In this document: positions 1 through 64,000 of the stretch, piece by piece | Layout of the letters: each line of letters opens with the position of its first letter | How positions within the stretch are numbered: position 1 is the first letter of the stretch | Assembly (NCBI RefSeq): GCF_027105095.1 | Contig: NZ_CP114278.1 | Span: 124,001-188,000 of the forward strand | Direction of reading: 5' to 3' | Origin: Brevundimonas vesicularis | GTDB lineage: Bacteria > Pseudomonadota > Alphaproteobacteria > Caulobacterales > Caulobacteraceae | Length of the DNA stretch: 64,000 nucleotides | Made by a program: the position numbers and the translations under genes | Notes under the pieces: generated by a model | Told to the model about the DNA's origin: nothing | Seen by the model: only the letters and a program-made list of their open reading frames with translations | The model's database searches: none

Positions 1-170
1 CTCAAGCCCAGGCCGAAGCGCGGGCGGCGCGCGAGGCCGCAAAACCTGCGCGCCGGGCCACCCGCGAAACTCCGGTCGAGGCGCTGACCAAGTCGGTCCT
101 GCGCACGGCCGGATCGACCCTGACCCGCGAGCTGATGCGCGGTCTGCTGGGCGGGCTGAAGCGGCGCTAG
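1..170 (+). CDS. 3' end of a HerA/DUF853-type ATPase (YjgR-like), partial
   Basis: The frame is open from the first base to a TAG at 168-170 and gives the last 55 or so residues of a protein that starts outside the window. The tail is an Ala/Arg-rich linker followed by VLRTAGSTLTRELMRGLLGGLKRR. A closing stretch of the form S.AR..GR.I.RG.LGGL is typical of the HerA-like helicases formerly called DUF853/YjgR. The Walker motifs lie outside the window, so the family call rests only on this tail. It precedes the Nfu gene by 49 bp on the same strand. Confidence 0.5.
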   Translation, partial: QAQAEARAAREAAKPARRATRETPVEALTKSVLRTAGSTLTRELMRGLLGGLKRR

Positions 171-219
171 GTTCCGCTCGGGTCTTGCAACGGGGCGGGG
201 GCGAGCGCATCTCCCGCTC

Positions 220-780
220 ATGTTCATCCAGACCGAACCCACGCCCAATCCCAACGTGCTGAAGTTCCTGCCCGGCCGCGACGTGTCGCCGACCGCCGCG
301 CTGGAATACCGCACCACCGACGAGGCGACGGCCTCTCCGCTGGCAGAGGCCTTGTTCGAACTGGAAGGCGTCGACGGCGTCTTCTTCGGCGCCGACTATG
401 TTTCGGTGACCCGCCAGCCGCAGGGTCCGGAATGGTCCGAGATGAAGGCGCCGATCCTGGGCGTCGTCATGGATCACTTCGTCTCGGGTCAGGCGCTCAC
501 GCGCGGCGCCGGCGGCGAAACCGACGGCCATGCCGAGGACGACAGCGAGATCGTCGCCGAGATCAAGGCCCTGCTGGACAGCCGCATTCGCCCCGCCGTG
601 GCCCAGGACGGCGGCGACATCCTGTTCGATTCCTTTGACGAGGCGACGGGTGTGTTGAACCTGCGGATGCGCGGCGCCTGCGCCGGCTGTCCGTCGTCGT
701 CGGCGACCCTGAAGGCCGGGGTCGAGCAGATGATGCGCCACTATGTGCCCGAGGTGACGCGGGTCGAACAGACCCTCTGA
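220..780 (+). CDS. NifU/Nfu-family Fe-S cluster carrier protein
   Basis: A 186-residue protein with two domains. Residues 1-90 form the Nfu N-terminal domain, starting MFIQTEPTPNPNVLKFLPG, which is diagnostic of the family. Residues 110-186 form the NifU C-terminal domain, with the CxxC motif in GACAGCPSS that holds a transferable [4Fe-4S] cluster. Such proteins pass clusters from the assembly machinery to apo-targets such as aconitase or radical-SAM enzymes; MiaB, encoded 2 kb downstream, is one such client class. Length and domain order match the mitochondrial/alphaproteobacterial NFU1 type. It is followed 46 bp later by tsaB. Confidence 0.92.
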   Translation: MFIQTEPTPNPNVLKFLPGRDVSPTAALEYRTTDEATASPLAEALFELEGVDGVFFGADYVSVTRQPQGPEWSEMKAPILGVVMDHFVSGQALTRGAGGETDGHAEDDSEIVAEIKALLDSRIRPAVAQDGGDILFDSFDEATGVLNLRMRGACAGCPSSSATLKAGVEQMMRHYVPEVTRVEQTL

Positions 781-826
781 TCCGGACGCGGTGGCGGTTC
801 TGCGACGCGCCGCCTAGAAGACGCCC

Positions 827-1507
827 ATGAGACTTCTGGTGATCGATACGGCGCTCGGCGCCTGCACGGCGGCGGTGTTCGAGGACGATCGCGCGCTTGC
901 CGTGCGCTTCGAGCCGATGACCAAGGGGCACCAGGAACGGATCGGCGGCCTGGTGCGCGATGTCATGGCCGAGGCGGGCGGCGGGTTCGACAGCCTGGAC
1001 CGGATCGGCGTCACGGTCGGACCGGGTTCGTTCACCGGTCTGCGCGTCGGCCTGGCCTTTGCCCAGGGTCTGGGCGCGGCGCTGGATCGGCCGGTCGTCG
1101 GTCTGTCGGCGCTGGACGCCCTCGCCGCCTCGCTCGCCAATCAAGACGGCCCCATCGCAGCCCTGATCGATGCGCGGCGGGGTCAGGTCTATGCGCGCCT
1201 CTTCGCCGACGGTGGGCCGCTCGGACACGATGAAGCGTTGTCGCTGGAAGAGGCCGCGCGGCGGATCGCCGACATCGGATCGGACGTGGCCCTGGTCGGC
1301 AATGGCGCGGCGGTCATCGCCCAGGCCTTTCCCGACCTGACCTTCGCCCATCTGGACGACCGCGTCGCACCGTCCCCGGAGGCGCTGGCGCGCCTGGCCG
1401 CCGCCGCCGATCCGTCGACCCATCCGCCCCGTCCGCTCTATTTGCGCGCGCCCGACGCCACGCCGCCCAGCCGCCTGCCGGGCCAGCCGCGCCAGCCTGC
1501 GTCATGA
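827..1507 (+). CDS. tsaB: tRNA threonylcarbamoyladenosine biosynthesis protein TsaB
   Basis: A 226-residue ASKHA-fold protein beginning MRLLVIDTALGACTAAV. It carries the conserved GPGSFTGLRVGLAFAQGL segment near residues 64-81. TsaB partners TsaD and TsaE in transferring the threonylcarbamoyl group to A37 of ANN-decoding tRNAs; it is a degraded paralogue of TsaD without its metal site. The stop overlaps the start of rimI by 4 bp (ATGA), an arrangement common in Proteobacteria that implies translational coupling. Length is normal for the family. Confidence 0.93.
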   Translation: MRLLVIDTALGACTAAVFEDDRALAVRFEPMTKGHQERIGGLVRDVMAEAGGGFDSLDRIGVTVGPGSFTGLRVGLAFAQGLGAALDRPVVGLSALDALAASLANQDGPIAALIDARRGQVYARLFADGGPLGHDEALSLEEAARRIADIGSDVALVGNGAAVIAQAFPDLTFAHLDDRVAPSPEALARLAAAADPSTHPPRPLYLRAPDATPPSRLPGQPRQPAS

Positions 1508-1947
1508 CAACGGCGGACCCCGTCTCTCTCGCCGCCCTGCACGTTCAGGCGTTTGCCGCGCCGTGGAGCGCCGACACCTTCGCCGATCTGCTGTCGCAGC
1601 CGGGCGTGCTGGCGGTACGCGAGGCCGACGGCTTCATCCTGATCCGGACCGTCGTCGACGAGGCGGAAATCCTGACCCTGGCCGTGGTCCCGTCCGCGCG
1701 CCGCCACGGACTGGGGCGGCGTCTGGTCGAGGCGGCGGCCGTCGCTGCGGCCCAGGCCGGCGCGACGCGGCTGTTCCTGGAGGTCGCCGACGACAATATC
1801 GCCGCGCGTGACCTGTATGAGCGGACCGGGTTCGATCCGATCGGTCGCCGCAAAGCCTATTATGCGGGCGCCGACGGATCGCGGACCGATGCGGTGGTGA
1901 TGAGCCGCGAGCTCTGTGCGCCTGACGCCAACCTGACGCTTCCCTGA
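1504..1947 (+). CDS. rimI: RimI-type protein N-acetyltransferase (GNAT)
   Basis: A 147-residue single-domain GNAT enzyme. The acetyl-CoA pyrophosphate loop is visible as ARRHGLGRRLVEAA, with the following strand and the DLYERTGFDPIGRRKAYY motif near residues 101-118 that is characteristic of RimI. RimI acetylates the N-terminal alanine of ribosomal protein S18, and related enzymes have a broader substrate range. The start overlaps tsaB by 4 bp, supporting a tsaB-rimI operon. The next gene, fur, is 27 bp downstream and may be co-transcribed. Confidence 0.88.
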   Translation: MTTADPVSLAALHVQAFAAPWSADTFADLLSQPGVLAVREADGFILIRTVVDEAEILTLAVVPSARRHGLGRRLVEAAAVAAAQAGATRLFLEVADDNIAARDLYERTGFDPIGRRKAYYAGADGSRTDAVVMSRELCAPDANLTLP

Positions 1948-1974
1948 TGCGATCCAAGCCCCTATTCTAGGCGC

Positions 1975-2460
1975 ATGGACCGGATCGAAAAACTCTGCGC
2001 CGAGCGCGGCATGCGTATGACCGAACAGCGCCGGGTGATCGCCCGGGTGCTGTCCAACGCCGCGGACCACCCGGATGTGGAAGAGCTGTATCGCCGCGCC
2101 TCGGCCATCGATCCGCACATCTCCATCGCCACCGTCTATCGCACCGTGCGCCTGTTCGAAGAGGCGGGCGTGGTCGAGAAGCACGACTTCGGCGACGGCC
2201 GCAGCCGCTATGAAGAGGCCGGCGACGATCACCACGACCACCTGATCGACACCAAGTCTGGCGAGGTTATCGAATTCTTCGACGCCGAGATCGAGCGGCT
2301 GAAGAACGAGATCGCGGAACGGCTGGGCTTCCAGCTGATCGGCCACAAGCTGGAGCTCTACGGCGTTGCGATCGAGGGCGCCGAACCGTCCAAGCGCGAA
2401 GGCCTGATCTTCACCCGCCATGCGGCGCGCGTCGATCCCGCCGATGTGGATGCGGGCTGA
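1975..2460 (+). CDS. fur: Fur-family metalloregulator
   Basis: A 161-residue protein. Residues 1-80 form the winged helix ([14 protein letters not shown], then [19 protein letters not shown]). The dimerisation domain carries the His-rich metal motif DDHHDHLID at residues 84-92. The CxxC structural zinc site of enterobacterial Fur is absent, as is usual for alphaproteobacterial Fur/Mur proteins, so this is not a defect. It represses iron (or manganese) uptake genes when metal-loaded. Nothing in the sequence distinguishes Fur from Mur. The gene sits between rimI and miaB. Confidence 0.88.
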
Positions 2461-2503
2461 CGCTCGGCTTGTCGCGACGCTTGCGGGCGATCATAAGCCC
2501 ACG

Positions 2504-3940
2504 ATGACCGAGACACTGGTTCCTCAAGTCGAGACGGCGCCCCAAAAACGTCTGTTCATCAAGACCTACGGCTGTCAGATGAACGTCTATGACTCCGAGC
2601 GCATGGCCGATGTGCTGCGCCCGCTGGGTTATGGCGTCACCGACGACGTGAAAGCCGCCGACTTCGTCATCCTGAACACATGCCATATCCGCGAAAAGGC
2701 GGCCGAGAAGATCTATTCCGAGCTCGGCAAGCTGCGCGAGATGCGCGACATCCGGCGCGAGACCGGCGGGGACCTGACCATCGCCGTCGCCGGCTGCGTC
2801 GCCCAGGCCGAGGGCGAGGAGATCATGCGGCGTCAGCCGGCGGTCGACATCGTCGTCGGTCCCCAGGCCTACCACCAACTGCCCGAGCTTCTGACCCGCA
2901 CGGCGCGGGCGCGGGGCGAGCGAATCGGCGCCGACTTCGCTCCTGACGACAAGTTCGACGCCCTGCCCGCAGCCCGCTTCACCGAGGGGCCGACCGCCTT
3001 TCTGACGGTGCAGGAGGGTTGCGACAAGTTCTGCACCTTCTGCGTCGTGCCCTATACGCGCGGCGCAGAGTGGTCGCGGCCGATGGCGGCGGTGCTGGAA
3101 GAGGCGAGACAACTGGCGGACCGGGGCGTGCGCGAGGTCACCCTGCTGGGCCAGAACGTCAACGCCTATGACGGCGAGCGGCCGGACGGGCGAAAGGCGA
3201 CCCTGGCCGAACTGGCCTATGCCCTGGCCGAGATCCCCGGCCTGGACCGCATCCGCTATACGACCAGCCATCCCAACGACATGGCCGATGAGTTGATCGC
3301 CGCGCATGGCGATCTGGACGCCCTGATGCCCTATCTGCATCTGCCGGTTCAGGCGGGGTCGGATCGGATTTTGCGAGCGATGAACCGCAAGCACGGGCGT
3401 CAGAAATATTTCGACCTGATCGACCGAATCCGTGCGGCACGGCCCGATATCGCCATTGCGGGCGACTTCATCGTCGGCTTCCCCGGTGAGACGGATCGCG
3501 AGTTCGAGGACACGCTCGATCTGGTGCTGCGTGTGAACTACGCCGGGGCCTTCGCCTTCGCCTATTCGCCGCGGCCGGGCACGCCGGCGGCGGGCATGGG
3601 CAAACAGGTCGAGCCGAAAATCGTCAAGGATCGACTGCATCGTCTGATCGCCCTGCTGACGGAACAGCAGACCGCTTTCAACGCGGCGCAGGCCAACCGG
3701 ACGCTGAACGTGCTGTTCGAAAAGCCGGGACGGCACGGCCACCTTCGCCAAGCGATCGGTCGATCCCCATATCTTCAATCGGTCCACGTCGATGACGCGG
3801 ATCATCTGATCGGGCAGATCGTTCCGGTCGAGATCATCGCCGGCCAGCAGAACAGTCTGTCGGGCCGGCTCACAGCAGACGGGCTCAAGCAGCCGGGTCC
3901 CGCGGGCTCGGCAACAGCCCAAGCAGAAAAGGCCGCTTGA
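2504..3940 (+). CDS. miaB: tRNA-2-methylthio-N6-dimethylallyladenosine synthase MiaB
   Basis: A 478-residue radical-SAM methylthiotransferase. The N-terminal UPF0004 domain holds Cys24, Cys60 and Cys98 for the auxiliary [4Fe-4S] cluster. The radical-SAM CxxxCxxC triad is Cys173, Cys177 and Cys180 in [12 protein letters not shown]-terminal TRAM-like region follows. It methylthiolates i6A37 in tRNAs reading UNN codons. The ATG at 2504 is preferred over an in-frame ATG at 2420, which lies inside fur and would add a non-conserved extension. The stop shares one base with the phoH start (TGATG). Confidence 0.95.
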
Positions 3941-4926
3941 TGGCGCGTGAGTCTGAATTCGTCCCCTTGAACGATGCCGAACTGCGGGCGGTCATCGGGC
4001 CGAACAGTCGCCACGTCGCCCTGATCGAGGACGCGTTCAAGGTGCTGGTCGAGGCCCCGGGCGGCGGGGTCTCAGTCAACGGCGGCGCACGCGACCGCAC
4101 GGACGCCCGCCAGGTGATCGAGGATCTGGCCAAGCGCGCGGCCCTGGGCGCCGAAGTCACCGAGGCCGACGTGCGCGCGGCGCTGGGCCAGGCGCGCGGC
4201 GGTCGCGGCACGCCCGGCATGGCGGCGGCGGGCGTGTCGCTACCGGGCGGCAAGCGCGGCGCCATCGTGCCCAAGACCAAGGCGCAGGCCGCCTATCTGG
4301 ACATGCTGGGCCGGTGCGAACTGAGCTTCGGCGTCGGCCCGGCGGGCACCGGCAAGACCTTTCTGGCGGCGGCCTATGGCGCGTCGCTGCTGCGGCGGGG
4401 GCAGGTGGACCGGCTGGTCATCACCCGCCCGGCGGTCGAGGCGGGCGAGAAGCTGGGCTTCCTGCCCGGCGATCTGAACGAAAAGGTCGATCCTTATCTG
4501 GCGCCGATCTGGGAGGCGCTGAACGACATTCTGGGTGCCGAGGACGTGCAGCGTCGCCGCGACAAAGGCGAAATCGAAGCCGCCCCGATCGCCTTCATGC
4601 GCGGCCGCACGCTCAGCCACGCCTTCGTCATCGTCGATGAAGCCCAGAACACCAGCCGCCTGCAGATGAAGATGGTGCTGACGCGCCTGGGCGAGGGCGC
4701 ACGGATGGTGGTGACGGGCGATCCGTCGCAGATCGACCTGCTGAACCCGCGCGACTCCGGCCTGGCCCACGCCCTGCGGATTTTGGACGGAGTTCAGGGC
4801 GTCGGCATCCTGAAGTTCGAGGCCTCGGACGTGGTGCGTCACGCCATGGTCGAGCGGATCGTGCGCGCCTATGACGCCGACGCCGCGAAAGGCCGTCCGG
4901 CCCCGGACCTCGAAGACCCCGAATGA
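3940..4926 (+). CDS. phoH: PhoH-like ATPase
   Basis: A 328-residue protein with Walker A GPAGTGKT at 133-140 and a Walker B-like DEAQ at 233-236 (VIVDEAQNTSRLQMKM). This is the PhoH/YbeZ signature, with a preceding N-terminal domain of about 110 residues. PhoH/YbeZ proteins are RNA-associated ATPases that work with the neighbouring YbeY in rRNA maturation and quality control. A TTG lies one codon upstream at 3937, but the ATG overlapping the miaB stop is the natural start. The end overlaps ybeY by 4 bp. Confidence 0.93.
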   Translation: MARESEFVPLNDAELRAVIGPNSRHVALIEDAFKVLVEAPGGGVSVNGGARDRTDARQVIEDLAKRAALGAEVTEADVRAALGQARGGRGTPGMAAAGVSLPGGKRGAIVPKTKAQAAYLDMLGRCELSFGVGPAGTGKTFLAAAYGASLLRRGQVDRLVITRPAVEAGEKLGFLPGDLNEKVDPYLAPIWEALNDILGAEDVQRRRDKGEIEAAPIAFMRGRTLSHAFVIVDEAQNTSRLQMKMVLTRLGEGARMVVTGDPSQIDLLNPRDSGLAHALRILDGVQGVGILKFEASDVVRHAMVERIVRAYDADAAKGRPAPDLEDPE

Positions 4927-5369
4927 TCGAGATTGAAGTCGAGGCCGAGGCCTGGACCGGCGCCCTGCCGGACGCCGAGGCCGTCGTGGAGCGCGCGGCG
5001 CAGGCCGCGCTGGGCGCCGTGAAGGGCGACATCGCCGTCCTGCTGACCGACGACGCCGCCATGCGCGAGTTGAACGGGCGGTTTCGCGACAAGGACAAGC
5101 CGACCAATGTCCTGTCCTTCCCGGCGCCGGAAAACGCGTTTCCGCATCTGGGCGACATCGTCCTGGCTTATGGCGTCTGTGCGACCGAGGCCGAAGCGCA
5201 GGGCAAGACCCTGGCCGATCATCTGAGCCATCTGGTCGTCCACGGCGTGCTGCACCTGCTGGGCCGCGACCACGAAGACGACACCGAGGCCGAGGAGATG
5301 GAGGCCGAAGAGCGCGAAATCCTGGCCCAGATCGGCGTCGCCGACCCCTATCTCGCCGAGCAGGACTGA
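4923..5369 (+). CDS. ybeY: Endoribonuclease YbeY (rRNA maturation factor)
   Basis: A 148-residue metalloprotein with the UPF0054 zinc motif HGVLHLLGRDH (His107, His111, His117) preceded by the conserved TNVLSFPAP. YbeY takes part in 16S rRNA 3'-end maturation and in 70S quality control with RNase R. It starts within the phoH stop (ATGA). Only 4 bp separate it from lnt; the corC/ybeX hemolysin-like gene that often lies between ybeY and lnt in Proteobacteria is absent here. Confidence 0.94.
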   Translation: MIEIEVEAEAWTGALPDAEAVVERAAQAALGAVKGDIAVLLTDDAAMRELNGRFRDKDKPTNVLSFPAPENAFPHLGDIVLAYGVCATEAEAQGKTLADHLSHLVVHGVLHLLGRDHEDDTEAEEMEAEEREILAQIGVADPYLAEQD

Positions 5370-5373
5370 CCCG

Positions 5374-7011
5374 ATGTTCCCCGACGCCCTGCTGGACCGT
5401 TTCGCGGCCCCGATCCGCGCCCTGCCTGACAGGAAGCGCGCCCTGACGTGGCGGCTGATCCGCATCGTTCTGGCGCTGCTGGCCGGCGCCGGGACGGCCT
5501 TCGCTCATCCGCCGTTCGGGGTGCTGATCGGGCTTCTGGGCTATCCGCTGCTGATGATCCTGTCGGAGCGGTCCGACACGGTGCGCGGCGCCTTCTGGAT
5601 GGGTTGGCTGGCGGGGTTCGCCTATTTCTTTGTCGGGTGCTGGTGGGTGGCCGAGGCGTTCTTCGTCAATCCCGAACAGGCGTGGATGGCGCCGTTCGCG
5701 GCCAGCCTGCTGCCGGCGGGCCTGGGGCTGTTCTGGGGGACGGCCTGTGCCCTCTATCGCCGGTTCGCGCCGCTGGGAGCTGTGCGGGTGCTGTTGTTCG
5801 CCGCCCTGTTCTGCGCCGCCGAATGGTTGCGGGGTCATGTTCTGACGGGCTTTCCGTGGAACCCGGCCGGCGCGACCTGGCGCGCGGGCGGCGGCATGTC
5901 CCAGTTCGCCTCGGTCGTCGGCGTCTATGGGCTGAGCCTTGTGACGGTCGCGGCCACGGCGGCTTTCGCGCCCTTGATCGGGCCAGGCGACAAGCGCAGC
6001 CGCCTGATCTCCGCAGGCTTGGGCGCCTTGGCCCTGATCGGCGTCGGCGGCTTCGGGGCTGTCAGATTAGCGCAGTCGGATCTTCAGTTCACAGACACGG
6101 TCGTCCGCCTGGTTCAGGCCGATGTGAAGCAGGAGACCAAATGGTCGCCTGAAGCCTATCGCTCCATCGTCGATCGCTATGTGGCCCTGACCGGTCAGGC
6201 GGCGACGCGGACGCCCAATGTCGTGGTCTGGCCCGAAGGCGCCCTGCCCGCCTCGGCCAACGACGTCTTCGCCTCCGCCGACGCTCAGGCCATCGCGGGC
6301 GCCCTGCGTCCCGGACAGACCCTGCTGATGGGCCTGGCGCGCGGCGAGCCGGACCTGACCGCGCCTGAGGGCGCGCGCTATTACAACAGTGTGTTCGCCC
6401 TGGCTGACGAAGGCGGGGCGGGTCTTCGGGTCGCCGCCGTCTATGACAAGCACCGGCTGGTGCCGTTCGGCGAGTACCTGCCCTTGGGGTCGATCATGAC
6501 CTCCATCGGCCTGCGTAGCCTAGTGCACATGCCCAGCGACTTTTCCGCCGGACCGACGCCGGCCCCGATCTCTGTTCCAGGCGCTCCGCCTGCCCAGGTG
6601 CTGATCTGCTATGAGAGCCTGTATCCCGGCTTCACGCCCGGCGCGGCGGGGCGGCCCGAGTGGATCGTCAATGCGTCCAATGACGCCTGGTTCGGCGCGA
6701 CCTCGGGCCCGCGCCAACATCTGAACCTGGCCAGCTATCGCGCCATAGAGACCGGCCTGCCCATCGCGCGGGCCACCCCGACCGGCATTTCGGCCATGAT
6801 CGACCCGTGGGGCCGGATCGTCGAAGGTCAACGATTGGAGCGCGGCGTCATGGGCGTCATCGACGCGCCTCTGCCGCGGCCGACAGGCGTCACGCCCTAT
6901 GGTCGGTTCGGTGACCTTCTGTTCTTCATCGGCCTTGCGGCAGCGCTCGTCCTATCCTTGTGGCCGTTGATTTTACGATCTAGGGTTCGCTCGAACGGCG
7001 CAGCGATTTGA
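5374..7011 (+). CDS. lnt: Apolipoprotein N-acyltransferase Lnt
   Basis: A 545-residue inner-membrane enzyme. About six hydrophobic segments span residues 30-235, followed by a periplasmic carbon-nitrogen hydrolase domain and a final transmembrane helix near 512-535. The nitrilase-type triad is intact: Glu288 (VVWPEGALP), Lys359 (VYDKHRLVPFGEYLP) and Cys412 (VLICYESLYP). It adds the third acyl chain to lipoproteins, and at least five lipobox proteins are encoded in this window. The stop lies 17 bp before the XRE regulator start, so the two are likely co-transcribed. Confidence 0.94.
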   Translation: MFPDALLDRFAAPIRALPDRKRALTWRLIRIVLALLAGAGTAFAHPPFGVLIGLLGYPLLMILSERSDTVRGAFWMGWLAGFAYFFVGCWWVAEAFFVNPEQAWMAPFAASLLPAGLGLFWGTACALYRRFAPLGAVRVLLFAALFCAAEWLRGHVLTGFPWNPAGATWRAGGGMSQFASVVGVYGLSLVTVAATAAFAPLIGPGDKRSRLISAGLGALALIGVGGFGAVRLAQSDLQFTDTVVRLVQADVKQETKWSPEAYRSIVDRYVALTGQAATRTPNVVVWPEGALPASANDVFASADAQAIAGALRPGQTLLMGLARGEPDLTAPEGARYYNSVFALADEGGAGLRVAAVYDKHRLVPFGEYLPLGSIMTSIGLRSLVHMPSDFSAGPTPAPISVPGAPPAQVLICYESLYPGFTPGAAGRPEWIVNASNDAWFGATSGPRQHLNLASYRAIETGLPIARATPTGISAMIDPWGRIVEGQRLERGVMGVIDAPLPRPTGVTPYGRFGDLLFFIGLAAALVLSLWPLILRSRVRSNGAAI

Positions 7012-7028
7012 GCATTTCGGGGGACGTC

Positions 7029-7436
7029 ATGGCGCGTGAAAAGGACGAGGATCCGCATCCCGTCGATCGCCATGTCGGCCGTCGCGTTCAGGAGAAGCGT
7101 CTGGACCTCGGCCTGACCCAGACCGCCTTGGCCAAGGCTGTCGGCGTCAGCTTCCAGCAGGTGCAGAAGTACGAAAAGGGCACCAACCGCGTCTCGGCCT
7201 CGAAACTGTTCGAGATGGCCGAGTTCATGAAGGTCGGCATCCCCTTCTTCTTCGACGGCTACAGCAGCGCGACGGTCGGCGTCGCCGAAGAGGCGCCCGC
7301 CTTCGACCACGAGCATCGCCCCACCAAGACCAGCGTCGAAATCACACGCCTTGCGCCGCGCCTGCCGGCGCGCAAGCAGAAGCTGATCCTGGACATGATG
7401 CGGGATATGCTGGGCGACGACGACGCCCAGAACTGA
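7029..7436 (+). CDS. XRE-family helix-turn-helix regulator
   Basis: A 135-residue protein. A Cro/CI-type HTH spans residues 13-68 (VGRRVQEKRLDLGLTQTALAKAVG, then SFQQVQKYEKG). The C-terminal extension ends LPARKQKLILDMMRDMLGD. This subfamily is common in Alphaproteobacteria, often immediately after lnt and before metK; here metK is not downstream. The ATG at 7029 follows a GGGG ribosome site. An upstream TTG at 7008 would overlap the lnt stop and is less likely. Targets are not evident from the sequence. Confidence 0.85.
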   Translation: MAREKDEDPHPVDRHVGRRVQEKRLDLGLTQTALAKAVGVSFQQVQKYEKGTNRVSASKLFEMAEFMKVGIPFFFDGYSSATVGVAEEAPAFDHEHRPTKTSVEITRLAPRLPARKQKLILDMMRDMLGDDDAQN

Positions 7437-7439
7437 GCT

Positions 7440-7919
7440 CTAGCCGACCGCGACGATCTCGGCCGACTGACCGGCCACCGTCACCTCATCCCCAACCCTT
7501 TTGCCCATGACGGCGCGGGCGAGGGGCGAGACATGGCTGACCGAGCCTGCGGCCGGATCGGCCTCGTCCTCGCCGACGATGCGCCACGTCTGGGCGCGGC
7601 CGTCCTCGCGTTCGATGGAGACCGAACCCCCGAACCGCACGGCCCCGTCGTCTTCAGTGGGCTCGACCAACTGGGCCGAGGCGCGCCGTGCGGACCAGTA
7701 GCGGAGATCCCGCGTCGCCCGCGCCATGGCGGTGCGGTCGCTCTCGATCGAGCCTTGCACCTGGGCGGCCGTATAGGCGGCGCGGGCCGCGGCCAGTTCG
7801 GCCTCAATCGCGGCCAGCCCCTCGGGCGTGACCAGATTGGGATGGGGCGAGATCGGGCGGTCCGCCAGGTCGGCGGCGGTGGCTTCCAGATCTTCTTCGC
7901 GGGTGAAGGCAACGCTCAT
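7440..7919 (-). CDS. GreA/GreB-family transcription elongation factor
   Basis: A 159-residue protein. An N-terminal region beginning MSVAFTREEDLEA is followed by a coiled coil of about 60 residues (LAAIEAELAAARAAY onwards). An FKBP-like C-terminal domain ends VGDEVTVAGQSAEIVAVG. This matches Gre factors that enter the RNA polymerase secondary channel and stimulate transcript cleavage. The ATG at 7919 is chosen because upstream in-frame codons would run into the divergent flavoprotein gene. Its stop lies 3 bp from the stop of the convergent XRE gene. GreA versus GreB cannot be decided by eye. Confidence 0.8.
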   Translation of the reverse strand: MSVAFTREEDLEATAADLADRPISPHPNLVTPEGLAAIEAELAAARAAYTAAQVQGSIESDRTAMARATRDLRYWSARRASAQLVEPTEDDGAVRFGGSVSIEREDGRAQTWRIVGEDEADPAAGSVSHVSPLARAVMGKRVGDEVTVAGQSAEIVAVG

Positions 7920-7983
7920 GGTACGGAACATAGCGATGACGACGCCTATAGCCAGCGCGGCCGCAAGCGCGCAAAGCCACGCC

Positions 7984-9213
7984 ATGCAACAGTCGCCCAG
8001 TCTTACGACCTCTCGCACCGTTCACGTGATCGGCGCCGGTCCCGCCGGATTGATGGCGGCCGAACGGCTGGCGCAAGCAGGGGCGGCGGTCGTGGTACAC
8101 GACCGGATGCCGTCCGTGGCCCGCAAGCTGCTGATGGCCGGACGCGGCGGGCTGAACCTGACGCATTCGGAACCACTGGACCGGTTCCTGACGCGCTATG
8201 GTCCCGCCCAGCCGACGGCCGCCGCCTGGATCGACCGGTTCACGCCTGCCGACCTGACCGCCTGGGTCGAGGCCCTGGGGCAGGAGACCTTCGTCGGCTC
8301 AAGCGGGCGGGTGTTTCCGAAGGCCATGAAGGCCTCGCCGCTGGTGCGGGCCTGGCTGACGCGGCTGGAGGCGCAGGGCGTCGAGATCCGCACGCGCTCG
8401 CGCTGGACCGATTGGCGCGACGGCGCGCTGGTGTTTGAGACGCCGGACGGGGAGCGGCTGGAACGGCCCGACGCCGTGGTCCTGGCTCTGGGCGGCGCCA
8501 GCTGGCCGCGCCTGGGTTCGGACGGGGCCTGGGCCCCATGGCTGGAAGCGCAGGGCGCCGCCGTGTCGCCGTTCCGACCGGCCAATGTCGGCTTCGACGT
8601 GGCCTGGTCGGCGCTGTTTCGTGACCGGTTCGCGGGCCGACCGCTGAAAGGCGTCGCTGTCACCCATGGCGGCCGGACGGCGCGGGGCGAGGCGATGATC
8701 GCCCGCTACGGCATCGAGGGCGGCGCGATCTATGCGCTGTCCGCGACGCTCAGGACGACGGTCGAGACGGAGGAGCGCGCCGAGATCCAGATCGACCTGA
8801 AGCCCGATGTGGCGATCGGAAAAGTGACCGACCGGCTGTCGAAGCCGCGCGGCAAGGCCAGCCTGTCGAACCATCTGCGCAAGGTTGTCGGACTGGAGGC
8901 GGCCGCCGTCGCCCTGCTGTATGAGGCCGGCCCCCTGCCCGCTTCGCCTCGGGCCTTGGCCGAACGGATCAAGGCCATGCCGCTGATCCTGACCGGTGTT
9001 CAGGGACTGGAGCGGGCGATCTCCTCGGCGGGCGGCGTCAAACTGGACGGCGTGGACGAACGGCTGATGCTGGCGGCGCGACCGGGAGTCTTCGTCGCCG
9101 GCGAGATGCTGGATTGGGAGGCGCCGACCGGCGGCTATCTGCTTCAGGCCAGCTTCGCCTCCGCCGTCGTCGCGGCCGACGGCGTCATCGACTGGCTCGA
9201 CAGCCGGGACTGA
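7984..9213 (+). CDS. HI0933/YhiN-like flavoprotein (TIGR03862 type)
   Basis: A 409-residue protein with an N-terminal FAD-binding Rossmann motif (VHVIGAGPAGLMAAERLAQAG). The family motif VARKLLMAGRGGLNLTHSE follows, and near the C-terminus is an FAD contact ending VAGEMLDWEAPTGGYLLQ. This belongs to the BaiN/YhiN family of NAD(P)/FAD oxidoreductases, most of whose members lack a defined substrate. The ATG at 7984 puts the dinucleotide-binding strand 14 residues in; another ATG at 7936 is possible. It is divergent from the Gre-factor gene. Confidence 0.85.
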   Translation: MQQSPSLTTSRTVHVIGAGPAGLMAAERLAQAGAAVVVHDRMPSVARKLLMAGRGGLNLTHSEPLDRFLTRYGPAQPTAAAWIDRFTPADLTAWVEALGQETFVGSSGRVFPKAMKASPLVRAWLTRLEAQGVEIRTRSRWTDWRDGALVFETPDGERLERPDAVVLALGGASWPRLGSDGAWAPWLEAQGAAVSPFRPANVGFDVAWSALFRDRFAGRPLKGVAVTHGGRTARGEAMIARYGIEGGAIYALSATLRTTVETEERAEIQIDLKPDVAIGKVTDRLSKPRGKASLSNHLRKVVGLEAAAVALLYEAGPLPASPRALAERIKAMPLILTGVQGLERAISSAGGVKLDGVDERLMLAARPGVFVAGEMLDWEAPTGGYLLQASFASAVVAADGVIDWLDSRD

Positions 9214-9250
9214 GAAAGGCAGGGTCGCGCGGTTCGATCAGGAGTATCCG

Positions 9251-10897
9251 ATGCGCCACGCCCTCCCCGCTGTTTCCATCCTGGCCCTGATGATGGCCTG
9301 CTGTCCGGCCCTGGCGCAGGAGACGGCACCGAACATCGACGCCGCGCGGATGAATGAGTCGGTTCGGGTTCTGGCGTCGGACGATTTCGAAGGCCGCGCC
9401 CCCGCCTCGGCCGGCGAGGAAAAGACCGTCGCCTGGCTGGTCGAACGGTTCAAGGCCGCGGGGGCCGAGGGCGGCGGGCCGGAGGGCGCCTTCGTCCAGG
9501 TCGCCCATCTGTCGCGCACGCGCCAGGACGGTCCGGCCACCGTCGCCGCGACCGTCGGCGGCAAGACCATCATCCTGGAGCGCGGTCCCGATGTCCTGGT
9601 GTCCAGCGACCGGCCGACCAACCACATCACGGTGACCGACGCGCCTGTGGTCTTCGTCGGCTACGGTGCCACGGCGCCCGAGCGCCAGTGGGACGATTTC
9701 AAGGACGTGGACGTGCGCGGCAAGGTCATCGTCGTCCTGGTCAACGATCCCGACTTCCAGGCGCCCGACGGCGACCCGGTCGCGGGCAAGTTCGACGGAA
9801 ACGCCATGACCTTCTATGGCCGCTGGACCTACAAGTTCCAGGAGGCGGGCCGTCGCGGCGCGGCGGGGGTGCTGGTGGTGCATGAGACGGCCGGCGCAGG
9901 CTATCCCTGGTCCACGCTGCAGAACTCATCGGCCGCGCCCAAGTTCGACATCGTGCGCGCCAGCCCCGACGCCGAGCGCGCGGCGTTCCAGGGCTGGATC
10001 CAGCGCGCCAAGGCGGAAGAGCTGTTCACCGCCGCCGGCCTGGATTTCGCCGCCCTGAAGGACAGCGCGCGCAGCGCCGATTTTAAACCCGTCGTCCTGA
10101 GCGGCCTGACGATGAGCGTCGATTTCGGCCAGATCGCCGACAAGGTGGAGACCAAGAACGTCATCGCCCGCATTCCCGGTTCGGAACGCCCGAACGAGAC
10201 CGTCATGTACGGCGCCCATTGGGACGGCTACGGCGTCGGCACGCCGAACGCACAGGGCGACAAGATCTATAATGCGGCGGTGGACAATGCGACCGGCGTC
10301 GCGGCTCTGCTGGAACTGGCCCACGCCTTCGCCGAAGGTCCGCGCCCCGAACGCTCGGTCGTCTTCGCCGCCTGGTCGGGCGAGGAGGCGGGCCTTCTGG
10401 GTTCGACCTATTACGCCGCCAATCCGGTCTGGCCGCTGGAGACCACGGTCGCCAACATCAACGTCGACAGCCTGCTGCCCGGAACCGAGATCGATCCGAA
10501 CGTCGTCGTCATCGGCAAGGGCAAGAACCAGTTGGACGACATTCTGGCGCGCCATGCGACCGAGACGGGCCGCACCCTGATCGCCGATCCGGCGCCCCAG
10601 GCCGGGGCCTTCTATCGCTCGGACCATTTCCCCCTGGCGCTGAAGGGCGTGCCGGCCCTGTTCCCGGCGGCGGGCTTCACCGGCGCCAGCGCGGTCAGCC
10701 GCGACTATGTCCAGAACCGCTATCATCAGCCCACGGACGAATGGGATTCGACCTGGACGATGGACGCCGCCGCCGCCGATGTGGCCCTGATCTACGCGGT
10801 CGGTCGCGAGCTGGCGAACGGCGACCAATGGCCGGAATGGAACGCCGGCGCCGAGTTCGGCCCGGCGCGGGACGCCTCGAAGGCTTCGCGGCGCTAG
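9251..10897 (+). CDS. Secreted M28-family zinc aminopeptidase with PA domain
   Basis: A 548-residue protein with a signal peptide (residues 1-22, ending PALAQ). A protease-associated insert occupies roughly 110-230 and an M28 catalytic domain follows. Likely zinc ligands are the His and Asp in AHWDGYG and DNATGVAALLEL, the catalytic Glu pair in WSGEEAGLLGS, Asp in INVDSLLPG, and His in YRSDHFPLALKG. It probably trims peptides in the periplasm or outside the cell. Its TAG and the TAG of the convergent divL overlap in the palindrome CTAG at 10894-10897, so transcription of one runs straight into the other. Confidence 0.9.
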   Translation: MRHALPAVSILALMMACCPALAQETAPNIDAARMNESVRVLASDDFEGRAPASAGEEKTVAWLVERFKAAGAEGGGPEGAFVQVAHLSRTRQDGPATVAATVGGKTIILERGPDVLVSSDRPTNHITVTDAPVVFVGYGATAPERQWDDFKDVDVRGKVIVVLVNDPDFQAPDGDPVAGKFDGNAMTFYGRWTYKFQEAGRRGAAGVLVVHETAGAGYPWSTLQNSSAAPKFDIVRASPDAERAAFQGWIQRAKAEELFTAAGLDFAALKDSARSADFKPVVLSGLTMSVDFGQIADKVETKNVIARIPGSERPNETVMYGAHWDGYGVGTPNAQGDKIYNAAVDNATGVAALLELAHAFAEGPRPERSVVFAAWSGEEAGLLGSTYYAANPVWPLETTVANINVDSLLPGTEIDPNVVVIGKGKNQLDDILARHATETGRTLIADPAPQAGAFYRSDHFPLALKGVPALFPAAGFTGASAVSRDYVQNRYHQPTDEWDSTWTMDAAAADVALIYAVGRELANGDQWPEWNAGAEFGPARDASKASRR

Positions 10898-13215
10898 AGT
10901 TCCAGCTGAAGCTCGGGCGCGGCGGCGGTGGTCGCGGCGCCCAGCGGCAGATGCAGGATGAAGGCGGCGCCCTTGCCTGGCTCGCTTTCGACCTCGGCCC
11001 AGCCGCCGTGCAGTTCGACCAGGGCCTTGACCAGGGCCAGACCCACGCCGGGACCGCCGCGCTCGCGCCGCACGAAGCGGTCGAAGACGTGGGCCTGCAA
11101 ATGATAGGGAATGCCGCGCCCGGTGTCGGACACCGTCAGGCGGATTTCGGACGGCCCGGTCTCGGCTTTCAGCTCGACCGCCCCGCCTTCGGACACGGCG
11201 CGCGCCGCGTTCTCCAGCAGATGATCCAGCGCCTGGCCGATGCGGTGTTCGTCGGCCCGGATGGGTTTGAGATCAGCGGGACAGGACACGGTCAGGGTGG
11301 CGCCGCGCCCCTCGACCCGCGCCCGGACCTTTTCGGCGGCCTGGCTCAGCAAGTCGCAGACCCTGAGGTCGCCCAGCGACAGCTCCATCTCGCCCGCGTC
11401 GATCTGGGCCATGTCCAGCACGTCGTCGATGGAGCGGGCCAGCTGGCTGGCGGCAATGCGGATGGCGCCCGCGTGCTGGCGGCTGCGCTCGGGCAGGTCG
11501 CCCATGACCTCCAGAAGTTCGGAATAGCCGACGATGGTCGTCAGCGGCGTGCGCAGCTCATAGGAGACGCTGCCGACGAACTCGCGCTTCAGCGCCTGGC
11601 TTTCGGCGAGGGCCTGTTCGCGCTGCACCAGCGCCTGCTCCAGCCCGCGTCGGGCCGTCACGTCCGAGAAGGCGACCAGGGTCGCGCCGTCCGGCAGGGG
11701 GCGGGTCTGCCAGGCGGCGACGCGACCGTCCACGGTCCGGCCCTCGCCGGAAATGGCGACGCGGCTTTCGGGATCGGGATCGGCGACGCGCGCCTTCAGC
11801 CCCAGCCATAGGGCGGGATCGGGCAGCACGGCCTTGCACAGTTCGGCCAGGGCGTCGAAGTCCGAGGCCGTCGCGATCTTGTCCGCTGACAGGTTCCAGA
11901 AGGTCTCGAACGCCTCATTGTGCAGCCGCAGTCGGCCGTCGGAGCCGAACACCGCGACCGCGTCGTTCAGCTTGTCCAGCGTCGCGCGCTGGACCTGGAT
12001 CTGGGCGTTGAAGCGGCTGCGCAGCTTCAGCTCGTCGGTGATGTCCGAGAAAATCAGCAGAATGCCGCCCAGCGGGTGCGGCTGGCGCACGACGCGCAGG
12101 GTGCGCCCGTCCGGCAGGGACCAGCTGTCGTCCGGCGAGGCCTCCGACGCGCCATAGAACTCCAGCTCACGTGCCTTCCAGCCGGCGTAATCGACGACTT
12201 CGGGCAGGCTGCGACGCTGGCGCAGGCGGTCCAGCAGCTCGGCATGGGTCGGACGTTCGTCCAGCCAGGCCGCGTCGATGTCGAACAGAGTCTGGAAGGC
12301 GGTGTTGTGGAAGGCCAGCCGCTTTTGCGGACCGAAGATCGCGACGGCGTCGGCCAGGTGGTTCAGCGTTTCGTCATGGGCGTCGACGTGGCGGCGCAGG
12401 GTGTCGCGCGTCTCTTCCGCCTCGGTCACCTCAATGGCGAAGGCGGTGACGGCGCCGCCGCCCGCAGGCTCGGCGATGATGCGCCAGGCGCGCCGCGCGC
12501 CGCCGCCGGTCGTCCAGCGGAAGCCCTCCTGGCGCACGCCCAGCCGCGCGGCCTCGGCGACCAGGGCGTCGGCGCCGCGGTCGAAGGACACGCCCTTTTC
12601 GACGGCGTCATCGATGCTCTCGGAATTGGTTTCGTTCAGCCAGGCGCGGTTGGCCCAGGCCAGCTTGCCGGTCCCGTCCACGACCCAGGTCGGGGTCGGC
12701 GAGGCGTCGCCCAACAGGGCCAGGCCGCTTTCGGTCGCATCTGCCCCGGTCAGGGTGAAGCGCGAGGCGGGCGACAGCCGCAGCCAGGCGGAACCGCCCG
12801 CAACCCGGCCCTCGATCCGCCAGGGCTCCACATCGTCCAGCGCGACCAGACCTTCGAACGCCTGACCTTCGTGAACCAGGGCGTCGATCAGCGCGCCGTG
12901 GGTGATCCGGAGTTTGTTCAGGACGGCGGCCCCGGCCTCGGCGTCTTCACCCGCCAGCCGCGCGATCAGTTCGGCCGAACCGATCGGCAGACCGGCCGCC
13001 TGCCCGTCCGGCGTCAGGGCCAGGCTGACGTCATCGAAGGCGCGCAGCATGGCGTCATGGCGGCTGAGGTCGGCCAGGGCCTCAACCCGCTCGCGCTCGG
13101 CGGCGACGGCGGTCTCATGCAACCGCCCACGCAGCAGCAAGGCCCAGGCGCTGACGGCCATGGCCAGTCCGGCTGCGCCCGCTGTGGCGACATAGGCGAT
13201 GTCGGCCTCGGCCAT
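10894..13215 (-). CDS. divL: DivL-type PAS sensor kinase with tyrosine in place of the H-box histidine
   Basis: A 773-residue protein: one N-terminal membrane helix (residues 5-28), three PAS-like regions (about 170-270, 285-395, 410-520), a DHp helix pair and a HATPase domain with N box LLENAARAV, G1 DTGRGI and G2 GVGLALV. The phospho-acceptor position reads SYELRTPLT, so Tyr552 (codon 11560-11562) replaces the usual histidine. Caulobacter DivL is 769 residues with Tyr550 at this site. DivL reads phospho-DivK and controls CckA, and through it CtrA, at the new cell pole. Length, layout and the tyrosine together make this call firm. Confidence 0.93.
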   Translation of the reverse strand: MAEADIAYVATAGAAGLAMAVSAWALLLRGRLHETAVAAERERVEALADLSRHDAMLRAFDDVSLALTPDGQAAGLPIGSAELIARLAGEDAEAGAAVLNKLRITHGALIDALVHEGQAFEGLVALDDVEPWRIEGRVAGGSAWLRLSPASRFTLTGADATESGLALLGDASPTPTWVVDGTGKLAWANRAWLNETNSESIDDAVEKGVSFDRGADALVAEAARLGVRQEGFRWTTGGGARRAWRIIAEPAGGGAVTAFAIEVTEAEETRDTLRRHVDAHDETLNHLADAVAIFGPQKRLAFHNTAFQTLFDIDAAWLDERPTHAELLDRLRQRRSLPEVVDYAGWKARELEFYGASEASPDDSWSLPDGRTLRVVRQPHPLGGILLIFSDITDELKLRSRFNAQIQVQRATLDKLNDAVAVFGSDGRLRLHNEAFETFWNLSADKIATASDFDALAELCKAVLPDPALWLGLKARVADPDPESRVAISGEGRTVDGRVAAWQTRPLPDGATLVAFSDVTARRGLEQALVQREQALAESQALKREFVGSVSYELRTPLTTIVGYSELLEVMGDLPERSRQHAGAIRIAASQLARSIDDVLDMAQIDAGEMELSLGDLRVCDLLSQAAEKVRARVEGRGATLTVSCPADLKPIRADEHRIGQALDHLLENAARAVSEGGAVELKAETGPSEIRLTVSDTGRGIPYHLQAHVFDRFVRRERGGPGVGLALVKALVELHGGWAEVESEPGKGAAFILHLPLGAATTAAAPELQLEL

Positions 13216-13344
13216 TCGTGTCCCTGGAGAAGAGTCTCAGCCCCGATTCGCTAACCATACTCCAAGCGCGCGAAAAAGCGGCAGTCTAGTAATCGCGTCA
13301 TCGCGCCCCGTTGCGGCAGAGCGTCGGGGCGGCGATATGCGGAC

Positions 13345-13743
13345 ATGACCGACCCGATCGCCCCCTCTCTCGATGACTTCGCCCGCCTGGCTCAAGAGGC
13401 GTTCGACGCCCTGCCCGGACCGTTCAAAGACGCGGCGGGCGAGGTGGTCATCCGCATCGACGACTTCGCCGACGAAGCGACGCTGGCGGAGATGGAGATC
13501 GAGGACCCGTTCGAGCTGACGGGCCTGTATCATGGCGTGGACATCGGCCGGCGCGACAGCCTGGGCCCGGCGGCCGAGCCGTCGCGGGTCTTCCTCTATC
13601 GCCGCCCTATCCTGGACGAATGGTGCGAGCGCGGCGACGTGGGGATCGGCGAACTGATCGCCCACGTCCTAATCCACGAGATCGGCCACCATCTGGGCCT
13701 GACTGACGACGACATCCACGCCATCGAGGACGAGGCGGACTGA
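13345..13743 (+). CDS. Minimal zincin-like metallopeptidase (DUF1025 family)
   Basis: A 132-residue soluble protein with HEIGHHLGLTDDD near residues 112-124, i.e. an HExxH zinc motif followed by the downstream acidic residues of the PF06262 (Zincin_1/DUF1025) family. It has no signal peptide, so it is cytoplasmic. Substrates of the family are not established. It is divergent from divL, with 129 bp between their start codons, and its stop is 4 bp from that of the convergent marC-like gene. Confidence 0.85.
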   Translation: MTDPIAPSLDDFARLAQEAFDALPGPFKDAAGEVVIRIDDFADEATLAEMEIEDPFELTGLYHGVDIGRRDSLGPAAEPSRVFLYRRPILDEWCERGDVGIGELIAHVLIHEIGHHLGLTDDDIHAIEDEAD

Positions 13744-13747
13744 CGTC

Positions 13748-14443
13748 TTACTTGGTCGCCGGATAGGGCGTCGTCACCGCGCCGGAGATCATGCCGGGAA
13801 TGGCCTCGCCCAGGCCCAGCAGGATGAACTGGATCGCCAGGGCGCACAGGATCAGGCCCAGAACCTTGACGATGATCGCCATGCCGACCTCGCCCAGCAG
13901 GCGGCTGAGCGACCCGGTCAGCGCGAAACAGACGAAGGAGACGGCGCAGGCCGCCGCGATCGCGACCAGCGAGCCCATGGTCCCGGCGTAGCCTAGCTTG
14001 GCCGCCTCGCCCGCCTGGATGATGACCGCCGAAATGGCGCCGGGGCCGATCATCAGCGGAATGGCGAAGGGCACGACCAGACGCTGGAAACGTCGACGGG
14101 CGTAGCCGCGCACGTCCTTGGAATCCGCCAGCGCATCCTTGTCGGCGAACATGGCCAGGAAGTCGCCGCGCGCCATGTCCAGCCCCAGGAACAGCAGCAG
14201 TATGCCGCCCGCGATGCGGAACGCCGCCAGCGAAATGCCGAAGAACTGCAACAGGCCCAGGCCCGTGAACAGGAAGAAGGCCAGGAAAACGGCGGCGAAG
14301 GCGCAGATCAGGGCCGAGACCGAAATCCGCTGACGCAGGGTCGCCCCGGCCGTCGCGGCGGCGAAGATCGGCAGATTGCCGATCGGGTCCAGCAGGGCGA
14401 ACAGGGTCACGAACAGGTTGACACCTAAATCGACTGCGTTCAT
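13748..14443 (-). CDS. MarC/UPF0056-family membrane protein
   Basis: A 231-residue protein with six hydrophobic segments. The family start NLFVTLFALLDPIGNLPIF is present, as is GPGAISAVI midway. MarC proteins were once linked to multiple antibiotic resistance, but that role was withdrawn; members are of uncertain transport function. The gene is transcribed towards the DUF1025 peptidase gene and divergently from pyrF (83 bp between starts). Confidence 0.87.
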   Translation of the reverse strand: MNAVDLGVNLFVTLFALLDPIGNLPIFAAATAGATLRQRISVSALICAFAAVFLAFFLFTGLGLLQFFGISLAAFRIAGGILLLFLGLDMARGDFLAMFADKDALADSKDVRGYARRRFQRLVVPFAIPLMIGPGAISAVIIQAGEAAKLGYAGTMGSLVAIAAACAVSFVCFALTGSLSRLLGEVGMAIIVKVLGLILCALAIQFILLGLGEAIPGMISGAVTTPYPATK

Positions 14444-14526
14444 CGCCTGCCCTCGCCCTCAATCCATCACGCCGCCCTGCCGACGCGCCCTCGTGTCAGG
14501 CATAGCCGCTCAGCGCGAGTCCGTCG

Positions 14527-15255
14527 ATGACCGATCCCCAAACCCTCTCCGATCGTGCGCCCGACGAGCGGATCATCTGCGCCCTCGACGTGCCGACCAC
14601 AGCCGAGGCGGCCGCTTTGGCCGAGCGGATCGGCGATGCGATCGGCTTCTACAAGGTCGGACTGCAACTGTTCGCGGTCGACGGCATGGCGCTGGCGCGG
14701 GAACTTAAGGCGCAGGGGCGAAAGATCTTCCTGGATTGGAAACTGCACGACATCGGCGCGACCGTGGAGAAGGCGACGGCCAATCTGGCGGGCGCCGACT
14801 GCGACCTGCTGACGGTGCATGCGCGGCCCCAGGTCATGGCGGCGGCGGCGCGCGGCGCGGCGGGCTCGAAGATGAAGGTGCTGGGGGTTACGGTCCTGAC
14901 CAGCCTGACGGCCGAGGATTTGGCCGCCGACGACCACAACCTGTCTCCGGCCGATCTGGTCGAGCGGCGGGTGCGGCAGGCGCTGGAGGCCGGGATCGAC
15001 GGCGTCGTCTCCAGCCCGCATGAGGCGGCGCGTGCCCGGGCTCTGGCGGTCGAGGCGGGCCGGCCCGACTTCCTGATCGTCACGCCCGGCGTGCGACCCG
15101 TCGGCGCCGCGCTGGACGACCAGGCGCGGGCGGCGACGCCACAGGCGGCGCTTGAGAGCGGCGCGACCCATCTGGTCATCGGCCGGCCGATCACGGCGTC
15201 GAGCGATCCTCGCGCGGCCGCGCAAGCGATCGCACAGCAGATCGCCCTGATCTGA
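14527..15255 (+). CDS. pyrF: Orotidine 5'-phosphate decarboxylase
   Basis: A 242-residue TIM-barrel enzyme converting OMP to UMP, the last step of de novo pyrimidine synthesis. The catalytic D-x-K-x-x-D array is Asp70, Lys72 and Asp75 in FLDWKLHDIGATV. The phosphate loop is seen in VTPGVRP and in the closing LVIGRPIT. The strand opening RIICALDVPT is typical. It stands alone, with a convergent neighbour 48 bp downstream. Confidence 0.95.
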   Translation: MTDPQTLSDRAPDERIICALDVPTTAEAAALAERIGDAIGFYKVGLQLFAVDGMALARELKAQGRKIFLDWKLHDIGATVEKATANLAGADCDLLTVHARPQVMAAAARGAAGSKMKVLGVTVLTSLTAEDLAADDHNLSPADLVERRVRQALEAGIDGVVSSPHEAARARALAVEAGRPDFLIVTPGVRPVGAALDDQARAATPQAALESGATHLVIGRPITASSDPRAAAQAIAQQIALI

Positions 15256-15303
15256 GACAGACCAGGGCGACCGTTCGTCTTTGGTTGTTCTCGCGCGAGG
15301 CGA

Positions 15304-16458
15304 TCAGCCGCGCTCGCCCGGCTCCTGGGCGTAGCCGTGACGCGGGGGGGCGTGGGGCGCGGGCGCCTCGGGCGGCGGCAGGTCGCCGTAGTAGCCCGAC
15401 GGCGGAGGCGGGGGCGGTGCCGGCGGCGGAGCCGTGTTCACTTCCGGCGGCGCGACATAGACCTGGGCCGGGGCCACATTGACCGGCGCGGACTGCACAT
15501 AGACCGGCGACTGATCGACATAGACCGGGCCGCCGACCTCGACCTGGGCAGGCGCGACATTGACCTGGGCCGGGGCGACCTGGATGTGTTGCGGACCGAT
15601 GTTGACGGGCGCCGACTGCACATAGACCGGGGCCTGATCGACATAGACGGGCGGGCCGACATCGACCTGGGCCGGGGCGAGGTTCACCTGCGACGGAGCC
15701 ACCTGGACGCGTTGCGGCCCGATGTTCACCGGCGGCACCTGCACATAGATGGGCGGCTGTTCGATATAGGTGGGCGGTCCCATCTCGATATGGGGCGGCG
15801 CCATGCTGACCTGCGAAGGCGCGACATAGATGCGGTGAGGCGCGATCTGGACGGGCGGCGCCTGGACATAGACCGGCGGCTGATCGACGTAGCTCTGCTC
15901 GTACCGCTGCTCATAGCGATGTTCGTAGCGAACCGGCGGGCGAACGGGCAGACGGCAGTTGCAGTCGATCGGACGGCCCGGATACGGGCGCCAGCCGATA
16001 TAGTCACGGCCGAACCCATAGACCGGATAGCCGACTGGAGCGCTGACCGGAGGACGGCCGACCAGGACCGAGGTCGCGCTGACGCCGCCGACATAGCCGC
16101 CGCCGTAATAGCCGTCCGAATAGCCGCCGCTTCCGACATAGGTCGTGCCGCCGCCGACATAGCCGCGCTGGAAGCTGGACGAACTGGAATAGGACCGGGC
16201 GCTGCTCGCCGAATAGCTCGAGGCGCTTGCATAGGCGTTGGCGTTGGCGTTGGCGCCGCCGTTCACGTTCACATTGACGTTGTGGTTGGCGTTGTAGTTG
16301 CCGCCGCCGTAGTGACCGCCGCCGCCGCAGCCCCCGCCGCAGCCGCCGCCGGGATGGCCGCCGCCATAACCCCCGTGACCGGGACCGCCGGCCAGAGCGG
16401 GCGCTGCGGAGAGCAGCAGAGCCGCCGACGCGGCGGTAAGTATCGACTGTATCGTCAC
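15304..16458 (-). CDS. Secreted Gly/Asn-rich protein with 41-residue tandem repeats, unknown function
   Basis: A 384-residue exported protein. Residues 1-23 are a signal peptide ending PALA. A Gly/His/Cys-rich stretch follows (GGGCGGGCGGGGHYGGG), then Asn-alternating tracts (HNVNVNVNGGANANANAYAS) and a Ser/Tyr/Gly region. Residues 194-347 hold 3.7 tandem 41-residue repeats. A Pro-rich tail ends the protein. The GTG at 16458 is chosen because AGAGGAG lies 8 bp upstream; a TTG at 16494 has no such site and would precede the signal peptide. A CtrA box lies 53 bp upstream. No domain family recognised; the layout suggests a surface or matrix protein. Confidence 0.75.
   Translation of the reverse strand: MTIQSILTAASAALLLSAAPALAGGPGHGGYGGGHPGGGCGGGCGGGGHYGGGNYNANHNVNVNVNGGANANANAYASASSYSASSARSYSSSSSFQRGYVGGGTTYVGSGGYSDGYYGGGYVGGVSATSVLVGRPPVSAPVGYPVYGFGRDYIGWRPYPGRPIDCNCRLPVRPPVRYEHRYEQRYEQSYVDQPPVYVQAPPVQIAPHRIYVAPSQVSMAPPHIEMGPPTYIEQPPIYVQVPPVNIGPQRVQVAPSQVNLAPAQVDVGPPVYVDQAPVYVQSAPVNIGPQHIQVAPAQVNVAPAQVEVGGPVYVDQSPVYVQSAPVNVAPAQVYVAPPEVNTAPPPAPPPPPPSGYYGDLPPPEAPAPHAPPRHGYAQEPGERG
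15418..15879 (-). repeat. Coding tandem repeat, about 123 bp x 3.7
   Basis: The DNA encodes three complete 41-residue units and one of about 31 residues. Each unit starts (P/A/S)PVYVQ or PPIYVQ and ends PVYVDQ or a variant. Within a unit, a roughly seven-residue sub-repeat P-x-x-V-x-V-A alternates hydrophobic and polar side chains, which suits short beta strands bracketed by prolines. Units 2 and 3 are the most alike. The pattern implies unit-by-unit expansion. Confidence 0.85.
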
Positions 16459-16510
16459 GGGACAGACTCCTCTGAGTTGTTCCGTGACTGGCAAGTCCGG
16501 CGCCTGTTTC

Positions 16511-16526
16511 TTAAGGCGTGGTTAAC
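16511..16526 (-). promoter_or_regulatory. CtrA binding box, TTAA-N7-TTAAC
   Basis: TTAA at 16511-16514 and TTAAC at 16522-16526 are separated by exactly seven bases, matching the full Caulobacter CtrA consensus. The box sits in the 98-bp gap upstream of the repeat-protein gene, 53-68 bp before its GTG, where CtrA typically overlaps a -35 region. The site fits activation of that gene. It was found by eye; binding is inferred. Confidence 0.65.
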
Positions 16527-16556
16527 CTTTGCGCCCGTCGCAGCAGGCTCGGCCGG

Positions 16557-16814
16557 TCAGAAATCGACCGCCAGCCCCTTCTTCTCCCAGTCGCCGAAAC
16601 GGGTCGGTTCGGGACCGGTCGGACCGCCGTATTCCGTGTCCGCCTGAAGGGTCGTTTCCGCCGCGCGACGATCCGCCGCTTCCTGAAGCGCGCGCCGCGC
16701 GGCCTCGCTGAGCGGCCGTTCAGGCGTGGCGTGGGGCACGTCGGCGTTGAAAACGGGCGCTGCCGCCGGCGTTTCGTCGGCGTCATCCGGCGCGAGGGTG
16801 GGATGTTCGGTCAC
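16557..16814 (-). CDS. SDHAF4-like succinate dehydrogenase assembly factor (DUF1674)
   Basis: An 85-residue protein whose C-terminus, GPTGPEPTRFGDWEKKGLAVDF, is the hallmark of DUF1674/SDHAF4. In eukaryotes SDHAF4 binds flavinylated SdhA and promotes its joining to SdhB; bacterial members are presumed to act likewise. The N-terminal half is Ala/Pro-rich and variable, as in homologues. The sdh genes are not in this window. It is divergent from htpX (86 bp between starts). Confidence 0.82.
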   Translation of the reverse strand: MTEHPTLAPDDADETPAAAPVFNADVPHATPERPLSEAARRALQEAADRRAAETTLQADTEYGGPTGPEPTRFGDWEKKGLAVDF

Positions 16815-16900
16815 AGGGCGGCTCCCTTGAGGCTTGATGCGCCTTCTCTCAAATAGAGGTTCAAGCCCGTGACGCCAGACGGATCGGGAATGGAACCGCG

Positions 16901-17866
16901 ATGAACCATCTGAAGACCTTCATTCTGTTGGCGGCGATGACGGCCCTGTTCGCAGGGGTCGGCTATATGATCGGTCGCGGCCCCGGCATGGCCATCGCCC
17001 TGCTGCTCGCGGGCGGGATGAATCTGTTCAGCTACTGGAACGCCGACAAGATCGTGCTGAAGATGTATCGGGCCCAGCCGGTCGACGAGCAGCACCCCAA
17101 CGCCGTGGTCCGCAACTATGTCGCCGACGTGCGTCAGATGGCCCGCGACGCCGGCCTGCCCCAGCCGCAGGTCGCCATCATTCCCAATGATCAGCCCAAC
17201 GCCTTCGCCACCGGCCGAAACCCCGAGAACGCCGCCGTCTGCGCCACCACCGGCCTGCTGGACATGCTGACGCGCGAGGAGGTGCGCGCGGTGATGGCGC
17301 ACGAGCTGGCCCATGTGAAGAACCGCGACACCCTGATCATGACGGTGACGGCGACCATCGCCGGCGCCATCGCGGCCCTCGCCAACTTCGCCCTGTTCTT
17401 CGGCGGCAACGACCGCGAGCGGCCGGGCGGCGTCATTGGCACGATCGCCCAGATGCTGCTGGCGCCCATGGCCGCCGGTCTGGTACAGATGGCCATCAGC
17501 CGAGGCCGCGAATATGAGGCCGACCGCGTCGGCGCCGAAATCGCCGGCGATCCCCAGGCCCTGGCTTCGGCCCTGCAGAAGATCGACGCCTACGCCCGAC
17601 GGATCACCAATCAGACGGCCGAGCGCAATCCGGCCTCGGGTCAGATGTTCATCATCAATCCGCTGGCGGGCCGTGGCGCGGACAATCTGTTCTCGACCCA
17701 TCCGGCGACGGGAAACCGCGTCCGGGCCTTGATGGAGCTGGGCGCGAAGATGGGCATGCAGCCGCGCCACCGCACGCCGGACCTGACCCAGCCGCGCCCG
17801 GCCGCCGGTTTCACGACCACCGGCGTCCCGACCACTCCAACGGAGCCGCGCGGCCCCTGGGGGTGA
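16901..17866 (+). CDS. htpX: Membrane zinc metalloprotease HtpX (M48)
   Basis: A 321-residue protein with two N-terminal helices (residues 7-45), a cytoplasmic M48 domain with HELAH at 134-138 and the downstream zinc-ligand Glu in [11 protein letters not shown]. Two further hydrophobic segments follow the active site (about 145-165 and 180-200). HtpX degrades misfolded inner-membrane proteins alongside FtsH. The C-terminus extends into a Pro/Thr-rich tail. No heat-shock promoter was identified by eye. Confidence 0.94.
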
Positions 17867-17986
17867 TGATGCGGGTGAACATGGGGCTGATCGTCGCGGC
17901 CTGAACGCCGTTTGCGGTTTGCACTCCGCGACCGGATCACATCAGATGCGCCCCTGTTCAGCCATCGGGCTTTCTTGGGGAAATCC

Positions 17987-19594
17987 ATGTCGCGTCTGCT
18001 CGCCTTCGTCTCCGCCGCCGCTCTTCTCGCCACGCCGGTCGCCGCCCAGTCGGTGGACCGCGTCGCCGTCAACGGCATCATCGACCAGGGGCTGAACCAC
18101 AGCCAAGTGATGCAGACCGCCGCCTATCTGACCGACCGGATCGGCGGACGGATGACCAACTCGCCCCAGATGCGCGAGGCCGAACGCTGGGCGCAGCAGC
18201 AGTTCCGCGACTACGGTCTGTCCGACGTGCGCGCCGAGGGGTTCGAGTTCGGCCGGGGCTGGTCCATCGTCCGCTCCAGCGCCCGAATGACCGCGCCGCG
18301 CCCGCTGGATCTGCGCGCCATCCCGGTGGCCTGGACGCCCTCGACCAATGGCGTGATAAGCGGCGGCGTGATCGTGGCCCCGATCTCCAAGGTCGAGGAC
18401 TTCGACAAATGGCGCGGCAAGCTGGCGGGCAAGATCGTCATGCTGTCCCAGCCGGGCACGGGGTCGGAGCCGACCGAGCCGGCCTTCCGCCGCTGGACCA
18501 GCGCCGAACTGGCCGAGCGCAACACCTATAATCAGCCCCAGCATTCGCCGGCCGCCATCGAACGCTCGCTGAAGACCGTCAACTTCGCCAATCAGCTGGA
18601 CGCCTTCCTGACCGAGCAGGGTGCCCTGGCCTGGGTGCGGATTTCCCAGCGTGACGGCGGCCTGCTGCACGGCACAGGCTACACCTATCAGGTCGGCGCC
18701 ACGCCGAGGCTGGCGGGGATGGAGCTGGCGGCCGAGGATTATCGCCGTCTGGCGCGCCTCGCCCTGACCGACGCGCCGCCGACGCTGGAGCTGATGAGCG
18801 AGGTCCGCTTCCACGACGAGGACGTCAACGCCTACAACATCCTGGCCGACATCCCCGGCACGGCGCGCGGAACTGAATACGTCATGGCCGGCGCCCACCT
18901 GGACAGCTGGGTCGCCTCGGACGGGGCTGTCGACAACGCCGCCGGCAGCGCTGTGGTCATGGAGGCCGCCCGCATCCTGAAGGCGCTCAACGTCAAGCCC
19001 AAACGCACCATCCGTTTCGGCCTGTGGAACGGCGAGGAGCAAGGCATTCTGGGCTCTCTCGCCTATGTCGACCGTCATCTGGCGACGCGGGCTGCGTCGA
19101 ACGATCCGGCGCTGGCGGGCCTGCCGGACAACCGCACCTGGCGCAGCCGCTGGCCGATCGAGCCGCGCGCCGGCTATCGCGATCTGGTCGCCTATTTCAA
19201 TCTGGACAACGGCTCGGGCAAGATTCGCGGCATCAACGCCGAGGGCAATGTCGCCGCCGCCCCGATCTTCCAGGAATGGCTGGCGCCGTTCGCCAGCATG
19301 GGCGCGACGACGGTCTCGCTGCGCAATTCGGGCGGCACCGACCACGTCTATATGCAGACTGTCGGCGTGCCGGGATATCAGTTCATCCAGGACCCGCTCG
19401 ACTATTCCAGCCGCCTGCACCACACCAGCATCGACAGCTACGACCACCTGAAGGCCGAGGACCTGCGTCAGGCGGCCATCATTCTGGCCAGCTTCCTGCT
19501 GAACGCCGCCAACCGCGACGAGCCCCTGCCCCGCATGCCGCTGCCGACCCAGCCCACGCCGAGCGATCCGTTCGAATATCCGGCGGCGGACTGA
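17987..19594 (+). CDS. Secreted M28-family metallopeptidase (carboxypeptidase Q-like)
   Basis: A 535-residue protein. Residues 1-21 are a signal peptide (ending PVAAQ). A PA-like insert occupies about 120-230 and an M28 domain follows. Metal-ligand and catalytic motifs seen are AHLDSWVASDGAVDNAAG, WNGEEQGILGS, FNLDNGSG and SGGTDHVYM. The ATG at 17987 starts directly at the signal peptide; the longer open frame to 17912 adds charged residues before it. The spacing and the DSW motif fit the plasma glutamate carboxypeptidase subfamily rather than the aminopeptidase at 9251. Its 3' end is followed by palindromic repeat element A. Confidence 0.87.
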   Translation: MSRLLAFVSAAALLATPVAAQSVDRVAVNGIIDQGLNHSQVMQTAAYLTDRIGGRMTNSPQMREAERWAQQQFRDYGLSDVRAEGFEFGRGWSIVRSSARMTAPRPLDLRAIPVAWTPSTNGVISGGVIVAPISKVEDFDKWRGKLAGKIVMLSQPGTGSEPTEPAFRRWTSAELAERNTYNQPQHSPAAIERSLKTVNFANQLDAFLTEQGALAWVRISQRDGGLLHGTGYTYQVGATPRLAGMELAAEDYRRLARLALTDAPPTLELMSEVRFHDEDVNAYNILADIPGTARGTEYVMAGAHLDSWVASDGAVDNAAGSAVVMEAARILKALNVKPKRTIRFGLWNGEEQGILGSLAYVDRHLATRAASNDPALAGLPDNRTWRSRWPIEPRAGYRDLVAYFNLDNGSGKIRGINAEGNVAAAPIFQEWLAPFASMGATTVSLRNSGGTDHVYMQTVGVPGYQFIQDPLDYSSRLHHTSIDSYDHLKAEDLRQAAIILASFLLNAANRDEPLPRMPLPTQPTPSDPFEYPAAD

Positions 19595-19603
19595 AAATGG
19601 CGC

Positions 19604-19779
19604 CCCTCTCCCGTTGGGAGAGGGCTTGAGCACACGGCGGCGCAGCCGTCGTCCTTGTGCGACCCGAAGGGCGGCGCGAAGCAGCCAAACGGTGAGGGTC
19701 GGCTGGTGCGATCTGGCCCACCATCCGACCCTCATCCGACCGGGCTCCGCCCGGCCACCTTCTCCCACCGGGAGAAGGG
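19604..19779. repeat. Palindromic intergenic element A (about 176 bp) in a convergent gap
   Basis: The left end is a perfect hairpin CCCTCTCCC-GTT-GGGAGAGGG (19604-19624). The right end is CCTTCTCCC-ACC-GGGAGAAGG (19758-19778). Internal self-complementary arms include GGGTCGG/CCGACCC (about 19696-19736). It lies between the stops of the M28 peptidase and the thiolase, which face each other, so it could terminate both. It is related in style to elements B, C and D but has a different end sequence. Confidence 0.75.
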
Positions 19780-19788
19780 CTTAGAAAA

Positions 19789-20964
<1,176 letters not shown>

Positions 20965-21003
20965 GGGATTTCACTCTTTGAAGAATAATTCGGCGTGACC
21001 GTT

Positions 21004-21019
21004 TTGCCGCATTGCAGCG
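21004..21019 (-). promoter_or_regulatory. Candidate PhaR operator upstream of the thiolase
   Basis: TTGCCGCATTGCAGCG lies 40 bp upstream of the thiolase start. It differs by one base from the CTGC-N3/4-GCAG pattern described for PhaR of Paracoccus denitrificans. It matches 14 of 16 bases of the second candidate at 39037-39052. phaR itself lies 0.9 kb away. No binding evidence is visible in sequence. Confidence 0.5.
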
Positions 21020-21124
21020 CGTTCGTCACCTGCGACGACATGGACAGGGCGCGATTCAGCCAATCGTCACCCTGTCGGCGCATTGTCGGGGAACGATAGA
21101 GGCGATCGACGGATTGGAAGGTCC

Positions 21125-21838
21125 ATGCTGCGCACGCTGAAACGTCTTGCCACCCACGTCTGCACGCCGGACGAGCTGGACATGATCGAGCACTATCCGA
21201 CGCGCGCGGAAAAGCTGGCGGATCTGTGGGTTCACGTCGTCGGCCTGATGCTGGCGGCGGTCGGCGGCATCATCCTGGCGGGTCTGGCCGGGGTCTATGC
21301 GGGGATCGGCGGCGTGATGGCCACCGCCATCTACGCCCTGTGCCTCGTCGGCATGCTGACAGCCTCGACCATCTACAACTGGACCAACCCCTGCGCCGCG
21401 CGGCCCGTGCTGCGGCGGCTGGACGAGGCGGCGATCTTCCTGATGATCGCCGGCAGCTACACCCCCTTCACCACCCAACGGTTCGAGGGTCTGTGGGCCA
21501 TCGGCTTCACCACCCTGATCTGGACCCTGGCCTTCCTGGGCGCCGGGGTGAAGCTGTTCGCGCCGCGCATCTCGGACAAGTTCTGGAGCGGCGTCTATGT
21601 CGTCTTCGGCTGGCTAGCGGTCGCGGCGCTGAAGCCGATGGTCGAGACGGTGCATCCGATCGCCCTGGCCCTGCTGGTTATCGGCGGCCTGATCTACACC
21701 GCCGGCGTCTTCGTCTTCATCAGCCCGCGCGTGAAGTTCCGCCGCGCCATCTGGCACGGGTTCGTCGTCACCGGCGCCACGGTCCACTGGACGGCGGTGC
21801 TGGTCGGCGTCGTGCTGGCCCCGGCCATGAGCCACTGA
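21125..21838 (+). CDS. Hemolysin III / TrhA-type PAQR membrane protein
   Basis: A 237-residue protein with seven hydrophobic segments. The PAQR/HlyIII signature is present: Glu in the N-terminal YPTRAEKLADLWVHVVG, STIYNWTN midway, LDEAAIFLMIAGSYTPF, and a final HGFVVTGATVHWTAV with conserved His. Homologues affect membrane energetics and fluidity (TrhA) rather than acting as true haemolysins. The ATG at 21125 places the conserved region normally; an upstream in-frame start would add a short charged tail. It is divergent from the thiolase. Confidence 0.85.
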   Translation: MLRTLKRLATHVCTPDELDMIEHYPTRAEKLADLWVHVVGLMLAAVGGIILAGLAGVYAGIGGVMATAIYALCLVGMLTASTIYNWTNPCAARPVLRRLDEAAIFLMIAGSYTPFTTQRFEGLWAIGFTTLIWTLAFLGAGVKLFAPRISDKFWSGVYVVFGWLAVAALKPMVETVHPIALALLVIGGLIYTAGVFVFISPRVKFRRAIWHGFVVTGATVHWTAVLVGVVLAPAMSH

Positions 21839-21928
21839 TCGATCGTCCGTTCCCGGCGGTTTCTCTCCCTCTGGCGCATCGTGTCGCAACGGAGGATAGT
21901 GACGCGTTGCAACATCGCGAGAACAAGC

Positions 21929-22558
21929 GTGGCTGACGAAAAGACCATGGGTGGAAAGACCGGCGACAACGCTCAGGTCGTCATCAAGAAGTATGCGAAC
22001 CGCAGGCTCTACAACACGCGGACCAGCGCCTATGTGACGCTGGAAGACCTGGCGACCATGGTGCGCGAGGGGACCGAGTTTGTCGTCTATGACGCCAAGA
22101 CCAACGACGACCTGACCCGCCAGATCCTGACCCAGATCATCTTCGAGGAAGAGAGCCGGGGCGAGGCCTTGCTGCCGGTTCAGTTCCTGCGCCAGCTGAT
22201 CGGCTTTTACGGCGGTCGGATGCAGGGCGTCCTGCCCTCCTATCTGGAGATGTCCTTGGCCAACTTCGGTCGCCAGCAGGAGCAGTTCGCCAGTCAGATG
22301 GGCCGCGCCTTCGGCACCGGCGCGAGCGCGACCCTGATGGAGGACGCCGCGCGCGCCAACATGGCGATGTTCGAGCGCGCCATGCAGATGTTCCCAGCCT
22401 TCACCTATCCGCGCGCAGAGCCGACGCCCGCCGCGTCCGATGACAAGGCCGAGCCGGCCCCGCCGCCCGAGGCGCCCGACGCCCTGGACGAGATGCGTCG
22501 CCAGATGGACGAGATGCGTCGTCAGATCGAAAAGCTGGCGGGCGGCAAGAGCAAATGA
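21929..22558 (+). CDS. phaR: Polyhydroxyalkanoate synthesis repressor PhaR
   Basis: A protein of about 209 residues. The N-terminal PhaR DNA-binding domain reads VVIKKYANRRLYNTRTSAYVTLEDL, and the PHB-accumulation regulatory region continues to LPSYLEMSLANFGRQQEQF. A variable acidic/Ala-Pro tail ends in EMRRQMDEMRRQIEKL, a likely coiled coil. PhaR senses PHB granules and represses phasin and PHA genes. The start is uncertain: GTG 21929 and ATG 21947 are both plausible and neither has a strong ribosome site. The stop overlaps the next gene by 4 bp. Confidence 0.9.
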   Translation: MADEKTMGGKTGDNAQVVIKKYANRRLYNTRTSAYVTLEDLATMVREGTEFVVYDAKTNDDLTRQILTQIIFEEESRGEALLPVQFLRQLIGFYGGRMQGVLPSYLEMSLANFGRQQEQFASQMGRAFGTGASATLMEDAARANMAMFERAMQMFPAFTYPRAEPTPAASDDKAEPAPPPEAPDALDEMRRQMDEMRRQIEKLAGGKSK

Positions 22559-22908
22559 CCGATCGGATCCAGGCTGTCGGCGGACCGGACAGAGTGGATC
22601 GCCGCGAAGGCGAACGCCGCGAGCGCGAGCGGCGCGCCCGATCCGCCTCGCGCGCCCTGGTCCCCGTCGATGCGCCTGAGATGGTCGAGCCCCAACCGGC
22701 CCCGGCAAGAGCTGCCGTCCTCCCGACGCCCGAGCCCGGCGCCGCCGCCTTCATCGCCCAGCAGATGGGCCAGAGCGGGCAGAAACGCGGCCTGCGCGGC
22801 GGCCCGCCGGTGCTGGATGCAGCCCGCTCCGCCTACCTCGGAGCCGAATATTCGGGCGCGGCCGAGCGTCGTCCGAAAACGGGCAAGACCGCCAAGACCG
22901 ACATCTGA
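22555..22908 (+). CDS. Small basic protein translationally coupled to phaR, unknown function
   Basis: A 117-residue protein that begins inside the phaR stop (ATGA). Residues 14-33 are strongly charged (RVDRREGERRERERRARS). A Pro/Ala linker follows. The C-terminal half has AAFIAQQMGQSGQKRGLRGG and SAYLGAEYSG, which look like short conserved blocks. It has no signal peptide or membrane segment. No family is recognised. Coupling to phaR suggests a PHB- or PhaR-linked role, but that is inference from position only. Confidence 0.7.
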   Translation: MTDRIQAVGGPDRVDRREGERRERERRARSASRALVPVDAPEMVEPQPAPARAAVLPTPEPGAAAFIAQQMGQSGQKRGLRGGPPVLDAARSAYLGAEYSGAAERRPKTGKTAKTDI

Positions 22909-22976
22909 GCTGACGCCGCTCGGGCGGCACGGGGTTTGCTGGGGGCGAGACAGAACGCCCTCAGCCGGACCCGCCC

Positions 22977-23054
22977 ATGCCCGCCGTCTTCACCCTGGCC
23001 GCCAAAGCCTTCGACGTCGCCGTCGTCGCCCTGATCTTCACGGCATTTTCGTAG
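22977..23054 (+). other. Possible 25-codon hydrophobic mini-ORF or gene remnant
   Basis: ATG at 22977 opens a frame of 25 codons (MPAVFTLAAKAFDVAVVALI and five more residues) ending TAG at 23052-23054. It is a single hydrophobic helix with no clear ribosome site. The stop lies three bases before a duplicated palindromic segment, so it may be the 5' stump of a small membrane protein cut by repeat insertion. It may equally be chance. Confidence 0.2.
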
Positions 23055-23056
23055 CG

Positions 23057-23121
23057 CTACCGCGCTTCGCGCTGCTTGAGCGCATGTTTCTTGGGGCCTA
23101 CCGCGCTTTGCGCGACTTGAG
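23057..23121. repeat. Two direct 24-bp repeats with GC-rich hairpins
   Basis: CTACCGCGCTTCGCGCTGCT (plus TGAG) at 23057-23080 recurs as CTACCGCGCTTTGCGCGACT (plus TGAG) at 23098-23121, 21 of 24 bases identical with a 41-bp period. Each copy contains a short GC-rich stem. They occupy the gap between two convergent genes (stops at 22908 and 23132). The rest of that 223-bp gap shows no feature beyond the mini-ORF at 22977. Confidence 0.6.
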
Positions 23122-23131
23122 GCCGTTTGGC

Positions 23132-23557
23132 TCATGCCCCGCCGAAATCGAAATCCTTGCGCGACGCGATGATGGTCACGATGAAGCCGGCCAGGACGTC
23201 CAGCAGGATCATGATGACGATCAGGAAGAAGGTCGAGGTCGCGAACCCCGGCAGCAGCAGGAACTCCACCAGCACGCCGATAAACAGGATCATCGACAGG
23301 GCGTGATTGATGATGGCGATCCGCTGGCTGGAGGTCGACTTCACCAGTTCGAAGAACAGCAGGATCAGACCCAGAAACAGGATCAGGTCGCCCGATCCGA
23401 TCGTCCATTGCGCGCCCGAGGTCATCGTGACGGAAAACAGCGGATCGCGCAGCAGCACGTCCGCCTGCACCATCCCCGCCCCGCTCGGCGCGCCGAACAG
23501 CACCACGATATTGTAGAGCACCACCGGGATCAGCAGCAGCGGAATGGCGAGCAGCAT
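23132..23557 (-). CDS. Small four-helix inner-membrane protein, unknown function
   Basis: A 141-residue protein with hydrophobic segments at about 2-25, 57-75, 85-107 and 112-132. The end is charged (ASRKDFDFGGA). The ATG at 23557 has AGAGGA 7 bp upstream; a longer frame to 23584 lacks a ribosome site. No family motif is recognised. It lies 83 bp downstream of the HMG-CoA lyase stop on the same strand and could be the last gene of that transcription unit. Confidence 0.75.
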   Translation of the reverse strand: MLLAIPLLLIPVVLYNIVVLFGAPSGAGMVQADVLLRDPLFSVTMTSGAQWTIGSGDLILFLGLILLFFELVKSTSSQRIAIINHALSMILFIGVLVEFLLLPGFATSTFFLIVIMILLDVLAGFIVTIIASRKDFDFGGA

Positions 23558-23640
23558 GGACGGTCCTCTTCGCAGCCGGTCCAACGGCTACGCCTGTTCA
23601 CCTTGATTTAGCGCCGTTTGCGAAACGCCGCCACAAGCGT

Positions 23641-24555
23641 TCAGCGCTTGGGAAATCCGCCAGCCCGGCTGAGCGCCGACGGTGCCGGCCGGCCGATGGC
23701 CTCGCCGATCCAGCGCGCCGTCGCGATCAGGGCGTCCAAGTCATAGCCGGTCTCGAACCCGGCCCGCGCCAGCATATAGACCAGGTCCTCGGTGGCGATG
23801 TTTCCCGTGGCGCCCGGCGCGAACGGGCAGCCGCCGATCCCCCCGACCGAGGCGTCCAGCACGTCGATCCCCGCCTCGACGCCCGCATAGGCGTTGGCCA
23901 GGCCGGTGTTGCGGGTGTCGTGGAAGTGCAGGCGCAGGGTCGCGTCGGGCGCGGCCGCCCTGGCCGCCTCGACTTTGCGCGTCACCGCCCAGGGATCGCC
24001 CGCGCCGATGGTGTCGGCCAGCCCGATTTCGCCGACGCCCATCTCGGCGATGGCGCCGACCATGTCCGAGACCTGATCGATGGAAACCTCGCCGTCGAAC
24101 GGACAGCCCCAGACGCAGGAGATCATGGCCGACAGCGACGGCGCGCCCTCGCTGGCCTCGGCGTTGTGGCGGCGGGCGACGATCTCGCCCAGCATGGCCA
24201 GTTGATCCTTCACCGCCAGGCCCTGGTTCTTCAGGCCGAAGCCGTCTGTGGCGGCGACCGAGACGTTGACCTCGTCCACCCCGGTCGCCAGCGCCCGATC
24301 ATAGCCCTTGCCGTTCAACACCAGGCCGATGCGGCTGCGCCCCGCCTCGTGCGGCAGGTCGGCCATGACCTCTTCAGCGCCAGCCATCTGCGGCACATAT
24401 TTGGGATGGACGAAGGAGACGGCCTCGATCCGTTTCGCCCCCGCCTGCTCAAGCCGTCGCACAAGATCGGCGCGGACGGCGGGCTCAAGCACCGCCTTTT
24501 CGTTCTGCAACCCGTCACGCGGCCCGACTTCGACGATCTGGATGAAACGGCCCAT
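23641..24555 (-). CDS. Hydroxymethylglutaryl-CoA lyase
   Basis: A 304-residue DRE-TIM metallolyase. The opening VEVGPRDGLQNEK supplies metal and substrate ligands. LRLHFHDTRNTGLANAYAG holds the second metal pair, and GGIGGCPFAPGATGN contains the HMG-CoA lyase signature cysteine. It cleaves HMG-CoA to acetyl-CoA and acetoacetate in leucine catabolism. The ATG shares one base with the stop of the upstream glycosyltransferase (TGATG), an unexpected operon partner. None of the usual leucine-degradation genes (MCC, isovaleryl-CoA dehydrogenase) is adjacent. Confidence 0.92.
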   Translation of the reverse strand: MGRFIQIVEVGPRDGLQNEKAVLEPAVRADLVRRLEQAGAKRIEAVSFVHPKYVPQMAGAEEVMADLPHEAGRSRIGLVLNGKGYDRALATGVDEVNVSVAATDGFGLKNQGLAVKDQLAMLGEIVARRHNAEASEGAPSLSAMISCVWGCPFDGEVSIDQVSDMVGAIAEMGVGEIGLADTIGAGDPWAVTRKVEAARAAAPDATLRLHFHDTRNTGLANAYAGVEAGIDVLDASVGGIGGCPFAPGATGNIATEDLVYMLARAGFETGYDLDALIATARWIGEAIGRPAPSALSRAGGFPKR

Positions 24556-26249
24556 CACTCGGCTCCCGCTGCGGCGTTACCGTTCCCATTCCCGTTTCGG
24601 GGCGGCGGCGCATAGACGGTCAGGCTGACCGGATCGCCCGCCGAATAGTTGTAGCCGTTGACCGTCCCGACCGCGCGACCCGACACGCCCAGACGCGCCG
24701 CGGCCGCACGGAAGGCTTCGGCATCGCGTCCCTCGACAATGGCGGGCCGCCCCTCGGCCAGGGCCTCGGCCGCGCCTTGGGCGTCGGTCAGGTCGGTGTC
24801 GCGCCCGGTCAGGAAGACGAAGCTGGGTTCATGGAAGCCGGTGATCGCCACCGGCCCCGGCGTGCGGCCCTGACGCGGATGCAGGTCCGCCGCCTCCAGC
24901 GCCTTTTCAAGCTGGGGCGCGATGGCCAGGGGCCGCAGTTGGCGGATCGTGCCCGACAGGGCCGCATGCGCCACGATCCCGAACGCCAGCGAGGCGACCA
25001 GAGCCGCGACCGGCGCGCGATTCAGCAGAAGGAAGCCCCCCATCGCCCCCGCCGCCAGCGCCATGACCACTGTCAGCGCCGCCCAGGTCTGGGCCGTCGA
25101 GGTGCCATAGACGGTCAGTCCATAGACGGTAATGCCGATGATCAGCAGGGCCGCGAACGCGCCCAGCACCGCGCCGGTGATGCGCGAGACCTTGCCGATG
25201 GGCTGGGCCAGGGCGGCGGCCGCCAGCAGGGCCAGCGCCCCAAAGGTCGGCAGGGTGTAGTGCCACAGCTTGGTCGGCGCCAGTTCGAACATCAGCCAGC
25301 CCGGGACCAGCCAGCAGACCAGAAACCGGATCGCCGGCTCGGCCCGTCGGCTCCAGCCCGTCGACACGGCGGCGGGCAACAGCAGGGTCGAGGGGAAGAA
25401 CAGCAGGGGCGCCAGCAACAAATACATGCCGGGGAAGCCCGAATGGCTTTCGTGCGCGCCGGCGATCTTGGGCGCCAGGTCCCCGCCGATGGCCTCGCGC
25501 CAGAAACCGCCGTCGGTGGCGATGGTGATGGCGATGGCCCACGGTCCGACCATCAGGGCGACCAGCGGCAAGCCCCACCCCCAGCCGAGGCGATACAGCC
25601 ATTTGATGTTCCGATCCCAGATCGACAGGGCGATGATCGCCAGGGCCACGACCAGGAACCCGATCGGTCCCTTGATCAGGATCGACAGACCGATCCCGAT
25701 CCAGAACAGCAGCTTGTGCGGCCGGATCGGTCGTTCGCCCGCCTTCGTCGCCATATAAATACGCGCCAGCGCCGCCATGGCCAGGGTCGTCGCCCCGCAC
25801 AGCATGGCGTCGGTCTTGGCGATGCCCGCCTCGGTCGATAGCAGGAAGGTCGCCCCCATGATGGCCCCGCCGAAGAAGCCGACCCGGCTGCCCAGCATGG
25901 CCGAGCCCGCCCAGGCCACGGCCCAGGCCGCCAGCATGGCGCCCAGCAGGGACGGAATGCGATAGGGCGCGATTTCGCGGTCCTCGACATCCGAGGTCAG
26001 GCCCACGGCGATCGCCTGCATCCAGTAGATGCCGACCGGCTTCTTCCAGCGCGGCTCGTCCTGATAGCGGATATCGACATAGTCGCCGCTTTCCAGCATC
26101 TGGGACGTGGCCTGGGCGAACCGGCTCTCGTCGCGATCCAGCGGCGGCAGCAGCAGCACGCCCGGCAGCCCGGCGATCAGCGTCAGCAGGGCCGCGAGAA
26201 CCGGCCCGCGCCAGCCGGCGATGCGGCCATCCAGATCGAAAGTCTTCAT
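24555..26249 (-). CDS. GT39/ArnT-like polyprenyl-phosphate-dependent glycosyltransferase
   Basis: A 564-residue integral membrane protein with at least ten hydrophobic segments. The first periplasmic loop carries the catalytic acidic motif in LPPLDRDESRFAQATSQML, then DIRYQDEPRWKKPVGIYW, which is typical of ArnT/PMT-type enzymes. These transfer a sugar from an undecaprenyl-phosphate carrier to lipid A or other envelope acceptors. The soluble C-terminal part (about 440-564) follows the last helix. It is divergent from the GT2 gene at 26326, a likely partner that makes the lipid-linked donor. Confidence 0.85.
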   Translation of the reverse strand: MKTFDLDGRIAGWRGPVLAALLTLIAGLPGVLLLPPLDRDESRFAQATSQMLESGDYVDIRYQDEPRWKKPVGIYWMQAIAVGLTSDVEDREIAPYRIPSLLGAMLAAWAVAWAGSAMLGSRVGFFGGAIMGATFLLSTEAGIAKTDAMLCGATTLAMAALARIYMATKAGERPIRPHKLLFWIGIGLSILIKGPIGFLVVALAIIALSIWDRNIKWLYRLGWGWGLPLVALMVGPWAIAITIATDGGFWREAIGGDLAPKIAGAHESHSGFPGMYLLLAPLLFFPSTLLLPAAVSTGWSRRAEPAIRFLVCWLVPGWLMFELAPTKLWHYTLPTFGALALLAAAALAQPIGKVSRITGAVLGAFAALLIIGITVYGLTVYGTSTAQTWAALTVVMALAAGAMGGFLLLNRAPVAALVASLAFGIVAHAALSGTIRQLRPLAIAPQLEKALEAADLHPRQGRTPGPVAITGFHEPSFVFLTGRDTDLTDAQGAAEALAEGRPAIVEGRDAEAFRAAAARLGVSGRAVGTVNGYNYSAGDPVSLTVYAPPPRNGNGNGNAAAGAE

Positions 26250-26325
26250 TTCAGACTCCTTACACGGCGACCACGCCTGCGTCAGCCGTCTCCCCTAAGC
26301 TCTCGTTATCCTCTATGGAGCGCCG

Positions 26326-27054
26326 ATGACCCCCGAAACGCCCGAAATCTCCGTCGTCGTTCCCGTCCATGACGAGGCGGGCGCCGCCGTGCCCCTGGCG
26401 CGCGAGATCGCCGCCGCCTTCGCCGGCCGTTCGTACGAGATGATCTTCGTGGACGATGCGTCCAGGGACGCGACCTTGGCCGAGTTGAAGGCGGCCATGG
26501 CCGAACTGCCAGCGCTCCGCGTGCTGGCCCACGGGACCAATGCGGGCCAGAGCCGGGCGGTTCGAACCGGCGTCCTGGCCGCGCGCGCGCCGGTCGTGGT
26601 GACGATGGACGGCGACGGCCAGAACCCGCCGGCCGATGCGCCCCGCTTGGTCGATGCGCTTCTGTCCGCCCCCGGCGACGTGGGCCTGGTCGGCGGCCGT
26701 CGCGCCAAACGCCAGGATACCGAGGCCAAGCGCCAGGCCTCGATCTGGGCCAACCGCATCCGCCGCAAACTGCTGGGCGACGACGCCGACGACACCGGCT
26801 GCGGGCTGAAGGCCTTCCGCCGCGACGTCTTCCTGCGCCTGCCCTACTTCGATCACATCCACCGCTACCTGCCGGCCTTGATGATCCGCGAGGGATTCAA
26901 GAACCAGTATCTCGACGTGGACCACCGCCACCGCGAGGTCGGCCGCTCGAAATACACCAACTGGGGCCGCCTGCGCGCCTCGGTCTCGGATCTCCTGGGC
27001 GTGATGTGGCTGAAGACGCGGTCCCGCAAGCCGGGCGCGATTTCGGAGTTCTAG
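26326..27054 (+). CDS. GT2-family polyprenyl-phosphate glycosyltransferase (DPM1/ArnC-like)
   Basis: A 242-residue GT-A enzyme. ISVVVPVHDEAGA opens the nucleotide-binding fold, DDAS at about 42 and MDGDGQNPPAD near 103 supply the DxD site, and DTGCGLKAFRRDVF is the acceptor-side motif of dolichyl/undecaprenyl-phosphate sugar transferases. There is no C-terminal membrane domain. It probably makes the polyprenyl-phosphate sugar used by the divergent GT39 enzyme. It ends 6 bp before repeat element B. Confidence 0.85.
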   Translation: MTPETPEISVVVPVHDEAGAAVPLAREIAAAFAGRSYEMIFVDDASRDATLAELKAAMAELPALRVLAHGTNAGQSRAVRTGVLAARAPVVVTMDGDGQNPPADAPRLVDALLSAPGDVGLVGGRRAKRQDTEAKRQASIWANRIRRKLLGDDADDTGCGLKAFRRDVFLRLPYFDHIHRYLPALMIREGFKNQYLDVDHRHREVGRSKYTNWGRLRASVSDLLGVMWLKTRSRKPGAISEF

Positions 27055-27060
27055 AACGCG

Positions 27061-27208
27061 GTCTCCTCCCCACCTCGTGGGGAGGTGGTGCCACGCCTCT
27101 TGGCGTCGTGACGGAGGGGCTGGCGCCGCATCTCCGACATGGGCGTGACTTCAAGACCCCCTCCACCCCGCTACGCGCGGTCCCCCTCCCCGTTCGCAGG
27201 GAGGAGAC
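27061..27208. repeat. Palindromic intergenic element B (148 bp) with terminal inverted repeats
   Basis: It begins GTCTCCTCCC (27061) and ends GGGAGGAGAC (27208), a perfect 10-bp inverted repeat. The left end folds as CTCCCCAC-ctc-GTGGGGAG. The same termini bound element C at 40566. It lies between the facing stops of the GT2 gene and groEL. No flanking target duplication is visible. Confidence 0.8.
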
Positions 27209-27211
27209 ATG

Positions 27212-27241
27212 AAAAAAGGGCGGGACCTTGCGGTCCCGCCC
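27212..27241 (-). terminator. Rho-independent terminator of groESL
   Basis: GGGCGGGACC (27218-27227), a 4-base loop and GGTCCCGCCC (27232-27241) form a perfect 10-bp stem. Read on the minus strand it is followed by six T residues (complement of 27212-27217). It lies 30 bp past the groEL stop. Confidence 0.9.
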
Positions 27242-27271
27242 TTCTGCATTTCAGCGTCGGAAGGCTTGGAC

Positions 27272-28933
<1,662 letters not shown>

Positions 28934-28971
28934 CTATATGGATTGATTGAAGAACGTCGGACGTCGGGTGC

Positions 28972-29259
28972 TTAGGACAGCACGCCCAGGACGTCGGATT
29001 CCTTCATGATGATCAGGTCTTCGCCGTCGATCTTCACTTCCGTGCCCGACCACTTGCCGAACAGGATGCGGTCGCCAGCCTTCAGCTCAAGAGCATTGAC
29101 CTTGCCTTGGTCGTCGCGGGCGCCAGGGCCGACGGAGACGACTTCGCCTTCCTGCGGCTTTTCCTTGGCGGTGTCGGGGATGATGATGCCACCCTTGGTC
29201 TTGGATTCTTCTTCAACGCGCTTGACCAGCACGCGGTCGCCGAGCGGACGGAACGCCAT
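28972..29259 (-). CDS. groS: Co-chaperonin GroES
   Basis: A 95-residue Hsp10 with [18 protein letters not shown], the mobile loop [20 protein letters not shown], and the roof-loop and final strand [21 protein letters not shown]. It caps GroEL. It is the first gene of groESL, controlled by a CIRCE-like element and a promoter immediately upstream. Confidence 0.98.
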
Positions 29260-29332
29260 CGGACTTCTCCCTGTAAAACCCCCGGATCGGGGCGTTTTTG
29301 AAACGGTGTGCGGCGCTCTCGCGATCGCCGTT

Positions 29333-29359
29333 TTGGCAGCCGACCAGCGAGAGTGCTAA
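29333..29359 (-). promoter_or_regulatory. CIRCE-like HrcA operator of groESL
   Basis: On the plus strand TTGGCAGCC, nine bases, then GAGTGCTAA. The second half matches the CIRCE consensus (TTAGCACTC-N9-GAGTGCTAA) perfectly, and the first half matches 6 of 9. The spacer is exactly nine. It lies 74-100 bp upstream of the groES ATG, between the promoter and the gene. HrcA itself is not in the window. Confidence 0.7.
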
Positions 29360-29368
29360 CGCGAGCGG

Positions 29369-29397
29369 GAGTTAGGCAGAGGCAGGGTCATCGTCAA
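29369..29397 (-). promoter_or_regulatory. Candidate housekeeping promoter of groESL
   Basis: On the minus strand TTGACGA (upstream end 29397) is followed after 13 bases by GCCTAACTC (downstream end 29369). This resembles the Caulobacter sigma-73 pattern TTGACGS-N10-14-GCTANAWC. The CIRCE half-sites lie just downstream, where HrcA would block initiation. A separate sigma-32 site was not resolved by eye. Confidence 0.45.
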
Positions 29398-29558
29398 GCG
29401 GCGGCGATGGATCGCCGCGCGAATTCTCTGTGACAAATGAACCGAAAATGAATGCCGACCTCCGGGGTCGTTCAAACTGGCGGCGATAGAACCTGTTCAA
29501 CGCTGGCTGCCTTCCCTGGTGCGGGAGCGCAGATCGGCAGAGAACGAAGGAGACCAAA
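29398..29558. other. Intergenic region before the glycine-zipper gene
   Basis: Together with the groES promoter region this makes a 299-bp gap between divergent genes. A GGCGGCGATGGATCGCCGC hairpin sits at about 29401-29419. A clear ribosome site, GAAGGAGACC, precedes the ATG at 29559. No EcfG-type or CtrA-type motif was found here. Confidence 0.4.
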
Positions 29559-29984
29559 ATGTCCAAGCTGCTGAAGATCACTGCGGTCGCCGCCGCCCCC
29601 GTCGTGGCCCTGAGCCTGATGGCCGCCCCGGCCTCGGCCCAGTCGCGCGATCGCGACAATACCAGCCGCAACGCCCTAATCGGCGCGGCGGTCGGCGGTT
29701 TGGCCGGCGCCCTCTACGGCAATGGGGACGGTCGCTACATCGCCGGCGGCGCCTTGGCCGGTGCGGCCGTCGGAGCCGTGGCCTCCTCGAACCGCGGCTC
29801 GGGCTGCGAATACTACCGCGGCGGCCAATGCTACCGTAACCAGGGTCACTGGGAGCGCGAGCACGGTATCGATCGCAGCCGCTCTGGCTACGACTATCGC
29901 TACGATGGCCGCCGTTACGACTCGCGCTACGACCGCCGCGACTACCGCTACGATCGCGACTACCGCTACGATCGCCGCTGGTAA
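29559..29984 (+). CDS. Exported glycine-zipper protein with Tyr-Asp-Arg repeats
   Basis: A 141-residue protein with a signal peptide (residues 1-27, ending PASAQ). A glycine-zipper hairpin follows (NALIGAAVGGLAGALYGN, then GGALAGAAVGAVA). The C-terminal third is made of repeated Y-D-x-R units (about 100-141), strongly basic and aromatic. Glycine-zipper segments usually pack in membranes, so an outer-membrane or cell-wall-associated role is possible. The gene is followed by a strong terminator. A paralogue-like lipoprotein lies at 42640. Confidence 0.8.
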   Translation: MSKLLKITAVAAAPVVALSLMAAPASAQSRDRDNTSRNALIGAAVGGLAGALYGNGDGRYIAGGALAGAAVGAVASSNRGSGCEYYRGGQCYRNQGHWEREHGIDRSRSGYDYRYDGRRYDSRYDRRDYRYDRDYRYDRRW

Positions 29985-30005
29985 CTGGCGAGGATCTTCA
30001 AAAGG

Positions 30006-30035
30006 AAAGGCCCGACCGCCCGGTCGGGCCTTTTT
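30006..30035 (+). terminator. Rho-independent terminator, usable from both sides
   Basis: AAAGGCCCGACCG-CC-CGGTCGGGCCTTTTT: a 13-bp stem with a T run on each strand, between the convergent glycine-zipper gene and pgi. Confidence 0.92.
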
Positions 30036-30039
30036 CACG

Positions 30040-31647
30040 TCAGCCCATCAGGCGGCGCATCAGGGCCGACGTGGACGGATCCAGGTCCATCGAGGGGCCG
30101 CCCGCGTCGACGTCCTTCAGGATCGCCTTTGCCAGGACCTTGCCCAGTTCGACGCCCCATTGGTCGAAGCTGTTGATGTCCCAGATCACGCCCTCGACGA
30201 AGGTCTTGTGCTCATACAGGGCCAGAAGCGCGCCCAGGGTCTCGGGCGTCAGCCGCTCCATGACGATGGCCGTCGACGGACGGTTGCCGGTGAAGGTGCG
30301 GTGGGACGCCAGGCGCGTCGCCTCCTCATCCGACAATCCTTGAGCCAACCCCTCGGCCTTGGCGGCCTCGGTCGTCTTGCCCAGCATCAGGGCCTGGCCC
30401 TGGGCCAGGGCGTTGGACCAGAGCGGCGATTCCGGCGCATCCGCATGCGTTTTGGCGACGATCACGAACTCCGCCGGCACGACCTCCGGCCCTTGGTGGA
30501 TCTGCTGGAAGAAGGCGTGCTGGCCGTTGGTGCCGGGCTCGCCGAAGACAACGGGGCAGGTCTGGCGCATCACCGGCGCGCCGTCGCGATGCACCCGCTT
30601 GCCGTTCGACTCCATCTCCAGCTGCTGCAGGAAGGACGGCAGGCGACGCAGGGCGTGGGCGTAGGGGGCGACGGTGCGGGCGGGCCGGTTGAGGCCATCG
30701 ACGTTGAACATCTGGGCCAGGGCCAGAAGGATCGGCCCATTCCGCTCCAGCGGGGCCGACACGAAATGATCGTCCATCGCGGCGGCGCCCGCCAGCATCC
30801 GTTCGAACACGTCCCAGCCCAGGGCGATGCCGCACGACAGGCTGACCGCCGACCACAGGGAATACCGCCCACCGACCCAGTCCCGGAAGGCGAACGTCCG
30901 ACCGCAGCCGAAGGCTGCCGCCTTGTCCGGCGCCGCCGTCACGCCGATGAAGTGTTTCGTCATCCCCTCGGCCGGCAGCGACGCCGCCAGCCAGGCCTTC
31001 GCCGCCTCGGCGTTGGCCAGGGTTTCCTGCGTCGTGAAGGTCTTGGACACGACCACCACCAGGGTGGTTTCGGGATCGAGGCCCGTCAGCGCCTCGGCCA
31101 TGTCGCGCGGATCGATGTTGGCGACGAAGCGTAGGTCGATGGCCGGGTCCAGCGGGCGCAGCGCATCCCAGACCACGCGCGGCCCCAGGTCCGACCCGCC
31201 GATGCCGACATGGACGATCGCCTCGAACTTACGCCCCGTCGCGCCCGCCTCTGCGCCCGACCGCACCGCGTCGGCATAGGCCTTCATGTCCGCTCGCACG
31301 GCGTCCACCTCGGCCGAGACCGGCTCGCCCAGGGCCTTAAAGTCGGCGCCCGGCGCGGCGCGCAGAGCCGGGTGCAGCACCGCCCGCCCTTCGGTCAGAT
31401 TGACGGCCTCGCCGGCGAAGAGGGCCGCGCGACGTCCCTCGACATCGCTGGCGCGCGCCAAGTCCAGACAGGCGTCGAAGGCTGCGCGGGTCCAGCTCTG
31501 TTTCGACAGGTCCAGATAGAGCCCCGCCGCCTCGACCGACATCCGTGCAAGCCGGTCGGGATCGGCGGCGAACTGATCGACGATCCGCGCGGAGGCGGCC
31601 TCGGCGGCGGCTTGGTCGAAGGCGGTCCAGGCGGCGTCGCAGGTCAT
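30040..31647 (-). CDS. pgi: Glucose-6-phosphate isomerase
   Basis: A 535-residue enzyme interconverting glucose-6-phosphate and fructose-6-phosphate. Family motifs include VHVGIGGSDLGPRVVWDAL, the catalytic GEPGTNGQHAFFQQIHQG (Glu and His) and INSFDQWGVELGK near the end. The ATG at 31647 has GGAG 6 bp upstream; in-frame starts at 31659 and 31680 lack this. Only the first part of the gap to the divergent gene at 31747 shows structure, a 16-bp palindrome. Confidence 0.95.
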   Translation of the reverse strand: MTCDAAWTAFDQAAAEAASARIVDQFAADPDRLARMSVEAAGLYLDLSKQSWTRAAFDACLDLARASDVEGRRAALFAGEAVNLTEGRAVLHPALRAAPGADFKALGEPVSAEVDAVRADMKAYADAVRSGAEAGATGRKFEAIVHVGIGGSDLGPRVVWDALRPLDPAIDLRFVANIDPRDMAEALTGLDPETTLVVVVSKTFTTQETLANAEAAKAWLAASLPAEGMTKHFIGVTAAPDKAAAFGCGRTFAFRDWVGGRYSLWSAVSLSCGIALGWDVFERMLAGAAAMDDHFVSAPLERNGPILLALAQMFNVDGLNRPARTVAPYAHALRRLPSFLQQLEMESNGKRVHRDGAPVMRQTCPVVFGEPGTNGQHAFFQQIHQGPEVVPAEFVIVAKTHADAPESPLWSNALAQGQALMLGKTTEAAKAEGLAQGLSDEEATRLASHRTFTGNRPSTAIVMERLTPETLGALLALYEHKTFVEGVIWDINSFDQWGVELGKVLAKAILKDVDAGGPSMDLDPSTSALMRRLMG

Positions 31648-31672
31648 CGTCGTCTCCATCGGGAATGACAGG

Positions 31673-31688
31673 GTAAACACTCGTTTAC
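31673..31688. promoter_or_regulatory. Palindromic operator-like site GTAAAC-N4-GTTTAC
   Basis: GTAAACACTCGTTTAC is a perfect 6-bp inverted repeat with a 4-base spacer, AT-rich against a GC-rich background. It lies 26 bp upstream of the pgi start and 58 bp upstream of the divergent gene at 31747. Its position suits a repressor operator. The regulator is not known from the sequence. Confidence 0.4.
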
Positions 31689-31746
31689 GGCTGGGGCGTA
31701 TTCAGGTTCAACGTCCCAGCGGACGCTGAAACAGGAAGTCACCTCC

Positions 31747-32223
31747 ATGTCCTGCGGCCTTGCTCTCACGATCGCCCTGGCGATGTCCAATCCCTCGGTG
31801 GCCCTGGCCGCCGAACAGCCGGCCGCCGCGCCCGGCGCGCCGGTCTCGGTGGCGGGCGAGCCGCTGTTCGCCGACATCATCTCGCGCTCGGCCAGCCTGA
31901 AGGCCGTGGTCGACGGTTGGGCCGCCGCCAAGGCCGCAGACGACGCCGCCTTCTTCACCAGCCAGGCCTTCACCGGATTCAAGGCCCAGGCGGAACAGTT
32001 GGCCGCCCTGGACATGCAGGGCCACCTGATCCTGAAGGAACGCGGCACCGACGGCGATCTGAAATGCATCCTGCGCGGCATTTCCGAGGACATGCCCAAG
32101 AAGGTTCAAGCCGTTCAGGCCGCCGCCAACCCGGCCGAACGCGCCACAGCCCTGTCGGAACTGTCCTATCTGCTGAACGACAACGTCGAAGTCATCACCG
32201 CCCCGCCCAAGCCGGAAGTCTGA
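31747..32223 (+). CDS. Exported protein of unknown function
   Basis: A 158-residue protein with an N-terminal signal peptide (MSCGLALTIALAMSNPSVALA). The mature part is predicted largely alpha-helical, acidic and Ala-rich, with a single Cys in DLKCILRGISEDM. No family is recognised. AGGAAG lies about 10 bp before the ATG. It is divergent from pgi and its stop is 6 bp from that of recQ. Confidence 0.7.
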   Translation: MSCGLALTIALAMSNPSVALAAEQPAAAPGAPVSVAGEPLFADIISRSASLKAVVDGWAAAKAADDAAFFTSQAFTGFKAQAEQLAALDMQGHLILKERGTDGDLKCILRGISEDMPKKVQAVQAAANPAERATALSELSYLLNDNVEVITAPPKPEV

Positions 32224-32229
32224 CGCCTT

Positions 32230-34107
32230 CTAGAGAGCGGCCAGCGCCTCCAGTACGCCCTTGCCGTAGCGATCCAGCTTGGACTGACCGACGCCGGAAA
32301 TGGCGCCCAGACTGTTCAGGTCGCCCGGCTCGGCTTGGGCGATCTCCAGCAGCGTCCGGTCCTGGAAGATGACATAGGGCGGGACGTGCTGTTCCGAGGC
32401 GCGGTCGCGGCGCCAGGCGCGCAAGGCCTCGAACCGGGCGCGGACGTCCGCGTCCATCGTCTCCAGCGCCGCATTGCGCCCTTCGCCCGATCGGTCACGA
32501 CGGCGCGGGGCCGTATCGGCCCTCAGCGGCGCGCGACGCACCTCGATCTGGCGCTCGCCGCGATAGACGGCCCGCACCGCCTCGGGATCGCCCAGCCCGA
32601 CCAGCGGCTTACCGTCATTGGGATCCTCGGCCAGCAGACCTTCGAACAGCAGGTGATCGACGATCTCGCGCCAGCTGTTCAGCGAAATCTCGCGCCCGAT
32701 GCCCCAGGTGGACAGTTGCTGCTCCCACGGCTGCACGTCCTTGGTGCGGGCGGTTAGGTGATCGACGACGCGATTGCGCCCGAACCGGCCGCCTAAGCGC
32801 TGCACCGCCGCCAACGCCTTCTGGGCCGGGACGGTCGCATCATAAAGCTGGGGCGGGTCGCCGCAGATGTCGCAGACGCCGCAAGGCTGGGCGTCATGCT
32901 CGCCGAAGTATCGCCGCACGGCCTGGGCGCGACAGACGGCGCCGTCCAGCATGGCGAACAGCTGACGGGTCTTCCTGACCTGGACCGATTTGACCTCCTC
33001 GGCCATCGGGCGGCTATCCAGCCGACGCAAGGACCAGGCGATGTCGGACGGCCCATACAGGGTGATGCCCTCGGCCGGTTCGCCGTCGCGCCCGCCCCGG
33101 CCGATCTCCTGCCAATAGGCCTCCAGGCTGCCCGGCGGATCGGCGTGGATGACGAAGCGGACATCGGCCTTGTCGACGCCCATGCCGAAGGCGATGGTGG
33201 CGACCATCACGGCGCCCTCTTCGGCCAGGAAGCGTTCCAGCCGGCGGTCACGCTCCTTCGTGTCCATGCCGGCGTGATAGGCGATGGCGTTGGTCCCGGC
33301 GTCGCGCAGCGCCTGGGCCACGCGGTCGCAGCCGTCGCGGCTGCCGCAATAGACCACGCCCGACTTGCCCCGCCGTTCGCGCACCAGTTCGATGACGCGG
33401 GCGTCGGTCTTGGCGCGAGATGCGCTCTCCTTGCGCTCAGCCGAAAGCTGCAGGTTCGGACGCGCGAAGCTGTCGACGAAGACCGTCGCCTCTTCCAGCC
33501 GAAGCGAGCGCAGGATGTCGTCGCGCGTGCGGGCGTCGGCGGTCGCCGTCACCGCGATGCGCGGGACATCGGGAAACCGCTCGGCCAGCAGACCCAGGTT
33601 GCGATAGTCGGGGCGGAAGTCGTGGCCCCATTGCGAGACGCAGTGCGCCTCGTCGATGGCGATCAGGCTGAGCGGCAGTTCCGCCAGCCGGTCCATCATG
33701 GCGCCCGCCGCCAGGCCTTCGGGCGAGACATAGAGCAGGTCCAGCCCCCCCGACCGCGCCGCCGCCCAGATGGCCGAACGCTCGTCCAGAGACACGCCAG
33801 AATCCAGCCGCGCCGCCGCGACGCCCTGCTGCTTCAACGCCTCGACCTGATCGGTCATCAGGGCGATCAGCGGCGACACCACCAGCCCCAGTCCGGGGCG
33901 CAGGATGGCCGGGATCTGATAGCAGACGCTCTTGCCGCCGCCGGTCGGCAGGACGGCCAGCACATCGCCGCCCGACAGGATCCGCTCGACCACCTGCCCC
34001 TGCAGCCCCCGGAAGTCGGCGTGCCCCCAGACGCGCGCCAGCAACGTCCGCGCGTCGTTCAGGTCAGGCGTATCGGTGCGGGAGAACTGGGGGCGCGTGG
34101 CCGGCAT
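32230..34107 (-). CDS. recQ: ATP-dependent DNA helicase RecQ
   Basis: A 625-residue 3'-5' helicase. Motif I is PTGGGKSVCYQ and the DEAH motif is in AIDEAHCVSQWGHDFRPDY. The RecQ zinc site is present (CRAQAVRRYFGEHDAQPCGVCDIC region), followed by the winged helix. A C-terminal HRDC domain closes with GAISGVGQSKLDRYG. It acts in recombination and fork repair. The start could be ATG 34107 or GTG 34122; neither has a clear ribosome site, and no LexA box (GTTC-N7-GTTC) was seen upstream. Confidence 0.94.
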   Translation of the reverse strand: MPATRPQFSRTDTPDLNDARTLLARVWGHADFRGLQGQVVERILSGGDVLAVLPTGGGKSVCYQIPAILRPGLGLVVSPLIALMTDQVEALKQQGVAAARLDSGVSLDERSAIWAAARSGGLDLLYVSPEGLAAGAMMDRLAELPLSLIAIDEAHCVSQWGHDFRPDYRNLGLLAERFPDVPRIAVTATADARTRDDILRSLRLEEATVFVDSFARPNLQLSAERKESASRAKTDARVIELVRERRGKSGVVYCGSRDGCDRVAQALRDAGTNAIAYHAGMDTKERDRRLERFLAEEGAVMVATIAFGMGVDKADVRFVIHADPPGSLEAYWQEIGRGGRDGEPAEGITLYGPSDIAWSLRRLDSRPMAEEVKSVQVRKTRQLFAMLDGAVCRAQAVRRYFGEHDAQPCGVCDICGDPPQLYDATVPAQKALAAVQRLGGRFGRNRVVDHLTARTKDVQPWEQQLSTWGIGREISLNSWREIVDHLLFEGLLAEDPNDGKPLVGLGDPEAVRAVYRGERQIEVRRAPLRADTAPRRRDRSGEGRNAALETMDADVRARFEALRAWRRDRASEQHVPPYVIFQDRTLLEIAQAEPGDLNSLGAISGVGQSKLDRYGKGVLEALAAL

Positions 34108-34141
34108 CCTTAAGCTGTGCACTCTTTGTTCCCAAACAGAA

Positions 34142-34178
34142 GACGCCGCCGGCCGCGAAGGCGACCGGCGGCGGCGTC
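34142..34178 (-). terminator. Stem-loop terminator of the NDUFA9-like gene
   Basis: GACGCCGCCGG and CCGGCGGCGGCGTC form a long GC stem around a loop of about 10 bases. On the minus strand it follows the stop at 34192 and is trailed by TCTGTTT. The T run is weak. Confidence 0.6.
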
Positions 34179-34191
34179 ATAGGGGGAGGGT

Positions 34192-35169
34192 TTAGTGGGC
34201 GGGCGCTTCGGCGAACTGGCCGCCGACGCGGTAGCGCCACAGATAGGATGGGGCGATCGCCGCCATGCCGGCCGGATGGTCGATGCCCAGATCGCTGAGG
34301 CCGAACGCATCGGCGGCGACTACATTGTCCTTCTCCAGCATCAGCACCTGATCGCGCGTCAGCGGCGGCGTGAGCCCGACGAACCGGCTCAGTTGCAGCA
34401 GCGAACCCAGGGGCTTGGCGACGCTGAAGGGCACCGAAACCAGCATCCGGTCGCGACCCGTCTCACGCCGCACCAGCTCCAGCACTTCCCGGAAGGTGTA
34501 GAGGCTCGGCCCGCCCAGTTCATAGGTGCGGCCGGCCGCGTCCGCGCGGGTCACGCCGCGCGCGATGGCCTCGGCGACGTCGCCGACATAGACCGGCTGG
34601 AACCGGGTCTCGCCGCCGCCGATCAGCGGCAGGGCCGGCGCCATCGTCGCCATCGCGGCGAAGCGATTGAGGAAGCTGTCGCCCGCGCCGAAAACCAGCG
34701 ACGGACGCAGGATCACCGCATCCGGATAGACGGCGCGAACGGCCGCCTCGGCCTGGGCCTTGGTGCGACCATAGGCCGAAGGGCTGGCGGCGTCGGCGCC
34801 GATGGCGGAGATCTGGACCAGGCGCTCAACGCCCGCCGCCTTGGCGGCCTCGGCGATGGTCTTGGCCGCCTCGGTGTGGACGGCGTCGAAGCCGCGCTTG
34901 CCGCCTGCGTCATGCAGCACGCCGACCAGATTGACGACGGCGTCCGCGCCGCGCACGGCCTGCGCCACATCCGCCGGGTTGGTGATGTCGCAGCGCATGA
35001 ACTGGATCTGTCCGGGATCGCCAAGCGGCTGGATCTCGATCGCCAGGACCGGGTTGCGCACGGCGACCCGAATGCGCCAGCCGCGACGCGCCAGGGCGCG
35101 CACCGCCTGCGACCCGATAAAGCCCGAACCTCCGAAGAGGGTCACGACGCCGGGGGCGAGGTCAGCCAT
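34192..35169 (-). CDS. NAD(P)-binding epimerase-like protein (complex I NDUFA9 family)
   Basis: A 325-residue atypical short-chain dehydrogenase. The Rossmann motif TLFGGSGFIGSQAVRALARRG lies at residues 9-29. LVQISAIGADAASPSAYGRTKAQAE gives the S..Y...K-like site, and VFGAGDSFLNRF is typical of alphaproteobacterial NDUFA9 homologues. In mitochondria this protein binds NADPH within complex I; the bacterial role is less certain. The ATG at 35169 is preferred to a longer frame reaching 35229. It is divergent from the DUF488 gene. Confidence 0.85.
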   Translation of the reverse strand: MADLAPGVVTLFGGSGFIGSQAVRALARRGWRIRVAVRNPVLAIEIQPLGDPGQIQFMRCDITNPADVAQAVRGADAVVNLVGVLHDAGGKRGFDAVHTEAAKTIAEAAKAAGVERLVQISAIGADAASPSAYGRTKAQAEAAVRAVYPDAVILRPSLVFGAGDSFLNRFAAMATMAPALPLIGGGETRFQPVYVGDVAEAIARGVTRADAAGRTYELGGPSLYTFREVLELVRRETGRDRMLVSVPFSVAKPLGSLLQLSRFVGLTPPLTRDQVLMLEKDNVVAADAFGLSDLGIDHPAGMAAIAPSYLWRYRVGGQFAEAPAH

Positions 35170-35284
35170 GGGGAAAGCTCCAGTCGAAATCCGTTTCGGC
35201 GGGATAGACGATAGGGCGCCGCACCGCAACGCGAGCCTTCACGGTCACGCTGGCGTTCGACGCGCGGCCGCCCATCTGAGGCGG

Positions 35285-35716
35285 ATGAAGCTTTTCACCA
35301 TTGGCTACGAGGGCGCGACCCAGGCCGACGTCATCGCGCGGCTGAAGACGGCCGGCGTGCAGACCCTGGTCGATGTCCGCGCGGTCGCCGCATCCCGCCG
35401 CGCCGGCTTTTCCAAGACGATCCTGGGCGAGAGTCTGAAGGCCGAAGGGATCGACTATGTCCACCTGCGCGGGCTGGGCACGCCCAAGGCGGGACGTGAC
35501 GCGGCGCGCAAGGGCCGTGTCGACGAAATGCGCGCCATCTTCGCCGATCACCTGGCCGAACCCCAGGCGCAGGTCGAGTACGAGCGGCTGAAGGCGCTGG
35601 CGGTCGACAAACCCGTCGCCCTGCTGTGCTTTGAGGCCGACCACGCCGGCTGCCACCGCGCCGTCCTGGCGGAACGACTGTCGGAGGAAACCGGCGTGGC
35701 GGTCGTGGACATCTAG
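35285..35716 (+). CDS. DUF488-family protein
   Basis: A 143-residue protein starting MKLFTIGYEGATQADVI. The family motifs LVDVRAVAASRRAGFSK and LLCFEADHAGCHRAVLAERL are present, the latter with the conserved C-x7-CHR. DUF488 proteins are small, soluble and widespread; a molecular function is not established. The stop is 2 bp from that of the convergent M1 peptidase gene. Confidence 0.88.
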   Translation: MKLFTIGYEGATQADVIARLKTAGVQTLVDVRAVAASRRAGFSKTILGESLKAEGIDYVHLRGLGTPKAGRDAARKGRVDEMRAIFADHLAEPQAQVEYERLKALAVDKPVALLCFEADHAGCHRAVLAERLSEETGVAVVDI

Positions 35717-35718
35717 CC

Positions 35719-37671
35719 TTACGGCCGTCCGACCAGCTGATCGACCGAACCGCTGGTGACCGGGTGATAGAGCGGCCGGGCCTCGGCGTAGATGCGTCGC
35801 GCATTGCCGCGCCCCCATTCGCCCTCGTTCCACAGGGTCTGGAACAGCGGCAGGACGAACTTGCGACGCCCCTGGCTGGTCAGGAACTTCTCGGCCGTGG
35901 CGACCGACGGCTGATAGCGATGGGCCAGGGCGATCTGCAGCCAGGCGAAGGTCAGTTCGGCGTTGCCTTCGTTCGCCAGGTTCAGCGTCCGCTCCAGATC
36001 GGCCAGCTGCGCATTCGTCAGCCAGTCGCCCCCCGCCCGCAGACCCTCGGGCCGCCAGCCCAGGAAGCGCTGGCGCTGCTGGGTGTTCCAGTCCGCCCAC
36101 GGAATTGCCGAGGCCGGTCCCTTGTCCTTGAAGAAGGCGACGGCGGCCGCATCCACCGGCTCGAAGGCGTGGGACACCGGCGCCACGGCGTTGGATGGCA
36201 GGCCGGGCTGATAGACCCAGGCGTCCATCTGCAGCTGACTTTCCAGCGCCGCGTCGCCCTTGATCAGATTGTCGCGGATGTCCTTCAGGAACATGGCCGT
36301 CGTCATGGGGCGATAGGCGTTGCGGTCGAAATAGCCGCGCAGCCAGGCGTCGAACCGATCCCGTCCGACGGTGCGTTCGATTGTCCGCAGGAACAGGGCG
36401 CCCTTCTCGTAGGCGATGTCGTTCATGCCGTCGTCGGGATCGCGGCCCTTCAGGTCCAGGTGCAGGCGGGTATCCGCCGCCGGCAAGGACTTCAGCGTGT
36501 CCTGAAGGCTGTCCCAGCCCAGCACCTGCTCCTGCATGGCGCGGTCATGACCATAGACCGACTCCATGATCCGGTTCTCGAAATAGACGGTGAAGCCCTC
36601 GTTCAGCCAGAAGTCGTTCCAGGTCGCGTTGGTCACCAGATTGCCCGACCAGGAGTGCGCCAGCTCGTGCGCGACCAGCGACACCAGCGAGCGATCGCCG
36701 GCGATGATGGTCGGGGTGGCGAAGGTCAGTTTCGGGTTCTCCATCCCGCCGAACGGGAAGGAGGGCGGCAGGACCAGGAGGTCGTAGCGGCCCCAGCGAT
36801 AGGGGCCGTACAGCTTCTCGGCCGCCGTCACCATCTGGGCGGTCGGCTCCAGCTCCCATTGGGCGGCGCGCAGGCGGCTGGGCTCGGTCCAGACCCCGGT
36901 GCGGCCGTCGAACGGCGCAAAGGCGATATCGCCGACGCCCAGCGCGATCAGATAGGGCGGGATCGGATTGTCCATCCGGAAGCGCCAGGTCTTCATCCCG
37001 TTTGCGGCTCGCTCGCCGTTGGGCGTCAGATGATCGGCGCTCATGACCACCGTCAGGTCTTCGGGCGCGGTGATGCGGGCCGAATAGGTCTGGCGGATGC
37101 CGGGGCTGTCCTGGGTCGGGACCCAGGTGCGGGTCAGGATCGCCTGGCCCTGGCTGAACAGATAGGGCTTCTGTCCACCTGCCGTCTGGCTGGGGCTCAG
37201 CCATTGCAGGGCCGCCGCGTTGGGGCGGGTCGAATAGCGGATGGTGATCTTGCGCCGCTCATTGGCGGCGAAGGCCGGGAAATAGACCGTCAGCGGCTGG
37301 CCCAGGACGGCGTCATTGTCGCCGACGACATAGCGCAGCGGCTGACCCGCCGCGTCGCGCACGTCCTGAATGTCCAGGTCGCGGATATCCAGCACGATCT
37401 CGTTGGCGCCCGGGATCGCCAGGATGTCCAGGGTCGCCGTGCCCGCCAGGGTCTTGGCGTTGAAGTCGGCGGTCAGGTCCAGGGCCACATCGACAACTCG
37501 GGCTATCTCGGGCCGGGCGTGGGTGTGGACGTCCACCGCTTCGGGACCGGGCGCCGGGGCGATGGCGGGCGGGGTCATGGCCGACCCTCCCGTCGTGGTG
37601 GAGCAGGCGCTCAGACCCATGGCGGCGGCCAGGGCGAGGGCGGAGACGAGACCGAGCGCTTTCAGCGTCAT
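35719..37671 (-). CDS. M1-family aminopeptidase lipoprotein
   Basis: A 650-residue protein with a lipobox signal peptide (LSAC, lipidated Cys23). An N-terminal beta-saddle domain is followed by the M1 thermolysin-like domain: GGMEN exopeptidase motif at 308-312, HELAHSWSGN with zinc ligands His335 and His339, and Glu358 in NEGFTVYFE. A helical C-terminal domain follows (about 500-650), as in leukotriene A4 hydrolase-like enzymes. It should remove N-terminal residues from peptides in the periplasm. Lipidation depends on Lnt, encoded earlier in the window. Confidence 0.92.
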   Translation of the reverse strand: MTLKALGLVSALALAAAMGLSACSTTTGGSAMTPPAIAPAPGPEAVDVHTHARPEIARVVDVALDLTADFNAKTLAGTATLDILAIPGANEIVLDIRDLDIQDVRDAAGQPLRYVVGDNDAVLGQPLTVYFPAFAANERRKITIRYSTRPNAAALQWLSPSQTAGGQKPYLFSQGQAILTRTWVPTQDSPGIRQTYSARITAPEDLTVVMSADHLTPNGERAANGMKTWRFRMDNPIPPYLIALGVGDIAFAPFDGRTGVWTEPSRLRAAQWELEPTAQMVTAAEKLYGPYRWGRYDLLVLPPSFPFGGMENPKLTFATPTIIAGDRSLVSLVAHELAHSWSGNLVTNATWNDFWLNEGFTVYFENRIMESVYGHDRAMQEQVLGWDSLQDTLKSLPAADTRLHLDLKGRDPDDGMNDIAYEKGALFLRTIERTVGRDRFDAWLRGYFDRNAYRPMTTAMFLKDIRDNLIKGDAALESQLQMDAWVYQPGLPSNAVAPVSHAFEPVDAAAVAFFKDKGPASAIPWADWNTQQRQRFLGWRPEGLRAGGDWLTNAQLADLERTLNLANEGNAELTFAWLQIALAHRYQPSVATAEKFLTSQGRRKFVLPLFQTLWNEGEWGRGNARRIYAEARPLYHPVTSGSVDQLVGRP

Positions 37672-37732
37672 CGAGGTTTCCTGGGCTGATCTTGACGATT
37701 GGCCCGGAGAACGCGCGGAAACGCGAAAAAGA

Positions 37733-38983
37733 TCAAGCCTTGGCGGCGACCGGCGCGTGATGGGCCCGGAACAGCCGTCCCCGCTCGGCGAACAGCACCC
37801 AACCCAGGGCGATCAGGCCGAAGACGGTGAAGCCGACCGACATCGGAATGGTCGTGCCGTTGAACTGTTGGCCCACCGCAAAGCCCAGCAGCGAGCCGAC
37901 GATGGTGGAGATGAACCCCTGGATCGAGGCGGCCGTGCCCGCGATCTTGCCCATCGTCTCCATCGCCATCGATCCAAAATTGCCCGCGATCAGGCCAAAA
38001 CAGAACATGGTCAGGGTCTGCAGCACCGCAAAGGTCCAGATCGATTCATGACCGCTGATCGCCACCCCCGCATGGACGGCCGCGATGCTGGTGAAGCCGA
38101 TCAAGGCGGTGTGCGAAATCTTGCGCGAACCCAGTTTCACCACCAGCCGCGCATTGACGATCGAGGCCACGGCGATGCCGCCCGCGATCAGGGCGAAGAT
38201 GGCCGGGAACGCCGCCTCGGCGTGAAAGACGTCGGCGAAGATCTGCTGCGACGAGTTGATGAAGCCGAACAGGGCTCCGGTGATCGCCGTCATGGCCAGG
38301 GTGTAGCCGACGGCCGTGCGGTCGGTCAGGGCGATCTTGTAGGCTGCGGTCAGCCGCTTCACCTGGATCGGCAGTCGATCCTCGGGCTTCAGCGTCTCGG
38401 GCAGTCGCAACGACGCCCAGACGATCAGGCCGACCCCGATCAGGCCCAGCCCGGCGAAGATCCAGCGCCACGGTCCCACCAGCATGATCAATTGTCCCAG
38501 CGACGGCGCCAGGATCGGCACGCCCAGGAACACCAGGAAGCTGAACGACATGACCCGCGCCATGGTGCGCCCCTCATACCGATCGCGCACGATCGAGACG
38601 GCCAGCACGCGGGTGCAGGCGCTGCCCAGACCCTGGCCGACGCGGGCCATGATCAGCGTCTCGAAGGTCGGCGCAAGGGTCGCCAGCAGGCTGAACATCA
38701 CATAGACGCCGACGCCGAACAGCAGGACAGGCTTTCTCCCGAACCGGTCCGCCAACGGACCATAGAACAGCTGCGCCCCGCCGAAGCCCAGCAGATAGGC
38801 GGTCACCACCCATTGTCGGTCGTTGTCGGTCGCCACGTTCAGGTCGGCGCCGATGTGCGGCAGGGCCGGCAGCATGGAATCGATCGCCAGCGCATTCAGC
38901 GCCATCATCAGGGCGATGAGACAGACGAACTCGACGAAGCCGAGCTCCTTCTTGACGGGCGCTGACGCAAGGGAAGAAGACAT
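37733..38983 (-). CDS. MFS drug/multidrug efflux transporter (Bcr/CflA type)
   Basis: A 416-residue protein with twelve hydrophobic segments. The early motif NALAIDSMLPALPHIGADL and the loop motif GPLADRFGRKPVLLFG are typical of DHA1 Bcr/CflA exporters. The substrate is unknown. The ATG at 38983 is preferred over 39004. It is divergent from amn, and the 128-bp gap contains a PhaR-like operator at 39037-39052. Confidence 0.87.
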   Translation of the reverse strand: MSSSLASAPVKKELGFVEFVCLIALMMALNALAIDSMLPALPHIGADLNVATDNDRQWVVTAYLLGFGGAQLFYGPLADRFGRKPVLLFGVGVYVMFSLLATLAPTFETLIMARVGQGLGSACTRVLAVSIVRDRYEGRTMARVMSFSFLVFLGVPILAPSLGQLIMLVGPWRWIFAGLGLIGVGLIVWASLRLPETLKPEDRLPIQVKRLTAAYKIALTDRTAVGYTLAMTAITGALFGFINSSQQIFADVFHAEAAFPAIFALIAGGIAVASIVNARLVVKLGSRKISHTALIGFTSIAAVHAGVAISGHESIWTFAVLQTLTMFCFGLIAGNFGSMAMETMGKIAGTAASIQGFISTIVGSLLGFAVGQQFNGTTIPMSVGFTVFGLIALGWVLFAERGRLFRAHHAPVAAKA

Positions 38984-39036
38984 CCGGGCCAGATGCGCCG
39001 TCACGCTCCGATCTGCAACCGCACGCCCGTCATAAA

Positions 39037-39052
39037 TTGCTGCAATGCAGCG
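39037..39052. promoter_or_regulatory. Candidate PhaR operator between the MFS gene and amn
   Basis: TTGCTGCAATGCAGCG contains the perfect palindrome CTGC-AAT-GCAG, matching the reported PhaR pattern CTGC-N3/4-GCAG. It is 14/16 identical to the site upstream of the thiolase (21004-21019). It lies 53 bp upstream of the MFS start and 59 bp upstream of the amn start, so it could serve either. Confidence 0.5.
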
Positions 39053-39111
39053 AAATCGGGTTTGAACGGGCGGCGCCTCGCCAAAGCCGCGAAGCTTCGC
39101 TAGAGGAAGTC

Positions 39112-40557
39112 ATGACAAAACAGATGACAGCACAGGCGGCGCTGGACCGCCTCGAAACCCTCTACACCCAATCCGTGACCAATCTGCGCGACGCCGTGCG
39201 GGATTTCGTCAACACCGGCGCGCGGCCCGATCCGGTCAAACGCGCCGAAGGGGTGTTCGCCTATCCCGAACTTCGCATCCGCTGGGACGGGGATCGTCCC
39301 CAGGACCTGGAGCCGCGCGCCTACGCCCGGCTGTCGAGACAGGGCAGCTATTCCACCACGGTCACGCGGCCCGACCTGTTTCGCCCCTATCTGACCGAAC
39401 AGCTGGGCCTGCTGGAGCAGGAATATAATGCGACCTTCGAGGTCGGCGTGTCGCGCCAGGAAATCCCCTTCCCCTATGTGACCGACGGGCTGGAGGTCGC
39501 GCTGGACCGGTCGATGACGGCGGCCCTGGCGCGCTGGTTCCCGACGACGGACCTGGCCCATATCGGCGACGAGATCGCGGACGGCCTGTTCGAAATGGGC
39601 GGCGACTTCCCCCTGTCGCACTTCGACGGCCTGCGCACCGACTTCTCGCTGGCGCGGTTGAAACACTACACCGGAACGCCGGTGGACGACGTTCAGTCCT
39701 ATGTCCTGTTCACCAACTACAATCGCTACGTCGACGAGTTCGTGCGTTGGGCCATCGAGCAGCTTCGGACGCCCGGCTCGCCGTATCAGACCCTGTCCTG
39801 CGCCGGCGGCGTGGTGATCACGCGCGACACGCCCAACCCCGAGGCGGCGATCAGCGACACGGCGTGGAAGAAGCACCAGATGCCGGCCTATCACCTGACC
39901 GCGCCGGGCCATAAGGGCGTGACCCTGGTCAACATCGGCGTCGGCCCGTCCAACGCCAAGACAATCACGGATCACCTGGCCGTCACCCGTCCGCACGTCT
40001 GGCTGATGATTGGCCACTGCGGGGGCCTGCGCGCCAGCCAGACCATCGGCGACTATGTGCTGGCCCACGCCTATCTGCGCGACGATCACGTGCTGGACGC
40101 TGTGTTGCCGCCCGACATTCCGATCCCGTCGATCGCCGAGGTCCAGCGCGCCCTGTACGACGCCACCAAGTCGGTCAGCGGCATGCCGGGCGACGAGGTC
40201 AAGCTGCGCCTGCGCACCGGCACGGTCGTCACCACCGACGACCGGAACTGGGAGCTGCGCTATTCCAAGTCGGCGCTGCGCTTCAACCAGTCCAGAGCCG
40301 TCGCCATCGACATGGAAAGCGCCACCATCGCGGCCCAGGGCTATCGCTTCCGCGTGCCCTACGGGACGCTGCTTTGCGTGTCGGACAAGCCGCTGCACGG
40401 CGAGATCAAACTGCCGGGTCAGGCCAACCGCTTCTACGAAGGCTCGATCTCCGAACACTTGCAGATCGGCATTCAGGCGGTCGACCTGATGCGCAGCGAG
40501 GGCTCCAAGCTGCACTCGCGCAAACTGCGCGCCTTCGACGAGCCGCCGTTCCGTTGA
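39112..40557 (+). CDS. amn: AMP nucleosidase
   Basis: A 481-residue enzyme splitting AMP into adenine and ribose-5-phosphate. The N-terminal AMNp domain (about 1-170) precedes a nucleoside-phosphorylase-like catalytic domain with VTLVNIGVGPSNAKTITDHL, MIGHCGGLR, VAIDMESATIAAQGYRFRVP and LLCVSDKPLHGE. Length matches the E. coli enzyme. The ATG at 39112 follows AGAGGAAG. It controls adenylate pools. It ends 8 bp before repeat element C. Confidence 0.94.
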   Translation: MTKQMTAQAALDRLETLYTQSVTNLRDAVRDFVNTGARPDPVKRAEGVFAYPELRIRWDGDRPQDLEPRAYARLSRQGSYSTTVTRPDLFRPYLTEQLGLLEQEYNATFEVGVSRQEIPFPYVTDGLEVALDRSMTAALARWFPTTDLAHIGDEIADGLFEMGGDFPLSHFDGLRTDFSLARLKHYTGTPVDDVQSYVLFTNYNRYVDEFVRWAIEQLRTPGSPYQTLSCAGGVVITRDTPNPEAAISDTAWKKHQMPAYHLTAPGHKGVTLVNIGVGPSNAKTITDHLAVTRPHVWLMIGHCGGLRASQTIGDYVLAHAYLRDDHVLDAVLPPDIPIPSIAEVQRALYDATKSVSGMPGDEVKLRLRTGTVVTTDDRNWELRYSKSALRFNQSRAVAIDMESATIAAQGYRFRVPYGTLLCVSDKPLHGEIKLPGQANRFYEGSISEHLQIGIQAVDLMRSEGSKLHSRKLRAFDEPPFR

Positions 40558-40565
40558 TGCCAGCC

Positions 40566-40706
40566 GTCTCCTCCCCACAGCGTGGGGAGGGGGACCCCGG
40601 AGCGGTCGAGGGGTTGTTGGGGTCCCACCGGCGCCTGTAGCCAGAAAAGACCCCTCCGTCTCTCCGCTACGCTTCGAGCCACCTCCCCATGAGATGGGGA
40701 GGAGAC
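40566..40706. repeat. Palindromic intergenic element C (141 bp) with terminal inverted repeats
   Basis: It starts GTCTCCTCCC (40566) and ends GGGAGGAGAC (40706), the same perfect 10-bp termini as element B. Left hairpin CTCCCCAC-agc-GTGGGGAG and right hairpin CCTCCCCAT-gag-ATGGGGAGG. It fills the gap between the facing stops of amn and the phosphoesterase. Confidence 0.8.
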
Positions 40707-40710
40707 AAGG

Positions 40711-41562
40711 TCAGACCGCCGCCTTCTCTAGTTCGCCGGGCTCGACCGGGCTGGGCGCGGTGTTCGCCTTGCGGGTGTCCTGACGGCGCGGCAGGCGCCA
40801 GACCTGGTGCGAGCGATAGCTGGTTCCATCCCAGGCCAGGGCCGTCACGGTGATGGTCTTGGCGTCCCAGTCGATCTGGTTGAAGCCGGGTGGCGCGCCG
40901 CGTTCGCGATGCGACAGCGTCCCGCAGCCGACGGCGTAGGAGCATCGATCCGCCAGAGGGATCGGCATGGCGAACGGCACATGGACGTGGCCGGTCATGA
41001 TCAGATCGACGCCCGCCTCGGCGAAGATCAGGGCCGCCTCGTCGCCACGCTTGACATCGCCGGTCATCGGCGTGCCGACCATCTCGATCAGCGGATGGTG
41101 GCAGGCCAGGATCCGCAGCGCGCCGATGGGCGCCTGACGCAGGGCCTCGGCCGCACGCCGCGTCTGGTCCAGGTCGATGACGCCCTTCGACCAGTTGGGC
41201 CGCGCCTGCCAGCCGCGCGCGGTGACGACGCCGCGCACCATGACCGTGTCGCTGCGGAACTGGCCGTCGTGGGCGGGAAAGCCGGTCTCGGTCTCGAAGG
41301 CGCGCCAGGGATGGAAGACTCGCGCGACGGCGTCCCAATAGGGCACGTCATGATTGCCCACGATGACGAAGCGCGGCTCGGGCATGGCCCGCATCCATTG
41401 GCCCGCAGCCTTGAACTCGTCGGGGAAACCCTTTTGCGTGATGTCGCCCGTGATCAGCACCAGATCGTTGGGCGTCGCGTGGGCGTATTCCAGAGCGGCG
41501 GCGCAGGCGCGCTTGTGCTCGCAGCCGAAGTGAACGTCGGAAAACTGAAGAACGCGTCCCAT
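40711..41562 (-). CDS. Calcineurin-like metallophosphoesterase
   Basis: A 283-residue protein with all dimetal-site motifs in order: SDVHFG (10-13 region), GDITQKG, VGNHDVPYW, ACHHPLIE and MTGHVHVP. It resembles cyclic-nucleotide or general phosphodiesterases; the substrate is not evident. Its ATG shares one base with the stop of the upstream DGK-like gene (TGATG), so the two are translationally coupled. Confidence 0.88.
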   Translation of the reverse strand: MGRVLQFSDVHFGCEHKRACAAALEYAHATPNDLVLITGDITQKGFPDEFKAAGQWMRAMPEPRFVIVGNHDVPYWDAVARVFHPWRAFETETGFPAHDGQFRSDTVMVRGVVTARGWQARPNWSKGVIDLDQTRRAAEALRQAPIGALRILACHHPLIEMVGTPMTGDVKRGDEAALIFAEAGVDLIMTGHVHVPFAMPIPLADRCSYAVGCGTLSHRERGAPPGFNQIDWDAKTITVTALAWDGTSYRSHQVWRLPRRQDTRKANTAPSPVEPGELEKAAV

Positions 41563-42497
41563 CAGATGCTGTCCTCGGCCGACGGCGGTTTGGGCGCCAG
41601 CGCCTTGAAGGCTTTGGGCACGAAGCGGATCACGGCCTCCGGCTTCAACAGCAGCGGCTCGCCGTCGATGACCGCCGGAATCTTGGAGCGCGCGCGCACC
41701 TCGATCCGTTTCGCCGGGCGGGTCGAGACGGCCGGATCGTGGCGCCAATCGCTGAACAGGGCGGTCGCGGCCAGGCGGAAGGCCTGGGTCGCATCGCTGG
41801 GGTCCATGGCGGCCGCTTCCAGTCCGATGGGGTCCTCCATCGCCTTGGAGATCATTGGGCTGATCAGCACCAGCGCCTCGGTGCGGCGTTTTTCTCCGCC
41901 GTCCAGGGCGAAGCGCAGGCGACCCGAAAACGCCCGCTTCAGCGCGCGACGGCCGTATTGCCAGGCCAGCTTGATCTTGCCGGTCCGCATCGCCTCGCGC
42001 GCCGGGGCCCACAGGGCGGGCGAACCTAGAATGGCCGCGCAGTAAAAATATTCGCCCTCTACCTCGCCGCCCGAAACGGCCTGAGGCTCGCCCTCCTCCA
42101 ACGCCCGCTTCAGCGCCAGCTTCCAGTCGGCGGTGCCATACAGCGCCTTGGGCAGCATGTTCATCGTACCGCCGGGCAGGGGCGCGATCATCGGACCGTC
42201 CGGCTTGGCCTTCGACGCCACCGAGCGCGCCGTGCCGTCGCCGGCCAGAACGAAGATCACGTCCGGCTTGGCGGCGAAGGCGTCGGCGATGATCTGGTCG
42301 AAGTTGCCCCCTTCGAACGACACGACCTCGGCCTTGAGATCATACTGCCCCAACAGGGCTTCGGCCTCGCCGGCGGCGCGTGGACCGACGCTGCCTGACA
42401 GCGGATTGACCAGCATCACGGCGTGCCGAATCTGCGCGTGGGGCGTCAACGCAGGCTGGTCGTCTGTGTCGGAGGAGGGTTGGGCGACATCGGTCAT
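41562..42497 (-). CDS. Diacylglycerol kinase catalytic-domain protein
   Basis: A 311-residue DAGK/YegS-type lipid kinase. The phosphate-binding opening is VMLVNPLSGSVGP. The nucleotide loop VLAGDGTARSVASKA is a variant in which the first Gly of GGDGT is Ala. LPGGTMNMLPKALYG follows. It probably phosphorylates diacylglycerol or a related lipid. Its coupling to a phosphoesterase suggests phospholipid turnover, but the real substrate pair is unknown. The ATG at 42497 is preferred over an upstream frame. Confidence 0.85.
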   Translation of the reverse strand: MTDVAQPSSDTDDQPALTPHAQIRHAVMLVNPLSGSVGPRAAGEAEALLGQYDLKAEVVSFEGGNFDQIIADAFAAKPDVIFVLAGDGTARSVASKAKPDGPMIAPLPGGTMNMLPKALYGTADWKLALKRALEEGEPQAVSGGEVEGEYFYCAAILGSPALWAPAREAMRTGKIKLAWQYGRRALKRAFSGRLRFALDGGEKRRTEALVLISPMISKAMEDPIGLEAAAMDPSDATQAFRLAATALFSDWRHDPAVSTRPAKRIEVRARSKIPAVIDGEPLLLKPEAVIRFVPKAFKALAPKPPSAEDSI

Positions 42498-42571
42498 GGC
42501 GGCCGAACGCCTCGCGGGCGCCGTCGTTCCGCCCAAGCGTCACCATAGTTGCCAATGCAGTCTTCCGGTGC

Positions 42572-42596
42572 GGAACCTATGCCGCGAGGACACGTT
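42572..42596 (+). promoter_or_regulatory. Candidate EcfG (general stress response) promoter
   Basis: GGAAC at 42572-42576 and CGTT at 42593-42596 are separated by exactly 16 bases, matching the alphaproteobacterial EcfG/SigT consensus GGAAC-N16/17-CGTT. It lies 43 bp upstream of the glycine-zipper lipoprotein start, a normal promoter distance. No other intergenic region in the window carries a full match by eye. Confidence 0.65.
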
Positions 42597-42639
42597 TGCT
42601 GCCCACAGGGGCCAACACCCAGGGACAAAGGAATTCATC

Positions 42640-42990
42640 ATGAAAAAGGCGATTATCGCGATTGCCGGCGCCGGCCTGCTGGCTTCGGCCTGCGCCAGCG
42701 ACCCGTACGGCTATAACAACGGCTCGAACGAAACCGTCCGCCAGGGCGCCATCGGCGCCGGCCTGGGCGCCGTCGCCGGCGCCATCATCGGCAACAACGT
42801 CGGCGGCGGCAACGCTGCGACCGGCGCCCTGATCGGCGGCGCCCTGGGCGGCACCGCCGGCGCCATCCGCGGCTCGAACCAGGACCGCAACAACCAGCAG
42901 CGTTATCGCGACAGCCAAGGTCGCTACTACTACTGCTACGACAACCGTCAGGACGAGTGCTACTGGGACAACGGTACGCGCCGTTATTGA
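42640..42990 (+). CDS. Glycine-zipper lipoprotein
   Basis: A 116-residue protein with a lipobox (LLASAC, lipidated Cys18). A glycine-zipper 2TM-like region follows (AIGAGLGAVAGAIIGNN, ATGALIGGALGGTAGAI). The aromatic/polar tail has RYYYCYDNRQDECYWDNG. Such proteins are common envelope stress-induced lipoproteins, and the EcfG-like promoter upstream agrees with that. It resembles the exported protein at 29559 in layout. It is followed by two hairpins. Confidence 0.85.
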   Translation: MKKAIIAIAGAGLLASACASDPYGYNNGSNETVRQGAIGAGLGAVAGAIIGNNVGGGNAATGALIGGALGGTAGAIRGSNQDRNNQQRYRDSQGRYYYCYDNRQDECYWDNGTRRY

Positions 42991-43003
42991 TCAGTGATCA
43001 AAT

Positions 43004-43029
43004 GCCGGTCGCGAAGGTCCGCGACCGGC
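43004..43029 (+). terminator. GC hairpin downstream of the glycine-zipper gene
   Basis: GCCGGTCGCG and CGCGACCGGC form a perfect 10-bp stem with a 6-base loop. It lacks a T run, so it may act as an mRNA 3' stabiliser ahead of the terminator at 43041. Confidence 0.5.
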
Positions 43030-43040
43030 GTTAGGTTGAA

Positions 43041-43074
43041 GAGGCGGCCTGTCGGACGACGGGCCGCCTCTTTT
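43041..43074 (+). terminator. Rho-independent terminator
   Basis: GAGGCGGCC, a 12-base loop, GGCCGCCTC then TTTT. It ends the glycine-zipper lipoprotein transcript. Confidence 0.8.
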
Positions 43075-43109
43075 GCGTAATGGGCCGGCCGAGCCGGAGG
43101 AGGGCTGAG

Positions 43110-43550
43110 ATGAAGCGATTGATGGGTCTGGCTGTGGCGGCCGTGGGTGTGCTGGCGGCGTGCGCGCCGATGCCCAAGCGCGAGGCGCTGGTGGTGGGCG
43201 AATCGCTGTGCGCGCCGGGGCGTTTCGATATCTACTTCCTGGAGAATCAGGCGCGACTGACCGAGCCGGCGGCGATGGTGCTGAAGGCGGCGGCGAGCAA
43301 GGCGAAGGATTGCGACGTGCGCAAGGTGCGCGTGGTTGGCCTGGCCGACGCCACGGGAACGCCCGAAGCCAATCTGAACCTGTCGCAGCGGCGCGCCCGC
43401 ACGGTGGTCGAGGCGCTGACCCAGGCGGGCATGCCCGCGCCGATCTTCGAGCTGAACGCCGCAGGCGATGCGGGCGCCACAACGGCAGCCGGCAATGACG
43501 AACCGCTGCGTCGCCGCGCGGAAGTGATCTACGAGGCCTATCCGCGCTGA
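43110..43550 (+). CDS. OmpA-domain lipoprotein
   Basis: A 146-residue protein with a lipobox (VLAAC, Cys18). An OmpA/MotB-like peptidoglycan-binding domain follows: FDIYFLENQARLTEPAAMVL, VRVVGLADATGTPEANLNLSQRRA (the NxxLSxxRA motif), and RRRAEVIYEAYPR. It may tether the outer membrane to peptidoglycan. The domain is at the small end of the family. It has its own ribosome site (GGAGGAGGG). Confidence 0.85.
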   Translation: MKRLMGLAVAAVGVLAACAPMPKREALVVGESLCAPGRFDIYFLENQARLTEPAAMVLKAAASKAKDCDVRKVRVVGLADATGTPEANLNLSQRRARTVVEALTQAGMPAPIFELNAAGDAGATTAAGNDEPLRRRAEVIYEAYPR

Positions 43551-43635
43551 TCGACGCGGGGGCGGGCGCAGCGATGGCGCGGGGACGCGTGACGCATTAG
43601 GTTGCGGCGCTCCCCTCGCCTGCCGGAACACGCGT

Positions 43636-45798
43636 TTGCGCCTCTTCGCTCTTCTCCTCGGCCTGCTGTTCAGTTTGACGGGCGTTTCGGCGACCGTCGC
43701 CCAGCCGGTGCAGAGCCAGCCCACGGGCGTCGTCGCCTTCGGACCGCAGCGGACCGAGCGGATCGAGGCCGAACTGGTCCCGATGTCGCAATGGGTCGCG
43801 CCCGGTTCGACGACCGTGGTGGCGGTCCGCCAGAAGATCGCGCCCGGCTGGCACACCTATTGGCGCAATCCCGGCGACAGCGGTGGTGCGACCAGCCTGA
43901 TCTGGACCCTGCCCGCCGGGGTGACCGCCGATCCGATCCTGTGGCCCCTGCCCAGCCGCCAGCGGCTGATGAGCCTGATGAACTATGGCTATTCGGGCGC
44001 GGTGCTCTTGCCCGTGCCGATCCATGTGCCGCCGACGGCGCGGCCGGGCGAGGTGCTGACCCTGACGACGGACGCGATGTTTCTGGTGTGCAGCGACCAG
44101 ATGTGCGTGCCCGAGCCGATGACCCTGTCACTGGCCCTGCCGGTGCGCGAGGGCGCAGCGCCGCTGGCCAAACCCTGGGGTGAGGAGATCGAGCGGCTGG
44201 TCGAGACCGCGCCGCGCCCGGCCGGGATCGAGGCGCGCGTCACGCGTCAGGGCGGCCAGCTGATCCTGACCGCGACCGGTGGGCCGCTGATTGGGGCCGA
44301 TATCGGTCAGGTCTATTTCTATCCTTTCGACGGCGGGCGGATCGACCATGCGGGGGCCCAGTCGGGTCAGCGGGGGCCCAACGGCCTGACGCTGACGCTA
44401 GTACCCGGCAAGGATGCCACGCAGACGGCGCTGAGCGGGGTCCTGGCGACCGACAAGGGCGCGTGGGAGATCACGGCGGAGCCGGGCGCGCCTCTGGCAG
44501 GCGCCCAAGGCGGCGGGGCGCTGACGCCGCTGGACGAAACCACGGCGCCCCCGGCGAAGACCGGCGCTTGGGTCTTCCTTCAGGCGCTGGGCCTGGCGCT
44601 GCTGGGCGGGCTGGTGCTGAACCTGATGCCGTGCGTCTTCCCGGTTCTGGCGATGAAGGCGGCGTCGCTGTCGGCGGCGGCGCATGATCCGGCGCGGGCG
44701 CGGCGCGACGGCCTGGCCTTCACCGCCGGGGTGCTGGTCAGTTTTCTGGTTCTGGCCGGCGTTCTGCTGGCGCTGAGGGCGGCGGGTCAGGCGATCGGCT
44801 GGGGGTTCCAGCTCCAGTCGCCGGGCGTGGTCGCCGCCCTGGCCCTGGTCATGCTGCTGGTTGGCCTGAACCTGTCTGGCGTCTTCCATGTGGGCGCCGG
44901 ATTGCAGAACGCGGGGTCCGGCCCCCTGTCGCGCCTGCCCGGATCGGCGGGCGCCTTCTTCACCGGCGTTCTGGCCGTGGTCGTTGCCGCGCCCTGCACC
45001 GCGCCCTTCATGGCCGCAGCGCTCGGCGCGGCCCTGGTCCTGTCCTGGCCGATGGCGCTGGCCGTGTTCCTGATGCTGGGGCTGGGTCTGGCCCTGCCCT
45101 ATCTGGCGGTCAGCCTGTCGCCCGGCCTGCTGTCGCGCCTGCCGCGCCCGGGCGTCTGGATGGAGCGGCTGAAGGGTCTGCTGGCCTTTCCCATGTATGG
45201 GGCGGCGCTGTGGCTGTTGTGGGTGTTCACGCGACAGGGCGGCGTCGACGCCCTGGGCCTGCTGCTGACGGCGGCGCTGCTGCTGGCCCTGGCGGCCTGG
45301 CTGCTGGGTCTGGCGCAAGCGGCGCGCCAGCGTGATGAACGGCCGATCCTGACCCCGATCTGCGCGGCCGTCGTCGGCGTTCTGGCGCTGGGCCTGGCAG
45401 GCATCGCGGCCGGTGCAGCGCGGGATGCGGACGCCACGCCCCAAGGCGACAGCGGCCCGCTGGCGGCCCAGCCCTGGTCTGCGGCGGCGGTGAATGCAGC
45501 GACCGCGTCGGGACGCCCCGTGCTGGTCAATCTGACCGCCGACTGGTGCGTGACGTGCAAGATCAACGAACGCGCGGCCCTGTCTTCGCCCCGTGTCGCC
45601 GAGGCCATGCGCGAGGCGAACGCCGCCTATCTGGTTGGCGACTGGACCCGGCGCGACGACGCCATCACCCGCGAGCTTCAGGCGCATGGGCGCTCGGGCG
45701 TGCCGCTGTATCTGTTGTATCGACCGGGTCGGGCCGAGCCGGAAACCCTGCCGCAGCTGTTGACCGAGGGCGTGGTCGTGGATGCGCTGAAGGATTGA
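43636..45798 (+). CDS. Thiol:disulfide interchange protein DsbD/ScsB family
   Basis: A 720-residue protein with a signal peptide. The periplasmic N-terminal DsbD-alpha-like domain includes LVCSDQMCVPEPMTL. An eight-helix transmembrane domain contains the redox cysteines in NLMPCVFPVLAMKA and AAPCTAPFMAAALG. A C-terminal thioredoxin domain has WCVTCK. It moves electrons from cytoplasmic thioredoxin to periplasmic acceptors. The long N-terminal domain favours the ScsB/CcdA-fusion type over classical DsbD. The start codon is a TTG with GGAA 6 bp upstream; no ATG fits. Confidence 0.9.
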   Translation: MRLFALLLGLLFSLTGVSATVAQPVQSQPTGVVAFGPQRTERIEAELVPMSQWVAPGSTTVVAVRQKIAPGWHTYWRNPGDSGGATSLIWTLPAGVTADPILWPLPSRQRLMSLMNYGYSGAVLLPVPIHVPPTARPGEVLTLTTDAMFLVCSDQMCVPEPMTLSLALPVREGAAPLAKPWGEEIERLVETAPRPAGIEARVTRQGGQLILTATGGPLIGADIGQVYFYPFDGGRIDHAGAQSGQRGPNGLTLTLVPGKDATQTALSGVLATDKGAWEITAEPGAPLAGAQGGGALTPLDETTAPPAKTGAWVFLQALGLALLGGLVLNLMPCVFPVLAMKAASLSAAAHDPARARRDGLAFTAGVLVSFLVLAGVLLALRAAGQAIGWGFQLQSPGVVAALALVMLLVGLNLSGVFHVGAGLQNAGSGPLSRLPGSAGAFFTGVLAVVVAAPCTAPFMAAALGAALVLSWPMALAVFLMLGLGLALPYLAVSLSPGLLSRLPRPGVWMERLKGLLAFPMYGAALWLLWVFTRQGGVDALGLLLTAALLLALAAWLLGLAQAARQRDERPILTPICAAVVGVLALGLAGIAAGAARDADATPQGDSGPLAAQPWSAAAVNAATASGRPVLVNLTADWCVTCKINERAALSSPRVAEAMREANAAYLVGDWTRRDDAITRELQAHGRSGVPLYLLYRPGRAEPETLPQLLTEGVVVDALKD

Positions 45799-45801
45799 GC
45801 G

Positions 45802-46719
45802 TCAGCTCAGGAACCGCTGCACCGCCGCCAGGAACCGCTGCGGCTGTTCGATCATCACCTGGTGCTCGGCGCCTTCGATCCGCTCGAACCGGGCCGTGCG
45901 CGGCAAGCCTTCGAAGCCGTAGCGATACAGGCCCTCCAGCCGGTTGCGAGGCGCGTCGGGATCGCGGGTCCAGCCATAGACGACAGTGACCGGGGCGGTG
46001 ATCTGCGACAGGCGGGGCCGCAGATCGACGGTCAGGGCCTCATACAGGCCTTGGGCCAGGACGCGCCGGTCGCCGCCCTGAAGTCCCAGCCCCTGGAATA
46101 CCATGTCGCCGGCCAGACCCATGTCCACGCCAAAGGCCGCGACCTGGGACTTCAGCGCCTGATCGCCGAACAGGAGCAGGGCCTGATAGCCCAGCCGGGC
46201 CAGGGGCTCGACCTGATCGGATGTGGTGCGCGCGTCGATCAGGGACGGGAAGAAGGGCGAGGAATCGACCACCATGACGCGCCCGATTCGGTCGCCCCCC
46301 GCCCCCTGTCCCATGTCGGCGGCGACGCGCAGAGCGATCTGGCCGCCCAGCGAATGGCCGATCACGGCGGGACGGTCGATGCGCTGCTCGCGGATGTAGC
46401 GTTCGATCTCGCTGGCGGCGGGGCCGGCAAGACCGCCGCTGACATTGCCGCCGATCTGGGTCTCGCCAAAGCCGCGCAGGGTGACGAGATGCACCCGATA
46501 GCGGTCATCGAGCCGATCCGCCGTCGATCGCCAGGCCGAGCCGGTCGAGCCCAGGCCGGGGATGAAGATGATGTCCGGCCCCCGCCCGCGCGTCTCGACG
46601 ATTATGCGGCTGGAGCTGAAGGCCGGAGTTTGAGATTGGGCCTGGCCCTGGGCTTGCACGCCGACCGGGGCGAGGATGAACAGGGTCGCAAGGAGCGAGG
46701 CGAAAAGGCGGATCATCAT
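45802..46719 (-). CDS. Exported alpha/beta hydrolase
   Basis: A 305-residue protein with a signal peptide (to about residue 23). The fold opens with IIFIPGLGSTGSAW (oxyanion loop). The nucleophile elbow is GHSLGGQ, an acid lies in YGWTRDPDAP, and the final His is in GAEHQVMIEQP. It is an esterase, lipase or peptidase of unknown substrate. The stop is 3 bp from that of convergent dsbD. Confidence 0.85.
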   Translation of the reverse strand: MMIRLFASLLATLFILAPVGVQAQGQAQSQTPAFSSSRIIVETRGRGPDIIFIPGLGSTGSAWRSTADRLDDRYRVHLVTLRGFGETQIGGNVSGGLAGPAASEIERYIREQRIDRPAVIGHSLGGQIALRVAADMGQGAGGDRIGRVMVVDSSPFFPSLIDARTTSDQVEPLARLGYQALLLFGDQALKSQVAAFGVDMGLAGDMVFQGLGLQGGDRRVLAQGLYEALTVDLRPRLSQITAPVTVVYGWTRDPDAPRNRLEGLYRYGFEGLPRTARFERIEGAEHQVMIEQPQRFLAAVQRFLS

Positions 46720-46767
46720 CCGCCCCTAACGCCCGATCACGGCGATCGGTTGACGCGTGCGTGCGAC

Positions 46768-47556
<789 letters not shown>

Positions 47557-47615
47557 GGTCGGTCTCCTTTGACGGCGGTCATACAGGCGCGAGGCGGGGC
47601 CCGCTAGCGCAGCCG

Positions 47616-48059
47616 CTATCGTCGGGGCATCAGCGCCAGGGTCAGCGCGGCGCGGACCAGTTCGACCACGACCACCATGCCCAGCAGCAGATTGGCGGCG
47701 ATCACCTGACCCCGCGCGCCGGACAGGTCCAAGGTCCAGCCGAAGACGGACGACAGGGCGAGGACCAGGGCCGAGAGCAGGACCAGGCCCACAAGCAGCA
47801 TCAGGGCGACATGACCCGCCTTCAGCGCCGCCTGAAGCGTCGGTCCTTCCTCCAGCACGCGGGCGCGGCGACGGAACAGACGGGCGATCAGGCCGGTGGC
47901 GGCGGCCTCGGCGACGGCCGCGACGACCAGGGCGGCGACGAACCACCAGATCAGGTCACCGAGGTCGCCGGCGCGCAAGCCCTTGACGAAGTGGACGAAA
48001 TAGGCGCCCCAGACCAGGACGCCGACGATCAGACTGATCCACAGGTGGATTTTGCGCAT
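47616..48059 (-). CDS. Four-helix membrane protein, unknown function
   Basis: A 147-residue protein with helices at about 5-25, 38-60, 83-107 and 120-142. A basic cytoplasmic loop (LFRRRARVLEEG) sits between helices 2 and 3. No family is recognised. It lies 18 bp downstream of mutM on the same strand and is probably co-transcribed with it. Confidence 0.75.
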   Translation of the reverse strand: MRKIHLWISLIVGVLVWGAYFVHFVKGLRAGDLGDLIWWFVAALVVAAVAEAAATGLIARLFRRRARVLEEGPTLQAALKAGHVALMLLVGLVLLSALVLALSSVFGWTLDLSGARGQVIAANLLLGMVVVVELVRAALTLALMPRR

Positions 48060-48077
48060 GGGTCGGACCTCGAAGGC

Positions 48078-48941
48078 TTATCGCTTCTGGCAGGAGGGGC
48101 AGTAGAAGGTGGAACGGCCGCCCTGGACGATGCGAGCGACGACGCCGGTGCATGTCTCGCCTCGGCAAGGCTCGCCTTCGCGGCCATAGACGTCGAACCG
48201 GTGCTGGAAATAGCCCTGGCCGCCCTCGGCGTTGGCGAAGTCGCGCAGGGTCGAGCCGCCCGCCGCTATGGCGTCGTTCAGGACGTTGCGGACCTCGGTC
48301 GCCAGACGCTCCAGCCGCGACTTCGACACCGATCCAGCGGCGACCAGGGGCGAGATGCGGGCGCGGTACAGGGCCTCGCACACATAGATATTGCCCGGGC
48401 CGGCGACGATCCGCTGGTCCAGCAGACTGACCTTGATGTTCTGCTTCTTGCCGGCGAAGGCATCGACCAGATGGGCGCCGGAAAAGCCGTTGCCCAGCGG
48501 CTCTGGCCCCAGGCCGGCGAACCAGGGATGGGTCTCGACCTGATCGCTGGAGATCAGGCCCATGAAGCCGAACCGGCGCGCGTCGGCGTATCCGATGCGG
48601 GTCGCCGCCCCATCGCGAATGGCGCAGCCGCTGAAATGTTCGTGCTTGCCGGCGATGGGCGCAGCCTCCTCGAACTCGCCCAGCAGGGTTCCGTCCAGGG
48701 TGAAGCGGCCGGTCATGCCCAGGTGGGTGATCCAGGTCTCGCCGGTGGACAACGGCATCAGCAGATATTTGGCCCGCCGGTCGATCCGCAGGACCGTCGC
48801 CCCCTCCAGCCGTTCGACGAAGCGCTCGGGGAAGGGAAATCGCAGGTCGGGCCGGTTGATCCGGACCCGCGACAGCCGCGCGCCCTCCAGAACCGGCGTC
48901 AGGCCGCGTCGGACGGTTTCGACCTCGGGAAGTTCGGGCAT
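48078..48941 (-). CDS. mutM: Formamidopyrimidine-DNA glycosylase
   Basis: A 287-residue bifunctional glycosylase/AP lyase that removes 8-oxoguanine and Fapy lesions. The catalytic N-terminus PELPEVETVRRGL is intact (Pro2 after Met removal, Glu3). The helix-two-turn-helix and the C-terminal zinc finger (CRGETCTGVV, then FYCPSCQKR) are complete. Confidence 0.96.
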   Translation of the reverse strand: MPELPEVETVRRGLTPVLEGARLSRVRINRPDLRFPFPERFVERLEGATVLRIDRRAKYLLMPLSTGETWITHLGMTGRFTLDGTLLGEFEEAAPIAGKHEHFSGCAIRDGAATRIGYADARRFGFMGLISSDQVETHPWFAGLGPEPLGNGFSGAHLVDAFAGKKQNIKVSLLDQRIVAGPGNIYVCEALYRARISPLVAAGSVSKSRLERLATEVRNVLNDAIAAGGSTLRDFANAEGGQGYFQHRFDVYGREGEPCRGETCTGVVARIVQGGRSTFYCPSCQKR

Positions 48942-49062
48942 GGCCCGGTCCTAGCCCGTCCGGGTCGCGGGGCCAAGCGGCCGTGGGCCTCGCATCTGAC
49001 CGCGACCAGTTGCCGCCTGCGACAGAATGCGCTTACGTCCGCGCAAACGTGGGACCTCGCAT

Positions 49063-51114
49063 ATGACAGACGCCGCCGCCGCCCCCAAGGGTCGGCTAGA
49101 ACTGACGCTCCGCGCCCTGGTGCTGGGCTGCCTGCTGGCGGTGATCTTCACCGCCGCCAACACCTATCTGGGCCTGCTGGTCGGCCTGACCTTCGCCTCG
49201 GCCATTCCGGCGGCGGTGATCTCGATGGCGGTGCTGCGGGCGTTCCGCACCTCGACCATCTGGGAGAATATGACGGTCCAGACGGTGGCCTCGGTCGGCG
49301 GGGCCATGAGTTCGATCATCTTCGTCCTGCCGGGCCTGGTGATGATCGGCTGGTGGCTGGAGTTTCCGTTCTGGCAGTCGGTGGCGATCTGCATCCTGGG
49401 CGGCGTGCTGGGCGTGACCTTCTCGATCCCGCTGCGCCGGGCGCTGGTCGTCAACGGCGGCCTGCCCTACCCCGAAGGCGTCGCCGCCGCCGAGGTGCTG
49501 AAGGTCGGCTCGCGCGGGGCCGAACAAACCGAAAGCGCGGTGCGCGAGAACAAGTCGGGCCTGTGGGTGGTGGTCGCCGGGGCCGTGGTGTCGGCCGGCT
49601 ACGCCCTGCTGGTCGCGGGTCGGGTCTTTGCAGGCGAAGCGGCCAAGTTCTTCAAGCTGCCGGCCGCGCTGGGCGGCGGGGCCACGGGCATGGGCTTCGG
49701 CATGCAGTTCGCCCTGCTGGGCGCCGGTCACCTGATCGGCCTGACGGTCGGTCTGGCGCAACTGTTCGGCCTGGTGCTGGCCTGGGCCATCGCCGTGCCG
49801 ATCCTGACGAGCCCGGACACCGTCGCCTGGCTCACGGCGCACGGCATCCCGTCGATCGCCTCGACCCTGCCCGCCGGCGCGCCGGCCGAGGAGCTGGCGA
49901 CCACCGTCTGGGCGCGCGAGGTGCGGTTCATGGGCGCGGGCGTCATCGGCGTCGCCGCCATCTGGACCCTGATCAAACTGGCCGGTCCGCTGATCGGCGG
50001 CCTGACCTCGGCCCTGGCCGCCAACGCCAAACGCGCCCACGGCGAGGTGCTTGAGCGCACCGAACAGGATTTGCCGATCAAACTGGTGGGCGGCGTTTCG
50101 GTCGCCTGCCTGGTCGGCATCGCCGGCCTGCTGGCCTGGTTCGCCCAGAGCGCCCCAGCCCTGGCCTCTTCGACGCCGCTCCTGGTGATCGGCGGCCTGG
50201 TCTATGTGGTGCTGATCGGCTTCGCCGTGGCGGCCATCTGCGGCTATATGGCCGGTCTGATCGGCTCGTCGAACAGCCCCGTGTCGGGCGTCGGCATCCT
50301 GGCCATCGTCATCGCCTCCCTGTTGATGCTGGGCGTCATGGCCATCGCGGGCGTGCCGGCCGATCCGTCGATCATCGCCTTCGCCCTGATCGTGACGGCG
50401 GTGGTCTTCGCCGTCGCCGTCATCGCCAATGACAACCTCCAGGACCTGAAGACCGGCCAGCTGGTCGAGGCCACGCCGTGGCGCCAGCAGGTCGCGCTGA
50501 TCGTCGGCGTCGGCGCCGGCGCCCTGGTGATCCCCTTTATCCTGAACCTGCTGAACCAGGCCTTCGGCTTCGAGGGCGGCCCGCCCGCCATCGTGGAAGG
50601 CGCCAAGACCCTGGCGGCGCCCCAGGCCACCCTGATCTCGGCCCTGGCGCGCGGCGTCATCGGCGGCGACCTGCGCTGGGATCTGATTGGTCTGGGCGCG
50701 GCGATCGGCGTGGTCATCATCGTGCTGGACGCGGTCGTGTCGAAGGCGACCAAGGGCAAGGTTAAGCTGCCGCCGCTGGCCGTCGGCATCGGCTTCTATC
50801 TGCCGGCTGCGGTCACCACCATGCTGGTCATCGGCGCCGTCGCCGGCTGGATCTACGACAAGGCGGTCTCGTCCACCCGCTACGCGGACGTGGCGCGCCG
50901 GATGGGCGTGCTGCTGGCCTCGGGCCTGATCGTGGGCGAGAGCCTGTTCGGCGTCTTCACCGCCGGGGTCATCGTGGCGACCCGGGACGACGCGCCCTTC
51001 GCCATGCTGCCCGAGGGTTCGGCCTGGCCGGCCATGATGGCGGGCATCGTCGGCTTCGCCGTCGCGGTGTTCGGCCTGTACGCCTGGACGCGCAGCCGGG
51101 CTTCGAAGGTCTAG
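49063..51114 (+). CDS. OPT-family oligopeptide transporter
   Basis: A 683-residue membrane protein with about 14-16 hydrophobic segments. It opens with LTLRALVLGCLLAVIFTAANTYLGL and contains NGGLPYPEGVAAAEVLK, SSNSPVSGVGI and NDNLQDLKTGQLVEATPW, which are conserved in bacterial OPT members. Probable substrates are oligopeptides or metal chelates. The ATG at 49063 is preferred over a frame reaching 49027. It is followed by repeat element D. Confidence 0.9.
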   Translation: MTDAAAAPKGRLELTLRALVLGCLLAVIFTAANTYLGLLVGLTFASAIPAAVISMAVLRAFRTSTIWENMTVQTVASVGGAMSSIIFVLPGLVMIGWWLEFPFWQSVAICILGGVLGVTFSIPLRRALVVNGGLPYPEGVAAAEVLKVGSRGAEQTESAVRENKSGLWVVVAGAVVSAGYALLVAGRVFAGEAAKFFKLPAALGGGATGMGFGMQFALLGAGHLIGLTVGLAQLFGLVLAWAIAVPILTSPDTVAWLTAHGIPSIASTLPAGAPAEELATTVWAREVRFMGAGVIGVAAIWTLIKLAGPLIGGLTSALAANAKRAHGEVLERTEQDLPIKLVGGVSVACLVGIAGLLAWFAQSAPALASSTPLLVIGGLVYVVLIGFAVAAICGYMAGLIGSSNSPVSGVGILAIVIASLLMLGVMAIAGVPADPSIIAFALIVTAVVFAVAVIANDNLQDLKTGQLVEATPWRQQVALIVGVGAGALVIPFILNLLNQAFGFEGGPPAIVEGAKTLAAPQATLISALARGVIGGDLRWDLIGLGAAIGVVIIVLDAVVSKATKGKVKLPPLAVGIGFYLPAAVTTMLVIGAVAGWIYDKAVSSTRYADVARRMGVLLASGLIVGESLFGVFTAGVIVATRDDAPFAMLPEGSAWPAMMAGIVGFAVAVFGLYAWTRSRASKV

Positions 51115-51129
51115 AGGCGGACGGGCGCC

Positions 51130-51293
51130 TCTCCCTCCCCCAGCGGGGGAGGGTGGCTGAGCCGAAGGCGAAGCCGGGCGGGGGCGGCAGGGCGACACGT
51201 CGCAAGTCTGTCGTGGGTCGGACAGATGCGGCCTTGCCGGCCGCCCCCACCCGGTCGCTTGCGCGACCACCCTCCCCGGGGCGGGGAGGGAGA
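51130..51293. repeat. Palindromic intergenic element D (164 bp) with terminal inverted repeats
   Basis: TCTCCCTCCCC (51130-51140) at the left end pairs perfectly with GGGGAGGGAGA (51283-51293) at the right. Local hairpins are CCCTCCCCC-agc-GGGGGAGGG and GGTCGC-ttg-cGCGACC. Internally GGGGGCGGC pairs with GCCGCCCCC. It lies between the facing stops of the OPT gene and ubiG. Confidence 0.75.
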
Positions 51294-51300
51294 AGCCGGG

Positions 51301-52116
51301 TCAGGCGCGCGTGGCGACCATCATATAGTTGATGCCCGCATCGTCGGTCTGGCTCCATCGGTCGTGAAGCGGGTCGTAGTTCAGGCCGTAGGGCCCCTCG
51401 ACCGTCACCGGCTCGGCGGCCAGCATCGTGCGGATTTCCTCTGGCTTCAGGAACTGGCCCCAGTCGTGGGTGCCGGCCGGCACCCAGCGCAGGATGTATT
51501 CCGCCGCCACCTTGCCCAGGGCCAGCGACTTCAGCGTGCGATTCAGGGTGGCGACTATCATCACTCCGCCCGGCCGGACCAGGCGCGAACAGGCGCGCAC
51601 GAAAGCTTCGGGATCGGCGACGTGTTCGATCACCTCCATCGTCAGGACCACGTCGAACGGCCCGGCCCCTTCCGCCTCGATCTGTTCGACCGTGGCGGCG
51701 CGATAGGCGATATCCAGGCCGACCATGTCGGCGTGGGCGCGGGCCGTGCCGATGTTCTCGGACGAGGCGTCGATGGCGGTGACCTCAAAGCCCATCCGCC
51801 GCATCGGCTCGGCGATCAGTCCGCCGCCGCACCCCACGTCCAGCAGGGTCAGACCTTCGAAGGGCGCGCGCGCCTTGGGATCGCGGCCCAGCCGCGTGCA
51901 AAGCTGGTCGCGGATCAAGGCCAGCCGCGCCGGGTTGAAGCGGTGCAGCGGCGCGAACGGCCCGTGCGCGTCCCACCATTCGGCCGCCTGGGCCGAGAAG
52001 CGCGCCACGTCGGCGGGGTCGATCGATGCGCCGAACGCCGTTTCGGACGAATTTTGCGAAAAACCATGCCCCTGTTGGGGTAGGCGAGACGGAGCGGCGC
52101 CGTTAGAAGCGGTCAT
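51301..52116 (-). CDS. ubiG: Ubiquinone biosynthesis O-methyltransferase UbiG
   Basis: A 271-residue class I SAM methyltransferase. The SAM loop is [39 protein letters not shown] and the UbiG-specific [11 protein letters not shown] plus NYMMVATRA follow. It carries out the two O-methylation steps of ubiquinone synthesis. The ATG at 52116 is chosen; a frame reaching 52194 would overlap the start region of lysC. Confidence 0.93.
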
Positions 52117-52172
52117 GACGCGAGGGATGAACCTTCGCGCCCTTTCACGCAAGCAGGGGGCGGAACGCCACG

Positions 52173-53447
52173 ATGACGCGGCCCGATACGACACGACTGG
52201 TGATGAAGTTCGGCGGCACCTCGATGGGCGACCTCGAACGCATTCGCCGCGCAGCGCGGATCGTCGCGGCCGAAGTCTCGGCGGGCAAACAGGTCGCCGT
52301 CGTCGTCTCCGCCATGGCGGGCAAGACCAACGAACTGGTCGCCTGGACCGACGGCGCCGGACCGGCCGCTGCGGGGCTGCCGCTCAGCGACGACGAATAT
52401 GACGTGGTGGTCGCCTCGGGCGAACAGGTGACTTCGGGCCTGCTGGCTGCGACCCTGCGCAACATGGGCTTCAACGCCCGCTCGTGGATGGGCTGGCAGG
52501 TGCCGATCCTGACCGACGACGCCCACGCCCGCGCCCGCATCATAGACATCCCCGGCGAGAAGCTGGGCGCCGCCGTCGACGCCGGCGAGATCGCCATCGT
52601 GCCCGGCTTCCAGGGCGTGACGGCGGACGGCAAGATCACGACCTTGGGGCGCGGCGGTTCGGACACCTCGGCGGTCGCCGTGGCGGCGGCCCTAGGCTGC
52701 CCCTGCGATATCTATACCGACGTGGACGGCGTCTATACAACCGACCCGCGCATCGAGAACCGCGCGCGCCGTCTGGCCAAGGTGTCCTACGAAGAGATGC
52801 TGGAAATGGCGTCCCTGGGCGCCAAGGTGTTGCAGACCCGCTCGGTCGAGCTGGCCATGGCCAAACAGGTCCCGGTCCGCGTGCTGTCCAGCTTTATCGA
52901 ACCCGACGCGAATGGCGTCATGCCCGACAAGGGTGGAACCCTGATCTGCGACGAGGAGGAGATCGTGGAAAAACGTATCGTGTCCGGTGTGACCATGAGC
53001 CGTGACGAGGCCCGCATCACCCTGCTGGGCCTGTCCGACCGGGTGGACGCGCCCGCCGACGTCTTCACGCGCCTGGCCGAGGCCAACGTCAACGTCGACA
53101 TGATCGTGCAGAGCCAGTCGCGCACCGCTGGAACCGTCAATCTGACCTTCACGACCGGCCGTCGCGACGCCGTGCGCGCCGCCGACCTGATGACCGCCGC
53201 CAAGGATCAGCTCGGCTTCGAGGAAATCCGCGTCGACGAGGACGTGGCCAAGGTCTCGGTCGTCGGCGTGGGCATGCGCAGCCATGCGGGCGTCGCCCAG
53301 ACCATGTTCAAGGCCTTGGCCGACAAGGGCGTGAAGTTCCAGGCGATCTCGACCTCCGAGATCAAGATCAGCGTGCTGATCGACGCCGCCTACGCCGAAC
53401 TGGCCGTCCGCGCCCTGCATTCGGCCTATGGTCTGGACGCAGTATAG
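52173..53447 (+). CDS. lysC: Aspartate kinase
   Basis: A 424-residue enzyme. The kinase domain starts [16 protein letters not shown] and contains [18 protein letters not shown] and [13 protein letters not shown]. Two ACT domains follow (about 265-335 and 345-420; [13 protein letters not shown] and [16 protein letters not shown]), the site of lysine/threonine feedback. It catalyses the first step to lysine, threonine, methionine and diaminopimelate. It is divergent from ubiG and 46 bp upstream of ptsP. Confidence 0.96.
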
Positions 53448-53493
53448 GTGATCTGAACAGGGCGCCTATATCCACGAAAAAGGCGCGGGAGAC

Positions 53494-55773
53494 ATGATGC
53501 CGGCAGGCGGCGCGATGACCAGAGGACCCCGGATCCTCCTGCGCCAGATCCGCGAGGCTCTGGGCGGGGCCGGCGCGGGCGCGACGCCGGCGCAGGACCG
53601 GCTGAACATGGTCGTCAAGATCATCGCCCGGTCGATGGTCGCCGAGGTCTGCTCCATCTATCTGCGTCGCGCGTCGGGCGAGCTCGAGCTGTTCGCCACC
53701 GAGGGTCTGAACCCCGACGCCGTGCACAACACCCGGCTGCGGCCCGGCGAGGGCCTGGTCGGCGAAGTGGCGCGGATGGCCCAGCCCATCAGCCTGTCGG
53801 ACGCCCCATCGCACCCCTCCTTCTCCTATCGTCCCGAGACGGGCGAAGACCCCTATCACGCCTTCCTGGGCGCCCCGCTGCTGCGCGGCGGCCGGGCCAT
53901 CGGCGTCCTGGTCGTCCAGAACCGCACCGAGCGGCGCTATGACGAGGAAGAGGTCGAGGACATCCAGACCATCGCCATGGTCCTGTCCGAGACGGTGTCG
54001 TCGGGCGAACTGCTGGCCCAGGACGAACTGCGCGACGTCGAGCTGGCGCCGCACCGGCCCGAACGGCTGAAGGGCCAGAAGTTCGCCGACGGCCTGGCCT
54101 TCGGTCATGTGGTTCTGCACGAGGCGCCGCTGGCGCCCGAGAAGTTGCTTTCCGACGACCCGGCGATGGAGGAGGCGCGACTGAAGCTGGCGCTGGCCAC
54201 GCTGAAGAGCGGCCTGGACGTCATGCTGGACAAGGGCCAGGGCCTGGCCGGTCCTTCGTTCGAGGTTCTGGAAACCTATCGGATGTTCGCCGACGACCGG
54301 GGCTGGAACCGGTCGCTGGAGGAGGCGGTGAGGAACGGTCTGACGGCCGAGGCGGCGGTGGACCGGGTCAGGAACGAACACCGCGCCCGCTTCGCCCAGG
54401 CGCGCGACCCCTATATCCGGGAGCGGCTTCACGACTTCGAGGACCTGGCTAACCGGCTGCTGCGGGTTCTGGCGGGCGACAAGCCGGGCGAGCGCGAACT
54501 GCCCGACGACGCCATCCTGGTGGCGCGCAACCTGGGCCCCGCCGACCTGCTGGAATATCCGCGCGACAAGCTGAAGGGGCTGTTGCTCGAAGAGGGCTCT
54601 GCCGCCAGCCACGCCGCCATCGTCGCGCGCGCGCTGCAGATTCCGTGCGTCGGGCGCCTGATGGGCCTGCGCGACCGGCTGTCGGAAGGCGACATGGTCA
54701 TCGCCGACGGCGAGACCGGCGAGACCTATCTGCGCCCCCGCCCCGATATGCTGGAGGCGGTGCAGTCGCGCATGGCCGTGCGCGAACAGCGCCAGGCCGA
54801 ATTCGCCCAGCTGCGCGACGTGCCGGCCGTGACCCTGGACGGGCAGCGGATCACGGTCCTGACCAATGCCGGTCTGGCGGTCGATCTTGAAAACATGATC
54901 GAGACGGGCGCCGAGGGCATCGGCTTGTTCCGCACCGAGTTCCAGTTCATGGTCTCGGACGAACTGCCCCGGCTGGACGCCCAGACGGCGCTCTACAAGC
55001 TGGTGCTGGACGCGGCGGGCGACAAACCCGTCACCTTCCGCACCCTGGACATCGGCGGCGACAAGGTCCTGCCGTATCTTGAGGCCGAGCGCGAAGAGAA
55101 CCCCGCGCTGGGCCGCCGCGCCATCCGTTTGGGTCTGGATCGGCCGTCGCTGTTGCGGATGCAGCTGCGGGCGCTGCTGGCGGCGGGGGCCGGGCGCGAA
55201 CTGCGCGTCATGTTCCCGATGATCGCCACGGTGGACGAGTTCCGGGCCGCGCGCGAGCTGGTGGATATAGAATGCGCCTGGGCGCGGCGTCGCGGGCGCG
55301 CCTTGCCCGCCCTGCTACGCGTCGGGGCGATGGTCGAATGCCCGTCCCTGTTGTGGCATCTGGACGCCCTGCTGCCGCTGACGGATTTCGTCTCCATCGG
55401 CACCAACGACCTGTTCCAGTACATGTATGCGGCCGACCGGACCAATCCACTGGTTTCGGATCGCTACGACCCGCTGTCGCCGCCGACCCTGCGTGCGCTC
55501 CAGACCATCCAGAAGGCCTGCGCCGACACCGGCACGCCGGTCTCGATCTGCGGCGAGTTGGCGGGGCGGCCGCTGGAGGCCTTCGCCCTGATCGTGCTGG
55601 GCTTCACCCGACTGTCGGCGCCGGCGGGCGGTGTCGGGCCGGTCAAGCGGATGATCCTGTCGGCGGACCTGAATGCGGCCCGGCGCGGCATGGCCAATCT
55701 GCTGAACCTGTCCACCGGCTCGGTTCGTAACGAGATCGAATCCCTGGCGCGCAAGCTGAACGTCGCGGTCTGA
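53494..55773 (+). CDS. ptsP: PTS phosphoenolpyruvate-protein phosphotransferase PtsP (EI-Ntr)
   Basis: A 759-residue protein: an N-terminal GAF domain (about 30-170), the PEP-utiliser N domain, the phosphohistidine swivel segment SAASHAAIVARALQIPCV, and the PEP-binding TIM barrel with GIGLFRTEFQFM, FRTLDIGGDKVLPYLE and SICGELAGRP. It starts the nitrogen PTS relay to NPr and EIIA-Ntr, sensing nitrogen status. The lysC-ptsP order is common in Alphaproteobacteria. Confidence 0.95.
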   Translation: MMPAGGAMTRGPRILLRQIREALGGAGAGATPAQDRLNMVVKIIARSMVAEVCSIYLRRASGELELFATEGLNPDAVHNTRLRPGEGLVGEVARMAQPISLSDAPSHPSFSYRPETGEDPYHAFLGAPLLRGGRAIGVLVVQNRTERRYDEEEVEDIQTIAMVLSETVSSGELLAQDELRDVELAPHRPERLKGQKFADGLAFGHVVLHEAPLAPEKLLSDDPAMEEARLKLALATLKSGLDVMLDKGQGLAGPSFEVLETYRMFADDRGWNRSLEEAVRNGLTAEAAVDRVRNEHRARFAQARDPYIRERLHDFEDLANRLLRVLAGDKPGERELPDDAILVARNLGPADLLEYPRDKLKGLLLEEGSAASHAAIVARALQIPCVGRLMGLRDRLSEGDMVIADGETGETYLRPRPDMLEAVQSRMAVREQRQAEFAQLRDVPAVTLDGQRITVLTNAGLAVDLENMIETGAEGIGLFRTEFQFMVSDELPRLDAQTALYKLVLDAAGDKPVTFRTLDIGGDKVLPYLEAEREENPALGRRAIRLGLDRPSLLRMQLRALLAAGAGRELRVMFPMIATVDEFRAARELVDIECAWARRRGRALPALLRVGAMVECPSLLWHLDALLPLTDFVSIGTNDLFQYMYAADRTNPLVSDRYDPLSPPTLRALQTIQKACADTGTPVSICGELAGRPLEAFALIVLGFTRLSAPAGGVGPVKRMILSADLNAARRGMANLLNLSTGSVRNEIESLARKLNVAV

Positions 55774-55885
55774 TCGCAGCCGTCTGGACGCACGGGCGGC
55801 GTTGCTGGTCGGCGCGCAATCGTCTATCTCGGGCCCTGTGAACGGCGCGTCGGCGCTGTGTTTCCCGGACATGGGGTCAGGCGTC

Positions 55886-56989
55886 ATGACGCTGAATGCG
55901 GGGGTCGCCCCCGAGGCGATCGAAAGCATTGCGGACCGGCCGGATCCGACGGCCGCCTTCGTGGACGCTGCGACCCTGGGCGACGGCTTTCGGGCCGCCC
56001 GCGAGCGGTCGGGCAAGTCGCCGGCCGAGCTGGCCGCCGAGACCAAGGTCCATCGCCGGTTCCTGACCGCCCTGGAGCAGAACGACTGGTCGTCCCTGCC
56101 CTCGCGCGTCTTCGCCCTGGGCTATGTCCGGGCCTATGCCTCGGCCCTGGCGCTGGACGAACAGACCGCCGTCGAGCGGTTCAAGCGCGAGAGCCCGGAC
56201 ACCTCCGTGCCGCTGAAGGCGCCCATCGGCATCGCCTTCGAGGACGTGAAACGCCATTCGCCGCGCATCGTCGCCGGCATCGCCGCCGTGGTGGTCGCCG
56301 TCATCGGCTGGAACGTGTTCCAGCGCGCCAGCCTGCATCGGACCGCCCATCCGTCCGATATCGCCGCCGTGCCAAAGACCTGGACCGGGGCGGCCGATCC
56401 CGATCCGCAGGTCGCGCTCAGCGCGCCCATGTCCGCGCCGCCCGACCAGACGACGCCGGCGCTGTACATCACCCCGGGGCTGGAGGCCGAACTCACCGGG
56501 GTCGATCCGACCGATCCGGCCGTGATCGCCGCCGCCGCCAATCCGGAGCCGGTGCAGAAGGCGTTCAACCCGCGCGGGGCCGTCTATGGCGCCTCGGCCA
56601 ACGCCTCGATGGTGGTGATCCAGGCTAAAACGGCCGGCGCCCTGGTCGTGCGGCTGGGCGACGGTCAGGCCCTGTTCGCGCGTCAGATGGCGCCGGGCGA
56701 AGCCTGGCGCGCGCCGATCGGCGTGGCGGCGACGGTGGACGTGTCCGACCCGGCCGCCTTCGACGTCTTCCTGAACGGCGAATACGGCGGACCCCTGGCC
56801 GGCGTGCTGACGCCGCTGGCCCAGTTGAACAGTCGCGCGGACCAGGCGGCCAAGGCGCTGGCCGCCAGTCAGGCGCGCGCCCAGGCCCAGGCCCAGGCTC
56901 AGGCTCAGGCCGCCCGGGCTCGGACCCAGGCGGCCGCGACGCCTCCCCCCGCGCCCGCGCCCGCTTCACCCGCCCCCGCGCCGAACTGA
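55886..56989 (+). CDS. rodZ: RodZ-like cytoskeletal helix-turn-helix membrane protein
   Basis: A 367-residue protein. The cytoplasmic HTH (about 30-100: LGDGFRAARERSGKSPAELA, then LEQNDWSSLPSRVFALGYVRAYA) binds MreB in RodZ. One transmembrane helix lies at about 132-152. A periplasmic DUF4115-like domain follows and a low-complexity Gln-Ala repeat and Pro-Ala tail end the protein. It links MreB to the cell-wall elongation machinery. The 5' neighbour of ispG is rodZ in many Proteobacteria, which supports the call. The ATG at 55886 is chosen; ATG 55871 is possible. Confidence 0.88.
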   Translation: MTLNAGVAPEAIESIADRPDPTAAFVDAATLGDGFRAARERSGKSPAELAAETKVHRRFLTALEQNDWSSLPSRVFALGYVRAYASALALDEQTAVERFKRESPDTSVPLKAPIGIAFEDVKRHSPRIVAGIAAVVVAVIGWNVFQRASLHRTAHPSDIAAVPKTWTGAADPDPQVALSAPMSAPPDQTTPALYITPGLEAELTGVDPTDPAVIAAAANPEPVQKAFNPRGAVYGASANASMVVIQAKTAGALVVRLGDGQALFARQMAPGEAWRAPIGVAATVDVSDPAAFDVFLNGEYGGPLAGVLTPLAQLNSRADQAAKALAASQARAQAQAQAQAQAARARTQAAATPPPAPAPASPAPAPN

Positions 56990-57037
56990 TGCGTCGGCCG
57001 TGGTCCCGCCGTCATCATCGGCCTATATGATGCTCCC

Positions 57038-58174
57038 ATGAGCGACCATACGCACGTCCGACCCTGGCGCCACATCGAGCGTCGCAAGAGCCGCCAGATC
57101 CGCGTCGGCTCCGTCCTGGTGGGCGGCGACGCCCCGATCAGCGTCCAGTCGATGACCAATACGCCGACGACGGACGCGGCGGCGACCATCGACCAGATTC
57201 GCCAGTTGGAAGAGGCCGGCGCCGACATCGTGCGCGTCTCCTGCCCCGACGTGGAATCGACCGCCGCCTTCAAGACCATCGTGCGCGAGGCCAAGGTCCC
57301 CTTGGTCGCCGACATCCACTTCCACTACAAGCGCGGCATCGAGGCGGCCGAGGCGGGCGCCGCCTGCCTGCGCATCAATCCGGGCAACATCGGTTCGGCC
57401 GACCGCGTCCGGGACGTCATCCAGGCGGCCAAGGATAATGGCTGCTCGATGCGGATCGGCGTCAACGCCGGCTCGCTGGAAAAGGAACTGCTGGAAAAAT
57501 ACGGCGAGCCCTGCCCCGACGCCATGGTCGAGAGCGCCCTGAACCACGCCCGCATCCTGCAGGACCACGACTTCCACGAGTTCAAGATCTCGGTGAAGGC
57601 GTCCGACCCGTTCCTGACCGTCGCCGCCTATCAGCAGCTGGCCGAGGCGATCGACTGCCCGCTCCACCTGGGCGTGACGGAGGCCGGACCGCTGCGCACC
57701 GGCACGATCAAGTCCGCCATCGGCCTGGGGTCGATGCTGTGGGCAGGGATCGGCGACACCATCCGCGTATCCCTGGCCGCCGATCCGGTGGAGGAGATCA
57801 AGGTCGGCTTCGACATCCTGAAGTCTCTGGGTCTGCGCCACCGCGGGGTCAACATCATCGCCTGCCCGTCCTGCGCGCGTCAGGGCTTCAACGTCATCGA
57901 GACGGTGGCGGTGCTTGAAGAGAAGCTGGCCCATATCTCGACGCCGATGAGCCTGTCGGTGATCGGCTGCGTCGTGAACGGACCGGGCGAGGCCCTCTAT
58001 ACCGACATCGGCTTCACCGGCGGCGGCAAGGGCGCGGGCATGATCTATCTGAACGGCAAGATCGCCCACAAACAGGCCAACGACGGCATGATCGACCACA
58101 TCGTCGACCTGGTCGAACAGAAGGCCGCCGAACTGGACGCTGCGCGCGCGGCGGCGCTTGAGGCGGCGGAATAA
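57038..58174 (+). CDS. ispG: 4-hydroxy-3-methylbut-2-en-1-yl diphosphate synthase IspG
   Basis: A 378-residue [4Fe-4S] enzyme of the MEP isoprenoid pathway. The N-terminal barrel carries [15 protein letters not shown] and [16 protein letters not shown]. The C-terminal cluster domain has Cys ligands in [11 protein letters not shown] and [10 protein letters not shown], the latter with the catalytic Glu. Upstream rodZ ends 48 bp before. Confidence 0.97.
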
Positions 58175-58275
58175 GGCCGCGGCTTTTCGCAGCGCCGGGT
58201 AGCGCCCTTCACATTCCTCGCGCTAGAAACGCGGATCGGCGTCTCGCCGATTCTCGTTCCTTGGGGGAAAACTCT

Positions 58276-58860
58276 ATGAAATCGAACCTCTTCGCAGGTC
58301 TGGCTCTGGCTGGGCTTGTGGGGCTTAGCGCGTGCGCCACGTCCGAAGACATCGTGCCTGTGCCATACGCCGTCAGCTCGGCGGCGCCGACGCCCGGCGC
58401 GCAGAGTATTCGGGTCACCGTCGCTTCCAGCGACGCCCGAACGGAAAACCGCGCACGCATCGGCGCCCAGATCAACGGTTACGGCATGGAAATGGCCGCG
58501 ATCCGGTCTCAGGTCGAGGTGACCGACATCGTGCGTGACGCCATCGCCGCCGAACTCCGTCAACGCGGCTATCAGGTGGGCGACGCCGGCGCTCGGGTAA
58601 ATGCAGAGGTGACGACCTTCTACAATGACTTCTCCGTCGGAATGCTGGCCGGCAAGTCCAAGGCCGATGTCGGTCTGACTGTCACAGTCACCAATGCAGC
58701 GGGCGCGGAAGTCTATCGTCGCGCCATTGCCGGGCAAGCCGAGCGGACCGTGCAACTTGCGAACGGCGGAAACGCTGCAACAACGCTCTCTCAAGCGCTG
58801 AGCCTGGCTCTCAAGGAACTGATGGCCGATCCGGCCTTCGTCGCCGCTCTGACGCGGTGA
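58276..58860 (+). CDS. YajG-like lipoprotein
   Basis: A 194-residue protein with a lipobox (GLSAC, Cys20). The mature protein resembles YajG/LPP20-like lipoproteins: SIRVTVASSDARTENRARIG, then VTDIVRDAIAAELRQRGYQV, then VNAEVTTFYNDFSVGMLAGK and a final LSLALKELMADPAF. Function of the family is unknown. Base composition is visibly less GC-rich than its neighbours. The start follows a GGGGGAAA ribosome site. It faces the lipoprotein at 58904 across a perfect hairpin. Confidence 0.78.
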   Translation: MKSNLFAGLALAGLVGLSACATSEDIVPVPYAVSSAAPTPGAQSIRVTVASSDARTENRARIGAQINGYGMEMAAIRSQVEVTDIVRDAIAAELRQRGYQVGDAGARVNAEVTTFYNDFSVGMLAGKSKADVGLTVTVTNAAGAEVYRRAIAGQAERTVQLANGGNAATTLSQALSLALKELMADPAFVAALTR

Positions 58861-58866
58861 GGACGG

Positions 58867-58897
58867 TGTCAGGACGCGCGATCCGCGCGTCCTGACA
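58867..58897. terminator. Bidirectional stem-loop between two convergent lipoprotein genes
   Basis: TGTCAGGACGCGCG-ATC-CGCGCGTCCTGACA: a perfect 14-bp stem with a 3-base loop at the centre of the 43-bp gap. It lacks strong T runs but is placed to end both transcripts. Confidence 0.7.
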
Positions 58898-58903
58898 ATC
58901 CTT

Positions 58904-59389
58904 CTAGGCGCCGAAAGCGCGTTTGCAGATTTCCTGACCAAAGGCTCCGGTCATCTGCTCTTCGGCTTGGCTCATGCCCGCCGCCGCGATCAGACCGCCT
59001 CCGCCGACAGAGCGGGCGATGTCGAAATCTGCGACCTTCTGGCCGGTAGCCGGATCGATCAGCACAGCCTGACCCTTGATGACATTAGAGTCGCCAACCA
59101 GGAAGGTCATCGCTGGATTGGCGCGTTTAAACTCCGTGATGCGGACCTCGAGTCGCAGAGGCGTTGCGCCCTTTGCGCACTTGTCCATTTCTTCGCGGAT
59201 TTGGGTCGCAAAAACCTGATCGAAATCAGCCGAGACATTGTCGGGACGGCTAGCTAGGACGATTTGCCCCACTGACATGCGCGCCGCCTGTTCACGCGGC
59301 ATAGCCAGAATGGTGTCGCCGCTGCCCGACGAGACACAGCCGCTGACGCAAAGCGCAGCCACGGCCGCGCCAACATATTGAAGTTTCAT
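58904..59389 (-). CDS. Lipoprotein of unknown function
   Basis: A 161-residue protein with a lipobox (CVSGC). The mature part contains DFDQVFATQIREEMDKCAKG, LRLEVRITEFKRANPAMTFL and a Gly-rich segment RSVGGGGLIAAAG, resembling DUF4410-type lipoproteins with a beta-alpha fold. The ATG at 59389 has GGGG 7 bp upstream; an ATG at 59401 has none. Its GC content is visibly lower than that of the flanking genes. Position opposite the YajG-like gene suggests a linked envelope function. Confidence 0.72.
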   Translation of the reverse strand: MKLQYVGAAVAALCVSGCVSSGSGDTILAMPREQAARMSVGQIVLASRPDNVSADFDQVFATQIREEMDKCAKGATPLRLEVRITEFKRANPAMTFLVGDSNVIKGQAVLIDPATGQKVADFDIARSVGGGGLIAAAGMSQAEEQMTGAFGQEICKRAFGA

Positions 59390-59460
59390 GATAAGCCCCA
59401 TGCGCAACACTGCGCTGAGGGAAGATACCCTGAAAATCGCCCCGCGCAACCTGACGTATG

Positions 59461-60237
59461 TCAGATCACCTTGAACAGACGCAAGGCCTGATAGCCGGCG
59501 GACAGGAGCACCACGGCGCCGACGCCGTAGGTCAGGGCGCGGCGCGGCGCGATGCGGGCGATGACGCCGGCGAAGGGGGCGGCGATCAGGCCGCCGAGGA
59601 TCAGGCCCAGCACGGCCATGGCGTGGGTGGAGAAGCCCTCCGCCTCTTGCCAATGTCCGGTCAGCAGGGCGGCCAGGAAGGTCGCGGAAATGGCGGAGGT
59701 GACGAAGAACTCCGCCGTATTGGTGGTGCCGATCGACACGCGCGGATCCTGGCCCGTGCCGACCAGGGTGGTGGTGACCGTGGGTCCCCAGCCGCCGCCG
59801 CCGATGGCGTCGAAGAAGCCGCCGACCAAGCCCAGGGGGCCGGCGAACTTGCGCGGGAATATCCGCTCGCGCGTCTGACGCGTTGCCCGCCAGATGATCA
59901 CCACGCCCATGATGGCCAGATAGGTGGTGATGAAGGGCTTCAGCAGATCGCCGTCGATGCTGGTCAGGACGAAGGCGCCGAAGCCGCCGCCGACGACGCC
60001 GCCGAGCGCCAGCGGCACGAACAGCTTCCAGTTTACATTCTTGTTGACCGTATGGGACCCGGCCGAGGCCGCCGTGGTGAAGACCTCGGCAGCATGAACG
60101 CTGGCCGACGCCGTGGCGGGCGGCACACCGAACGACAGCAGGACGGTGGAGGAGATCACGCCATAGGCCATGCCCAGCGCCCCATCCACGATCTGGGCCA
60201 GAAAACCGACGGCGAGGAAGAGCAGGAAATCTTGCAT
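59461..60237 (-). CDS. TauE/SafE-family sulfite/organosulfonate exporter
   Basis: A 258-residue protein with eight hydrophobic segments in two repeats. It starts FLLFLAVGFLAQIVDGALGMAYGV and contains GFFDAIGGGGWGPTVTTTLVGTG, the duplicated TauE motif. It likely exports sulfite or a small sulfonate. It lies 34 bp downstream of the Rrf2 gene on the same strand. Confidence 0.88.
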   Translation of the reverse strand: MQDFLLFLAVGFLAQIVDGALGMAYGVISSTVLLSFGVPPATASASVHAAEVFTTAASAGSHTVNKNVNWKLFVPLALGGVVGGGFGAFVLTSIDGDLLKPFITTYLAIMGVVIIWRATRQTRERIFPRKFAGPLGLVGGFFDAIGGGGWGPTVTTTLVGTGQDPRVSIGTTNTAEFFVTSAISATFLAALLTGHWQEAEGFSTHAMAVLGLILGGLIAAPFAGVIARIAPRRALTYGVGAVVLLSAGYQALRLFKVI

Positions 60238-60271
60238 GACGGCCTCTGGAATAGGGGGCGAACGGTGCGGG

Positions 60272-60712
60272 TTATTTCCCTAGTCGGTCAATAGGAGAAG
60301 AAGTGACGGCGGCTTGCAGAAGGGTTCGCGCCTCGAAGACGGCGGCGATCGCGTCGCGACCGTCCTGAAGCACGGGCTGCAACGGACAGGTCTCGACATC
60401 CGGGCAGGTCTCGCACGGACCATAGGCGGTGCGCGAGGCGCAGGGCGCGAGGGCCAGCGGGCCTTCCAGCGCGCGGATCACGTCAGCGAAGCTGATGGCG
60501 TCAGCGGGCGCGCCCAGCGCATAGCCGCCCGCCCTGCCCCGCTTCGAGGCCAGCAGACCCTGACGGCGCAGATCCAGCAGGATGGCCTCCAGGAACTTTC
60601 GCGGAGCCGCCGCCGCCTCGGCGATCTCGGCGATGGTCGCAGGACCGCCGTCCGGCAGACCGGCCAGATGCACCATGGCGCGCAGGGCGTAGCGAGACCG
60701 GTTCGACAGCAT
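60272..60712 (-). CDS. Rrf2-family transcriptional regulator
   Basis: A 146-residue winged-helix protein beginning MLSNRSRYALRAMVHLAGLP, with recognition region RGRAGGYALGAPADAIS. Four cysteines (Cys91, Cys100, Cys103, Cys109) sit in the Fe-S-binding loop, one more than the three ligands of IscR/NsrR, so a redox or Fe-S sensing role is likely. Its placement directly upstream of the TauE exporter suggests it controls that gene, as sulfur-responsive Rrf2 proteins do elsewhere. Confidence 0.87.
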   Translation of the reverse strand: MLSNRSRYALRAMVHLAGLPDGGPATIAEIAEAAAAPRKFLEAILLDLRRQGLLASKRGRAGGYALGAPADAISFADVIRALEGPLALAPCASRTAYGPCETCPDVETCPLQPVLQDGRDAIAAVFEARTLLQAAVTSSPIDRLGK

Positions 60713-60769
60713 GATCCGTGATCGCCCGGCTGCGCCGCCGACGCAAGCCGGGGGGACTCGATCCGCCCC

Positions 60770-61375
60770 TCAGGCGAGGCGCGCCACCGCCTCCAGAATC
60801 TGCGCGCCATTGTAGGGTTTCAGCACCAGGGCCTCGGCCATGTCCGCATTCTTCGCGGCGGCGGCGACATCGCCGGAGATGAAGATGACCCGCACGGCCC
60901 AACGGTCGGTCAGGGCGCGGGCCAGTTCCACCCCGGTCATCTCGCCGGACAGGTTGATGTCCAGCAGGGCCGCATCGATGCTGTGCAGCGCAGCGGCGGC
61001 CTCGGCGGCGGCGGCGCTATGGAACGGGCCGACGACGTTGTGGCCTGCCTCGGTCAGCAGTTCGGTCAGCGAGGCGGCGGCGTCGGGATCGTCCTCGACC
61101 ACCAGCAGGGTCAGGGCCTCGACCTCGGCCGGCGCCGTCGCGTCAAGCGGCGCCTGGCGCGTGACCACGGCGCGAAGGTCGCGCCAGACCTCGGTCGAGG
61201 GACGGTCGGTGTCCAGATCGTAGATGGCGGCCATGGCCCTCAGTTCGCGCGCGTCCTCGGGCGACAGCTCGCCGCCGGTCTCGACCAGACGGGTGTCGTA
61301 CAGCCGGCACAGACGATCGACGCTTTCGGCAACCTCGGCGGCGTTCGGCTGCAACGGGGGCGGGCGATCGAACAT
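60770..61375 (-). CDS. Receiver-domain protein with a novel N-terminal helical region
   Basis: A 201-residue protein. Residues 88-201 are a CheY-like receiver: acidic pocket Glu94-Asp95-Asp96, phospho-acceptor Asp139 (ALLDINLSG), Ser167 at the Thr/Ser switch and Lys186 (VLKPYN). Residues 1-87 are helical (AESVDRLCRLYDTRLVETG, then LSPEDARELRAMAAIYDLD) and match no output domain that I recognise. The ATG at 61375 has AAGGAGG 8 bp upstream. No histidine kinase is adjacent. It is followed by the Rrf2 gene 57 bp away on the same strand. Confidence 0.82.
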   Translation of the reverse strand: MFDRPPPLQPNAAEVAESVDRLCRLYDTRLVETGGELSPEDARELRAMAAIYDLDTDRPSTEVWRDLRAVVTRQAPLDATAPAEVEALTLLVVEDDPDAAASLTELLTEAGHNVVGPFHSAAAAEAAAALHSIDAALLDINLSGEMTGVELARALTDRWAVRVIFISGDVAAAAKNADMAEALVLKPYNGAQILEAVARLA

Positions 61376-61566
61376 GGCGTCCTCCTTACGGCTGTTCGGC
61401 GTCAACTAAGGGGTTCGAACACCGCGCGTCACCCGAACTGACGCTCGTGACCCTGGCGTCATCCGATCACAAGCGCGGCGCCGGACCCGTTCCGAGGCCG
61501 GCAATCGACACGACGCCCCCTGGCGGGTAAGGACGGCGCTCCGCTTTTTCTCAGGACATTTCCCTC

Positions 61567-62634
61567 TTGCGACTGCCCCAGGCCCGTCTCGATCAGGTGC
61601 TCGACCGTTTCCACGAGGTGGAGGCGCGCATGGGTTCGGCGACCGACGGCGCCGAGATCGTGCGGCTGTCCAAGGAGCACGCCGAGCTGAAGCCCGTCGT
61701 CGATGCGGTTCAGGGCCTGGCGCGGGCGCGCGCCGAGATGGCGGACCTGGAGGCCATGACGGCCGATCCGGAAATGGCGGCGATGGCCGAGGAGGAGCTG
61801 CGAGCGCTGACCGACAGGCTGCCCGAGTTGGAACGCGAGGTCGCGCTGCTTCTGGCCCCGCGTGACGCCGACGAGAACGCCTCGGCCGTGCTGGAAGTGC
61901 GCGCCGGCACCGGCGGGGACGAGGCGGCCCTGTTCGCGGGCGACCTGTTCCGCATGTATTCGCGCTACGCCTCCACGCGCGGCTGGCGGATCGAGCTGGA
62001 CTCGGCGACCGAGGGCGACGCCGGCGGCTATAAGGAAATCATCGCCACGGTGACCGGCGAAGGCGTGTTCGGCCGGCTGAAGTTCGAGAGCGGCGTTCAT
62101 CGGGTGCAGCGCGTGCCGACGACCGAGTCGCAGGGGCGCATCCACACCTCTGCGGCGACGGTGGCGGTCCTGCCCGAGGTCGAGGACGTCGAGATCGAAA
62201 TCCACGACAAGGACATCCGCATCGACACCTTCCGCGCGTCGGGCTCGGGCGGTCAGCACGTCAATACGACCGATTCCGCCGTGCGCATCACCCACCTGCC
62301 CACCGGCATCATGGTGACGTCGTCGGAGAAGTCCCAGCACGTCAATCGCGACAAGGCGATGAAGAACCTGCGCGTGCGCCTGTACGACATGCAGCGCCAA
62401 GCCAAGGATCTGGCCCGCTCGGACAGCCGCAAGTCCCAGGTCGGGTCGGGCGACCGGTCCGAGCGGATCCGCACCTACAACTATCCGCAAGGGCGCGTCA
62501 GCGATCACCGCATCAACCTGACCCTGCACAGCCTGCCCCAGATCATGGAAGGCGACATCGATCCGCTGCTGAACGCCCTGATCGCCGAGGATCAAGCGGC
62601 GCGCCTAGCCGATCTGGAAGCCGAGTTCGGCTGA
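61567..62634 (+). CDS. prfA: Peptide chain release factor 1
   Basis: A 355-residue class I release factor. Stop-codon recognition motif PxT is Pro184-Thr185-Thr186 in [14 protein letters not shown], and the peptidyl-hydrolysis motif GGQ is 228-230 in [12 protein letters not shown]. It reads UAA and UAG. The start is a TTG at 61567; no upstream ATG exists in frame, and this start matches the family N-terminus ([13 protein letters not shown]). Unlike in many Alphaproteobacteria, prmC does not follow; a convergent gene begins immediately (stops abut as TGATCA). Confidence 0.95.
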
Positions 62635-63024
62635 TCAGCCCAGCACGCCGGTCAGCGGCAGCCACAGCACCACGCCGGTGACGGCGGTATAGGCCGCGAA
62701 GGCGTGCACCGACTTCAACCGACCGCTGGCCAGGGGACTGTCGAGATCGGCGCGGTTGACCCACAGCAGATAGGCGGCCTGGATCGCCCAACCGGCGAGG
62801 AAGGCGACCACGGCCCAGGCGCTGAGCGCCGCCAGGGCGACGCCCGACATCAGGACCACCACGCCGCCCAGGGCGATCACCCCGTCTGCGATCTGATCGT
62901 TGGCGGGAACGGCGATGACGCCAGACAGGGCCCGTTGCAGACGCCAGTTGAGCCAGGCCTGATACAAAAGCATCAGTCCGCCCAAGACGTAGAACATCCC
63001 TATTGCGCGCGCCGCCCACTCCAT
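62635..63024 (-). CDS. Small membrane protein, unknown function
   Basis: A 129-residue protein with four hydrophobic segments (about 4-22, 47-66, 69-90, 107-126). It starts MEWAARAIGMFYVLGGLMLL. The layout resembles small membrane proteins of unassigned families in Caulobacterales. No motif gives a function. Its stop directly abuts the prfA stop. Confidence 0.75.
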   Translation of the reverse strand: MEWAARAIGMFYVLGGLMLLYQAWLNWRLQRALSGVIAVPANDQIADGVIALGGVVVLMSGVALAALSAWAVVAFLAGWAIQAAYLLWVNRADLDSPLASGRLKSVHAFAAYTAVTGVVLWLPLTGVLG

Positions 63025-63138
63025 GTCCGAAATAAGGCGCCATTTTCCGCGCTTGTAATCAGGGAAAATGCGACGCCGATTCGGATCGTTAACGACCGGC
63101 GCAAATTAGACACAACCGTTGGTCTGCGAGCGCGCCCG

Positions 63139-63750
63139 TTACGCCTTGGCGGCCAGGGCGCGCTGGACCGCCGGACGCGCCTTCATGCGGTCGAAATGCG
63201 CCTGGACGCGCGGAAACTCGGCGATGTCCACGCCGTCGCTTTCCAGCCAGCCGGCGAAGGTGAACAGATAGGGGTCCGCGACCGTATAGGCGTCGCCCAT
63301 CGCCCATTCGCCGGCCAGATCCGCCTCGATCAAAGCAAAGCTGTCGCGCATGTTCTGCGTGACCTTGGCCGCCATCGACGTCTGGGCGGCGGCATCGTCA
63401 CTCCAGCGCGCGGCGCGGCGACCGTGGGCGTGGGCGACGTGGACGGTGGTGGCCAGATAGAGGTTGAATGACTGCATCCGCGCAAAGGCGAAGGGATCGG
63501 TCGGCGCCAACAGGCCGGGCGGCGACAGGGCGGCGATGTGCGCCAGAATGGCCGGGCTCTCGGTCAGGACGCCCTGATCGGTCGCGAGCGCAGGAACGCG
63601 CCCCTTGGGATTGATCGCCAGATAAGCCGGCTCACGTTGCTCGGCCTTGCCGAAGTCGATCAGACGAACCTCATAGGCCAGCCCCGACTCCTCCAGCGCG
63701 ATATGGCTGGCCCGGCTGCAGGATCCGGTCGCGGTGTAGAGGGTCAGCAT
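63139..63750 (-). CDS. Glutathione S-transferase
   Basis: A 203-residue GST. The N-terminal thioredoxin-like domain starts LTLYTATGSCSRASHIALEESG, with the active-site Ser/Cys cluster of beta-class enzymes, and KGRVPALATDQGVLTESPAIL binds the gamma-glutamyl end. The C-terminal helical domain contains WAMGDAYTVADPYLFTFAGW. The ATG at 63750 follows GAGG at 8 bp. It detoxifies electrophiles or acts on an unknown substrate. Confidence 0.88.
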   Translation of the reverse strand: MLTLYTATGSCSRASHIALEESGLAYEVRLIDFGKAEQREPAYLAINPKGRVPALATDQGVLTESPAILAHIAALSPPGLLAPTDPFAFARMQSFNLYLATTVHVAHAHGRRAARWSDDAAAQTSMAAKVTQNMRDSFALIEADLAGEWAMGDAYTVADPYLFTFAGWLESDGVDIAEFPRVQAHFDRMKARPAVQRALAAKA

Positions 63751-63770
63751 GGTCGCGCCTCGCAGCAAAG

Positions 63771-63799
63771 AAAAAGGCGGCGAGATCATCGCCGCCTTT
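63771..63799 (-). terminator. Rho-independent terminator of sucB
   Basis: GGCGGCGA-gatca-TCGCCGCC, followed on the minus strand by TTTTT (complement of 63771-63775). It lies just past the sucB stop at 63807. Confidence 0.85.
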
Positions 63800-63806
63800 C
63801 AGGAAA

Positions 63807-64000
63807 TCAGAGGTCCAGCAGAGCCCGCGCCGGATCTTCCAGCAGTTCCTTGACCCGGACTAGGAAGGTTACGGCTTCCTTGCCGTCGACGATGCGGTGA
63901 TCGTAGCTGAGGGCCAGATACATCATCGGGCGGATCTTGACCTCGCCGTTGATGGCCATCGGGCGCTGGACGATGTTGTGCATGCCCAGGATGCCCGACT
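63807..64000 (-). CDS. sucB: 3' end of dihydrolipoamide succinyltransferase (2-oxoglutarate dehydrogenase E2), partial
   Basis: The last 64 residues of an E2 acyltransferase that runs off the window. It contains the catalytic [15 protein letters not shown] (His and Asp of the CoA acetyltransferase-type site) preceded by [16 protein letters not shown] and [11 protein letters not shown], and ends [12 protein letters not shown], which is the SucB tail. It forms the succinyl-transfer core of the TCA-cycle complex. The stop at 63807-63809 is followed by a terminator. Confidence 0.88.

Follow-up and report, generated by a model that had tools for sequence, protein, structure and literature searches.

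A predicted secreted repeat protein of Brevundimonas with a conserved C-terminal peptide and a probable sigma54-type promoter beside a CtrA box

In Brevundimonas vesicularis, a gene for a 41-residue-repeat protein is preceded by a full CtrA box and, between this box and the Shine-Dalgarno sequence, by a -24/-12-type element of the sigma54 (RpoN) class; the protein ends in a peptide kept across a Brevundimonas family whose members mostly occupy one locus. The gene lies in a window of 64,000 nucleotides, the whole stretch of DNA that was analyzed (contig NZ_CP114278.1, positions 124,001 to 188,000). A sequence-only reading of the window had singled out the box and the repeat but missed both the sigma54-type element (16491-16504) and the conserved C-terminus (15307-15333), and more is learned from the promoter class, the history of the locus, and the C-terminus shared across the family than from the original observation. 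We lean toward a joint model in which a disordered surface or matrix protein carrying this C-terminal peptide would be expressed from a CtrA-gated sigma54 promoter, with a TacA-like protein or FlbD as activator.

The gene and its protein

The gene, its protein, and its neighbors have the following features.

15304..16458, minus strand: gene for a Gly/Asn/Pro-rich, predicted secreted protein of 384 aa, GTG start at 16458, stop at 15304
16390..16458, minus strand: putative signal peptide by eye, residues 1-23
16225..16299, minus strand: alternating Asn/Val/Ala tract, residues 54-78
16006..16044, minus strand: conserved SAPxGYxxxGFGR motif, residues 139-151
15479..15892, minus strand: 41-residue (123-bp) tandem repeat, each copy with about six 7-residue P-x-x-V-x-V units
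15307..15333, minus strand: C-terminus Y-x-Q-E-x-G-E-R-G (here YAQEPGERG), residues 376-384
14527..15255, plus strand: pyrF (Pfam), downstream convergent neighbor
16557..16814, minus strand: gene for a DUF1674 (PF07896) protein, upstream neighbor, its stop about 30 bp short of the CtrA box
10894..13215, minus strand: DivL-like kinase gene (PAS/HisKA/HATPase_c)

The N-terminus of the protein, MTIQSILTAASAALLLSAAPALAG, is signal-peptide-like by eye, and a crude pattern finds a similar hydrophobic start in 64 of the 65 homologs detected at E ≤ 1e-3 in a protein search with the 384-aa protein. The description of a secreted Gly/Asn-rich protein given by the sequence-only reading is borne out by this start and by the Gly/Asn-rich N-terminus of the 384 aa read from the GTG, and no relative, in a well-characterized cytoplasmic family or otherwise, was detected in Pfam, NCBIfam, or PDB sequence searches. 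The protein is very likely secreted, and a surface or matrix role is likely. It also has Gly-rich and Cys-containing stretches, and among 49 aligned sequences N60 and N62 of the Asn/Val/Ala tract and P141, Y144, G148, G150, and R151 of the SAPxGYxxxGFGR motif are invariant.

Tandem Repeats Finder reports a period of 123 bp, 3.4 copies, and 77% matches over 15479-15892, and at the protein level there are three units of 41 residues and about 30 residues more, so that the 3.7 copies originally counted are fair within a range of 3.4 to 3.7. At least four of the 7-residue units (heptads) occur in 24 of the 30 family members with a sigma54-type element and in 17 of the 65 members without one; because 37 of the latter have no heptad, the repeat is not a trait of the family. 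An AlphaFold2 model built with 49 sequences has a mean pLDDT of 52 and a pTM of 0.22; its only helix is the signal peptide, it has no strand, and the last 54 residues reach 69-84 by block yet are extended. From this low-confidence model, the protein is probably largely disordered.

The C-terminal peptide and the locus

An exact QEPGERG-stop pattern was found in 85 of 131 Brevundimonas genomes versus none of 259 genomes from 21 other genera of the bacterial family (exact pattern only), and its reversed control in one of all 390; the 85 are a lower bound, since the exact pattern misses variants such as QERGERG. This pattern was counted because the protein search, positive in 111 of the 131 genomes, probably includes Gly-rich chance matches. 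Although the query carries the end, the search did not require it, and 57 of the 65 homologs end in Y-x-QE-x-GERG; among the other eight, one has the motif internally, five end differently, one looks frameshifted, and one looks chimeric. The last seven residues of 95 collected proteins longer than 150 residues are QEPGERG (82), QERGERG (10), QEYGERG (2), and QEQGERG (1). Since the collecting pattern requires E, G, E, R, and G, the counts are biased at these residues. The pattern requires neither Y at -9 nor Q at -7, and both are present in all 95.

In a scan of named genomes at least 31 of 65 pattern stretches were confirmed, all from Brevundimonas or from records named only as alphaproteobacteria or Caulobacterales, and near-identical proteins occur in Brevundimonas vesicularis and its kin. 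The protein studied here has all of the family features: signal peptide, SAPxGYxxxGFGR-like motif, Y-x-QE-x-GERG end, and pyrF/DUF1674 locus. A conserved C-terminal peptide on a fast-changing secreted protein, as seen in these alignments, points to a specific partner. We recognized no paper on the Y-x-QE-x-GERG family in the literature, a negative that says little for a nameless family. One 484-aa protein on a 3137-base contig (P0006) joins a family-like start to domains of a precomputed Pfam list that we take to be those of RpoN (sigma54), and is probably an assembly or prediction chimera.

The family is usually single-copy beside pyrF in Brevundimonas: 88 of the 99 distinct collected proteins lie beside pyrF, DUF1674, or htpX within the stretches covered, and 82 of the 85 pattern-positive genomes have one copy of the pattern, with three in G129 and two each in G068 and G096. 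In these three genomes (L115, L116, and L117 in G129; L030 and L082 in G068; L031 and L096 in G096), L116, L082, and L096 are at the usual locus, L115 is elsewhere, and L030, L031, and L117 adjoin an ABC-transporter-like gene (by eye); L030 and L117 have a sigma54-type element and a similar leader. Also by eye, L049, L094, L121, and L135 adjoin a pheS-like gene instead of pyrF, and in the window an inverted repeat at 15220-15275, a possible shared terminator, lies between the convergent gene ends.

In 8 of 24 genomes from 13 other genera, a secreted low-complexity protein picked by eye lies beside pyrF; none was seen in the stretches covered of the other 16, in several of which DUF1674 directly follows pyrF. 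These eight proteins of other Caulobacteraceae share with the Brevundimonas family the locus, a signal-peptide-like start, and Gly-, Pro-, and Ala/Ser-alternating stretches, but none has the Y-x-QE-x-GERG end, and at least six of them have their alternating and Gly/Cys parts near the C-terminus. We take them as positional counterparts and as candidate homologs by composition and locus.

The sequence-only reading had also pointed to DivL, which acts on CtrA, about 2 kb away. A DivL-like kinase gene does lie about 2.1 kb from the repeat-protein gene, with three genes between, but nothing was found that links the two. The kinase, which we take to be DivL, has Tyr at the usual phospho-acceptor His (VSYELRTP), and no NCBIfam model passed its cutoff among the 25 matches listed.

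The upstream region

Four features precede the GTG.

16511..16525, minus strand: CtrA box TTAACCACGCCTTAA, -67 to -53 from the GTG
16491..16504, minus strand: sigma54 (RpoN) -24/-12-type element GGCGCCGGACTTGC (GGCGC-CGGA-CTTGC), between box and Shine-Dalgarno
16479, minus strand: predicted transcription start
16467..16472, minus strand: Shine-Dalgarno GAGGAG, -14 to -9 from the GTG

The full TTAA-N7-TTAAC box that had been claimed before the GTG is real. In this form, readable on the plus strand, it is the one match in the window, versus none in 100 dinucleotide shuffles, and TTAA-N7-TTAA has six sites in the 3.12-Mb genome, a single contig, versus about 1.25 expected from the base composition of the window; the pattern of the box read backward, a control, has none genome-wide. 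Other sites in the genome lie 77 nt before the start of fliF (PF01514/PF08345), between divergent SLT-transglycosylase and TonB_C genes (Pfam), and where a 2-hydroxyacid dehydrogenase gene begins; an SH3-domain gene flanks this last site on its other side (both Pfam). In Caulobacter, fliF is described as a CtrA-controlled class II flagellar gene (PMC3096577). Two perfect boxes within 0.9 kb (G000:C1:3108499-3109374; L037 and L038) are near two secreted-looking protein genes. A fimbrial reading (spore-coat-U, SCPU) of these two genes, near 3.109 Mb, was not secured, one scoring 20.1 against a Pfam cutoff of 22.4 and the other having no match.

A perfect box no more than 100 bp from the start is found in 17 of the 99 collected family members and in none of the others; in the 17 orthologs it is at the same place with a varying spacer (nine distinct 27-base segments). 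On a pyrF tree the box is kept in 17 of the 27 sigma54-type loci, and none of the seven tree rows of a sister group has a perfect one; by eye, the box is degenerate in L018 and L021 and has one mismatch in L028. It hardly serves another gene, because the DUF1674 gene runs in the same direction and ends before it and pyrF is convergent, and it probably works in some members of the genus. As far as the alignments go, CtrA control would be lineage-specific and probably modulatory, because the sister group without the box keeps the sigma54-type element. The earlier proposal of CtrA control therefore survives in part: the box is real and kept in 17 orthologs, but the sigma54-type element is better conserved, remaining in a sister group that has lost the box.

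The RpoN motif of Caulobacter, GGCNC-N4-CTTGC, was derived from mapped transcription starts, and the account in PMC4287350 gives 33 cell-cycle-regulated starts in two classes, those of the swarmer-to-stalked transition and of flagellar genes. The element upstream of the repeat-protein gene matches this published motif, spacing included, as do the sequences of 21 of the 26 orthologs with the same start offset, the other five having TTTGC for CTTGC. Across the 22 distinct upstream sequences of these 26 orthologs, eight columns are invariant between -70 and -22, exactly the GGC-C and TTGC of the element, and they stay so in sequences that have lost the CtrA box; the leader, at -21 to -1, has 13 further invariant columns, Shine-Dalgarno included. 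For 40 independent columns the chance that all invariant ones fall inside one motif placement is about 3e-6, although the range -70 to -22 was picked after the alignment had been viewed and the columns of related genomes are not independent. The column count is confined to the clade and also leaves aside L027 (other start offset) and L029-L031.

The motif alone is common, with four matches in the window versus 1.7 expected and, in a stricter form, four genome-wide versus four for the reversed control, so the argument for sigma54 rests on conservation and position. Because no column from -70 to -22 is invariant apart from those of the element, even without the CtrA box, the core promoter is probably of the sigma54 type, with CtrA as a lineage-specific gate. 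Transcription from sigma54 promoters typically starts 12 nt past the C of the -12 element, which predicts a start at 16479, about 21 nt upstream of the GTG. An element of this type is also found at two flagellin genes of the genome (PF00669/PF00700). The -24 element contains GGCGCC, a sequence that PMC7987155 reports as a cytosine methylation motif of Caulobacteraceae and that is not kept at this place in all orthologs.

An upstream in-frame TTG (16494) was rejected as the start, a stop breaking the frame in ortholog L018; the GTG is preferred because the conserved Shine-Dalgarno serves it, AGGAG at -13 to -9 being invariant in the 22 distinct upstream sequences of the clade. Folding of the 5′ region RNA is not unusual (z = 0.04).

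The pyrF tree has 81 loci, 27 of them with the sigma54 label, and the label requires one change once seven truncated or misread rows (L029, L071, L072, L081, L084, L095, and L108) are set aside; the sigma54-labeled L030, L115, and L117 have no pyrF in their stretch and are off the tree. Because most members outside the clade are without the element, sigma54 control does not characterize the family as a whole. Orthologs of other clades (L046-L135) have different conserved upstream elements by eye, GGTGCAA..GAACCC-N15-CTTAGAAC or GAACGC-N15-ATTAACC, which suggests another sigma factor; the label "ECF?" that we gave them after viewing the sequences makes no claim.

The genome has seven PF00158 matches, three strong and four weak. 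Two of the strong ones, FlbD (beside fli genes) and NtrX, are above their NCBIfam cutoffs, and the third is a TacA-like protein. GAFTGA is kept in FlbD and in the TacA-like protein but not in NtrX. The C-terminus of the TacA-like protein is Ala-Gly, an end reported as the degradation signal of TacA (PMC7010744); because no NCBIfam model passed its cutoff among the 25 matches listed, we infer the name from this end and the domain make-up. By eye, paired CGGCA/TGCCG-like sites surround both flagellin promoters, and neither by eye nor among shared 9-mers were such pairs seen near the repeat-protein gene, for which reason the TacA-like protein appears slightly more likely than FlbD as the activator, a weak preference. 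No enhancer-binding-protein site for TacA or FlbD was recognized near the repeat-protein promoter. Promoter class shows no link to loss of the TacA-like activator, which has a match in all 131 genomes, at 72% identity or more in 127 and only weaker in G032, G053, G062, and G085 (completeness 66-90%).

Competing readings and known systems

In the joint model, the secreted Brevundimonas protein would be tethered or recognized through its Y-x-QE-x-GERG end, the Gly/Asn and Pro/Val parts being variable linker or bulk. In the clade, sigma54-RNA polymerase would transcribe the gene from the -24/-12 promoter, activated by FlbD or, with a slight preference, by the TacA-like protein. CtrA would bind the full box directly upstream, at about -46 to -32 from the predicted start, and gate the promoter, most simply as a block while CtrA is high, with six bases between the box and the -24 GG; once the block is lifted, the promoter would fire at the swarmer-to-stalked transition. 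Alternatively, CtrA could activate a separate promoter. A more far-reaching version, which we put forward only tentatively and think unlikely as a whole, makes the end an anchoring, export, or processing tag for a genus-specific partner and the protein a CtrA-gated sigma54 surface or stalk-pole component, the sigma-factor class having changed between subclades.

CtrA might instead activate the gene directly, the box overlapping the -35 of a sigma70-type promoter and GGCGC-N5-TTGC being something else. The full box is at a plausible distance and kept in 17 orthologs, and the fliF box of the same genome offers a parallel, but no -10-like hexamer was seen by eye 16-18 bp past the box, and retention of the sigma54-type element in the seven boxless tree rows also argues against this arrangement, which we consider unlikely. 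Equally doubtful is a late-flagellar-class gene under FlbD and sigma54, its protein linked to the flagellum or flagellated pole; the promoter type, an FlbD above its cutoff about 4 kb from fliF, and the elements at the two flagellin genes speak for it, whereas the lack of the flagellin-type paired sites nearby, judged by eye and from shared 9-mers only, speaks against it.

Two further readings concern the protein. Most of its sequence diverges fast, and the eight pyrF-side proteins of other genera share composition only, as would suit a fast-evolving low-complexity filler without a specific partner whose conserved end is incidental; with that end fixed while the rest changes and the locus kept in 88 of 99 collected loci, we regard this as quite improbable. 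The amyloid-like character and Pro-bounded beta repeats proposed by the sequence-only reading found no support, strands being absent from the AlphaFold2 model, but with its mean pLDDT of 52 the model is no disproof and is still compatible with assembly. Alternating NVNVN and NANA tracts and a regular Val repeat spaced by Pro would fit a functional amyloid or an ordered beta-repeat matrix protein, yet the repeat is missing from many family members, no family match was found in Pfam or NCBIfam, and such a protein seems to us very unlikely.

The joint model, if its promoter assignments are true, would make the locus a compact natural case of cell-cycle rewiring, with a sigma54-type element in one clade, other elements elsewhere, and a CtrA box in part of that clade. 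Brevundimonas subvibrioides reportedly lacks many of the stalk-associated proteins of Caulobacter, which leaves few known developmental surface proteins in the genus, and the repeat-protein gene is a well-defined candidate for one, with a testable promoter; StpX, reported absent outside Caulobacter, and other Caulobacter stalk proteins offer a possible comparison only, as envelope proteins of a stalked relative (PMC5590869). Like members of the CtrA regulon such as fliF, the gene has a perfect full box that is rare in the genome and at the same position in 17 orthologs, but its box directly precedes a sigma54-type element, no sigma70 -10 is recognizable by eye, and a sister group has lost the box. 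With the RpoN cell-cycle promoters of Caulobacter (spmX, a TacA target, and the late flagellar genes under FlbD; PMC4287350), it shares the GGCNC-N4-CTTGC motif and a genome that has both FlbD and a TacA-like activator, and it differs from them in the full CtrA box directly upstream and in its target, an unnamed secreted protein.
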